A program made the translations under genes and the position numbers. From positions 1 through 39,035 of the IMG/VR virus record IMGVR_UViG_3300037847_002694: a DNA stretch of 39,035 nucleotides; one strand, 5' to 3'. Origin of the DNA: a virus. Of the stretch, positions 1 through 39,035 are shown one piece after another. The notes under the pieces were generated by a model. The model saw only the letters and a list, made by a program, of their open reading frames with translations, searched no databases and had not been told where the DNA came from. How positions within the stretch are numbered: the stretch's first letter is position 1; each line of letters opens with the position of its first letter.

Positions 1-76
1 CTACGCCTGGTATGCCACCAGATATATCCAGGCCTGGGATGATGGCCGCCCCAAAGCCAGGTCCTCCGTTACTCAT
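1..76 (-). CDS. Partial unknown virion-operon protein (5' end only)
   Basis: An ATG at 76 opens 25 codons that run off the left edge without a stop. It overlaps the TGA of the upstream gene as ATGA, the coupling seen throughout this operon, which supports the start. The visible residues are Gly/Pro/Ile-rich (starting MSNGGPGFGAAIIPG). No domain can be assigned from so little. By position it is the next gene after a probable ejection protein, so a virion role is likely but inferred. Confidence 0.6.
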   Translation of the reverse strand, partial: MSNGGPGFGAAIIPGLDISGGIPGV

Positions 77-1287
77 TGACCTCGTCTGTTAGGGAGTATT
101 TCACCCTCAATAATTCTTCCAACTCCTCCTTCAGGCATTCTTCTCAAGTTACCCTTGTTATCCATATACACGGGAACCCTTTTGTTACCCATGGACATTC
201 TAAACAGACTGGGAGCATCTCTAAATTCTCTGATCATTCTGATTCTCTCTTCGTCGCTAGTCGCGTTCTGCAAAGCAGTAACTAGCTCTTGCTGATTTCT
301 GGGCAAGGTGGCCATTGAATCTTCCTCTATAACGTCCCCAACCTGACCTTTTGAGCCAAGAGAGATCTCCTTATCCTTCATTTGCATAATCATATTCATG
401 AAGGCGTCTACAGCGGGTGAGATGGATATTCCTTTTGCTTCAGACGGAACCACACCCCCGTTATCCATGTTTGTAGACTCCTGAAACTGAGGCTGATCCA
501 GAAGACGCTTCATGTAAAGCATCAGTTGCTGGGCACTCCCATCGTCAATAAGCTTTTCTATAGCCTCAGTTTGCTTAGGATTGAAGATGAGCTCACCCCC
601 AGTAGCCTCACCTACCTTATCGCCGTTCTTGTCGATCATGTGGATCGGGTTCTTTTTGTGGCTAAAAGGACCAGGGGTTACCATTCCTCCATTATTGAAG
701 ATGCTTTTAAGACTTCCGTCAAATCCAGCTTCTTGAGCAGCAACACCCATCTGCATACCCATGATCGGGGATTGCAGTACCTGACCGATTCCTGACATCA
801 TCTGCTGCCTTCCAGCCTCTGCCGCCGCTGCACCGCGTTGCATCTCCATACCTTCCAGCCCTTGTCTAAACTGCTGATTCTGAGTAAGAAGACCTTGCTG
901 CATGTTGGCGAGGTTCTGCTGAGCGCCTATGCTCCCAGCCAAGGCTTGATTCTGAGCGTCACGGATGGCCTGATCGGATGCGGCTACTTGAGTCCCAAGC
1001 CCTGCGGCCATTCGGGGATCACCACCACGAGCGGCCATGATTGCCGCCTGTTGACCAGCCATACCTCTTTCTCCAGTCTGACGCGCCATCTGCTCACCGT
1101 ACTGACGAGCCAAGTTGGCTGCCTCAGTTTGAGCCCCAGAAAGCGTGAGATCGTATCTGCCACTACGAAGCGCATCAAGCTGATCCTTATATAGTTGCTG
1201 GCCCTTTTTTTTCTGTGACAGTCCAAAACCTACATTGGCTAGTCCTCCAAGGGCTCCTAATGTTGTTGTTACTGCTGCTACTGACAT
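73..1287 (-). CDS. Probable internal virion / ejection protein (Ala-Gln-rich)
   Basis: This 404-residue protein was not matched to a named family. The first ~25 residues (AAVTTTLGALGGLANVGFG) form a small apolar helix. Residues ~30-190 are strongly Ala/Gln/Met-rich and probably helical, with many QQ and AAA runs. Two Asn-Gly-Gly motifs follow (FNNGGMVTPG and MDNGGVVPS), and between them lies a GEATGGELIFNP segment of a kind I associate with marine phage structural proteins. Podovirus ejection proteins commonly have this Ala/Gln-rich amphipathic composition and lie at the end of the late operon, as here. It overlaps the next gene by ATGA. A tape-measure fragment is an alternative. Confidence 0.5.
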   Translation of the reverse strand: MSVAAVTTTLGALGGLANVGFGLSQKKKGQQLYKDQLDALRSGRYDLTLSGAQTEAANLARQYGEQMARQTGERGMAGQQAAIMAARGGDPRMAAGLGTQVAASDQAIRDAQNQALAGSIGAQQNLANMQQGLLTQNQQFRQGLEGMEMQRGAAAAEAGRQQMMSGIGQVLQSPIMGMQMGVAAQEAGFDGSLKSIFNNGGMVTPGPFSHKKNPIHMIDKNGDKVGEATGGELIFNPKQTEAIEKLIDDGSAQQLMLYMKRLLDQPQFQESTNMDNGGVVPSEAKGISISPAVDAFMNMIMQMKDKEISLGSKGQVGDVIEEDSMATLPRNQQELVTALQNATSDEERIRMIREFRDAPSLFRMSMGNKRVPVYMDNKGNLRRMPEGGVGRIIEGEILPNRRGQ

Positions 1288-1308
1288 GTGTGCGAATTTA
1301 GTGTATAA

Positions 1309-2415
1309 TTACTTACTATGATCTAGTGTTGTTGTTGTGTACTCAGCGTTTACTGCAAACAACTCGAAGTCTTCTACTCCAAGATTAAGAGTTACATCAG
1401 CATACTGCCCCATAGGATCTGATCCATCGATTCTATCGTCTGTGATTTTGTAGAGGAATAGTCTATTTCCTGCTGCCAAATAGTTGTTAATACCAATAGC
1501 AAGTATGAACCTTGCAGCAACATTGTTGTCGCTTGCCTCCATCAAGTTTTGTTCAACGACTTCTGAAGTGACTCTTGCTGTCAGTATATTGTTTCCGATT
1601 TTAGCCACAGTGTCAGTGTTGTGGACACCTGCTGATAGAGACTCAAAGTCGTCATCATTGGCGTTGTCTATTCTATCTGCCAATGCAGTAACGCTGTTGT
1701 TAGAAGTGAAGATAAAGTTACTTAAATCTTCTTCAAAGGGGAGAGCCGAAGCCAAGAAAGGAGTGATACTTAGGGCGCCGACATCCGATTGCCATCCTAC
1801 GTAATATTTTGATATTACGTCATCAGCAGAAGCCGAGTCTAGAGCTCTGTAATGAGGAGACGGTATCAACGAAAAGTAAATGTACCTCCACCATTGGTCT
1901 TCGATCGTAACTCCTTGAAAGGGAAACTGGCCGTTGTTTATAGCAAACTCAGTGTTTATCGTGTCAAGGTATTGAGCCAGAGTAATTTCCCCTACAACCT
2001 TCAATCCGTTTTCGTTGTCACTGTTTCGGACTTTAGTTATACCACCGTAGAATATGCCGCCCTTTTCTACAAACCCTTCATTTATTCTAGACTCCCCTCT
2101 CTGGTCGGAGTCAGGCGACAGGTTAGTGGTGAGTTGACTCGTAGCAGAGGCTAAGTTAGCGCCCTCTAAGCTAAGAGCCTTGTAAACCTTGTTGCTAGAT
2201 GGATTTGCGTTAAAGGATAGCTTTACTTCTGAGTCGGTTTGAGTGCCGTAAAAGGTATTCTTTGCAGAGTTTGCGTTGTGCTCATAGCAGATCTCCCCAT
2301 CAGAACTGCCAGTATTGAAAGACAGCATGACGTTGTCTTGAAAGTCGATACAACTTGTATCATAGCTGTATCTAGATTTCCATCTGCCGCTTTTCGGGTC
2401 GTATGATATTGTCAT
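1309..2415 (-). CDS. Phage structural protein, unknown (tail/connector region)
   Basis: A 368-residue soluble protein with no signal peptide or membrane segment. The N-terminal ~100 residues read as beta-strand-rich (YDPKSGRWKSRYSYDTS, then short Ser/Asn-rich strands). The centre contains aromatic stretches such as DQWWRYIYFSLIPSP. It starts by ATGA overlap with the end of the 2047-residue stabilisation-like protein, so the two are probably translated in proportion and assemble in the same tail/neck structure. I do not recognise the family. The gene contains a notable 9-bp-arm inverted repeat at 1799-1820, treated as a separate finding. Confidence 0.6.
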   Translation of the reverse strand: MTISYDPKSGRWKSRYSYDTSCIDFQDNVMLSFNTGSSDGEICYEHNANSAKNTFYGTQTDSEVKLSFNANPSSNKVYKALSLEGANLASATSQLTTNLSPDSDQRGESRINEGFVEKGGIFYGGITKVRNSDNENGLKVVGEITLAQYLDTINTEFAINNGQFPFQGVTIEDQWWRYIYFSLIPSPHYRALDSASADDVISKYYVGWQSDVGALSITPFLASALPFEEDLSNFIFTSNNSVTALADRIDNANDDDFESLSAGVHNTDTVAKIGNNILTARVTSEVVEQNLMEASDNNVAARFILAIGINNYLAAGNRLFLYKITDDRIDGSDPMGQYADVTLNLGVEDFELFAVNAEYTTTTLDHSK

Positions 2416-5400
2416 GCCCAGTATTTTGTTATAGGGAAGAAGCTATCTGTCGGCCTCTCTTCCAGATTGAACGCGCTAGTGAAGTTGGCCCCGTCAGGGT
2501 TTGAATACACCAGTATATTGCTGTACCAAGTCCCGTCATCATTGTACAGGGCGCCGCTAACAGAGGCCCCTGGAGTCATAACGGTTGTTGCCGTATCTAC
2601 AGGCAGGCTGAAGTATGGGGCTATCGCACCGACAGGAGAAACGGGAGGCCCTGGTGGCTGAACAAAGTTGAACGGGATTTGATTCAAACACTTGTTCCAG
2701 TTGAAACAAGCCCTGTTGTCCCCACTTATAGGCAAGGTACTAGGAGTGAATGTGTCGAATTGACTATTTCCTCCTTGTAGCAAGTTCCATATTCCACCAG
2801 GCTGTGGGTCAGGATTATTTATTCCAAATGGATCAAACCCTCCAATACCTGGATTTCCAGCCCCTTCGTTAAAGTTGGTGCCGCTAAAAGCACGCGACAC
2901 TGTTTTAATTGCGTTATGAGCTGGGCAGAAGTAGTTGGCTGCAAGAGGTTCAATGTCGTCAGGCCCAAGGCTGTCGTCGCCAAGGCTACTCCAGTGTTGA
3001 GTTATTGCTTGCCAGATGGCAAGGTCATTAGGTCCCCAAACCCCATCGCAATCGAAGTCGTACACAAGAGGACCGTAAGTTGGAAGTGCCTGCTGAGTTC
3101 CTATTGCCTCTGCCCCAGGGCCAACTCCAGCACCCCCAGAAGTCTGATTAACGATGTTGTTAAAGAACTCGTAGTGTCCGTCGGACATGTTGTTTTCGTC
3201 CAAAACACCTCCAGCCAAGTCGTCAAAGGTGTCGTGGCCTGGGTTCCTAAGAAACTGCTCCAGAACAGGAAGCACCTCTTGTCCTCCAAATTCGCTGAAG
3301 AAAGGCTCAACGATCTCTGATGTCCACTGAGCGTAGGTTCTTATAGAACATGGAGCCCACCCAGGGTAAGGCGTATAGCCCATGCCTGCTACTGCACCGT
3401 GGTCTCTGTAACCATGAAGTATGAGGAACTCTGGGTCCTCTGGGACCGACTCAATGCCAAACTTAGGAGAGACGGAATGAAGCTTGTACCTGAAGTAATC
3501 CCTGAATGGCATGTAGTCAATCATCGCCAGAACACCTCCGTGTATTCTAGCGTCATAGATTTTCACTGGACCACTAAATGAATCCGTTGTATTCATGGTT
3601 CCATACTTACCAAAATGAAAGTATGTTCCAGAGCCATCCGAATAGTAAGGTTCTACGTTCTCATGGTTGTCCTGATTATAGAACGAACTCCACTGAGAGT
3701 CAACTTCTTTTCTTTCAGTAACAAAGGCTCCAGGTACAAACACAGGGTCGAACACTCTGTTTGGGTTAAATCCAGTAAGCTTATCAGGATTTGCTTCAGC
3801 AAAAGCAGCAACAGACCTGTGAGTGCTAGCCATGCGCCTGAACTGTCGATCAGTAAATACTCCGCCTTTCTTGTAGAAATCATCGGAAGCCACTGGACCT
3901 GCACCAAAACAGTCTATAAAACACTTATTCTCAATCTCCTCGAAAACTCTTGTGTGATCCTCAATGGTGGTTTCATCACCTGTGTTAAAGTAGTTGTAGA
4001 AACCTCCGATATACATAATCGGACTGTTGTCGAGAGTTCCCTGTTCAAATACTATTTGATCCCCAGGTCCTGCAGTATAGATGTTCGTAAAGAACTCAAT
4101 AATCTCCTCGTCAGAGTGGCCGTCCTTCTTTGTAGGGGCTACAGAAAAAACACTTGCACCCTTTTTGATTTGATCAAAACGAGCTTGATTTCTCGATCTA
4201 GCTGAAGCAGTTACTTGAGGCGTGACAGGTATGGTTTGAGGCTCTGGGATAAGGTTATTCAATTCCTGAGCAGGGTCAATGGATCTCGGAGCTGGCGAAG
4301 CAATTCTGTCAGCCACGTCACCTGTATCGTCCTCCTCTTCTATTGGTACTAAAGGTTGAGTTGGAAGAAGAACGTTGTCAGAAGTAACTGTGGTCTGATC
4401 GTACATAGAGATCAGAAACTCGTCATTAAGAGGGTCATACCCTCCCACGATTCTGGGGTTATCTCCAAGCGCTCTGAACTGACGCTCAAAGAACTCCTTC
4501 ATCCCATTCTCACTGATTACGGACACCCCTCCTTCTAGCCTGTTAAATCTAATAATCTCCTCTCCTCCAAGGTCAGCAAAGTACACGTCGTTATCTACAA
4601 TAACTACAGACTCTGGATGTCCGTCACATCCGTAGTCACCAGAGAAGAATGACTGGTTACCAAGAACTTGAAGGGTAGCTACAAGCTGCTGGTTGGTACC
4701 CGCATCAGATATAATGTTTCTGTTTACAGGTATTCTGCTAATTTTTCCTTCTTGTATACAAACAATAAATTCGTTAAAAGCGTGAATGTAATTTATTGAT
4801 CCGTATGAGTTTGGAATGTCTTTGTAGTTTCCAAGACTTGTATTGAACGACGTGAACTTAACAAGGTTTGATGAATAACTGTTTGCCTCTCCATAAGTAA
4901 TGGTAGACCCTCGCCTGACTTCCTGAGAGTTGGGAAGAATTGCTTTTGGCTTTCCAAAGTCATCTACGTTAGAGAATCGAACAAGGTCGCTAAAAGTGTC
5001 GCTCTCGATATAGAAGTTGGAGAACTGCTTGTTGTTAGCAACAACCATATCCTGAAACTGATTCTCAAACTGACCGATGTCGAAAGGAGGCATCTTTATA
5101 GCCCCTCTTCTCCAGAACACATCTCCATTCTGCATGGATATGTAATTCTCTTCGTGGATTGGTTGGTTGTTTATCTGATCAAACAGAATCCGATACACGT
5201 TAGACGTCTCGAAGTAAGTTTTGTCTTCTAGGTCAGAAAACTTAGACGGAGAAAACAGCTCTATCAGGCATCTGTTGTTCCATTTGTCCGTCCCCTCTTG
5301 AACCGAGATTGAAGAGAAGTCAACGATTCCTGGCTTGTTTTTTAGGACAACAAAGTCGCCAACCTTTGGGTAGTTTCCTGCATTTATGTCATCACCCTCT

Positions 5401-8400
5401 TCATAAAGCGGGTTTGACTCTGGGTCACGAGTCAGAGTAACAAAATCAATTACGTCATAAACGTAGTTTGCTGGCCTAAGATTAGAATCATCGTTAGAGG
5501 GGTTGTAGGATATGATTCTAAGCTTGTCTCCCTCTTGATATTGATAGAGTCGGTTGTCGCCTGTGGGGTTTCTTGCCCCAAAGGACTTTGCGTAAGACAC
5601 CTTTGAGTTTTCTTGCAAGTAGTTTAGAGAGACATATATGTTCTCGTCTTCCCCCGATTCAACGAAAGCACCAGCAGCGGTGTATTGAATGAATTTAGAT
5701 ACACTTGTGTTGCCAGTGTATACTATTTGGTAATTCCATGCCCAAGGCGGAGGGTTATGATCCAAGTCTATGTTTACATACGCGGCACCATATAGACCTT
5801 CATTTCTTTCTCCAAGGCCCTGGACATAGGCGCTTCCAAGTGACATGACGTCACTTGCTCTTCCTCTCTGATCGTAGTATACGATTCCAAAGGAGTGGTT
5901 CGCGTTCGTCTTAAACGATCTCCCGTAAGACCCAGGAACGCTGCCCCCTTGTTGAGCAAAGTCGGAATTGATATACGCCAATTCAAGATTCTCTTCCCCT
6001 GCAGAAAAGAAGTATCCTATGCTATTCTCAAACGTACTGTAAGGGACATTTGCGTTACCAGACAAGAATTTTCGCACAAGAGGAAGGACTCTATCTTCAG
6101 ATCCAGAGGGTCCAGCAGAAGAGCCAAAAACGTAAAGGTTTGGGTTAAGAGGGAAATCTTCGACAAGTGATCCGAGTTTGCCTCCAGGACCAATAACCCC
6201 GTCCATAATTGACACGGCGTCTATCTCGTAGGTCAACCCTCTGTCTTCATAACTCCTAAAAATAAAGTTGTCGGGGAGTATAAGGTACCCAACATGCGTC
6301 TTTTGCTCTTGTTGAAGCCAGTCGTAGTTTTCGTATATCTCCGTATTGTTTGTGCCAACATCAATAAGATTGACAGAAGGAGATCCAGGCACACCACCTC
6401 CTGTTGTTAAGAAGTTTCCGAAACCAGGAGTACTTACTGAGTTTATGATTTGAGCTTCATTGGGGTCAAGAACTATATACTTTTGTATGTCTGACTGAAT
6501 ATCAAAAACTACAGGAGCTTGTGGATTGTGTCTAAATACAAAGTCAGGAATGCAGGTCTTGGCAAGAACATCAGTAATACTAACCAAGTCTAAGCCAACC
6601 CCGTCCTCACCTATCTGCACAAGTCTGGTAGTCACAGTTGCCTCATCTATAATGAAGGACCCTATGGGGGCCCTTTGTTGAGGCGTTTGATTCAGAGATA
6701 GACTGTGATTTACAACTCCGCACACTAGCTCTGCCTCCTCCATCGAAGGGAAGATCGCGTCTCCGTGATTTAGTCCAAGGTTGTAGTCGTAAGTATATGT
6801 GGACTCTGAATCAGTCACATCAAACCCAGACGGAGTCCCACCAGTAAGCGCCTGGGCGACAACCGACTCCATGAGTCCGTCGGTGTTGACATGGGATTCA
6901 GTTGCAGTAATTTGAACTGAGAACGACAAAGACTGACCCCTTATAATCAGCGCGTTTTCAGATGAGGTTCCGTATGCGGCATCAAATTCAGTGCCCTGGA
7001 ATGTTCCAGTCAAAACCTTCCACTTTGCCTGAACACTGCCAGCAAAGGTGGAGAAGTTTCTCTCTGCAACACCATTATACATGCCCGCATATCTGTGAGC
7101 ATACTCACCTGATTCGTTCTCTGGATTAGGCGCGTACAGAGAAGAAACGTCTCCTATACCACCTTCGTCAGCTCCGATAACCGCGTCGGAAGCCCCTGCC
7201 CCAAAGTACAGGGTATTCTGACCCCCGAAGTCAACCCTCTCGCTGTACGGGTGAAAGTTCGTTCGACCATCATACACGATCCAATTCTGCTTTGGATATA
7301 CAGTCAGGAATATGTTTAGGCTGTCTCCTGCGTTTATCGTTGATGGTAGATTAAGGTTTTCGATTTTAAGGCCCGCGACGCGATTCTTTATCTCTCCCTG
7401 TTGCTGCTCGCCCACGTTGAACATTTCAGGGACAAGGCTTGCTTGAGAGGATCTAAAGTCTTGATCTCTAGTCTGATATTCAACAGTAAGGGTGGCGTTG
7501 GTTTGTATTGGATCGAAACCTTCTACGTAGTCTCCATAAAAGAGTCGGTTCTCACTTACCGTCTGAGCGCGGGCTCTTTTTGGCAGGTTGTCAAATTGCT
7601 TTGAGACCTCATATTCAGGATAGCCAATAACTACAGAGTCGTTGAAGAACGTGAACGTAGTGTCTCCATCGTAAACTGGCGGCACCTCGTCTATGATGTA
7701 GAAGTCGTTAGACTCAGAGTTTCTTGCCAGAATGCGAATCGATTCCACCTCTTGTGTGTACCCTTCCCTAGGAATTGTGATTGTACAGGCATTCTCAACA
7801 TTAATGTCGAGGTCACTTCCTGCGGCTATGTATGCAGGGGGGATAGCATAAGTACTGTATGTACTAAGAGCACTCTCCTCACCACTGACGTATATGTTTT
7901 GATAGGCATACTGGAACGGAGATATGTCCTTGAACAGGCTTTCGGTTCTGGTCTCGTCAGTAAAAAAGAACCATGTCGGAGGGGCTACAGGGGTACGAGG
8001 GCATGCGCAAATCGCATCAAGAATGTCTTCTTGTTCATATCCGTTAAGATCCCCCGCTAGTGCTCTGTTTACATCAAGTCGGCGTGGTTCATTGACATTG
8101 TCGGTAAAGTATAGTATTGTTCTATCAGCCTCGTCTACGTTTTGAGAGTTTAGGTGAGCAATGTCACCCTTGACAAATCCGTCGGACCTGAAGTTGAAAT
8201 AAGGTGAGGCGAAGATTCGCTGAACGTTTAGGTTCGCATTTACCCTATACACCCCCATCTCGTTCGCCTCCTCAGAGAACACGAAGAAGTATACGAAACC
8301 ATACTTCTGATCCTGAACAGATCCAATGACAACCTTTTGATACCCGTCAGCGAAGTACTCCTCCATGACGGCTGCGACTTGGTTTCCGTTTATTGGTTTG

Positions 8401-8555
8401 ATTACACCCGCGTCACCAGACTCACTTCCGTCAGCACTTCCGTTGCTAGACTCTCCAGTAACCAAAATATTGAGGGCGTCCGTCATCTCACTGACGCCAC
8501 GTATTCTTGAGTCCGCTGAGTTATTTAGGGACCTAGGAAGTCGCTTATCAATCAT
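2412..8555 (-). CDS. Giant tail stabilisation / muzzle-like virion protein (2047 aa)
   Basis: The largest gene in the window. The N-terminus (MIDKRLPRSLNNSADSRIRG) followed at ~145-165 by YFTDNVNEPRRLDVNRA resembles the tail 'stabilisation'/muzzle proteins of crAss-like and related podoviruses, which carry an equivalent F/YTDGxNPPR motif near their start. The body is beta-rich with many Asn/Gly/Tyr repeats, consistent with a large tail-nozzle assembly. The C-terminal ~450 residues look like an add-on: a Pro/Glu linker, Cys pairs and, near residue 1830, a DFDCDGVWGPND loop fitting an EF-hand/dockerin calcium site. It starts by TAATG overlap with a connector gene and ends by ATGA overlap with the next. 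The family call rests on motif and position only. Confidence 0.6.
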   Translation of the reverse strand: MIDKRLPRSLNNSADSRIRGVSEMTDALNILVTGESSNGSADGSESGDAGVIKPINGNQVAAVMEEYFADGYQKVVIGSVQDQKYGFVYFFVFSEEANEMGVYRVNANLNVQRIFASPYFNFRSDGFVKGDIAHLNSQNVDEADRTILYFTDNVNEPRRLDVNRALAGDLNGYEQEDILDAICACPRTPVAPPTWFFFTDETRTESLFKDISPFQYAYQNIYVSGEESALSTYSTYAIPPAYIAAGSDLDINVENACTITIPREGYTQEVESIRILARNSESNDFYIIDEVPPVYDGDTTFTFFNDSVVIGYPEYEVSKQFDNLPKRARAQTVSENRLFYGDYVEGFDPIQTNATLTVEYQTRDQDFRSSQASLVPEMFNVGEQQQGEIKNRVAGLKIENLNLPSTINAGDSLNIFLTVYPKQNWIVYDGRTNFHPYSERVDFGGQNTLYFGAGASDAVIGADEGGIGDVSSLYAPNPENESGEYAHRYAGMYNGVAERNFSTFAGSVQAKWKVLTGTFQGTEFDAAYGTSSENALIIRGQSLSFSVQITATESHVNTDGLMESVVAQALTGGTPSGFDVTDSESTYTYDYNLGLNHGDAIFPSMEEAELVCGVVNHSLSLNQTPQQRAPIGSFIIDEATVTTRLVQIGEDGVGLDLVSITDVLAKTCIPDFVFRHNPQAPVVFDIQSDIQKYIVLDPNEAQIINSVSTPGFGNFLTTGGGVPGSPSVNLIDVGTNNTEIYENYDWLQQEQKTHVGYLILPDNFIFRSYEDRGLTYEIDAVSIMDGVIGPGGKLGSLVEDFPLNPNLYVFGSSAGPSGSEDRVLPLVRKFLSGNANVPYSTFENSIGYFFSAGEENLELAYINSDFAQQGGSVPGSYGRSFKTNANHSFGIVYYDQRGRASDVMSLGSAYVQGLGERNEGLYGAAYVNIDLDHNPPPWAWNYQIVYTGNTSVSKFIQYTAAGAFVESGEDENIYVSLNYLQENSKVSYAKSFGARNPTGDNRLYQYQEGDKLRIISYNPSNDDSNLRPANYVYDVIDFVTLTRDPESNPLYEEGDDINAGNYPKVGDFVVLKNKPGIVDFSSISVQEGTDKWNNRCLIELFSPSKFSDLEDKTYFETSNVYRILFDQINNQPIHEENYISMQNGDVFWRRGAIKMPPFDIGQFENQFQDMVVANNKQFSNFYIESDTFSDLVRFSNVDDFGKPKAILPNSQEVRRGSTITYGEANSYSSNLVKFTSFNTSLGNYKDIPNSYGSINYIHAFNEFIVCIQEGKISRIPVNRNIISDAGTNQQLVATLQVLGNQSFFSGDYGCDGHPESVVIVDNDVYFADLGGEEIIRFNRLEGGVSVISENGMKEFFERQFRALGDNPRIVGGYDPLNDEFLISMYDQTTVTSDNVLLPTQPLVPIEEEDDTGDVADRIASPAPRSIDPAQELNNLIPEPQTIPVTPQVTASARSRNQARFDQIKKGASVFSVAPTKKDGHSDEEIIEFFTNIYTAGPGDQIVFEQGTLDNSPIMYIGGFYNYFNTGDETTIEDHTRVFEEIENKCFIDCFGAGPVASDDFYKKGGVFTDRQFRRMASTHRSVAAFAEANPDKLTGFNPNRVFDPVFVPGAFVTERKEVDSQWSSFYNQDNHENVEPYYSDGSGTYFHFGKYGTMNTTDSFSGPVKIYDARIHGGVLAMIDYMPFRDYFRYKLHSVSPKFGIESVPEDPEFLILHGYRDHGAVAGMGYTPYPGWAPCSIRTYAQWTSEIVEPFFSEFGGQEVLPVLEQFLRNPGHDTFDDLAGGVLDENNMSDGHYEFFNNIVNQTSGGAGVGPGAEAIGTQQALPTYGPLVYDFDCDGVWGPNDLAIWQAITQHWSSLGDDSLGPDDIEPLAANYFCPAHNAIKTVSRAFSGTNFNEGAGNPGIGGFDPFGINNPDPQPGGIWNLLQGGNSQFDTFTPSTLPISGDNRACFNWNKCLNQIPFNFVQPPGPPVSPVGAIAPYFSLPVDTATTVMTPGASVSGALYNDDGTWYSNILVYSNPDGANFTSAFNLEERPTDSFFPITKYWA

Positions 8556-9391
8556 TAATACTTAGGTGATTGCTTGTAGTTCTTTCTAATAACCTTCATA
8601 GCCTCTTCTTTCGTGAAGTTGCTTATTCTGGCCTTAGCCTTTCTCCGCTCGTTGTAAAATTCAGCCCTGGCTCTTGCCTTTTCATTAGCTGGAACAGTCG
8701 ACTTCCGCTCACAAAGCTTGTAGTATATGTAGGATCTCAGAGTCTCCTCTGCGTATACGTGAACCATGGGATCAGAGCTTCTCGCCTCGTCAGCGATGTA
8801 CTCCATGACGACCTCAGTAAAGTCGTTGTTGGTTGACAGTTCGATTCTATTTCTATCGAGATTTACTCTGTACTCTCCGTGAAGGTGGCCACCACCCATC
8901 CCGTACAATCTCCCAACCTGATTCTCGTAAATGTAGTTTCGGAAAATGTAAGAGTCGAAGTTGTTGTTAGACCCTGAATTAGAAGTTCCGAATCCAGATG
9001 TAGGTCCCTTGTTGTCAGACCTATCGTCAATCTGATTCTCAGCGATGTCTAGAGGCCCAGCATTAAACACCTGCTGCGTAGCGGGGTTGTTGATGGAACG
9101 AGACATATTGATGTTCTTGTTCTCTCCAAACACGTACACATTTCCGTCAGAGTGAACGATACCAAGCTTGATCATATCCACGAAGTCATCGGGTATGACA
9201 ACCTCATCTTGAGCTGTGACAGCTAGCTTGAGAGACTTAATCTTGGGGACAACATCAAAACCGATTTCACGTATGCCTCTGAGAGCAAAGTTTCTAATAG
9301 CAAGATCAGACGCACCACTTACGTAGTCATCAGTATCGAGAGTCATGATGAAGTCATCGACAATCTCTCTAAGGGGAACGTAGTTCATCAT
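8555..9391 (-). CDS. Head-tail connector / ring protein candidate
   Basis: A 278-residue soluble protein. It has a helical N-terminus (REIVDDFIMTLDTDDYVSGA, then ALRGIREIGFDVVPKIK), a beta segment (VTAQDEVVIPDDFVDMIKLG) and a Lys/Arg-rich helical tail ending KQSPKY. The pattern of a short helical opening followed by 'VIPDDFVDMIKLG' is one I associate with connector or ring proteins in Bacteroidota podoviruses. It lies between a second connector-like gene and the muzzle-like gene, the expected place for neck components. The start is MM, with the first ATG overlapping the upstream TGA (ATGA). The exact ring position is not resolvable. Confidence 0.55.
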   Translation of the reverse strand: MMNYVPLREIVDDFIMTLDTDDYVSGASDLAIRNFALRGIREIGFDVVPKIKSLKLAVTAQDEVVIPDDFVDMIKLGIVHSDGNVYVFGENKNINMSRSINNPATQQVFNAGPLDIAENQIDDRSDNKGPTSGFGTSNSGSNNNFDSYIFRNYIYENQVGRLYGMGGGHLHGEYRVNLDRNRIELSTNNDFTEVVMEYIADEARSSDPMVHVYAEETLRSYIYYKLCERKSTVPANEKARARAEFYNERRKAKARISNFTKEEAMKVIRKNYKQSPKY

Positions 9392-10125
9392 TCGGCAGCG
9401 TCTTCAGCGTTAGTATAATTAAATATATCGGCGTCTCTCAGCCTCACACCAATCAGCTTCAGGATTTCTGTAACCAGCTCGTTTTTGTAGTGATTAGGAA
9501 GATCGAAGTCTCTAATGTCAAACGGATTAACAATGTAAGTCCCTGGCTCAACACCAAAAGTGACAGAGTAAGTCGGGAGGGCGTTGGGGTCAACCTGATT
9601 GTTCAAGACAGAGGTAGGCTGTCTATAGTACCTGAGCACCACGTCTTGAACGTTCGCAGGGTACACTCTAAGGTCGTTTCCGACAGCCATAACAGGGAAC
9701 TCATCAGTAGGGGAAGAAAGTCTACTATTAAGCATCCTAGACACCTTCTCAGTGTCGTACATCAACTCTATAGTAACTCCCTCTTCTGTTCTTGCAGAAA
9801 TCATTCTAGCAAAGTCGTCAGGCTTGTCAAACACCACAACGTCTTCGTTGGCCAAAACCTGCCCCTGACCACCAGCAAGGAAAGCCTCCTGAATGTATCT
9901 AGAGAGGTCCTCTTGAACGTTTTTCTTAATCGACTTATATCGGCCAGGATCTACGCTCTGGCGTCTGACCTGCTGACTAAGGATCATTTCCCTAAACATC
10001 TCGTTGAAGATGTTCTTCTGTGCGATGTCAGCAAACGTGTTAAAGACTTCAGGTGTGACGAAGCCCTTCTGCTCTTTATTAGCAATGTCTCTGACTACAT
10101 TGAATATCTCTATAACACTAATCAT
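9388..10125 (-). CDS. Head-tail adaptor / ring protein candidate
   Basis: A 245-residue protein with a helical N-terminus (ISVIEIFNVVRDIANKEQKGFVTP), a beta-rich middle, and a C-terminus with LPNHYKNELVTEILKLIGV and RDADIFNY. These fit adaptor/ring proteins found downstream of capsid genes in Bacteroidota podoviruses. A TTG 15 bases upstream could extend the frame, but it lies inside a TATATTTG promoter box. The ATG at 10125 is therefore the better start, and it begins only 4 nt after that box. A terminator hairpin separates this gene from the preceding one, so it probably heads its own transcript covering the neck/tail genes. Confidence 0.6.
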   Translation of the reverse strand: MISVIEIFNVVRDIANKEQKGFVTPEVFNTFADIAQKNIFNEMFREMILSQQVRRQSVDPGRYKSIKKNVQEDLSRYIQEAFLAGGQGQVLANEDVVVFDKPDDFARMISARTEEGVTIELMYDTEKVSRMLNSRLSSPTDEFPVMAVGNDLRVYPANVQDVVLRYYRQPTSVLNNQVDPNALPTYSVTFGVEPGTYIVNPFDIRDFDLPNHYKNELVTEILKLIGVRLRDADIFNYTNAEDAAE

Positions 10126-10129
10126 ACGA

Positions 10130-10137
10130 CAAATATA
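10130..10137 (-). promoter_or_regulatory. Putative Bacteroidota -7 box TATATTTG
   Basis: TATATTTG on the minus strand matches the Bacteroidota TAnnTTTG -7 element and ends 4 nt before the ATG at 10125. It follows directly on the T-tract of a hairpin terminator. No convincing TTTG -33 element is visible at the expected spacing, so activity is inferred from the -7 box and the position. Confidence 0.5.
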
Positions 10138-10164
10138 CAAAAAGAAAGAGGGGCTGTTAGCCCC
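10138..10164 (-). terminator. Rho-independent terminator
   Basis: Minus-strand RNA forms a GGGGCT/AGCCCC stem with a 3-nt loop (10150-10164), followed by a pyrimidine/T-rich tract (TCTTTCTTTTTG). It sits 27 nt after the stop of the 274-residue gene and just before a TATATTTG box. It should end or attenuate transcription coming from the capsid genes before the neck/tail genes. Confidence 0.75.
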
Positions 10165-10191
10165 CCTATCTCTGCAGTGTAAGTTCTAAGC

Positions 10192-11016
10192 TTACAGTTT
10201 ATCAATGTGGTCTTCAAGTGTGGCCAAAACAGCCGCGCCCTTCTCCGTCATGCAGAATCGAGCAAGGGTGTCTGCGCAATTTGCACCCGCAGGGTTTGCG
10301 ATGATGATAGTGTTGCTGTCGAACCAGTACGCACCAGATTCAGACAGCTTGATGATGTTGTATTCCTTGGCCTGATGAATCATAGACTTGACCTTCACGA
10401 CTGGATCGTCAAAAGCGTCGATGAATCTACGAGGACTCTTCTTTGCAGTGCGCAACAAGTTGTGTCTGATCTCAGAAGAACTACCACCAGTTCCGATTCC
10501 GAAGTACACGGCGATAGGGAGCAGGTCGTTGAGGTCCTTGTCTCTAACCATAGAAATAGCTTCAACCAACAAAAACTCCGTATCAAGCTCTTTTTCTGCA
10601 TCAACAGACTTATCAAGGACTTTGAATACGTTTCCTCCATTAGCCACGTTTTGAGGGTGGCGGTCAAGATACTCCATCAGGTTAGGCTCTGTCTTTTTAA
10701 CAAGCAGATTTCCATCTCTGAAAAGAATCGGTTTGCGGACTGCGTCGTCGCGTTGCTCATCAGACCACACACTGTGCTCAGAAGGACAGTAACGAAGCTC
10801 TCTCATCGTTTCAGTGTCCTCGTCGAACATGGAGATTCCCTTAGTCTGAAGCATGTACACCACGCCCCCTCCTTTTACCAGCTGATACACCCTGTGATTG
10901 GGCGCGTCTACTTTTCTTTTGAATGACTTTTTCGGGGCTTGCTTGGGTTGAGCCTCGGTCTTTTTGGCCTGGGTTGTTCTAGGGCGCCCAGGTGCCCTTT
11001 TAGCTTGTTGTGCCAT
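10192..11016 (-). CDS. Conserved phage protein with basic N-terminal tail, unknown
   Basis: A 274-residue protein. Residues 1-40 are Lys/Arg/Ala/Pro/Gln-rich (AKRAPGRPRTTQAKK, which includes an AT-hook-like GRPR) and probably disordered. The rest is a compact acidic/neutral domain with features such as VYQLVKGGGVVYML and a C-terminal ARFCMTEKGAAVLATLEDH helix. The basic GRPR-containing tail could bind DNA or another virion surface, but this is inference. It lies between a structural gene and the adaptor, and its transcript ends at a hairpin terminator. The start is supported by the recurrent leader TAAATACA directly before ATGG. Confidence 0.55.
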   Translation of the reverse strand: MAQQAKRAPGRPRTTQAKKTEAQPKQAPKKSFKRKVDAPNHRVYQLVKGGGVVYMLQTKGISMFDEDTETMRELRYCPSEHSVWSDEQRDDAVRKPILFRDGNLLVKKTEPNLMEYLDRHPQNVANGGNVFKVLDKSVDAEKELDTEFLLVEAISMVRDKDLNDLLPIAVYFGIGTGGSSSEIRHNLLRTAKKSPRRFIDAFDDPVVKVKSMIHQAKEYNIIKLSESGAYWFDSNTIIIANPAGANCADTLARFCMTEKGAAVLATLEDHIDKL

Positions 11017-11027
11017 TGTATTTAGAT

Positions 11028-12254
11028 TTAATTAAAAGTTGCGTAGTTGTATGCGTAGGTCTTGTACAGATCCTTTGCAATGCTTCGAGCAACGTTATGC
11101 CCGACATCTCTCCCCACCACGCCGAACCTGCTCAAGTACCCTTTAAACAGGTAGTCAGGTCCAACGCCCCCGAAGGTTTTTACCTCAAGGGTTCCATCTG
11201 TTCTTCCTCCATTGCCACTAACCTTGGACGGTATAATGGCTACCACATCTCCTCTGAAGTTATACAAATATAAGTTGTATTTTTCATCTCTTCGAATTAC
11301 AAACACATACATGGACTGGTGGTCCGTAGCGTTCGTCTCCAATCCCAGATCTGGGAACCTGTACTCCTTGGTCAGGTTGTCCTTGTTGTTTGTGGTCTGA
11401 GTAGCAGGAAGGCCAACGATGTTCTGGTGAATCATCGAGAATATATCCTGCTTTCCGTTAGAGAATCCCTTACAGGTATTGTTGTCACTACCAAAGATCT
11501 CGTAGATATTTGTGTATGCAGGAAATCCAAACGCGCAGTACATAGTGTAGTCTGCCGTAGATTCGTATGCGTTGGCAAGCTCAAAGTAGTTACCAGGTGC
11601 AATGTATGCGGAGTTCTCTTTAGAGTACGAGGTAGTACCCGCCTCTTCCGCGAGCGTATTAGATACACCCTCGTCCGTAGTGTTATAGTCGGTTCCGAGG
11701 AGGGCATTTGTGTCGTTGTCCCAGGTACTGATGTGCTGACCATCAGACTGGGTTATTCCAGTGTGATTGTAGTCTATGTCTGGCTTGTTCACATCAGACA
11801 AGAAATCAACACCTGCTATAATGGCTGTTGACGGATCAGCTTTCTGTGTAATGATGTTGATCGGGGTGTCATTGACTATGGCAGCTACATCCTCAAATCC
11901 ATCAACCTTAGCCTCTTTGAGTGTCGCGTTCTTATCGACAGAGTCAAACCTGAGTATGTTGCGCTTGTCGTCAGCGGCCAGAAAGTTCATAACCGACTCC
12001 ATAAGGGCCACCTCTTTTCCGTCCTGACAGGACACTGTGATGTGCGTCTTGTCGATTACATCAGAGCTCGGAAGCGTGACATAGTCGTAGACACTGGCAT
12101 CGTCAAAGTTGAAGTGTACCTTACCCAGCGTGGCGGTTATAAACGAAAGTTTATTTGCTGGTATAGCAATAACGCTAAGCCCCTCTCCGTCATTGGATGA
12201 CGTTGAGGAGAATAGCGTTATCTGTTCCCTCCTAAATAGGAAGAATTTCTTCAT
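11028..12254 (-). CDS. Structural protein, possible C-terminal lectin-like domain
   Basis: A 408-residue protein starting by TAATG overlap with a small head gene. The N-terminal half is beta-rich (LSVIAIPANKLSFITATLGKVHF). The C-terminal ~200 residues look like a ConA/LamG-type jelly-roll: short strands, a YTMYCAFGFPAY segment, NLYLYNFRGDVVAI, and a final DLYKTYAYNYATFN helix after a YLSRFGVVGR strand. That final arrangement echoes the C-termini of the GH54-like fibre proteins in this window. A head fibre or decoration protein is plausible given its place just after the capsid genes. The family is not recognised with certainty. Confidence 0.5.
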   Translation of the reverse strand: MKKFFLFRREQITLFSSTSSNDGEGLSVIAIPANKLSFITATLGKVHFNFDDASVYDYVTLPSSDVIDKTHITVSCQDGKEVALMESVMNFLAADDKRNILRFDSVDKNATLKEAKVDGFEDVAAIVNDTPINIITQKADPSTAIIAGVDFLSDVNKPDIDYNHTGITQSDGQHISTWDNDTNALLGTDYNTTDEGVSNTLAEEAGTTSYSKENSAYIAPGNYFELANAYESTADYTMYCAFGFPAYTNIYEIFGSDNNTCKGFSNGKQDIFSMIHQNIVGLPATQTTNNKDNLTKEYRFPDLGLETNATDHQSMYVFVIRRDEKYNLYLYNFRGDVVAIIPSKVSGNGGRTDGTLEVKTFGGVGPDYLFKGYLSRFGVVGRDVGHNVARSIAKDLYKTYAYNYATFN

Positions 12255-12544
12255 TAGGAAGGAGTAGCAGTGAAGGTGACAGAAGTGACTTCGTCGTCAA
12301 ACTCAACCAAGTCAATCACTTCAAGCTTTCCAAAGTTCAGCTCTTCAGCAAGTCTCTTCCCCACAGTAACTTCCTTTCCAGAAGTCACAGTAAGAACATA
12401 CGTGCTGTTGTTGACATCCGAAGTCCCCGCCTCTTTTACATGATTAATGCAATAGATAGTGACTGCTTCGGCCACATCGCAGTTAACTCCCAAAATGGTG
12501 TCAACTGGTGTAAAAACGTTGTCTCCAAATATAAACTTGCTCAT
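12254..12544 (-). CDS. Small head protein, paralogue of its upstream neighbour
   Basis: A 96-residue beta-rich protein whose layout matches the next gene upstream (12606-12926): an N-terminal strand, a 'D-V-A-x-x-V-x-I/V-Y' strand, a central 'LTVT(A/S)G(E/K)E' motif, a 'VGKRLAEELNFG' helix, and an acidic 'VIDLVEFDDEVT' end. Two small paralogues directly after the major capsid gene suggest capsid decoration or auxiliary proteins. An intercistronic hairpin and an A8 tract precede its start. Function is inferred from position. Confidence 0.55.
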   Translation of the reverse strand: MSKFIFGDNVFTPVDTILGVNCDVAEAVTIYCINHVKEAGTSDVNNSTYVLTVTSGKEVTVGKRLAEELNFGKLEVIDLVEFDDEVTSVTFTATPS

Positions 12545-12564
12545 GGTCTTTTTTTTGAGTAAGT

Positions 12565-12591
12565 GAGGGGAGAAGCATTTCTCCTCCCCTC
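12565..12591 (-). promoter_or_regulatory. Intercistronic hairpin between paired head genes
   Basis: Ten-base arms (GAGGGGAGAA in plus-strand sense) fold around a GCAT loop, with one 3-nt bulge. In minus-strand RNA the hairpin is followed by an A-rich tract and then ATG, not by U residues, so it is not a classical terminator. It could stabilise or process the mRNA, or set the ratio of capsid protein to the downstream small protein. Confidence 0.45.
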
Positions 12592-12605
12592 CTTACAGTT
12601 AGTTA

Positions 12606-12926
12606 TTAGGAAGATTTGTCGAAGTCAACAGTAAGCGTTCCGCAGGCGGTGATGCCAGCGTGGAGGTACTCACTATTGTCGTCGTCTGCAACGGTGATCA
12701 ACCCAGAAGACCCGTTAAGGAGTTCCTGAGCAATCGCCTTTGCAACCTTTTCCTCTTCACCCGCCGTAACAGTCAAGGCAGCAGAGAGAGAAACGTTGGC
12801 GTGCGATCCAGCATTAGCGTACACAACCACAGAAGTTGTTGCAACGTCAATGGCGAGAACGTTTTCGCCAGGGATGACGACTGCATCGTCGGCAGCCGTC
12901 TGAAAGTAAAGCATTTTACCAGGCAT
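12606..12926 (-). CDS. Small head protein, candidate capsid decoration
   Basis: A 106-residue beta-rich protein encoded 19 nt after the major capsid gene. It begins MPGKMLYFQTAADDAVVIPG and carries the 'LTVTAGEEEKVAKAIAQELLNG' strand-helix unit shared with the following gene. It contains no cysteine until one near the C-terminus, and no membrane segment. Its location and duplication suggest a head auxiliary or cement protein made in capsid-like amounts. The start follows an A-rich leader (TAAATACAAGAAAAT), typical of Bacteroidota translation initiation. Confidence 0.55.
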   Translation of the reverse strand: MPGKMLYFQTAADDAVVIPGENVLAIDVATTSVVVYANAGSHANVSLSAALTVTAGEEEKVAKAIAQELLNGSSGLITVADDDNSEYLHAGITACGTLTVDFDKSS

Positions 12927-12945
12927 ATTTTCTTGTATTTAAAGA

Positions 12946-14313
12946 TTAGCCCTTGATGATGACGTGCTGGTTAGCGGCACGAGTGACGAGAGCGATCTCG
13001 GAGCGGTAGTTCATCTCCAGGATGTCCTTGGAGAGCTCGTTGTGTCCGAGGACACCACCACCACGCACCCAGTGCTCCAGCTCACGGCTGTAGCCGTTAG
13101 ACTCCTTGTAGTTCATCTCCAGAGCAGGAGCCTTAGCACCGCTGACAGGGTCAGTGACCTGCGTCATCGGAACCATAGCACCCACAAACTTGGTAGAAGC
13201 ACCCAAGAGGGTCGGGTCGTTCATCAGCTTCCAGTCGTGCTTGTGGAAAGTGTAGCCACCTCTCGTGAAGCTCTTGAAGCCAAGCTGAACAGCCATGTCA
13301 GCGTCGTTGTTGAATGCACCGAACTGACCAGCCAGACCAGCCGTCACGTTGGTAGCGATACCGCTAGCCAGCATGTCGTCGATAGCCAAGGACTGGGTTC
13401 TGTTCACGTACATAGCGTACTCGGACGGGGCACCTTGCTTGTCCAGCTCCAGAATGATGGAGTCGAACTCGGCGAAGCTGTCGAGCGGGTTAGCGGAAGC
13501 GTTGCTTATAACGATACCACGGCTATCGACAGCGGAGAAGTAGCCCTCGGAACCTTCCACACCACCAGGTGCGTTAGTTCCAGTAAAGTTACCAGAGGTT
13601 GCAGTCTTCTCAGCGAAGAGCATCATGAGCTCACGCTTATCCTCGAAGCGGCGGCGGGTCTCTTGCTCACCGTGGACGTACCAGCGGTACTCACCACCAC
13701 CAACGTTGACCCAGCCGATGTTCGTGGCCTGAGTACCAGCGATCTCGTAGCGATCCTTGAGGATCATGTAGCTCTGAGAGCGTCTGTCGGGGGTCGTGCG
13801 CATGATGTTGGCGCTGTGCTCCGTACCCTGGTAGTACATGTTGCCGAGGATGATCAGCTCATCGTTACTAGCCCAGTTCGTACCACTTCCACCGTCAAGA
13901 CGCTTGAACGTCTGACTACCAGCAGTATCGTCAGTCATGATGTAAACTTCACCAGAAGAAGCGTTCATCACCACGGTCTGAGCCTCCAGCTGGTCGGCGC
14001 CAGTGAGGTCAGTACCCAGCACAACCGTACCAGCAGTACCAGCGTTAGTCGTGATCGACTGCGTGCCGATGTCAACGAGTCTGTGGCGGCGCTGCTCCTC
14101 CCAGTACTGGATGGAGTCGGCGGTACCAGCGTTCTTGATAGCGCCAGTCAGTTTGAGAAAACCAGTGATACCCTGATCGCCATAGGTCTTGATCAGGAGG
14201 TCACGGTTGTCGGGCTTGTTGTACTGAAGAAGAGTGTCTACAGTCGTGTAGAGTTCGGGTTTGGTGTCGAATTTCGGTTGATTACCGACACCAGGAGATC
14301 CAATAGTTGCCAT
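12946..14313 (-). CDS. Major capsid protein (HK97-fold, crAss-like type)
   Basis: A 455-residue protein that I assign as the capsid subunit. It shows an extended N-arm (KFDTKPELYTTVDTLLQYNK), a central region rich in Gly/Thr/Asn, a peripheral-domain helix (FAEFDSIILELDKQGAPSEYAMYVNR), and a C-terminus ending LEMNYRSEIALVTRAANQH. That ending closely resembles the conserved end of crAss-like and Cellulophaga-phage capsid proteins. It directly follows an acidic scaffold-like gene and precedes two small head genes, the classic head module. Third codon positions look richer in C and G than in neighbouring genes, consistent with high expression. No prohead protease gene was recognised nearby. Confidence 0.85.
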   Translation of the reverse strand: MATIGSPGVGNQPKFDTKPELYTTVDTLLQYNKPDNRDLLIKTYGDQGITGFLKLTGAIKNAGTADSIQYWEEQRRHRLVDIGTQSITTNAGTAGTVVLGTDLTGADQLEAQTVVMNASSGEVYIMTDDTAGSQTFKRLDGGSGTNWASNDELIILGNMYYQGTEHSANIMRTTPDRRSQSYMILKDRYEIAGTQATNIGWVNVGGGEYRWYVHGEQETRRRFEDKRELMMLFAEKTATSGNFTGTNAPGGVEGSEGYFSAVDSRGIVISNASANPLDSFAEFDSIILELDKQGAPSEYAMYVNRTQSLAIDDMLASGIATNVTAGLAGQFGAFNNDADMAVQLGFKSFTRGGYTFHKHDWKLMNDPTLLGASTKFVGAMVPMTQVTDPVSGAKAPALEMNYKESNGYSRELEHWVRGGGVLGHNELSKDILEMNYRSEIALVTRAANQHVIIKG

Positions 14314-14325
14314 TGTTTAGTTTTT

Positions 14326-15462
14326 TTAGATGTTAAATGTCATGAGGCTGTTGTTCCCACCCCCGACGATTTGTCTGAGTTGAGCCGTGAGCGGGGCCTC
14401 TTGTTTTGCCGTTTGTTGCGGCGTAGCCTCCGTCTTGACATTAGCAGCGTTCTGAACCACACCCTTCTGACCATCGCTCATACCCTGACGATAGACAGAC
14501 GCGACAATTTCGTCGATCTTGTCAATCACCGTAATGTGAGAGGCCAAAGTGTCGTAGTCCCAGTTGCCGTTGTTGTCAACGTAGGAGTCAAAAAATTCAT
14601 CGATGCGGGAGTTCCGATCAATGAGTTGCCCACGGTATCCGTCGTCAATCCCGTAAGTGAACGTCTGTCCATTCGGGAGATCAAACTCCAAACCCGTGAG
14701 CGAACCGACTTCCTGGGACATGTTTTGTACCCACTGGTCGTCGATTTGGTAGTAGTCATCGCTGACAGATTGCTGTTGTACTTCAGGCGCAGCGTATCCA
14801 TTTCGGATATCTTCGATTGCCTGACGAGCACGAGTAGCGTCAGCTTTGAGCTGGATTTGTGCAAGTCGAATCTGCTCCTCCGAAGCGGAGTCGGGATCCA
14901 TATTGTACTTGCTTGCGATAAGCGTATTAAGCTCATCGACGTTTAGGCCAGGATACTCAGAAGCCATGTTCACTCTAACGGCAGTCACATCGTCCATTTC
15001 GGACGGGTTAAGTGACTGATAGGCAAACCAGTCCTGAGGGGACCTTCCAGTTTCTTCAACGAACTTGGCGATAGCCTCGATTCGCTCATCCATCTGGTAG
15101 ACTCCTTCGTCCTCACCATCGTCTATAAAGTCGTCGAAGCTGTTGATATCAACACCGAGCCTTTCGCTCATATAGTTGAGTACCGCAGATTCTACGTCTT
15201 GTTCTGTGTATTGAGGTTGAGTTACCTCTTGCTGTACGGGTTCATCAACAACTGACTCAGGCTCCGAAGGCCCTTGTACAGGCTCGTCAGAACCTTGTTG
15301 AGCAGGCTCTTGAGTTTCTCCCACAGCCTCTGTAATGCTAGTTTCAGGTTGCTCCACAGGTTGAGGAGCTTCACCTTCCATAGATGCAGCCAGGTCTTGA
15401 ACATTGTCAAAGAATTGAATCGGTTCCTGTGTGTCAGGAATCTGGTTAGTATTGTCTTCCAT
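14326..15462 (-). CDS. Scaffolding protein candidate
   Basis: A 378-residue, strongly acidic protein. Residues 1-100 are Glu/Gln/Pro/Ser-rich and disordered (repeats of EPVQ and QEPAQQ). Predicted helices follow (EQDVESAVLNYMSERLG, EEQIRLAQIQLKADATRARQAIEDI), with a Gln-rich C-terminal segment. An acidic, low-complexity, helical protein immediately before the major capsid gene is the usual signature of an assembly scaffold. The start is backed by the leader TTAAATACA before ATGG. A fused protease was looked for, but no catalytic motif was seen. Confidence 0.7.
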   Translation of the reverse strand: MEDNTNQIPDTQEPIQFFDNVQDLAASMEGEAPQPVEQPETSITEAVGETQEPAQQGSDEPVQGPSEPESVVDEPVQQEVTQPQYTEQDVESAVLNYMSERLGVDINSFDDFIDDGEDEGVYQMDERIEAIAKFVEETGRSPQDWFAYQSLNPSEMDDVTAVRVNMASEYPGLNVDELNTLIASKYNMDPDSASEEQIRLAQIQLKADATRARQAIEDIRNGYAAPEVQQQSVSDDYYQIDDQWVQNMSQEVGSLTGLEFDLPNGQTFTYGIDDGYRGQLIDRNSRIDEFFDSYVDNNGNWDYDTLASHITVIDKIDEIVASVYRQGMSDGQKGVVQNAANVKTEATPQQTAKQEAPLTAQLRQIVGGGNNSLMTFNI

Positions 15463-15485
15463 TGTATTTAATTAATTAGTTTGCA

Positions 15486-15767
15486 TTAGAAGTAGCAGAT
15501 CAGATCACCCCCACTTACAGAAGTAAATCTCCCATAAAGAGTATGGCCAGATTGTATAGATACACTCTGATCGCCTGCATCCTCTACGTACCCTAGAGCG
15601 TTACCATCGTCGTCGGTAGTAGAGTCATAGGTAGTAAATGAACCTTTGATGGTGGCGGAAATAGCAGCTGCTGTAGGATTATATACAGCGAAGACCACTT
15701 CACCAGTGTAGGCATTAGTACCACTAAGAATTACCGCATTGCGCGGAAATGAATTAGAAGGATGCAT
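15486..15767 (-). CDS. Small beta-rich virion protein, unknown
   Basis: A 93-residue protein with alternating strands (GEVVFAVYNPTAAAISATIKG and SVSIQSGHTLYGRFTSV) and no charged tail. Only 2 nt separate it from the preceding small gene, and it lies just before the scaffold gene. The 'VYNPTAAAISATI' strand resembles the 'I-x-N-x-(T/S)-x-x-A-x-x-I-T-I' strand of its upstream neighbour. Both may be small jelly-roll decoration or fibre-base proteins. No family recognised. Confidence 0.5.
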   Translation of the reverse strand: MHPSNSFPRNAVILSGTNAYTGEVVFAVYNPTAAAISATIKGSFTTYDSTTDDDGNALGYVEDAGDQSVSIQSGHTLYGRFTSVSGGDLICYF

Positions 15768-15769
15768 GA

Positions 15770-16177
15770 TTACACCTGATAAATGACTGCAAACTCAACC
15801 GTCATGTTGGTTGCAGAGGTGTCAATATCAATGTCAGTGGTTCCATCCCAAGGGAAGAAAGCCCAATCGTTAGCATAGAGACGACCCATGTTCAATACGT
15901 CAGTGGGACCGTCAAATTCAATCGTGATATACTCAGCAGCGTTAGTGCTGATGTTCTTGATGTACACTTTGTGAGCCAGGTCGTCAGTGTAATCTGCAGC
16001 AGCCAAAAGGTTTGTAGCCGTCTGGGCAGTTGCGAAAGTTTTTCTTGCCACACCAGTCGTTTGATCCAAGCCAGTCGTGTTGCCTGCTTGGGTCAGAGTG
16101 GCCGTAGAAGAAAGCGCCAATGCATCGCCAGTGAGGTCAGCACTGTTCAGCGTAAGGGTTGCGGTTGTTGTAGCCAT
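15770..16177 (-). CDS. Small beta-sandwich virion protein, candidate decoration
   Basis: A 135-residue Thr/Ala-rich protein starting MATTTATLTLNS. It contains a 'HKVYIKNISTNAAEYITIEFDG' strand pair and a C-terminal 'NMTVEFAVIYQV' strand. The layout (N-terminal strand, 'V-x-I/V-x-N' strand, aromatic 'WAFFPWDG' turn, hydrophobic final strand) is similar to the 142-residue protein at 36893-37321, suggesting related jelly-roll decoration proteins. A TATATTTG box ends 20 nt before its ATG, so it may begin a separate transcript leading into the scaffold and capsid genes. Confidence 0.5.
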   Translation of the reverse strand: MATTTATLTLNSADLTGDALALSSTATLTQAGNTTGLDQTTGVARKTFATAQTATNLLAAADYTDDLAHKVYIKNISTNAAEYITIEFDGPTDVLNMGRLYANDWAFFPWDGTTDIDIDTSATNMTVEFAVIYQV

Positions 16178-16197
16178 TTTGTATGATTATTTTGATA

Positions 16198-16205
16198 CAA
16201 ATATA
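16198..16205 (-). promoter_or_regulatory. Putative -7 box TATATTTG before the head genes
   Basis: TATATTTG on the minus strand, 20 nt upstream of the ATG at 16177 and in the short gap after the 91-residue basic gene. It matches the Bacteroidota TAnnTTTG consensus. No clear -33 TTTG is seen. Its position would let scaffold and capsid genes be transcribed independently of the fibre genes. Confidence 0.5.
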
Positions 16206-16210
16206 TGTTG

Positions 16211-16486
16211 TTATTTTTTGATAACTCTCATTCCAGAGCTAGCCTTCTTCTTAGGCTTCTTTTTGTACCTAGACACACGTCCCTTCTCTCTCTTTTCTTT
16301 TGCAGCCGCAGCCTTCTCAGAGGGACTCAGCTCAGACCATGTAGTTGGCGTGTCTTTGCTAATCCGTTTGGTAGGACGAAATGTGCGGTCCGAACCGCTA
16401 TACCCCTCCTTTCCTTTCGGAGTTTTCCACTCTTCTTTAAACCAACGACGTAAAGCAGCGCCCTTCTTAGTTTTTCTTACCGCCAT
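16211..16486 (-). CDS. Small basic phage protein (DUF5872-like)
   Basis: The start is set at ATG 16486 (91 residues, MAVRKTKKGAALRRWFKEEW). An upstream in-frame extension would overlap the preceding gene much further. The pattern 'KKG-x3-RRWFKEEW ... RPTKRISKDTPTTWSELS' and a Lys-rich end resembles small proteins of aquatic phages and algal viruses, which I recall as DUF5872. That label is from memory and uncertain. It is very basic and probably nucleic-acid- or virion-associated. It overlaps the upstream KKGGK gene by 20 nt. Confidence 0.55.
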   Translation of the reverse strand: MAVRKTKKGAALRRWFKEEWKTPKGKEGYSGSDRTFRPTKRISKDTPTTWSELSPSEKAAAAKEKREKGRVSRYKKKPKKKASSGMRVIKK

Positions 16487-16634
16487 TTCCCCAGTTTTTA
16501 GCCCCGACCTTTCTGCACTTGGCAAGCGCACCAGAGGCGTAGGCCGACGGCCACACCTTATATCTAGACTTCACCTTGCTGTAGCATGCGTCCTTAGGGG
16601 ACTTGCCTCCTTTTTTGTACTTTTTTACTCTCAT
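16467..16634 (-). CDS. Small basic KKGGK protein, conserved in aquatic phages
   Basis: Starting at ATG 16634 (ATGA overlap with the preceding TGA) gives a 55-residue protein: MRVKKYKKGGKSPKDACYSK, then a 'KVWPSAYASGALAKCRKVGAKNWG' type segment with two Cys. I recognise this 'CYxKVKxRYKVWPSAYASG' signature as recurrent in marine phage and large-virus genomes, function unknown. The N-terminal KYKKGGK motif is shared with at least three other proteins here. It could be a virion-associated or DNA-binding peptide. Confidence 0.65.
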   Translation of the reverse strand: MRVKKYKKGGKSPKDACYSKVKSRYKVWPSAYASGALAKCRKVGAKNWGNGGKKN

Positions 16635-17041
16635 TCTACTATATCTTCTTGAGTCCAACCCGCCGCGTCTGCTTCAGCTTCTGTAAGCTGCTCAGAAGAA
16701 GAGGGTATAAGTGCTGCAAAAGGGACACTGCCGCCTCTGTTAGCGTCAATATACGCTACCAGTTGATCCTTTTCCTCCTGTGGCACTTCTGGCATCAAGG
16801 CGATAAGGTTAGTCAGATCCACGTTGTTGTGTACAGGAATCTGATCTGTCGTGTCCCCAATGATCGCCACTTGATCAGTGGTGGGGTGAGTGATTGTGCC
16901 GTAATAAAACCTAGTCAAGTCACCACTTGACTTTACTGAGTCGGGACGTACAAGGCTCCATACTTCGGCATTAATTGCTTCGGCTCGTTCTGCTGAAGTC
17001 ATTCCCGTTACGGGTTCTACTGGTAGGTAAACTGTTGCCAT
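16631..17041 (-). CDS. Small acidic partner of the adjacent fibre gene, unknown
   Basis: A 136-residue acidic protein (MATVYLPVEPVTGMTSAERA) with no signal peptide or membrane segment. It starts 2 nt after the double-domain GH54/ConA-like fibre gene and ends in ATGA overlap with a KKGGK gene. The C-terminus, LTEAEADAAGWTQEDIVE, is helical and slightly resembles the end of the 44-residue protein that follows the beta-propeller gene. A fibre-assembly chaperone or accessory is a reasonable guess from position only. Confidence 0.45.
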   Translation of the reverse strand: MATVYLPVEPVTGMTSAERAEAINAEVWSLVRPDSVKSSGDLTRFYYGTITHPTTDQVAIIGDTTDQIPVHNNVDLTNLIALMPEVPQEEKDQLVAYIDANRGGSVPFAALIPSSSEQLTEAEADAAGWTQEDIVE

Positions 17042-17043
17042 TT

Positions 17044-18729
17044 TTAATATATACTAAAGTAGTTGTTGATGTCAGTTTCGATGTTGCTTTTGTTTGCCGA
17101 TTGATCTGAATCCCAAATCACTAACTCTTGATAGTTACCATTGGATCCAAAGTCAGGACTGTCAGTACCTCGCGTTCCAACTGACAAATTGGTCCAATCC
17201 ACGGTTCCCGCGTTTCTTGTCGTTACGGCTGCACCGTCTTGTGCAAATTCAGAGTTTGCACCATCCCACACGCTATAAAACAAGTGCTGAGATGTGTCGT
17301 GCGCTTGGCCTGTGTTGGCCAACAAGGGGGATTGCATCCACCAATTTGTGGTCCTGCGGATAAATCCGCCCTTGACACCTGTGAGATCGCGAGAGCCAAA
17401 GATAGTTGAGAAAGTGTCCGAACCTCCGTTGCTGGTCATCACGAGCGTACTTGTAAATGGCTGATTAATAGAAAAGTCCACATCACCAAGTTTGTCATGG
17501 TCAAACTTTAACGCAGGCTTACCGTTCTCAGTAATAACTGAAGTTCCGTTATATATCTGAGGCTGGTTTGCGCTATTCGTTTGGTCTACGTTTCTGCCAT
17601 TGGTGCTCTGGTCCCACCACCGCGTGACGTATCCGTTGGCAGTACCGCAAAAATTAGAAATAGCAGTAGTGTCCAAATCGCCGTTCGAGTCAAAGCCGAT
17701 GTTGCGCTCCTCGTTATCGGAGTCCCTGCGAATTTTCAAGCAGAATATAGCCTTGTTACTCAACTGACGCACGGAATAGGCAGCGACGGCTCCCGTGTAT
17801 GTTGAAAGCAGTCCCGAAGTCGGGGAATCTTTGGGCTGGTATATTAAATACTTCGAGTTGATGTTAGATTCAATACCAGTTACATTACTGGATTGATCAG
17901 ACTGGTACAGAATTATTTCTTGGAAACGAGTTGTTAATGGAGCATTCTGCCCGTACCCCCTACTATACAGTTTACTAATAGTACCAGACACCGAAGTAAA
18001 TGGCGACGTGTCAGGAACGTCGATCGCATTTACTCGTGCGTCGAGTTTGCTGTTGTTGCTCATCGCATATATGAGATTGGGAAATCCCATTTGCATCGTT
18101 GAGGCTCCAGCTATATCGATTACGCCCTCTGTAGGATGAAGAAATTGTACTTTACCAAACCTCTCCAACACTAGATTGTGCTGGTTACTAAAATTGTTGC
18201 CTAAAACCCACGCAAAATTTCCGCTGTTTTGCTTATTGACAATAAAATATGCCAGATTTTTAGTAGTCTGCGATATGGTAGAAGATAGGTCCATGTGACC
18301 ACCAGCCACTGCTGGCTCTTGTTCTAGGGTGATAACCGATGAGCCATCGTATATCGTCGGTTGATTCCCCGCTGCACTTTGTGTAGCGTCATTTCCGTTA
18401 GATGACTGGTCATACCACGTCACTACTCGACCTACCGATCCGTTGCAAAACGAAGAAAGAGAAGCCAAATCCAGGTCTCCGTTGCTGTCAAAATTAATAT
18501 CACTCTCTGTGTTGCCGCCTTCTTCTCTAACCCTTATGGCCGCACCAGAATATGATGTCGAAAGCTTTCTTAAAGAGAAGGCTACAACAGCTCCAGAATA
18601 GTCATCTAAAAGAAGGTTTGACCCTCCAGACTGTCTAGAGCCACCAGAACCACTACCACCCTGCCTAGCAGATGAACTAACTACTATGACATTACCGCCT
18701 CTTGTAATTGCAAGTCCACTTCCAATCAT
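17044..18729 (-). CDS. Tail/head fibre with two tandem GH54/ConA-like domains
   Basis: A 561-residue protein: a Gly/Ser-rich linker (to ~residue 40), then two homologous ~250-residue domains. Each has 'YSGAVVAFSLRKLS / YTGAVAAYSVRQLS', 'FDSNGDLD', 'SFC/NFC', 'TWYDQSSNGNDATQ / RWWDQSTNGRNVDQ', 'NQPxIY', and ends 'QE-I/V-x4-DQSxN'. The '(Y/W)DQS-NG-N/R-x-x-Q' core matches the jelly-roll of the alpha-L-arabinofuranosidase B family (GH54-type catalytic fold). I could not identify the catalytic acids, so a glycan-binding receptor-recognition role fits better than hydrolysis. Placement among fibre genes supports this. Confidence 0.7.
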   Translation of the reverse strand: MIGSGLAITRGGNVIVVSSSARQGGSGSGGSRQSGGSNLLLDDYSGAVVAFSLRKLSTSYSGAAIRVREEGGNTESDINFDSNGDLDLASLSSFCNGSVGRVVTWYDQSSNGNDATQSAAGNQPTIYDGSSVITLEQEPAVAGGHMDLSSTISQTTKNLAYFIVNKQNSGNFAWVLGNNFSNQHNLVLERFGKVQFLHPTEGVIDIAGASTMQMGFPNLIYAMSNNSKLDARVNAIDVPDTSPFTSVSGTISKLYSRGYGQNAPLTTRFQEIILYQSDQSSNVTGIESNINSKYLIYQPKDSPTSGLLSTYTGAVAAYSVRQLSNKAIFCLKIRRDSDNEERNIGFDSNGDLDTTAISNFCGTANGYVTRWWDQSTNGRNVDQTNSANQPQIYNGTSVITENGKPALKFDHDKLGDVDFSINQPFTSTLVMTSNGGSDTFSTIFGSRDLTGVKGGFIRRTTNWWMQSPLLANTGQAHDTSQHLFYSVWDGANSEFAQDGAAVTTRNAGTVDWTNLSVGTRGTDSPDFGSNGNYQELVIWDSDQSANKSNIETDINNYFSIY

Positions 18730-18911
18730 GAGTGATTAACTATTTTAAAATTAGCCTTTTCTACAGCCCCAGGATGAGGCTTATATTCACCTTTCATCAA
18801 GAAGTATCTACCACGATCCTGCATCCAATGGTATCCACTGGGGGCAGGAACGGACATGCTCTTATTGCTTACATTGAGCTTGCCTCCTTTATTTTTCTTG
18901 ACAGTGTTCAC
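18726..18911 (-). CDS. Small basic KGGK protein
   Basis: A 61-residue protein starting with GTG (GTGA overlap with the previous TGA): MNTVKKNKGGKLNVSNKS, then 'SGYHWMQDRGRYFLMKGEYKPHPGA'. The GYHWM...LMKGxYKPHPGA pattern recurs, in my recollection, in small proteins of aquatic phages with unknown function. It carries the KKxKGGK motif noted as a recurrent element. It ends in ATGA overlap with the double-domain fibre. Confidence 0.55.
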   Translation of the reverse strand: MNTVKKNKGGKLNVSNKSMSVPAPSGYHWMQDRGRYFLMKGEYKPHPGAVEKANFKIVNHS

Positions 18912-19114
18912 TGAACCTGATTCTTTGCCAGCAAAAGCTTGATCTCCTGAAGTTCCTTGAGTAAGGTCTCTATGTTGGCTTTTAAGTCACCATGATCCAT
19001 CTCCAGTACCTTAACCCTGGATTTAAGAGTCGTGAAGTCATTTTGAAACTTCAACCACATGCCTATAATGGCACCAACAATGCTTAGAAGCTCAAATTGA
19101 GTAAGTGTATCCAT
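18908..19114 (-). CDS. Small membrane-anchored coiled-coil protein (holin-like candidate)
   Basis: Starting at ATG 19114 gives 68 residues. A GTG 21 bases upstream would overlap the preceding gene. Residues ~5-22 (QFELLSIVGAIIGMWLKF) form one apolar segment. The rest is an amphipathic coiled coil (LKSRVKVLEMDHGDLKANIE ... LLKELQEIKLLLAK). One TM plus a C-terminal coiled coil resembles XhlA-type or small phage holin accessory proteins. The endolysin, however, is 16 kb away, so a lysis role is only a possibility. Confidence 0.5.
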   Translation of the reverse strand: MDTLTQFELLSIVGAIIGMWLKFQNDFTTLKSRVKVLEMDHGDLKANIETLLKELQEIKLLLAKNQVQ

Positions 19115-19122
19115 GTGAACTA

Positions 19123-19431
19123 TTAGCAATTCCACTTTCTAAGTGATTTGTTGATTCTTGAGTTAGGGTCACGAGCCGTTTTGGCACTAGTAAGGCGCTT
19201 CTTCATCCCCGTCATTCTTGCGCAAAAAGACTTTCTTCTATTGGCCGCCTTGCTACCTTTCTTCAGCTTAGACGGCTTTGTAGTAACAGCAGTCTTGAGT
19301 TTGCTGCCAGGATTTGCACGACGATATGAAGCAACACCTTTTTTATTTAGACCACCAGAGGCACTCTTGCCTTCCTTTCTGGTCCACGCAGGAGTTTTGC
19401 CTCCTTTTTTGTAGGATTTGTTACACTTCAT
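19123..19431 (-). CDS. Small basic KKGGK protein (DUF6321-like)
   Basis: A 102-residue, very basic protein: MKCNKSYKKGGKTPAWTRKE, then 'GGLNKKGVASYRR', 'RRKSFCARMTGMKKRLTSAK' and a final 'SLRKWNC'. This combination is familiar from marine phages and is, to my memory, DUF6321. Function is unknown. Three Cys residues and the KKGGK motif are notable. A TATATTTG box ends exactly 4 nt before the ATG, implying its own, possibly leaderless, transcript. Confidence 0.65.
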   Translation of the reverse strand: MKCNKSYKKGGKTPAWTRKEGKSASGGLNKKGVASYRRANPGSKLKTAVTTKPSKLKKGSKAANRRKSFCARMTGMKKRLTSAKTARDPNSRINKSLRKWNC

Positions 19432-19435
19432 TTTA

Positions 19436-19443
19436 CAAATATA
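19436..19443 (-). promoter_or_regulatory. Putative promoter: TATATTTG 4 nt before ATG
   Basis: TATATTTG on the minus strand ends 4 nt upstream of the ATG at 19431. A TTG lies 17 nt further upstream (within TCTTGG), close to the Bacteroidota -33 position. Transcription would begin at or next to the start codon. Confidence 0.55.
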
Positions 19444-19446
19444 ATA

Positions 19447-19818
19447 CTATGTAATTATACCAAGAAGCTCTAGTTCCTCATACGTTTTAAGGTCCATATT
19501 ACTTGGTTGTATTTGAGAAAACGAAATAGTATCTCCGTTATTGAAGGATTTCAACTTTTCAGTTTTTTCCTCCTCAGAGATAGAAAAGGAGTTTAAGAAA
19601 TCTGAAATCTTGCTTTTATCAGATATTTCAAGCTCATAGTATGTTTTTACCCCCAGCAATGATTCTGTTTCTGCAACAAACACTGGAAAAACATTCCAGT
19701 CATCATACTCTTCTGTAGGGTTTCTATTCACAGACAAATACAAACACCTACTAATGTTTAGCATTTTGGCCTCAGTGTCTATATCTGGATTGTATGAAGA
19801 TACAGCGTATAGTATCAT
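19447..19818 (-). CDS. Small acidic partner of the adjacent fibre gene, unknown
   Basis: A 123-residue protein (MILYAVSSYNPDIDTEAKML) with no membrane segment. It contains a helical acidic region (SKISDFLNSFSISEEEKTEK) and ends LKTYEELELLGIIT. It starts by ATGA overlap with the 315-residue GH54/ConA-like fibre gene. Along with 16631-17041, it forms a pattern of lectin-like fibre followed by a small acidic gene, suggesting assembly factors. It looks more AT-rich than the head genes. No family recognised. Confidence 0.45.
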   Translation of the reverse strand: MILYAVSSYNPDIDTEAKMLNISRCLYLSVNRNPTEEYDDWNVFPVFVAETESLLGVKTYYELEISDKSKISDFLNSFSISEEEKTEKLKSFNNGDTISFSQIQPSNMDLKTYEELELLGIIT

Positions 19819-20762
19819 GGTATAGAGTAATATGTGTCTATGTCACTTTCTATAGACGATCTATTTGATGACTGATCACCGTTCCAAAGTATAACTTCCT
19901 GCATATTTCCAGTAAAGTAAGCCCCTGGGGCAACCCCATGAACGTTGCTACATATGGCTATCTCGTGAGCCCCTGTTTTCAAAGTTCCAGTATAACTGCT
20001 GCTTCCGTTGCTAGATGAGTTTACAAGTGCCTCTATTGTGCCAGAAGATGTAGCATAAGATGAAATCTGCATTTGAGTGTTAGTGCTTATAGCGGCGGTA
20101 TTATCAGCAAAGTTAGATTGAGAAGTATTAAACACCACAATACGCGCCGTACCCCCGTTTGCAGAACCTGTTCTTAGGTACTGTGCTATTCTAACCCTGT
20201 TTGTAGCAGGAACGTTATATGAGTCGTCTTGATTCAATATAGACGCATTAGAAATACTAGAGCTTGTCTTGATAACGCTGGTTCCGTAAAAACTACCCGT
20301 ATGAACAGTGTTAGAAGCAATAACTAGTCTGTCTCCACCATCGAACGAAGCAGCTGCTTTACCGTTTACATTCAACATGTTTCCAGACTGGAAGATCATA
20401 GGCATCTGTGAAGTAGAGGTTTGAGAGGCATGTCTGTTATTTCCAGACTGATCATACCATTTCGAAATCCTGCCTATACCAGTTCCGCAATGAGATGATA
20501 TTGCTGAAGTGTCTACATATCCAGAAGAAAAACCAATAGTCTGAGTTATTCCATTGCTGTTGATTACATCAATGCAATTTGTAGCAGACCCAGAGAGTTG
20601 TCTAAAGCTAAAAGCTAGAGAAGCCCCACTGTATGTATCAAGAAAGTAAGTTACCGAGCTAAATCCCTGACCGCTTATATTAGAGATATTAGACTTGAGT
20701 ACAGAGTCAACGTTTTTTATATTTGACTCACTAACGCCTGATAGCTTTGATATGTCTGGCAT
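19815..20762 (-). CDS. Fibre protein with one GH54/ConA-like domain
   Basis: A 315-residue protein: ~45 residues of N-terminal helix/linker, then one domain homologous to those in the 561-residue fibre ('YSGASLAFSFRQLS', 'SSHCG', 'KWYDQSGNNRHASQ', C-terminal 'QEVILWNGDQSSNRSSIESD'). The fold relates to the arabinofuranosidase B jelly-roll. Catalytic acids were not identified, so surface-glycan binding is the likely role. It overlaps both neighbours (TAATG upstream, ATGA downstream) and sits in the fibre cluster. Its sequence is Ser/Asn/Thr-rich. Confidence 0.65.
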   Translation of the reverse strand: MPDISKLSGVSESNIKNVDSVLKSNISNISGQGFSSVTYFLDTYSGASLAFSFRQLSGSATNCIDVINSNGITQTIGFSSGYVDTSAISSHCGTGIGRISKWYDQSGNNRHASQTSTSQMPMIFQSGNMLNVNGKAAASFDGGDRLVIASNTVHTGSFYGTSVIKTSSSISNASILNQDDSYNVPATNRVRIAQYLRTGSANGGTARIVVFNTSQSNFADNTAAISTNTQMQISSYATSSGTIEALVNSSSNGSSSYTGTLKTGAHEIAICSNVHGVAPGAYFTGNMQEVILWNGDQSSNRSSIESDIDTYYSIP

Positions 20763-22138
20763 TACACAGTAAGTTCAATCCAGTCAGGTGATGGGTTGAA
20801 ATACATCAAGTCAGAAGTAGCGTTCAAGGTGTACCCCATGACCCTCACCACGTCCCCGTTTCCGCTAGGAGCGGTTTCAGTGACTTCACCAGCATTGGTC
20901 GAGAGATACACTACAGATCCCACAGTACCGAGATTAGAAGAGCTGACACCGTACCCTCTAAGCAATACACCTGCCGTAGTAGGGTTTGTTCCCAACGCCA
21001 TGCCTATGAGGCCGCTTGCAGTAGAAACAGCGTCTGCGTCTGCTGCCTGCCAGCTACCCGAACTGGTGTAGTAGTAAACGCTACCTGCAGTCAAATTATC
21101 TCCCGACTGACCGATGTATACAATCTCACCAGAAGCCTCTCCATCTGTATCAAGACCAGTAGTGCTAGGGTAGTAGCTGGTAGTCGTGTCTTTGTCTATA
21201 GTCAGAGTTCCAGCGGTATCGTTGTAAGTAACCGTAATGTCTTCGCCCCCCACTATAAGACCACTTACAAAGTCCTCTATTTCTTCTTGTGTTCTTTGAT
21301 CTGCAGCAATAGTAATAGATCCATCGCCATTGGTGATAGTGATGTTAGAGCCAGCGGTCAGGTTCTGAGGCTCATACTTACTTGAAGTAGCATTGTATAT
21401 GAGAACGTCACCTGCAGCAGCAGAAATAGTATCATCCACATCTGTGAGTCGGTTTATTGTTCCTCCTACTGAAACTGTAGCTATACCAGTAGTTCCAGTT
21501 GCGGCACATAGACCGCCTGTAAATCTGATAGATGTTACGTCTGTGATGATCGTACTTGTGTCGTTATCTCTTACGTTGTTAATCTTGGTGTCGGTATTAA
21601 CAGAGGGCTGCAAGGATATTCCAGATCCGTCAGTGTGAGTGAGGACGTAACCATCTTGTCCCGCCCCAACACTCTGGTCCGCGTCGAACGTAAAGTTCCC
21701 GATCAATACGTTTCCAGTACCGTTGGGGTCAATGGTAATGTTTCCGTTAGACGTGCTGGTAATAGAGTTACCATTTACGTCGAGGTTACCTCCAAGCTGA
21801 GGGGTGGTATCCTGACTAACTTCAGTGAACGTAGAAAGCTCGGACCAATTTCCGTGAACAGCATCCCAGTCGGTGTCCGCAACATACTCTCCACTGATTT
21901 TGTTTCCGCTATCTCCTCCAGTATATATGTATGCCTTGGTAGTTCCATTTCCGTCAGCATCTTTTACTATAGCGATGTATCCGTTGATACGAGGTGTAAC
22001 ACCGCCAGCGCCGCCAGGAAGATCATCCCTATCTGATATAGTATCAAATATTCCGATACCCTGAACCTGCTTTACGTCTAAGGCAAGAACAAACGAAGCC
22101 GCCGTGTTGTTAGATATCGCTGAACCAAATCCAGGCAT
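20762..22138 (-). CDS. Tail fibre / fibre-tip protein
   Basis: A 458-residue protein. It contains beta-helix-like Asn/Thr/Ile repeats (NGNSITSTSNGNITIDPNGT, 'GSNITITNGDGSITIAADQ') and a shared structural motif 'VLIGNFTFDADQSVGAGQDG'. Its C-terminal ~130 residues ('SEGEIVYIGQSGDNLTAGSV'-type strand, then 'GLIGMALGTNPTTAGVLLRG') recall the DUF2190-type jelly-roll found in phage fibre or cement proteins. It lies directly after the collagen/Ig fibre with TAATG overlap. It probably forms the outer part of a fibre, inferred from order and composition. Confidence 0.6.
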   Translation of the reverse strand: MPGFGSAISNNTAASFVLALDVKQVQGIGIFDTISDRDDLPGGAGGVTPRINGYIAIVKDADGNGTTKAYIYTGGDSGNKISGEYVADTDWDAVHGNWSELSTFTEVSQDTTPQLGGNLDVNGNSITSTSNGNITIDPNGTGNVLIGNFTFDADQSVGAGQDGYVLTHTDGSGISLQPSVNTDTKINNVRDNDTSTIITDVTSIRFTGGLCAATGTTGIATVSVGGTINRLTDVDDTISAAAGDVLIYNATSSKYEPQNLTAGSNITITNGDGSITIAADQRTQEEIEDFVSGLIVGGEDITVTYNDTAGTLTIDKDTTTSYYPSTTGLDTDGEASGEIVYIGQSGDNLTAGSVYYYTSSGSWQAADADAVSTASGLIGMALGTNPTTAGVLLRGYGVSSSNLGTVGSVVYLSTNAGEVTETAPSGNGDVVRVMGYTLNATSDLMYFNPSPDWIELTV

Positions 22139-25100
22139 TAGCTATTGAGTATATTGTTGTTTTTATTGTTTTCCGTGTTCTGCTGTACACCTATAGTTCT
22201 AAGTATAATGTACTCCATCTCTTCCGTAGAGTCTGGATTACTGGCTACATTTACATTCACGCCAATTATATAGTGACTAGACCCCCCAGGAAGAATAGGG
22301 TTATCCATAGGGTTTCCAGAGCTATCGTTTGCTCCAGTAAGGTCATAAAGAGTAGCATTACCTGGCTCCCCAGTTATATTCATCTCAATAGGAGACGTTC
22401 CAGTTGCAGCTCCAGATATATCCTGACCCCCTCCTCCGTCCCAATCAAAGGCCACGCTAGGTATAAAGAAGTAAGCGTACTCACCTTCAAAATCAGAACA
22501 AACCAGATCTAGATCAAGGTTTTGATTCACCCCATTGGCAAAGTCTCCGCCAAGGTTCTCTAGCTGTTCATCATGCTTACCGCTAGTAGATATATCGTAC
22601 AGAGTTTGAGCCTGACCCTCAGTAATGGTTTGTATATACTGATTGCTGCTAAGAACCATCTTTCCTCTCGCCTTCCTAATCTTGAATACCGTGCTCTCTT
22701 CGTCAGCAGTATTAGAAGAGTTGTCCGTCCACTGATTCTTGTCATCCCAGACCTTGATCACATACTGGTAATCTGTTCCAAGGGTGGCGTTTGATTCATC
22801 ATTGTCAGAAGGCGCGTTGGTGGGGGTCCAGTATCCAGTCAGGTCAGACTCACTTCCAGTGCTTGACATCGTAACACCATCCCAGCCCGTCAATGCCGTG
22901 GCCGTTTCAATAGACCAATCGGACACGTCTGTACCTCTTTTTCTGTACACATAGATTCTATCGAGGTCTACGTATACATTTTGGTACTCGTAGTTTTTCG
23001 TGATTGGCCTCTTCACCCTGAATCTCAATACGCTACTTGCGTCAGCAAACTCTCTGCTAGAGTTGTTTATAAACGAAGTTGCTCCTGAGCTATCAGAAAC
23101 GTAAACTCTGTCAAAAGCATTGTCGTTATCTTCGTTTTGAATCTGAGGGGCCTCGTAACTCCTGTACCAGAACTTGATTGCATCGTTATCCGACACGTTG
23201 ACCTCATCATCGTCTCTCTTGACGTTGGTCGTAACCTGAAGCCTAATCCTCTTGTTGCTTTGACCATCACTAGTCACCGAGATAATTGGACTCTTACTAA
23301 AGGACATAGTGGGCCCCGATTCTGTTTGAGAAGATCCTATGTTTGTCCAGCCCCCGTCAGTTCCTATTTGATACTGAAGCTGCCCCGTGATCTCAACATC
23401 GTTAGCGTGATTCGGGTTGGTAACAGTGGCCGTGAAGGTCACCTGCTCAGAAGTGTCCAAATACGGCAGTATGTCTATACTGGAGTCATAGTTAGAAATG
23501 ACCGCCTCAGAAGTAATACTGGCGTATCGCTCTACCTCATTAGACTCTTTGGTAACTACGTTCGCGGGGGAGTCCGTGTCCGTGTACGTAGCCACAACCT
23601 TGTACCTGTACGCATATACGCTCGTGAAGTTGTGGTTCCTGGACTCGGATAGTTGATCAGAGTTTGCGTTTGCCACAGGCGTTGTAGCAGTTCCTATTGG
23701 AACCCAATTACTCCAATCTGAATTCGGGTTAAGCTTGGTGCTTATATGAAGCCTTAGAGACACAGTGGTGCCAATAAGCGGGCCATTGGCATTCGTGCAA
23801 TCTCCAGTAACTATAATGCCTGCTACGATAGGGTCATTGTCTACAGAGGCAGGTACAGATATTGTCGGGTTGGCATGAGCCACAGTAACAGACTCGTATT
23901 GAAGTGTATTACTTTCTTCTTCCGACCCAATGTTTGTGTTTCCGTCATACTCTTGAAACTGCACGAAAGCCTTGTAGAACCTGTCTTCGTTTATTGTATG
24001 AGTCTTCACTATATGTGTCTCGTCATGAGTTGGGGAGGCCCCAGTCTCGTTTTGAGATGTAGATCCAACAATAACTACGTTTTGAGTAAACGCCGAATTA
24101 GTGGCTTCTTTTATTGTGACATCCGCCACAGCCCCATAAACAGAGTTCGCATTACTCACCGTAGCAGTAAAAGTGACAGACTCAGAAGGAGCGTCGTAGT
24201 CGGCTGGCGCGTCTACACCAGCCAAGGTTACCGTCCCAGGTGAGGCTGTGTTGTATACAGGTGCGAACACTACAGGTGTAGTTTCCTGATAGTCTAGATC
24301 GGAGCCCGTAATAAACGTATACCCAGCTGGATTCTGCTGTCTAGACTGCCCCTGTATTTGATACGTCCTGCCTGTTCTTTGATCGACAGGAACTGTAAAG
24401 GTCTGACTTGCAATAGAGCTACCTGAGAGACCAGTTACCGCATCCAGGTTTGTCCACTCTCCGTAGCTCCCCCCGTTTTCTTGAAATCTATACCTCGCCC
24501 TGATGTCTATCGTAGTTCCAAATTCGTGGTTTGGATTGTTACTGCCTACAACGAAATCAACGTCGCCGTTGGCTCCTGAGTAGGTTGAAATAAACCCAGT
24601 AGCTGTGGGAGTTCCGCTATCTATGTTTGGCGTGGGTGCAGAGGCAAGCTGCCTCGTGAAAGACAAAGGAGTACCATTGTCACCATCGCCACTAAACGTG
24701 GTTTCAAGAATATTGTCGCTAGAGTCCTTATATACTGTTTTCGCCCTAACCTGAAACTCTGTGGTGTCGTTATTGGTGAAGTCTATCGTAATGTTCGTGT
24801 CCGAAAGCGTGGGGTTTTGATCGGTACTATCCGTTACCAACGTTGCAAACGTGCTGAACTCATTGTCTACACCAACCCTTTTAGTTTCCAAAGTAACTGT
24901 AGCCTTTACGGGGGCCTCATAATTTGCATTCGTAAGGGTCGTCCTAAACGTTAAGGTGTCATTGGCATCGCCGTCAGATGGTTGCTGGTTTTCTGGCTCT
25001 GTGTTCAGTATCGCTTTATTGTGATCCGTATAAGAAAACAAGGCGTCCACAATTATCTGAAGGGCCGTCTTTGGGTTCTCAGAAGATGCATTGATTGTAA

Positions 25101-25563
25101 AGGCATGCTTTAGCTTGCCAAACACAAAGTTTGCATCAATTAAATCATTGACTTTTGAAGCGACATCCGAAATCTCAGTAATAGAAGAAGGATCAGAAAA
25201 CTTATCTACAACAGAATCAGGGATGTATACTGTAATGTCATCGGTCCTTTTAGACTCTTCAGATCTAAGGTCTCCAGTAGAAAAACCTATACCGTCCTCC
25301 GACTCAAACGTTACAATGCCCGTTTCTGAGTCATAACTACCGCCAGTAAAACCTGACCCAGGAGCACCGTCTTCTCCAGGAGCACCGTCATTCCCTCGAT
25401 CTCCTTTTTCGCCCCTAATACCCTTCTCGGTAACAGTTAGGTCAGCAGCCTTTGACTCTGTAGTCAAGGCAACGTTCTCTACAGTTGTAAGTATAACAGA
25501 AGTACCGCTGGCTTGAGTTACGGTAATTTCAGTTGAGTTCTCAGATGTTACTGTAATAGCCAT
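22138..25563 (-). CDS. Long tail fibre with collagen-like stalk and Ig-like repeats
   Basis: A 1141-residue protein. Residues ~48-71 are eight Gly-X-Y triplets (GIRGEKGDRGNDGAPGEDG...), a short collagen-like trimerisation stretch. A coiled region follows (KVNDLIDANFVFGKLKHAF). Residues ~200-830 hold about five ~115-130-residue beta-sandwich repeats, recognisable by 'V/LTF-x-T/A-T-x-x-N-A/P-N' openings and 'F/Y-x-V-x-A-x-x-Y-x-D' closings, like Ig/FN3-type modules. The final ~250 residues form a separate globular end. This is a typical elongated fibre for host attachment. TAATG overlaps on both sides tie it to the adaptor-like gene before it and the fibre tip after it. Confidence 0.7.
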   Translation of the reverse strand: MAITVTSENSTEITVTQASGTSVILTTVENVALTTESKAADLTVTEKGIRGEKGDRGNDGAPGEDGAPGSGFTGGSYDSETGIVTFESEDGIGFSTGDLRSEESKRTDDITVYIPDSVVDKFSDPSSITEISDVASKVNDLIDANFVFGKLKHAFTINASSENPKTALQIIVDALFSYTDHNKAILNTEPENQQPSDGDANDTLTFRTTLTNANYEAPVKATVTLETKRVGVDNEFSTFATLVTDSTDQNPTLSDTNITIDFTNNDTTEFQVRAKTVYKDSSDNILETTFSGDGDNGTPLSFTRQLASAPTPNIDSGTPTATGFISTYSGANGDVDFVVGSNNPNHEFGTTIDIRARYRFQENGGSYGEWTNLDAVTGLSGSSIASQTFTVPVDQRTGRTYQIQGQSRQQNPAGYTFITGSDLDYQETTPVVFAPVYNTASPGTVTLAGVDAPADYDAPSESVTFTATVSNANSVYGAVADVTIKEATNSAFTQNVVIVGSTSQNETGASPTHDETHIVKTHTINEDRFYKAFVQFQEYDGNTNIGSEEESNTLQYESVTVAHANPTISVPASVDNDPIVAGIIVTGDCTNANGPLIGTTVSLRLHISTKLNPNSDWSNWVPIGTATTPVANANSDQLSESRNHNFTSVYAYRYKVVATYTDTDSPANVVTKESNEVERYASITSEAVISNYDSSIDILPYLDTSEQVTFTATVTNPNHANDVEITGQLQYQIGTDGGWTNIGSSQTESGPTMSFSKSPIISVTSDGQSNKRIRLQVTTNVKRDDDEVNVSDNDAIKFWYRSYEAPQIQNEDNDNAFDRVYVSDSSGATSFINNSSREFADASSVLRFRVKRPITKNYEYQNVYVDLDRIYVYRKRGTDVSDWSIETATALTGWDGVTMSSTGSESDLTGYWTPTNAPSDNDESNATLGTDYQYVIKVWDDKNQWTDNSSNTADEESTVFKIRKARGKMVLSSNQYIQTITEGQAQTLYDISTSGKHDEQLENLGGDFANGVNQNLDLDLVCSDFEGEYAYFFIPSVAFDWDGGGGQDISGAATGTSPIEMNITGEPGNATLYDLTGANDSSGNPMDNPILPGGSSHYIIGVNVNVASNPDSTEEMEYIILRTIGVQQNTENNKNNNILNS

Positions 25564-26063
25564 TAGGAAATAGTTCCGACTTCACTGATGTCTTCCTTTA
25601 CCACAAATGTTCCAGTAATAATGGTTTTTTGCTGAGAATTAGAGTTGTCAAATCTTTGAAGATCATAGACATATCTTCCAGACGGAACGTTTGCCATGTC
25701 GTCTGCATCTACAGAAAACTTAACCACACTGTAGTCGGGATCGTCGGAGTTGGAACTGCCTCGATCTATCAAAAACGTAGCAAAAGCGTCTGTAGTTGAG
25801 GTATCTCCTCGAAGGGGAAGAGCGGGAGAATTAGTCGGGACGGGATCCTCCAGGCCGCCTTGAGCAGGGTCAGTAGTTAAAATAAGACCCTGTCTACCGT
25901 CTGCAGTAGCCTTAGTCCTGACCTGAAAAGAAAAACGATCTTCAGTGATGTTAATCTTTTCGTTTGAAGAGTTCTTAATGGTCAATTCCAAACTAAAAGT
26001 ATCTCCTCTACGACAAACTATATCCAGCCTGGTGGATGTATCAAGGTTGATTTTACTCGCCAT
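25563..26063 (-). CDS. Fibre-base / adaptor-like virion protein
   Basis: A 166-residue protein with the pattern 'LDIVCRRGDTFSLELTIKNSS ... FSFQVRTK ... VKFSVDADDMANVPSGRYVYDLQ ... ITGTFVVKEDIS'. Comparable proteins in many phages precede tail-fibre genes and resemble the N-terminal domain of baseplate upper-type proteins that anchor fibres. It overlaps the end of the portal gene by 11 nt and is followed directly by the long fibre, supporting a fibre-attachment role. Confidence 0.65.
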   Translation of the reverse strand: MASKINLDTSTRLDIVCRRGDTFSLELTIKNSSNEKINITEDRFSFQVRTKATADGRQGLILTTDPAQGGLEDPVPTNSPALPLRGDTSTTDAFATFLIDRGSSNSDDPDYSVVKFSVDADDMANVPSGRYVYDLQRFDNSNSQQKTIITGTFVVKEDISEVGTIS

Positions 26064-28458
26064 CTTGTATGGGGTTTTCTGGTTCTTTACCTTCCCTCTT
26101 GTCTATCATTTCTGATTGAATTTCAGCCTGACGATCTATGCGTCTGTCTTTGCCGTCCTCTTTCAAAACCTCAAGCTTCTCTCTAAACTCCTTGTCCTCC
26201 TCTCTGAATCCAAGGGTAGCCTTAGCCTTAATTATCTCAATCTCTTTTCTGAACTCATGCTTAACTCCTTCAAGCTGAATCTCAAGCTGGTTCTTCAACT
26301 GGAGCTCCTGAGCGGTAAGTTGTGAGTTCAACTGCATTTCTTGAGCTTTTGCCTGCGCTTGAGCTTGAGTAGCCTGCATTTGCGCTTGAGCCTGAGCCTG
26401 AGAGTTTTGCATTGCCATCTCTTGATTACGCATCATGCGCTTCTTTCTTCTCAAGATAAGAAGTCTTTCAGCTTGGTTTATGTCTTTCATAGACCTAATA
26501 GCCATAGCGTCTTCGATATCCAGCTCTTTTTGAGACAAGGAGATTTGAATGTTCTGCTCAAGATAGGCTTTCTCTGCGTCCTCCATCTCTCTTTGCACCG
26601 TCACACCAAAGTTGTACATCGGGAGTTGAGTGAAAGAGCCCAAGACATCCATATTCTTTTTGCCTATGGCGTTCTCATAAAGCCTGGTGACGACCGAATC
26701 AGAAGGAAGTATCTGAAGACACTTTACTACGTCTGTGCAAACTTTTTTGTACAGGATGGCTGCTGAGTTGGTTATGTCATAGATCGCATTGTTTGCAGCC
26801 GCCAATGCCTGCTCTCTAACACCGACAAGAGCCTCACTCTTGGGGGTAGATGCGTCCATAACCTCGTTGATTCCCGTAGCGTCACGAATCATACGCAGAT
26901 AGTGATTGTAAAGACCAATCAGCTCGTTGATGTTTCGAATGCTATTGCCGATCTCTCTGACAGGAGGGTTTTGGAAACCACCCTCAGGGTTTTTGCTTCG
27001 ATAGTAGAAGACACCCGTCTGCTCGTAAATATCATGAAGGTCAAGTGGCTGAAGCTCACCACCCTTTCCAAGCTGAACGTTCTCAAGGCCTTCTATGTCT
27101 ATGATGAGGCCATCAGGCTTGGCCTTAGCTATAGACTGCTGGATCTTCAGGTGAGTAATCTGAAGCATGTCAGCAAATCCAACGCAGCTATCTACCATGG
27201 ACTTAGGGACCATGTTCCGCATGTTGGTCGCAACAACAGAGAAAGACATATTGGTCTTACTGATGTCATGAATGTTTCTGGGCATATTGCTCTTCAATCC
27301 GTATCCAAACAAATACTCAGTGCCCATGATGTATGTACCGCAATACACATTCACCATCTCCATTTTGTGAGGCTTGCGAGAAAAAATGCTATTGGTTCTT
27401 TCTTTGTACGAATCCCCCTTGTAGAAGAAGTTGGTGTTCCCAAATCTATTCTCCTTCTCTTCGTAGTATGTAGTATCGGTAGATATGAATTCAAAGTCAA
27501 GTATCTCGACCATATATTCATCATAACCCATCTGATACTTCTCCGAAAGCTTATCGTATGTAGAGGAGTATGGACCAGAGTTCTTGTTTCCAGAGCCCCT
27601 GGTGGCAATCTTTTGTATCTTCTTATAATCATCCTCAGTCAACTCGTCCCCCGCCAGTCTCTTCAGTTCAGAAATTGTAACTCTTCTGACATGGCCTCCG
27701 TAAATTAGGTCTGAGAAAGAAGGGTCTTCAGTGTAGCTGTGAACAAAATTAGCGGGGTCTACATACTCTACGTTGATCCCATAGTTAGGGTCGTTAGTAC
27801 GGCGAGTAACAGCCATACCTAGAGACACGAGGTCATTAACGCATCTCCTGTAAGTAGAGTCGTTGAAATCACTCCACTCCAAAGTAAGGTTGGCTCCTAT
27901 TTGAGCGGCTACTTCGGCGTCAGTCTTAATGTTTGTGTCAAACAGAATCTCCGCCTCCTCAAGAGTGTCAGGCATATTGTCGGGATCCATATCGATCACC
28001 ATGCCTGTAGTCTCTTTGAGTTTTTTAAGTTGCTCCTTTGCTTGGACCTGAAGGTTTACTCTTCTCTTTTGCTTGTTCTTCTCCGAAGACGAAAGAGGAT
28101 CAACCGCCTCAACATTCGGGTACGGGTCACGAGAAAGTATCTTATTGACAACAATCCTCGCAAACTTAGAGAGAATAGGTACAGGGGTAAAATCAAGATT
28201 AACAAGACTGCCGTCACCGTTGTTAGGATCAAGAGATGTAAGAATCTGCTTGTATATGGTTGTGTCTTGTGTCCCGTTTGCATAGTCCCTGTTTCTATCG
28301 AAGACTTTTCTTCTTTTTCTAAAGAGGGAGTTATAGTCGGTTCCATTACCCCACTGGCTTTGTATGGCTTTGGCATATTGCAATCCATATTCCTTGCTCT
28401 CTTTCTTCTCCTTAGGGAGCAAAGGGTCTGGAAAGTTTGATGAGTATTTAGTTGCCAT
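26053..28458 (-). CDS. Portal protein
   Basis: The start is ATG 28458 (801 residues). A TTG 21 bases upstream lies in a promoter box and is unlikely. The protein has the portal pattern: an N-terminal wing (FPDPLLPKEKKESKEYGLQY), a 'VDFTPVPILSKFARIVVNKIL'-like segment, a central beta core, 'TGVFYYRSKN', an alpha stem region (INELIGLYNHYLRMIRDATGIN), and a ~120-residue Gln/Glu-rich coiled coil (QAQAQAQMQATQAQAQAK). Crown/coil extensions of this kind occur in crAss-like and other Bacteroidota podovirus portals. It directly follows the large terminase gene, the canonical pairing. It is the ring through which DNA is packaged into the head. Confidence 0.8.
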   Translation of the reverse strand: MATKYSSNFPDPLLPKEKKESKEYGLQYAKAIQSQWGNGTDYNSLFRKRRKVFDRNRDYANGTQDTTIYKQILTSLDPNNGDGSLVNLDFTPVPILSKFARIVVNKILSRDPYPNVEAVDPLSSSEKNKQKRRVNLQVQAKEQLKKLKETTGMVIDMDPDNMPDTLEEAEILFDTNIKTDAEVAAQIGANLTLEWSDFNDSTYRRCVNDLVSLGMAVTRRTNDPNYGINVEYVDPANFVHSYTEDPSFSDLIYGGHVRRVTISELKRLAGDELTEDDYKKIQKIATRGSGNKNSGPYSSTYDKLSEKYQMGYDEYMVEILDFEFISTDTTYYEEKENRFGNTNFFYKGDSYKERTNSIFSRKPHKMEMVNVYCGTYIMGTEYLFGYGLKSNMPRNIHDISKTNMSFSVVATNMRNMVPKSMVDSCVGFADMLQITHLKIQQSIAKAKPDGLIIDIEGLENVQLGKGGELQPLDLHDIYEQTGVFYYRSKNPEGGFQNPPVREIGNSIRNINELIGLYNHYLRMIRDATGINEVMDASTPKSEALVGVREQALAAANNAIYDITNSAAILYKKVCTDVVKCLQILPSDSVVTRLYENAIGKKNMDVLGSFTQLPMYNFGVTVQREMEDAEKAYLEQNIQISLSQKELDIEDAMAIRSMKDINQAERLLILRRKKRMMRNQEMAMQNSQAQAQAQMQATQAQAQAKAQEMQLNSQLTAQELQLKNQLEIQLEGVKHEFRKEIEIIKAKATLGFREEDKEFREKLEVLKEDGKDRRIDRQAEIQSEMIDKREGKEPENPIQDGE

Positions 28459-28476
28459 AGCACTTTCTGTAAAATG

Positions 28477-28484
28477 CAAATATA
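28477..28484 (-). promoter_or_regulatory. Putative -7 box TATATTTG before the portal
   Basis: TATATTTG lies in the 26-nt gap directly after the terminase stop (28485) and 18 nt before the portal ATG at 28458. It matches TAnnTTTG. No -33 TTTG is evident. It explains why the TTG at 28479, inside the box, should not be taken as the portal start. Confidence 0.5.
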
Positions 28485-30584
28485 TTAAATCCGCTGTATA
28501 CCCTTGTAGCGCCTAAAAAACTTCTTTTCCGAGAAGTTTGTCAATTCTTTTGGAGCTGCCTTTTGAGCAGCGAGAAGAGCCAATCCAGAAGAAATAGTAA
28601 GGTCAAACTTTGTTCTGTCTGTTATTTTAAAGCCAATCCAGTCCTCTAGAGTTCTATTAAAGTACATTTTACCCATCTCCCCTGTCTCTCTACTTAACCC
28701 TACGTGATTATGTATGTAGGCCTCAATAGATTGTGCATGGGACTGAATGACATCGGCTGAGTTTGATGGTACGCCCTTAGTCCTTACGTTTGAGTTAGAC
28801 CCAGGAACTTTCAGGTGATCTGGACGATCTAAGAGATATCCATCATACCCTCTGTCTTCAAAGTACCTGGCTATCCCATACTTGTTGTTCTCAATAAGAA
28901 GCGGATAACCATAGAAGAAGCAGGCCATCAATACGTCTTCATAAAAGATCTTGGCCAAAGGGGGTCTAGAAGCGTACTCCAAGACAAACATGTTCGATGG
29001 GTGAGACATGTTGAACTTATTGTATAAGTGCAAAGCCCCTTTAGATCCTCTCCCGTCTACAGTAGCGTCAATGTCATAGCTGTCTACGCCACCGCACCCT
29101 ATAAGCTCGTTAGGAGCAATCATCTTCCCATACGATTCTTTCCTTACGTTTCTGAGCTCTTTTGGTGGCAACCAGGCCACTCTAAATCTGCCACTGGCGT
29201 CAGGACGGAACAATACTTCAGTGTCCTTCTGTCCATCCTTCCATACAAAGTTTCCTTTGACTACTGGATCAGGATATAGGTCGTCGTTGTGATCGATCTG
29301 CTCATAGATTTGACCAATATTGAATAGGCTGCCCTCAATACTGTCTCTAAACGCTTCGTCAGTAGTAAACGGGAACTGTCTGATAATCTCATTGAGCTCA
29401 GAAGGCTGGTTTTTGAATGCCTCACGCTCGTTTTTAAGGTACTTCTTACTGCCGATAAGGATGTCTTCTCCATCTATGCCTTCTACTGGCTCCTCAGGGT
29501 CCTGAACTACAGGATTGCCATACTTGTCAAAGAATCCTTCTAGCGCGTCCTGCGCTGGTATAAATAGTCTGTACAGTCCAGATCTAGTCCTCCCATTCGA
29601 ATTCCTCTCCATCGGATCCGAATCCTCCCATAGGTCCTTGTACTCCTTTCCACCTTTGTCCATTGGATTTACGGTGCTTCCGACCATTGCCTTTCCGATT
29701 ATTTTTCGGCCCACGATCAAACATGTCCTCTGAATCCTCCAAGCGTCTCTGATGTCTGTAGGTTTTTCCCATTTTCCCGCCTCGTCGAGGTACAACAGGT
29801 GAAGCTTCTCACCGTCATACGCATTGTTAGTAGTATTTTTCCAGTTTATGACCGTATTCAGCGCATCGCCAACCTGAGCAGTCTTGTTCTTCTTTGTAAT
29901 TTTCTTAGATGGTTCTCTAAACGCCAATTCCATGCGAGGGTTTGTAGTACCGTCCTGGATAGGCTTGAAGAAGAAAGGATAGTGCCTAAACATCTGCACC
30001 ACCTTCTTCATGAATATGTTCTCTTGAGCGTCCTTACCTGTTTTGCTCTGTATTCCGAGTAGTTTATCTTTTACTTGGCTGGCCTCATCGACAAGCACCG
30101 CCGCGCAGATATTTGTGTATCCACTACGACGACACTTCGTGTAAAGCTGACCGATGCAATTCGGGTCTGCCTCACACGCTGCCATGTGCAAAAATATATC
30201 TCTCTGAAAACTAAGGTAGTTAGGATAACCTATGTCGAACTTGGTCCATTGTAAGGCCATATAGTGTCGGCCTGTAATGTATGTAGGATCACCGTTGTTG
30301 TAAAACCAAACGCCATCACGTCTACGCCTAAACTCTTCTTCGATGTATGGACGGAAACGTTCACGGAACTCCCTTGGCATTTCCCCCCACTCATCCATAG
30401 AGCGAACCCTACGCAGTTCTTCTGGCATAGGAATCCTTTCCCACATCTGCAAGTCTTTCTTTTTGTTTGAGAACAAAATTTCTGACTTCTTGGGTTTACG
30501 GGGAAGGCAAATGTGTATGCCACCGATATCGATGACTTCACCCTGTGTACCGTTGGGATCAATGACGATAGCTTCATCCTTCAT
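28485..30584 (-). CDS. terL: Terminase large subunit
   Basis: ATG 30584 overlaps the preceding TGA as ATGA, so it is preferred over an in-frame upstream start; the product is 699 residues. Residues ~148-157, YTKCRRSGYT, occupy the Walker A position but lack a classical GKT/S. The Walker B-like LLYLDEAG is at ~263-270, and VGSTVNP at ~301-307 is a likely coupling motif. The C-terminal nuclease has GGVDSYDID (Asp ~501) and LLIENN (Glu ~565), acidic residues expected for an RNase-H-like site. It cleaves and translocates phage DNA into proheads through the portal, which is encoded next. Confidence 0.85.
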   Translation of the reverse strand: MKDEAIVIDPNGTQGEVIDIGGIHICLPRKPKKSEILFSNKKKDLQMWERIPMPEELRRVRSMDEWGEMPREFRERFRPYIEEEFRRRRDGVWFYNNGDPTYITGRHYMALQWTKFDIGYPNYLSFQRDIFLHMAACEADPNCIGQLYTKCRRSGYTNICAAVLVDEASQVKDKLLGIQSKTGKDAQENIFMKKVVQMFRHYPFFFKPIQDGTTNPRMELAFREPSKKITKKNKTAQVGDALNTVINWKNTTNNAYDGEKLHLLYLDEAGKWEKPTDIRDAWRIQRTCLIVGRKIIGKAMVGSTVNPMDKGGKEYKDLWEDSDPMERNSNGRTRSGLYRLFIPAQDALEGFFDKYGNPVVQDPEEPVEGIDGEDILIGSKKYLKNEREAFKNQPSELNEIIRQFPFTTDEAFRDSIEGSLFNIGQIYEQIDHNDDLYPDPVVKGNFVWKDGQKDTEVLFRPDASGRFRVAWLPPKELRNVRKESYGKMIAPNELIGCGGVDSYDIDATVDGRGSKGALHLYNKFNMSHPSNMFVLEYASRPPLAKIFYEDVLMACFFYGYPLLIENNKYGIARYFEDRGYDGYLLDRPDHLKVPGSNSNVRTKGVPSNSADVIQSHAQSIEAYIHNHVGLSRETGEMGKMYFNRTLEDWIGFKITDRTKFDLTISSGLALLAAQKAAPKELTNFSEKKFFRRYKGIQRI

Positions 30585-31780
30585 CTCACTACGGTAACGT
30601 GGCCATTTACGATATAGGACTCTCCATATCCCTCGCACTCAACCCTATACACGTAAACATCGCTTGGTACATAATACTCTTCACCACCCAGCCAGACTTC
30701 TTCTGGATCAAGGCTTTCCCATATAACATCTCCTGCTCTGGAAATAACTATAAGCCTCCAGGATATCCAGCAGTCAGGATCAGTGACAGCACCCCAGGCG
30801 TCATTTACACCATCATTGTCTGGAGTGAAGGAATTGGGTATGTATATAGAGCAGTCTTCAAAAGGCGTAGAGCAGTACTGACCAGTTGAACAATCAACTT
30901 CTACTATGTCATACTGATACGTATAGAAGGTGTCAGGCGGTAACTCGACATACTCGATTAGAGTGTCGATGATAGTGTTGTACAACGTGTCAGTAACGTA
31001 TATATACGTAGTGTCATAGAAGTACCAGTTAATCGGTACGGGGATTGTGTCGTACTCTACCACTGTGTCTATTTCTAGAACATATATGGTGTCGGGAGGT
31101 AGATCTACATAGACCGTATCGTACACGTAGATGACTTCGGTGACTTCATCAGGGCAAGTTATTATCCAGTTGTCTTGCCAGTTTGAGTCTTCATACAGAC
31201 CACAGCAGTCAGGCGTTATGCCTCCACCAAGGCCCCCGACTTCAGCCCATCCACCGTTGTCAGAGTACATGGTGGGTCCGTAGCTGATCTGCCATATAAC
31301 CGCTTGAATACCAAGACCTTGGTTCATCCAGAACTCAAAGGCGTTGAGCAGGTTGGAGTAAAGGCTGGTGGTCCCAGCTTGATAGAAGTCATCTAGCGGG
31401 AAGGTAATGGTGTCGCCCGTGTAGTACGGAGGATCTACGTTGTAGTCATCCCAAACGTCTAGATTGGTCCAGTTGGTAGAAGAAGTGGTGGTAGTAGCAG
31501 AGTATATCCACCCAGGGTGATTGTTATCGTCAGGGATGCTCAGTCCCCACGGGAAGTCCCACCCCTGATTAAGCGCATTGCAGTTTGAGTCCAGAGCCTG
31601 AAACCCGAACTGAATCTCAGCTATACCTGTCGGACCTGCTACGCCTCCGCAGTTCTCGGTGTTGTTGAACGCAACCGTTATCTCCCCTGCCGCGGGGTCG
31701 AATTCGAGCAGCTCCAAATCGCACTGTCCATTAAGTATCTTAGACAGTATCAAAAGGAGGATCATAATCCAAAACCTCAT
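30581..31780 (-). CDS. Secreted protein with T9SS type B sorting domain
   Basis: A 399-residue protein. Residues 1-19 (MRFWIMILLLILSKILNGQ) form a Sec signal peptide ending in a typical Bacteroidota NGQ cleavage context. Residues ~20-205 are a Trp/Tyr/Asn/Cys-rich ectodomain. At ~215-300, repeated 'DT(I/V)Y / DTLI' units (VYDTVYVDLPPDTIYVLEID) look like a stalk. Residues ~310-399 match the gliding-motility-associated/T9SS type B C-terminal domain: IPNSFTPDNDGVND, then SRAGDVIWES, W-G, VYVYR and GHVTVVR. T9SS CTDs direct Bacteroidota proteins across the outer membrane. The gene lies between a 43-codon gene and terL with ATGA overlaps on both sides. Confidence 0.8.
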   Translation of the reverse strand: MRFWIMILLLILSKILNGQCDLELLEFDPAAGEITVAFNNTENCGGVAGPTGIAEIQFGFQALDSNCNALNQGWDFPWGLSIPDDNNHPGWIYSATTTTSSTNWTNLDVWDDYNVDPPYYTGDTITFPLDDFYQAGTTSLYSNLLNAFEFWMNQGLGIQAVIWQISYGPTMYSDNGGWAEVGGLGGGITPDCCGLYEDSNWQDNWIITCPDEVTEVIYVYDTVYVDLPPDTIYVLEIDTVVEYDTIPVPINWYFYDTTYIYVTDTLYNTIIDTLIEYVELPPDTFYTYQYDIVEVDCSTGQYCSTPFEDCSIYIPNSFTPDNDGVNDAWGAVTDPDCWISWRLIVISRAGDVIWESLDPEEVWLGGEEYYVPSDVYVYRVECEGYGESYIVNGHVTVVR

Positions 31781-31908
31781 CGTCCTTGGCCTTTGTATGG
31801 CTTCTTGTAGTTCTTGGATCTTTTGCTAGAAGACGTTTTAGTCTTAGCATGAACTCCAGGTCTAGAGACCTTGTTCTTTTGCTCGTAGGTGGAAACTGCT
31901 TTTGCCAT
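31777..31908 (-). CDS. Small basic protein, 43 aa
   Basis: ATG 31908 opens 43 codons: MAKAVSTYEQKNKVSRPGVH, then Lys/Ser/Tyr-rich 'KTKTSSSKRSKNYKKPYKGQGR'. The 'KVSRPGVHAKTKTS...SKNYKKxYKGQGR' pattern is familiar from small conserved proteins of aquatic phages with unknown function. The leader TTAAATACA before ATGG is the recurrent start signal here, and the stop overlaps the next gene as ATGA. The gene is real but very short and easily missed. Confidence 0.7.
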   Translation of the reverse strand: MAKAVSTYEQKNKVSRPGVHAKTKTSSSKRSKNYKKPYKGQGR

Positions 31909-31913
31909 TGTAT

Positions 31914-32153
31914 TTAATTTCTTTTAGAACCCTTCAGTCGGCTCTTTTCGGCTATACCTCTGTTTTTTGATGCGGGCATAATGATTTTAGCACCGTTTTC
32001 GGCGTGATGGATGTCCTTTCCGTCACCTTTCTTTACCTTCCCCTTGCGTTCAGCCTCTCTGCGGTCTTTATTCCTTTTGGCCCTGCGCTTCTTCTGCTCG
32101 TCGGTAGACTGAAACTTATCGTACTCTTTTCTGTAGTTTCTCTTAACTCTCAT
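31914..32153 (-). CDS. Small basic protein, HNH-like phage family
   Basis: A 79-residue, highly basic protein: MRVKRNYRKEYDKFQSTDEQ, a Lys/Arg helix, then 'KGDGKDIHHAENGAKIIMPASKNRG'. The 'GKD-(I/V)-x-H-x-x-x-N' part resembles the core of HNH-type small phage proteins. The full set of metal ligands is not convincing, so a nuclease call is not made. It lies between a small-terminase candidate and the 43-aa gene in the packaging operon and may be a DNA-packaging accessory. Confidence 0.6.
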   Translation of the reverse strand: MRVKRNYRKEYDKFQSTDEQKKRRAKRNKDRREAERKGKVKKGDGKDIHHAENGAKIIMPASKNRGIAEKSRLKGSKRN

Positions 32154-32167
32154 ATTCTCCGTTCCAG

Positions 32168-32458
32168 TTACTTTGAGAAGCGTTCCGCGAACCCACCAGA
32201 ATAATCCTTCTCCTGTTTGATTTCTCCGTCATTTCTCAGATCTTTTGTCATTTGTTCTAGCCTTTGGCGCTCTATAAGTAGTTCTTTGCAATCGAGAGCC
32301 GTTTGCTTAATCGAAGATAGTTCAGCTTTTCGACCCGCTCCATTGAGCTCTGGGTCGACAGGCTTCTTGACTTCTTCAATCATGTTGTTTATGGCTGCCT
32401 CCATACTATCCATAAGTCGGACAGCAGCCTCCAGGGTGGTGAATTTAGACTTCGGCAT
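32168..32458 (-). CDS. Terminase small subunit candidate
   Basis: Starting at ATG 32458 (MPKSKFTTLEAAVRLMDSME) gives 96 residues. The frame stays open for 81 further bases upstream, but that would overlap the GroES-like gene much more. The protein is almost entirely helical: LEAAVRLMDSMEAAINNMIE, then 'GRKAELSSIKQTALDCKELLIERQRLEQM'. A small helical oligomer encoded shortly before terL fits a small terminase, which recognises phage DNA for packaging. Sequence alone does not prove this, and a scaffold-like accessory is possible. It overlaps the preceding gene by 14 nt. Confidence 0.5.
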   Translation of the reverse strand: MPKSKFTTLEAAVRLMDSMEAAINNMIEEVKKPVDPELNGAGRKAELSSIKQTALDCKELLIERQRLEQMTKDLRNDGEIKQEKDYSGGFAERFSK

Positions 32459-33032
32459 AGAGAAGGTCCTCTGCACGCACGCGATAGTACTGTTGATCGT
32501 CAATCGTGATGCGATAGTCCATATTCTTCTTGAACCCAACTATATCTCCCTTCTTAATACCCAGCTCCTCGGTATGTTTTGACTCAAAAGCCAGCTCACC
32601 TCGCATCTTATCCGTCTCTTCGAGTCTAATCACCTCAATAATGGCCTCCGCGACCTCGTCTTCTGGCTCATCATCTACGGGCTTGAGCAAAGTCCAACCC
32701 CCAAGAAGATTGATTTCACCGTCCTTGTTCTTAAACGCTATAGCCTGATTGTTGACTGCGTGTTCTGGATTGTACCTCACCAAGTAGTGATTCTCAAACC
32801 CAGTCAAACCCTGGCCGTCATTCATGACAACCAAGTGATGAAAGTACAGGGTGTCCCCAGGCTCTACACCAGTGTCGTATTTGAATGGGGCGGCCACCAC
32901 TGGACCCTCCGTAACCCTGTGTTCAAACTCATTCCACTTGCTGTCTACGTACAGCTCTAGACCCGACTCAGTCTTAATCGTGTCGTTGATCGTCTTTTCT
33001 AGCTCGACGATAAAAAGATCAAAAGGTTTCAT
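32445..33032 (-). CDS. GroES-like co-chaperonin, two lobes
   Basis: A 195-residue protein. Residues ~1-95 resemble a GroES subunit: an N-terminal strand (PFDLFIVELEKT), a mobile-loop-like TESGLELYVDS, 'EGPVVA', 'VEPGDTLYFHH' and 'FENHYLVRYN'. Residues ~112-195 repeat the layout: 'GWTLLKPVD', 'ELGIKKGDIVGFKKN' and 'QQYYRVRAEDLLYAEV', the last close to the 'EYLIVREDDILA' end of GroES. Phage co-chaperonins (T4 gp31 is the model) help host GroEL fold capsid protein. A tandem two-lobe form would be unusual. It is expressed from the leftward operon just before the packaging genes. Confidence 0.65.
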   Translation of the reverse strand: MKPFDLFIVELEKTINDTIKTESGLELYVDSKWNEFEHRVTEGPVVAAPFKYDTGVEPGDTLYFHHLVVMNDGQGLTGFENHYLVRYNPEHAVNNQAIAFKNKDGEINLLGGWTLLKPVDDEPEDEVAEAIIEVIRLEETDKMRGELAFESKHTEELGIKKGDIVGFKKNMDYRITIDDQQYYRVRAEDLLYAEV

Positions 33033-33268
33033 TAGAAATTTAAATCAAGTTCAATAATTACAGGCATATTCTCGACAGACTTCCACAAGACCTGCCCTTC
33101 GTTAGTCTGCAAGTAGATGAGGTATCTCTTAACGTCAAACCTGTGGAAAGCCTCTTCGTCAAAGACTATGGTGCTCACCTTGCCCATGCCTGCCTTCATG
33201 CCGACATAATAGGCCATGGCATCCTTAGGGTTTTGCCCTATGATGATTTTACGAATAAGACCGTCCAT
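33032..33268 (-). CDS. Small conserved phage protein, unknown
   Basis: A 78-residue protein: MDGLIRKIIIGQNPKDAMAY, then 'VGMKAGMGKVSTIVFDEEA', 'RYLIYLQTNEGQVLWKSVE', ending 'VIIELDLNF'. I recall similar 'GLIRK-(V/I)-IIGxxPxDAMAYYVG' small proteins in Bacteroidota and marine phage late operons with no assigned function. It is a mixed alpha/beta globular protein with no membrane segment, coupled by TGATG to the gene upstream and by TAATG to the GroES-like gene downstream. Confidence 0.6.
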   Translation of the reverse strand: MDGLIRKIIIGQNPKDAMAYYVGMKAGMGKVSTIVFDEEAFHRFDVKRYLIYLQTNEGQVLWKSVENMPVIIELDLNF

Positions 33269-33540
33269 CAGTTCAGGAATACGTCAAACCCACCTAGGTC
33301 TGGACCAGCATCGCCCTTAAAGCTGTCTCTTATGAACTGAAGTATTTCTTCGAGCTCATTCTCGTCGTATATGTTATACCCGTACACAGCTTTTATATAT
33401 TTATCGCCGTCCTCAGTCTCTTCTATCGCACCAGTAAGCATGAGAGAGATAATCTCCTCCCTTTTGCCGTATCTTTCGAGGAGCTGATCCAGCTGAGTGG
33501 CTATATCTGTCAACTCAAGTAGGAATTCTGTCTTTGTCAT
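33268..33540 (-). CDS. Small acidic protein heading the late operon
   Basis: A 90-residue protein (MTKTEFLLELTDIATQLDQL), helical N-terminus then short strands (KYIKAVYGYNIYDENELEEI), acidic overall. It is the first gene of the leftward operon. Its ATG at 33540 lies 19 nt after a TACTTTTG -7 box inside the divergent regulator gene. No family recognised. Its promoter-proximal position in the packaging operon suggests high or early-late expression. Confidence 0.55.
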   Translation of the reverse strand: MTKTEFLLELTDIATQLDQLLERYGKREEIISLMLTGAIEETEDGDKYIKAVYGYNIYDENELEEILQFIRDSFKGDAGPDLGGFDVFLN

Positions 33541-33551
33541 TTGAATTTATT

Positions 33552-33959
33552 ATGAAGAACAAAAGTAAAATGTTCCGTGACGTATCAAAGTTACGTCAGA
33601 AAGACATATCCAAGAATTACTTAAAGAACCTGCGATCCACACTACTGGACTTTCAATCCAAGTACGACATATTCCAAAAGGAAATGTACTTTATGCTGTG
33701 GGCCTACGACCTAGAGTTCTTCACTCTGGACTACGGCGCAAAAGAATATGGTATGACCAAGCAGCATTTGGGGGATAGGATCGTGTACCCACTTATGAAA
33801 GAAGGGTATATACACAAGTACTTTGATAAACTTACCCCGTCACAAAACCTTGAAGACCACCTCTTTAGAGAAGAGACTAAATTCAACTACCGAGTCAGAT
33901 ATGCACTGACGCAGAAAGCAAGGCTTATGATTCAAAGGTTTTACAGGGCTTTAAATTAA
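33552..33959 (+). CDS. Probable winged-helix transcription regulator
   Basis: The only plus-strand gene. ATG 33552 gives 135 residues, and ATG 33570 (MFRDVSK) is an alternative start. The protein is basic with helices 'LRSTLLDFQSKYDIFQKEMYF' and 'FTLDYGAKEYGMTKQHLGDRIVYPLMKEGYIHKYF'. The latter resembles the HTH plus wing of MarR/winged-helix proteins, ending with a basic helix (ALTQKARLMIQRFYRAL). It diverges from the late operon, and the operon's promoter and a palindrome lie within its first ~50 bp. It may therefore repress or activate that promoter, and might also bind its own gene. Its stop overlaps the 44-aa minus-strand gene by 4 bp. Confidence 0.65.
   Translation: MKNKSKMFRDVSKLRQKDISKNYLKNLRSTLLDFQSKYDIFQKEMYFMLWAYDLEFFTLDYGAKEYGMTKQHLGDRIVYPLMKEGYIHKYFDKLTPSQNLEDHLFREETKFNYRVRYALTQKARLMIQRFYRALN
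33560..33589 (-). promoter_or_regulatory. Late-operon promoter TTTG-N18-TACTTTTG
   Basis: On the minus strand, TTTG (33589-33586) and TACTTTTG (33567-33560) are separated by 18 nt, matching the Bacteroidota -33/-7 arrangement. The ATG of the 90-residue gene follows 19 nt after the -7 box. This is the best promoter match in the window and lies wholly inside the divergent regulator's coding sequence. Confidence 0.65.
33578..33598. promoter_or_regulatory. Putative operator: perfect inverted repeat
   Basis: TGACGTA and TACGTCA form 7-bp arms around a 7-bp spacer, TCAAAGT. The spacer contains the -33 TTTG of the leftward promoter on the opposite strand. A dimeric regulator bound here would control the promoter. 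The neighbouring winged-helix gene is the obvious candidate. Confidence 0.6.
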
Positions 33960-34090
33960 ACGCTATAACCAGCGTCTATTATTTCTTGCTCCGTGTACCC
34001 GTAAGAAAACGCAATATCGACTCTTTCTTCGTAAGAAAACATCTCAGCCCCCATGATTTGATCTATTGTTGGTGTTGGTACTATTGGCAT
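33956..34090 (-). CDS. Small acidic protein, 44 aa
   Basis: ATG 34090 opens 44 codons: MPIVPTPTIDQIMGAEMFSY, then 'EERVDIAFSYGYTEQEIIDAGYSV'. It begins just 1 nt after the beta-propeller gene's stop, as expected for coupled genes, and its TAA overlaps the convergent regulator's stop by 4 bp. No other candidate fills this 132-bp stretch. It may be a small partner of the propeller protein, like the small acidic genes that follow the lectin-like fibre genes. Function unknown. Confidence 0.55.
   Translation of the reverse strand: MPIVPTPTIDQIMGAEMFSYEERVDIAFSYGYTEQEIIDAGYSV
33960..33985 (+). terminator. Weak terminator candidate after the regulator
   Basis: ACGCT (33960-33964) and AGCGT (33971-33975) pair around a 6-nt loop directly after the regulator stop, followed by a T-rich stretch (CTATTATTTCTT). 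The stem is short and the T-tract interrupted. The site also lies within the opposite-strand 44-aa gene. Confidence 0.3.
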
Positions 34091-34091
34091 C

Positions 34092-35549
34092 TTACATTAT
34101 ATTATCGTAGTAAACAGCTGCATACAGGTCATTTGTAACCTCCTGAATCTCAGTTAATGTTGGATCATTAATTTCATTCAAATTCAAAGAGTATAACTTT
34201 TTAACGCCTCCTTCAAGGGGAAGATAAACGTAATCTCCAATAACGGCAATATCGTCAGTAATTGAAACCCCTAATAAGGATGGTTCAAGATTTTCCATAA
34301 ATACGTGACCAACCTCTGAAAGGTCTGATTGATTAAACACCCCCACAAATCCATGTCCAGCATTAGTGACAACAATTTTATCTTTCCAAATACGAAGACA
34401 GTGAGCATATCCATTTCTACCTCCTGGAGCTTTGTCCATTACAGATTTTAAAGATTTATAAGTTTTTTTCGCAGGGTTAGACAGATCTATCTTAACAAGA
34501 ACGTGATTACTAGATACACGAGAAGTGTAAACGTATAGAAAACTATCCTTTGATTTAAAATACATATAAGGAACGTAAAAATTTGTACTCGCACTATGCC
34601 CTAAGTAGCCCGTATCAATAGCAAAAACTAACTCTAATGTGTTTTCAATATCTGACAGGTCAACTCTTCCTATTCCATCAGCTTCATTCCTGTTAGGATT
34701 ATTTTTGCTAATTACTCCATTATCAACAGTTACTGCCGTAACAGGTAAATACATGTAGTTGCCATGAACGGAAGCGTCATCGCCGCCATAATAATCAATA
34801 CCGTTAAATTGTTGAAAAGCACCACCGTCGTAAAGATCTCCATACCATTCAAAGTCAGTAGTACCGTCGGCTAGCTTTCCGCCATCAACTATACTTATTG
34901 CAGTGCATGAAAGAGCTTCAGATAAAGAAAATCTACCAATCTTTGTTTCAAAATCAAAAGGCGATGCAGTTAGATCTCTTCTACATGTAACATACCCATA
35001 AGTAGAGTCTTTACTTATATGGTGAACACTAGCTAGCCCAGTGAGCTCTATATCCTCCGCACTGTCGTAACTAACACTCTCTCCAGAAAAATCAATAGAC
35101 ACATTAGTAAACTTAACAAGTCTGCTAGGATTAGAGTCATTTATAGGTTGAGTGGAAGGCCTCCAATGATAAACAATAAAAATATCATTACCGTTTATCA
35201 TAATCTCGTTTGCGTTTTTAAAATCTGGAACATCAGACGAATCAACAGTCCAAACGAAACTGGATGGGTTGGCAGACGGCGTTGAGACATCATAAACCCA
35301 AATCTTAGAAACTGGATCTTCTGCAGCAGTGCCGCCAGAAGATTCTGCAACGAACATATAGTTTTTTAGGTTTGGACTATCAACTAATGGCACATTCGAT
35401 GGGGATTCATCTCTAACGAAGTCAAATATTCCATAATGAATTGAAGGAAAGAACTCTCTGTTATCGAAATTAGATTTTTTAAAGCTATTTCCTAAAGCAG
35501 ACGCCTTAGAAGACTTGCTTACTTTTCCTTTAGATCCTGATCTTCTCAT
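34092..35549 (-). CDS. Beta-propeller-like protein, likely receptor-binding or surface protein
   Basis: A 485-residue protein. Residues 1-30 are Arg/Lys/Ser-rich (MRRSGSKGKVSKSSKASALG), possibly a virion-anchoring tail; there is no signal peptide. The rest has repeated ~50-60-residue units with short strand signatures (NYMFVAESS, DIFIVYHW, YGYVTCRRD, NYMYLPV, SFLYVYTSR, KIVVTNAGHGFVGVFNQSDL, DYVYLPLEGGVKKLYSL), typical of a YVTN/LVIVD-like propeller. Codons look more AT-rich than in head genes, suggesting a separate history. It starts by ATGA overlap with the endolysin gene. A lysis accessory or exported surface protein are alternatives. Confidence 0.55.
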   Translation of the reverse strand: MRRSGSKGKVSKSSKASALGNSFKKSNFDNREFFPSIHYGIFDFVRDESPSNVPLVDSPNLKNYMFVAESSGGTAAEDPVSKIWVYDVSTPSANPSSFVWTVDSSDVPDFKNANEIMINGNDIFIVYHWRPSTQPINDSNPSRLVKFTNVSIDFSGESVSYDSAEDIELTGLASVHHISKDSTYGYVTCRRDLTASPFDFETKIGRFSLSEALSCTAISIVDGGKLADGTTDFEWYGDLYDGGAFQQFNGIDYYGGDDASVHGNYMYLPVTAVTVDNGVISKNNPNRNEADGIGRVDLSDIENTLELVFAIDTGYLGHSASTNFYVPYMYFKSKDSFLYVYTSRVSSNHVLVKIDLSNPAKKTYKSLKSVMDKAPGGRNGYAHCLRIWKDKIVVTNAGHGFVGVFNQSDLSEVGHVFMENLEPSLLGVSITDDIAVIGDYVYLPLEGGVKKLYSLNLNEINDPTLTEIQEVTNDLYAAVYYDNIM

Positions 35550-36013
35550 TGCATCAGTATATATGTGGTTTTACCGTCTTCTTTGACGGCTTTTAGTGCT
35601 CTGTTTTTGTTGTTTCCTTTGCCACGCTTATACGATACGTGTACCCAGGCAGGTTCTTTGTCGTCACCAAACTCCCAGATCAGCTGGTCGTAATCCAGGT
35701 GAGTGTATATGAACTTGAATATATCCGCATTGGTGATCTCCCCATATACGTCAGCATCCAAATCCAAAGCTTCCCCAGCCATATGCTGAGAGGTTCTGCT
35801 CCCTCCGATAGCGGAGTTCAACTCCTTGCATCTATAGCCAGATGTAACGGCTACAGGGACACCGAAGTGGTCTCTAATCGGTTGGAATATCTCTTTTGCT
35901 ACTAGCTCCAAGTTGTTGATCACCTGGTCGTCTGGGGTGTTGTCTATTCCGAGCCGCAAAGCCGTAATGCTTTTTGTTGCCTCTTTCAGTGACAGATTTT
36001 TTGACAGCTTCAT
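35546..36013 (-). CDS. Endolysin, M15A-type peptidase
   Basis: A 155-residue enzyme with the M15A (D-Ala-D-Ala carboxypeptidase-like) layout: 'LSKNLSLKEATKSITALRLGI' start, SGYRC at ~58-62, SxHxxGxAxD (SQHMAGEALD, His77 and Asp84 as zinc ligands), LIWEF with the general-base Glu114, and AWVHV with His125 as third ligand. All catalytic residues are present. It cleaves peptide cross-links of peptidoglycan during host lysis. There is no signal peptide or membrane segment, so a holin or another export route is needed. It overlaps the propeller gene by ATGA. Confidence 0.85.
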   Translation of the reverse strand: MKLSKNLSLKEATKSITALRLGIDNTPDDQVINNLELVAKEIFQPIRDHFGVPVAVTSGYRCKELNSAIGGSRTSQHMAGEALDLDADVYGEITNADIFKFIYTHLDYDQLIWEFGDDKEPAWVHVSYKRGKGNNKNRALKAVKEDGKTTYILMQ

Positions 36014-36056
36014 TGAATCTTTTTTTACGTGGATTAAAATAACCTTTGCTACCCAT
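35874..36056 (-). CDS. Possible overlapping small basic ORF
   Basis: ATG 36056 shares TGATG with the preceding stop and gives 60 residues: MGSKGYFNPRKKRFNEAVKK, then 'SVTERGNKKHYGFAARNRQH'. It overlaps the endolysin's first ~140 bp in another frame. Its basic composition and coupled start fit neighbouring small genes, but an open frame of this length by chance is quite possible. Treat as uncertain. Confidence 0.3.
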   Translation of the reverse strand: MGSKGYFNPRKKRFNEAVKKSVTERGNKKHYGFAARNRQHPRRPGDQQLGASSKRDIPTD

Positions 36057-36292
36057 CAGCAGCCAGGCTTGCGGCAAGAGGCATCCACGGCCCGCCCCAG
36101 CTTCCGTCGCCCGCCAGTAGCCATACCTCGGCCTCGACCAGGGTTCTTGACCTTCGGCTTTCGCTCTTTCTTTTCCTTTGGCTTCTTCATACTTCCCTGA
36201 CCCTGCATCTGTGCAGGCGGCAGGAACCTAGGGTTCTGAGGGGCTACGTTTTTACGCTTACCTCTAGTTACGGGCTTCTTTATGCTTCTCAT
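36056..36292 (-). CDS. Small very basic protein, unknown
   Basis: A 78-residue Lys/Arg/Pro/Gly-rich protein (MRSIKKPVTRGKRKNVAPQN, then 'KKPKEKKERKPKVKNPGRGR' and a Cys-containing end 'DASCRKPGC'). It is mostly disordered. It starts with TAATG overlap with the gene before. Such composition fits nucleic-acid binding or a packaged internal peptide. No family recognised. Confidence 0.5.
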   Translation of the reverse strand: MRSIKKPVTRGKRKNVAPQNPRFLPPAQMQGQGSMKKPKEKKERKPKVKNPGRGRGMATGGRRKLGRAVDASCRKPGC

Positions 36293-36681
36293 TAGTATGG
36301 TCCGAGTCCGAGCATTCTTGCGAAACGCTGCATGTTAGTCAATCTAGTGGGTTCGGTAGACCCTGCAGGACCAGGGACATACCTCGGTTGTCTAGCCGTA
36401 GCGGATATAGCAGACCCAACGAGCCCAGGAACGACCGCCTTTGCTGCTGTTCCAGTCCTCTTTTTAGCTCTCCTGTTCAAGTATCCTTGCACGAGGTCAG
36501 TCATGGCGTTCATTTTCTCCATGTTCATCTCGCCTCGCACTATGCTGGGTTGCTGCATAGCAGCCATAATCTTGTCCTTGACCTCGTCTGGGGCTTCTTG
36601 AAAGGCTTTGGAGAAGATCTTATTGAAGCGCTTGTCCTTCATCTTCCCCGCATCGCGGGCTAGGGCATGCTTTGGCTTCAC
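36292..36681 (-). CDS. Small basic helical protein, unknown
   Basis: A 129-residue protein starting with GTG (GTGA overlap with the previous TGA): MKPKHALARDAGKMKDKRFN, helical 'EAPDEVKDKIMAAMQQPSIV' and 'EKMNAMTDLVQGYLNRRAKK', an Ala/Val/Gly segment, then a Pro/Arg-rich C-terminus ending 'FARMLGLGPY'. It could be a virion internal protein. Family not recognised. No stronger start lies nearby. Confidence 0.5.
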   Translation of the reverse strand: MKPKHALARDAGKMKDKRFNKIFSKAFQEAPDEVKDKIMAAMQQPSIVRGEMNMEKMNAMTDLVQGYLNRRAKKRTGTAAKAVVPGLVGSAISATARQPRYVPGPAGSTEPTRLTNMQRFARMLGLGPY

Positions 36682-36896
36682 TTCTTCTTCTTCTTCATAC
36701 CTACGCCTCTACCCATCAGGATATCGGCCTTGGTGATCTTGCCGTCCTTGTTCAGGTCGGGGAACTTACCTCCCTTCTTATACTTCATCTTACCGCCCAT
36801 TCCGTAAGACTTGTCTTTGCCACAGTTGCATTTACCTGCGGCTTTCTTGCCGCAAGAACACATCTTGCCGCCCTTTTTGTACTGTTTTATCTTCAT
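36678..36896 (-). CDS. Small KKGGK protein with Cys cluster and EF-hand loop
   Basis: Starting at ATG 36896 (ATGA overlap) gives 72 residues: MKIKQYKKGGKMCSCGKKAA, then 'CNCGKDKSYGMGGKMKYKKGGK', then DLNKDGKITKAD, which is a complete 12-residue EF-hand/dockerin-type calcium loop (D1, N3, D5, G6, D12), and a Lys-rich end. Two CxC pairs suggest metal binding as well. Two copies of KYKKGGK/QYKKGGK occur. Function unknown; probably virion-associated. Confidence 0.6.
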   Translation of the reverse strand: MKIKQYKKGGKMCSCGKKAAGKCNCGKDKSYGMGGKMKYKKGGKFPDLNKDGKITKADILMGRGVGMKKKKK

Positions 36897-37321
36897 GCTG
36901 CTGCGAATATTGCGACTTGGCAAGTAGCCGTGTCGGCTTGTGCTTTGATTTCATCGATGTTAGCCAGAGATGCAGTTTGAGATCCACTGGCGTTGGCGTC
37001 CATCTGATCATTGAAAAGAAGGTATGAACCCGTGGGCTCGATCTTTACGAAGTACTCTTCGCTGTTTCCGAGAATCCTCAAGGTTACGAAGTTAGTCGGG
37101 TCATTGTTTGTGACGCGAACGTACTCACAGTTGGTATCAATAAACGTGTTTCCACCTGCTGCAGATCCGAACGTCAACAGAGTTGTCTCTGAAGTGTGGG
37201 GACATCTCACGATCCGCTCGAAGAACTCAGTAATGTTCGTATCACTGAATACCGTCTCCGAACCATGCTCGGTATCGTTCAGTACGATCTCCTCTTTTAT
37301 TGTTACTGTAAGTGTTGCCAT
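36893..37321 (-). CDS. Small beta-sandwich protein, candidate decoration protein
   Basis: A 142-residue protein (MATLTVTIKEEIVLNDTEHG) with strand pairs 'EYVRVTNNDPTNFVTLRILG' and 'EYFVKIEPTGSYLLFND' and a C-terminal 'TATCQVAIFAAA' strand. The arrangement resembles the 135-residue protein at 15770-16177. It is probably a jelly-roll virion protein. A TATATTTG box ends 4 nt before its ATG, so a leaderless transcript is possible, and it heads a group of five or six small genes and the endolysin. It ends with ATGA overlap. Confidence 0.5.
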   Translation of the reverse strand: MATLTVTIKEEIVLNDTEHGSETVFSDTNITEFFERIVRCPHTSETTLLTFGSAAGGNTFIDTNCEYVRVTNNDPTNFVTLRILGNSEEYFVKIEPTGSYLLFNDQMDANASGSQTASLANIDEIKAQADTATCQVAIFAAA

Positions 37322-37325
37322 GATG

Positions 37326-37333
37326 CAAATATA
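37326..37333 (-). promoter_or_regulatory. Putative promoter: TATATTTG 4 nt before ATG
   Basis: TATATTTG on the minus strand, exactly 4 nt before the ATG at 37321 and directly after the stop of the partial virion enzyme. No -33 TTTG is evident. It may drive the decoration/endolysin group. Confidence 0.5.
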
Positions 37334-37337
37334 TCAA

Positions 37338-39035
37338 TTAAAGTTTACCTCTTTTTAGCATGTCTAGCGCAATGGCCACAGCCTGTTTCTGAGGCTTACC
37401 TTCTTTTTTAAGTACACGAATCTTATCACTCACACGGCCCCCTTTGTCGTAGTAGTTGTTGATCATTTCCACTATTTCCTCATCACCAAAAACGGATTGC
37501 AAATCCTTTAATCCTGATGATGATTTGACAATGTATGACTTGACTTCAAAAGGCACGTCTTCCCACCGTCTATACCCTCCATCTCGGTACATACGCTCTC
37601 GGACATCGTTGAGCCTAGCCATGACCTCTGTGGGCCGTGTTAGATACCTGTAGTTTCCTCTAAGACCATCATCCTTGTTTAAGGCGGCTTCTTCTTCTGA
37701 CTTTTTGTTTTTTCCGACATAATCAATAAACCCGTCAGTTAGATAACGGCCTCCACGATCTTGCGCATGTGACATTTCATGCGTCGTTGTGCCTAATTCA
37801 CTCCGAATGCCTCTTCTACCGTCAACCTGTAATTGGTTTGTGCCTCTATTTTGAATCGTGCTCAGGCCCATCCAATATGGATTTTGCTCAGAGCCAGCAC
37901 TGCTAGGGTTGGGGGAGGCATACCCGCCACTCTCTGGGAGGTCTGGAGAGAAGAACATATCTGAGTTAGAGGACATGATATCTCTCCTGCGTCGAGCCAA
38001 AAGTTCAGCGAGCGCTTGACGCTTTTGATCCGCCTCCTCTTTTGTACGAGGGTTGTCGTAAACACCTGCGTCTGGGTACTCATATTCTAAATCATCCAGG
38101 CGATGATCATTAAGATCCGTAGGCATGAAGCCGCTTGACGCTAGAATACTCCCCAGATAGTCGTAATTATCATATACATAATCACCGACTTTCTGTAAAA
38201 AACTGTCTGGGTACGGGATGTGGATCTGCTCTGCGATTTTAGCAATGACCTCAGGGTCTGAATACACATCTCGGTAATACTCGTTTGCCTCCTTGATGTA
38301 GTACGGATTAGCCGCTCCTCGCTGTATCCCCTCTCTAGGATCTGGTCTGCTTCCAAATCTTTGTGCTCCACGGCCTCCTTCAAACTCTCTACGGTTTAAG
38401 GCCGCTTCATTCAGGAACTCTTGCGATGGGTCTGTGTCTCTTCGATAAACATCACCAGGTTTTTTCTCATCTCCCCCGTCATGCTTGCCTCCGTGCTGGT
38501 ACTTCACAACTCTACCCCCGTTCTCTCTGGTTACGGTTTCAATCGGTTCTTCTCTCTCCTGTGCATCGGATACACTCTCCCTGAAACTACCTCTATTGCC
38601 TTCTTTCTCCACCAGCTTATGCCCTTTCAGCCACAAGTCCTCTAGACTCATGTTCCCTTTGGCATAATCTTTTAGAGATGCAGGTCCCTGTATCAGGTTG
38701 GCATAGAAGATAGCCCTCTGCTGGTCCTCAGTAAGCTCATCAGCATTGCTGGCCGACATGATATCTGGATCCAGCTCCAACACATACCCCCTATCCCTGA
38801 CCGCATCGATGGTGTTCCTGTATCTCTGCTTGGCTGTATCGAAAGAGCCTGAAGCGGTACTGTCCTCAAACTGGAACAGCCCCCTCCCAGGACCCTGACC
38901 ACCCCCTTCTGTGATCTGTCTCGCTCTAGGGTCCATTCTTTGATGTGGTCCAGTCTCATGGTAAGCAATCATATCGGCAACGTTCTGCCACATACTACGA
39001 TCACCACCCCTGGTATCGACTATATAGTCAATGAG
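37338..39035 (-). CDS. Partial multidomain virion enzyme (lytic transglycosylase-like plus zincin)
   Basis: The frame is open to the right edge (5' end missing). The ATG at 38993 is internal, since at least 14 further codons precede it. Numbering from that ATG: residues ~8-45 'MIAYHETGPHQRMDPRARQ ... GPGRGLFQFE' resemble a goose-type/lytic transglycosylase N-terminus with catalytic Glu near YHETG. Next come 'GGRVVKYQHGGK' at ~160 and HEMSH (405-409), a zincin HExxH motif with a likely Glu ligand at 456 (YLTRPTEVMARL). The end is 'YDKGGRVSDKIRVLKKEGKP', then 'QKQAVAIALDMLKRGKL', resembling DUF6496-type tails. A virion-carried cell-wall enzyme used at entry is likely. Confidence 0.65.
   Translation of the reverse strand, partial: LIDYIVDTRGGDRSMWQNVADMIAYHETGPHQRMDPRARQITEGGGQGPGRGLFQFEDSTASGSFDTAKQRYRNTIDAVRDRGYVLELDPDIMSASNADELTEDQQRAIFYANLIQGPASLKDYAKGNMSLEDLWLKGHKLVEKEGNRGSFRESVSDAQEREEPIETVTRENGGRVVKYQHGGKHDGGDEKKPGDVYRRDTDPSQEFLNEAALNRREFEGGRGAQRFGSRPDPREGIQRGAANPYYIKEANEYYRDVYSDPEVIAKIAEQIHIPYPDSFLQKVGDYVYDNYDYLGSILASSGFMPTDLNDHRLDDLEYEYPDAGVYDNPRTKEEADQKRQALAELLARRRRDIMSSNSDMFFSPDLPESGGYASPNPSSAGSEQNPYWMGLSTIQNRGTNQLQVDGRRGIRSELGTTTHEMSHAQDRGGRYLTDGFIDYVGKNKKSEEEAALNKDDGLRGNYRYLTRPTEVMARLNDVRERMYRDGGYRRWEDVPFEVKSYIVKSSSGLKDLQSVFGDEEIVEMINNYYDKGGRVSDKIRVLKKEGKPQKQAVAIALDMLKRGKL

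Follow-up and report, generated by a model that had tools for sequence, protein, structure and literature searches.

Why would a phage late operon encode, directly before its large terminase gene, a protein that looks like a cargo of the type IX secretion system (T9SS), and what could such a protein do for the phage? The window (the whole stretch of DNA analysed here) is a virus record of 39,035 bases, and the gene in question encodes a protein that we call P399. Our best explanation as a whole, to which we give a probability of roughly 40%, is that P399 is an accessory cell-surface protein that limits adsorption or superinfection. The features of the locus are as follows.

30581 to 31780, minus strand: P399 open reading frame (399 aa, ATG start), with a predicted signal peptide, ectodomain, stalk and type B T9SS C-terminal domain (CTD)
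31727 to 31780, minus strand: signal peptide, residues 1-18 (MRFWIMILLLILSKILNG), with predicted cleavage before the invariant Gln19 (Bacteroidetes Q-rule)
31163 to 31726, minus strand: ectodomain, residues 19-206, beta-rich and apparently virus-specific
30896 to 31162, minus strand: stalk of DT-x-Y repeats, residues 207-295
30584 to 30844, minus strand: type B T9SS CTD (CHU_C / TIGR04131), residues 313-399
31777 to 31780, minus strand: ATGA in which the stop of the 43-aa gene overlaps the start of P399
30581 to 30584, minus strand: ATGA in which the stop of P399 overlaps the ATG start of terL
28485 to 30584, minus strand: terminase large subunit (terL), read from ATG (phrog_6681, E 2.5e-210)
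31777 to 31908, minus strand: 43-aa basic protein upstream of P399, part of the cargo slot (weak phrog_516)
32168 to 32539, minus strand: P123 (123 aa), upstream border of the P123-terL cargo slot
32445 to 33032, minus strand: GroES-like co-chaperonin, conserved anchor of the locus (phrog_13932, E 8e-46)

The genes on the minus strand run in the order endolysin (phrog_894), GroES-like co-chaperonin, P123, a 79-aa product, the 43-aa product, P399, terL, portal (phrog_6547) and structural genes. The original prediction had identified the large terminase and had tied P399 to both neighbors by ATGA overlaps, and the PHROG match and both overlaps were confirmed when terL is read from the ATG at 30584. 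The mechanical terL reading frame extends to a GTG at 30638, but the ATG should be read as the start, as the alignment to most homologues begins only near residue 18. The overlaps, of which the one with terL also occurs in assemblies made independently, L138 and L177 among them, suggest that translation of P399 is coupled to the late genes instead of being driven from its own promoter and terminator. With regard to the proposed position between the small and large terminase genes, this did not hold, as no small terminase was recognised upstream of P399, where the genes encode the 43-aa, 79-aa, 123-aa and GroES-like proteins. Next to the GroES-like block, the other strand carries a 141-aa ORF (33534-33959, plus strand), and similar opposite-strand ORFs (MPKSKVSKKKLFREFS...) recur in L142, L138, L005, L177, L189 and L221.

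The Sec signal peptide was judged by composition, as a hydrophobic core with a small residue before an invariant Gln. In P399 the core has a mean Kyte-Doolittle value of 3.3 over 9 residues and leads into ILNG, with predicted cleavage before the following QCD; by a simple signal-peptide rule, P399 stands alone among the 34 minus-strand window ORFs of at least 75 aa. Six P399 relatives fail this rule, yet in these the signal peptide is evident on reading. The first mature residues are QCD in 49/50 aligned members (QVV in L028), and the Gln at +1 is invariant across all 50, which corresponds to the Bacteroidetes Q-rule of a Gln after the cleavage site (PMC5837995).

At the other end of the protein, residues 313-384 matched PF13585 with 31.6 bits, above the gathering cut-off of 27, whereas the TIGR04131 match (27.3 bits) stayed below the NCBI curated cut-off of 35 but spanned positions 2-85 of the 85-position profile. 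The profile search proposed for the CTD was therefore passed for PF13585 and missed for TIGR04131, although the latter match covers nearly the full profile. Across the family, PF13585 was matched by 50/50 aligned members (the window's included), and TIGR04131 by 50/50 at E<=0.01, a criterion other than the 35 bits (best 7e-13); among 50 searched records, 18 carried a PF13585 match over the cut-off. The CTD was modelled at a pLDDT of about 73-88, and in the full-length model it resembled 8glk_D, a chain of a NucA-bound T9SS complex (TM 0.61 on target, E 6e-3), alongside other Ig/Fn3 matches. The predicted succession of signal peptide, Trp/Cys-rich ectodomain, stalk and type B CTD was borne out. 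The late region of this phage can accordingly be read as encoding a cargo of the T9SS type B architecture, which is upheld by the signal peptide and CTD kept across the family; the likeness of the CTD model to 8glk_D may point the same way.

It could be argued that the CTD has decayed and that P399 is exported but not displayed, acting instead in the periplasm, for example in lysis. The window's TIGR04131 score below the cut-off would be in line with this, as would the DUF5675 gene that adjoins the P399-like gene in several lineages (e.g., L132). However, the CTD is present in all 50 members and is under purifying selection (dN/dS 0.07 for the CTD and 0.05 for the whole protein, window vs. L003, Nei-Gojobori), and we consider a periplasmic role very unlikely.

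The ectodomain (~190 aa, Trp/Cys-rich and beta-rich) was poorly modelled, as was the stalk, in a first full-length fold that used 20 sequences; refolded with 43 sequences, it reached a pTM of 0.78. This model had no match among solved structures (PDB), including any carbohydrate-binding or adhesin domain, and two matches among predicted viral proteins (BFVD), A0A7S9STS8 (E 1e-8) and A0A516LPX6 (E 5e-31). For most close relatives, ectodomain dN stayed at 0.04-0.14 while silent sites were for the most part saturated, and in L019 the ectodomain was 82% identical to that of P399 vs. 47% for the CTD, which makes it the more conserved part. All that can be read from this conservation is that the task of the ectodomain is fixed. 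The DTxY stalk, for its part, varies in length among relatives, with 3-23 DT units per protein. In four relatives (L019, L020, L023 and L025), an extra domain of ~110 residues with a putative CARDB-like look lies between ectodomain and stalk (about residues 210-310). The ectodomain is missing altogether from L028, which retains a signal peptide near-identical to that of L003 (MKRLIPLFFPLFCSAQ vs. MKRFIPLFFPLLCSAQ) along with a stalk and CTD of the same sort, so the two ends of the protein would act as a sorting frame. L028 keeps a Cys-rich segment, and such a segment follows the ectodomain in L174.

With its strongly conserved, Trp-rich beta domain held on a long stalk of variable length, P399 looks laid out like an adhesin, and the known type B cargoes serve in F. 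johnsoniae as adhesins, gliding or static (PMC12618676). It is conceivable, then, that the displayed ectodomain sticks infected cells to particles, glycans or host cells and so brings about lysis near new hosts. The lack of a structural match to carbohydrate-binding or adhesin domains speaks against this role, which we regard as rather unlikely, if the least improbable of the alternatives to a factor that limits adsorption.

A scan of viral contigs found 25 close relatives of P399, and a scan with the ectodomain alignment found the ectodomain encoded at 136 viral loci; all carriers of the family that were found are metagenomic. Searches of cultured phages by tblastn, with P399 and with the ectodomain of the distant L223 as queries, gave no match to the ectodomain. 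Among 84,980 bacterial and archaeal genomes there was a single ectodomain relative, in a scan built on two short patterns that could miss distant cellular relatives. This relative (L146, WLWP01000006.1) is on a contig of a Pseudomonadales MAG with phage-type GroEL/GroES and tail-fibre genes; the contig looks like a Bacteroidota phage and is probably a mis-binned phage contig. With 136 viral loci and no clear cellular one, the ectodomain is, as far as these sequences indicate, virus-specific.

CHU_C proteins are abundant in Bacteroidota, and P399 might for this reason be taken for a host gene brought in by a chimeric contig or a mis-assembly. This was rejected, given the 136 viral contigs with several phage contexts, the ATGA overlaps with terL in L138 and L177, and the phage-like character of the only match in cellular genomes; we strongly disfavor it and hold it to be extremely improbable. 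Considering that the ectodomain occurs on so many viral contigs and is conserved, that T9SS matches were found in 50/50 members, and that the sole cellular-genome match is phage-like, the architecture is not a product of chance, and export of P399 through the host T9SS is the best reading and, judged from sequence, a very probable one.

A check of related phages for conservation had been proposed. The family keeps its signal peptide and CTD throughout, but the position before terL is not conserved. In L027, whose TerL is 88% identical, the 43-aa gene lies directly before terL and there is no P399. Nor was the suggestion that the linkage to terL is functionally meaningful supported: the P123-terL interval is a variable cargo slot and the P399-like gene is found beside structural or lysis genes elsewhere. 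In relatives this interval ranges from 27 to 5,817 bases; it can be empty, or it can contain GroEL, MazG, HNH-like proteins, putative lipoproteins or a cassette with a sugar-nucleotide epimerase. A CHU_C protein was present in 2/59 intact slots, in a terL-anchored search ranked by TerL similarity that is not a population estimate. In L024 the P399-like gene is followed by a 2OG oxygenase and a Capsule_synth protein, and slot neighbors of this kind (capsule/sugar genes, putative lipoproteins) would be surface-modifying cargo. Sporadic among close relatives and found at differing loci, P399 is by all appearances a mobile accessory (moron-type) gene in a cargo hotspot.

Several other genes were seen at these loci. 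A seven-gene cassette in the P123-terL slot includes sugar-nucleotide epimerase and glycosyltransferase-like proteins (L062:413-5592, L063:2792-7971), and a phage GroEL adjoins the GroES-like gene, either within this slot or immediately before the P399-like gene (L030:6435-7982, L146:3947-5563). Directly upstream of the P399-like gene, L131 (5380-7140) and L174 (911-2953) carry a gene for an M43-type metallopeptidase with a signal peptide, which in L131 ends in a dockerin-like repeat.

The identity of the ectodomain is out of step with that of the terminase: L019 combines an 82% identical ectodomain with a TerL of 20% identity, and L221 a 31% identical ectodomain with a TerL of 74%. Together with the differing loci, this indicates that the gene moves between phage lineages as a unit, and the discordance fits a target common to many phages, not co-evolution with one virion. 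We note that a reading of the L014-L023 group as having unrelated terminases was rejected, as these are distant members of the same PHROG 6681 (20% identity).

The P399-like gene lies between structural genes in L136 and L206, and comes after a giant ORF in L137. Its place amid virion structural genes in the former two could suggest that P399 is a head or tail component and its CTD merely a structural beta domain. However, this place changes from lineage to lineage, close relatives carry the gene only sporadically, and the signal peptide with its invariant Gln at +1 occurs in all aligned members, so that a virion protein is an even less probable reading than a periplasmic one.

A second exported cassette, with a type A CTD, was observed in relatives (L130:10875-15129, L142:8152-13102, L131:8069-12196, L132:16127-19999, L141:9884-14235). 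Its first gene encodes a protein of 740-890 aa with a T9SS type A CTD and GCTDPxAxNYD repeats, followed by a signal-peptide protein of ~350 aa resembling an outer-membrane barrel, and then by a TM/coiled-coil protein of ~94 aa and an exported protein of ~115 aa with a weak thioredoxin match. The barrel-like family is encoded at 264 viral loci and has no convincing Pfam or cultured-phage match; the type A CTD protein was directly upstream of the barrel-like gene in 70/72 checkable copies.

How might P399 reach and act at the cell surface? From its position and overlaps, P399 would be made late, with the head genes. It would then be exported by Sec, and signal peptidase I would cut before Gln19, as its sequence and the Q-rule suggest. 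T9SS CTDs have been described as necessary and sufficient for secretion, and type B cargo needs a PorP/SprF-like shuttle (PMC12618676, PMC9143113). A search of 32 phage records for the gene of such a shuttle (PF11751) gave no match, which implies a shuttle supplied by the host; the host T9SS would take the type B CTD, with the host shuttle receiving it as with 'orphan' type B substrates, which are known without a neighboring PorP/SprF and share shuttles with some crosstalk (PMC12618676). The DTxY stalk would keep the ectodomain at a distance from the outer membrane. Taken jointly, these four steps, from late expression to a stalk-held surface ectodomain, are in our judgment highly likely. Among the hosts of phages with related terminases are Flavobacterium, Cellulophaga, Tenacibaculum and Maribacter, in keeping with a probable T9SS host for the window phage; a search for tRNA genes as a host clue found none.

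In the last step, which we put forward tentatively and from context, the ectodomain may bind or mask some conserved structure of the cell surface and thereby keep superinfecting phages, or newly made progeny of the phage itself, from adsorbing to the infected cell or to its debris. A surface factor that limits adsorption is the best reading because the ectodomain is conserved across phages with different tails and because the slot can carry surface-sugar genes. In Cellulophaga baltica, gliding-motility proteins have been reported to be important for phage adsorption, and the T9SS-secreted SprB and RemA as possible phage receptors (PMC13288928). Nonetheless, late expression would protect just briefly before lysis, which argues against an adsorption block.

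The same reports, together with the crosstalk of PorP/SprF shuttles among type B CTDs and the lack of a phage-encoded shuttle, could also point to P399 as a decoy substrate. Its type B CTD would compete with SprB-type gliding adhesins for the shuttle or the SprA translocon, fewer phage receptors would be shown, and the ectodomain would be secondary. However, a pure decoy would not need an ectodomain, let alone one more conserved than the CTD, and we view this role as distinctly unlikely, though more likely than the periplasmic, virion and host-gene readings. A broader speculation, at rather long odds, is that marine Bacteroidota phages carry an exchangeable T9SS-displayed set (the type B P399 family and a separate type A cargo beside an outer-membrane-like protein) that re-surfaces the infected cell and controls who adsorbs, partly via shuttle competition with host gliding adhesins.

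To return to a surface factor limiting adsorption, P399 has precedents in part, and calling it a new kind of phage-host interface went too far. The Cryophage genomes of Bellas et al. 2020 likewise carry genes with a T9SS sorting domain, namely three type A cargo genes, for which hijack or superinfection exclusion was proposed (PMC7468147). There, however, the type A domains sit on an endoglucanase, a glycoside hydrolase 39 and a PA14 protein and vary between phage variants (PMC7468147), whereas the P399 family has a type B domain and a strongly conserved, apparently virus-specific ectodomain in many phages. Phages of Porphyromonas gingivalis share with P399 the Q-rule exported proteins, with T9SS absent from the main text of that paper (PMC10367356). 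The huge uncultured phages LR745206 and LR756502 encode proteins that end, as P399 does, in a CHU_C-like domain, but with other passenger domains, in genomes over 630 kb and unannotated. Host type B substrates (SprB, orphan F. johnsoniae cargoes) also combine a Sec signal peptide with a C-terminal type B CTD (PMC12618676, PMC9143113); the orphans likewise lack a neighboring PorP/SprF gene, and P399 differs in being phage-encoded. The same ectodomain fold occurs in A0A7S9STS8 of Virus NIOZ-UU157, named 'gliding motility-associated C-terminal domain-containing protein', and in the 90% identical viral protein A0A516LPX6, both of which are deposited sequences only, with no description of the family in the open literature searched. 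That search of the open literature found no report on the P399 family or on a type B domain in phages. A phage-encoded T9SS cargo has thus already been proposed, and is rarely reported; a type B, virus-specific and widespread family is new within the open literature searched.

If our reading is right, a large group of ocean phages displays its own protein on the infected cell via the phylum-specific T9SS of its hosts. The P399 family would then offer natural passenger-CTD chimeras for studying type B sorting, and it would give direct access to the ways in which phages of Bacteroidota control adsorption and superinfection.
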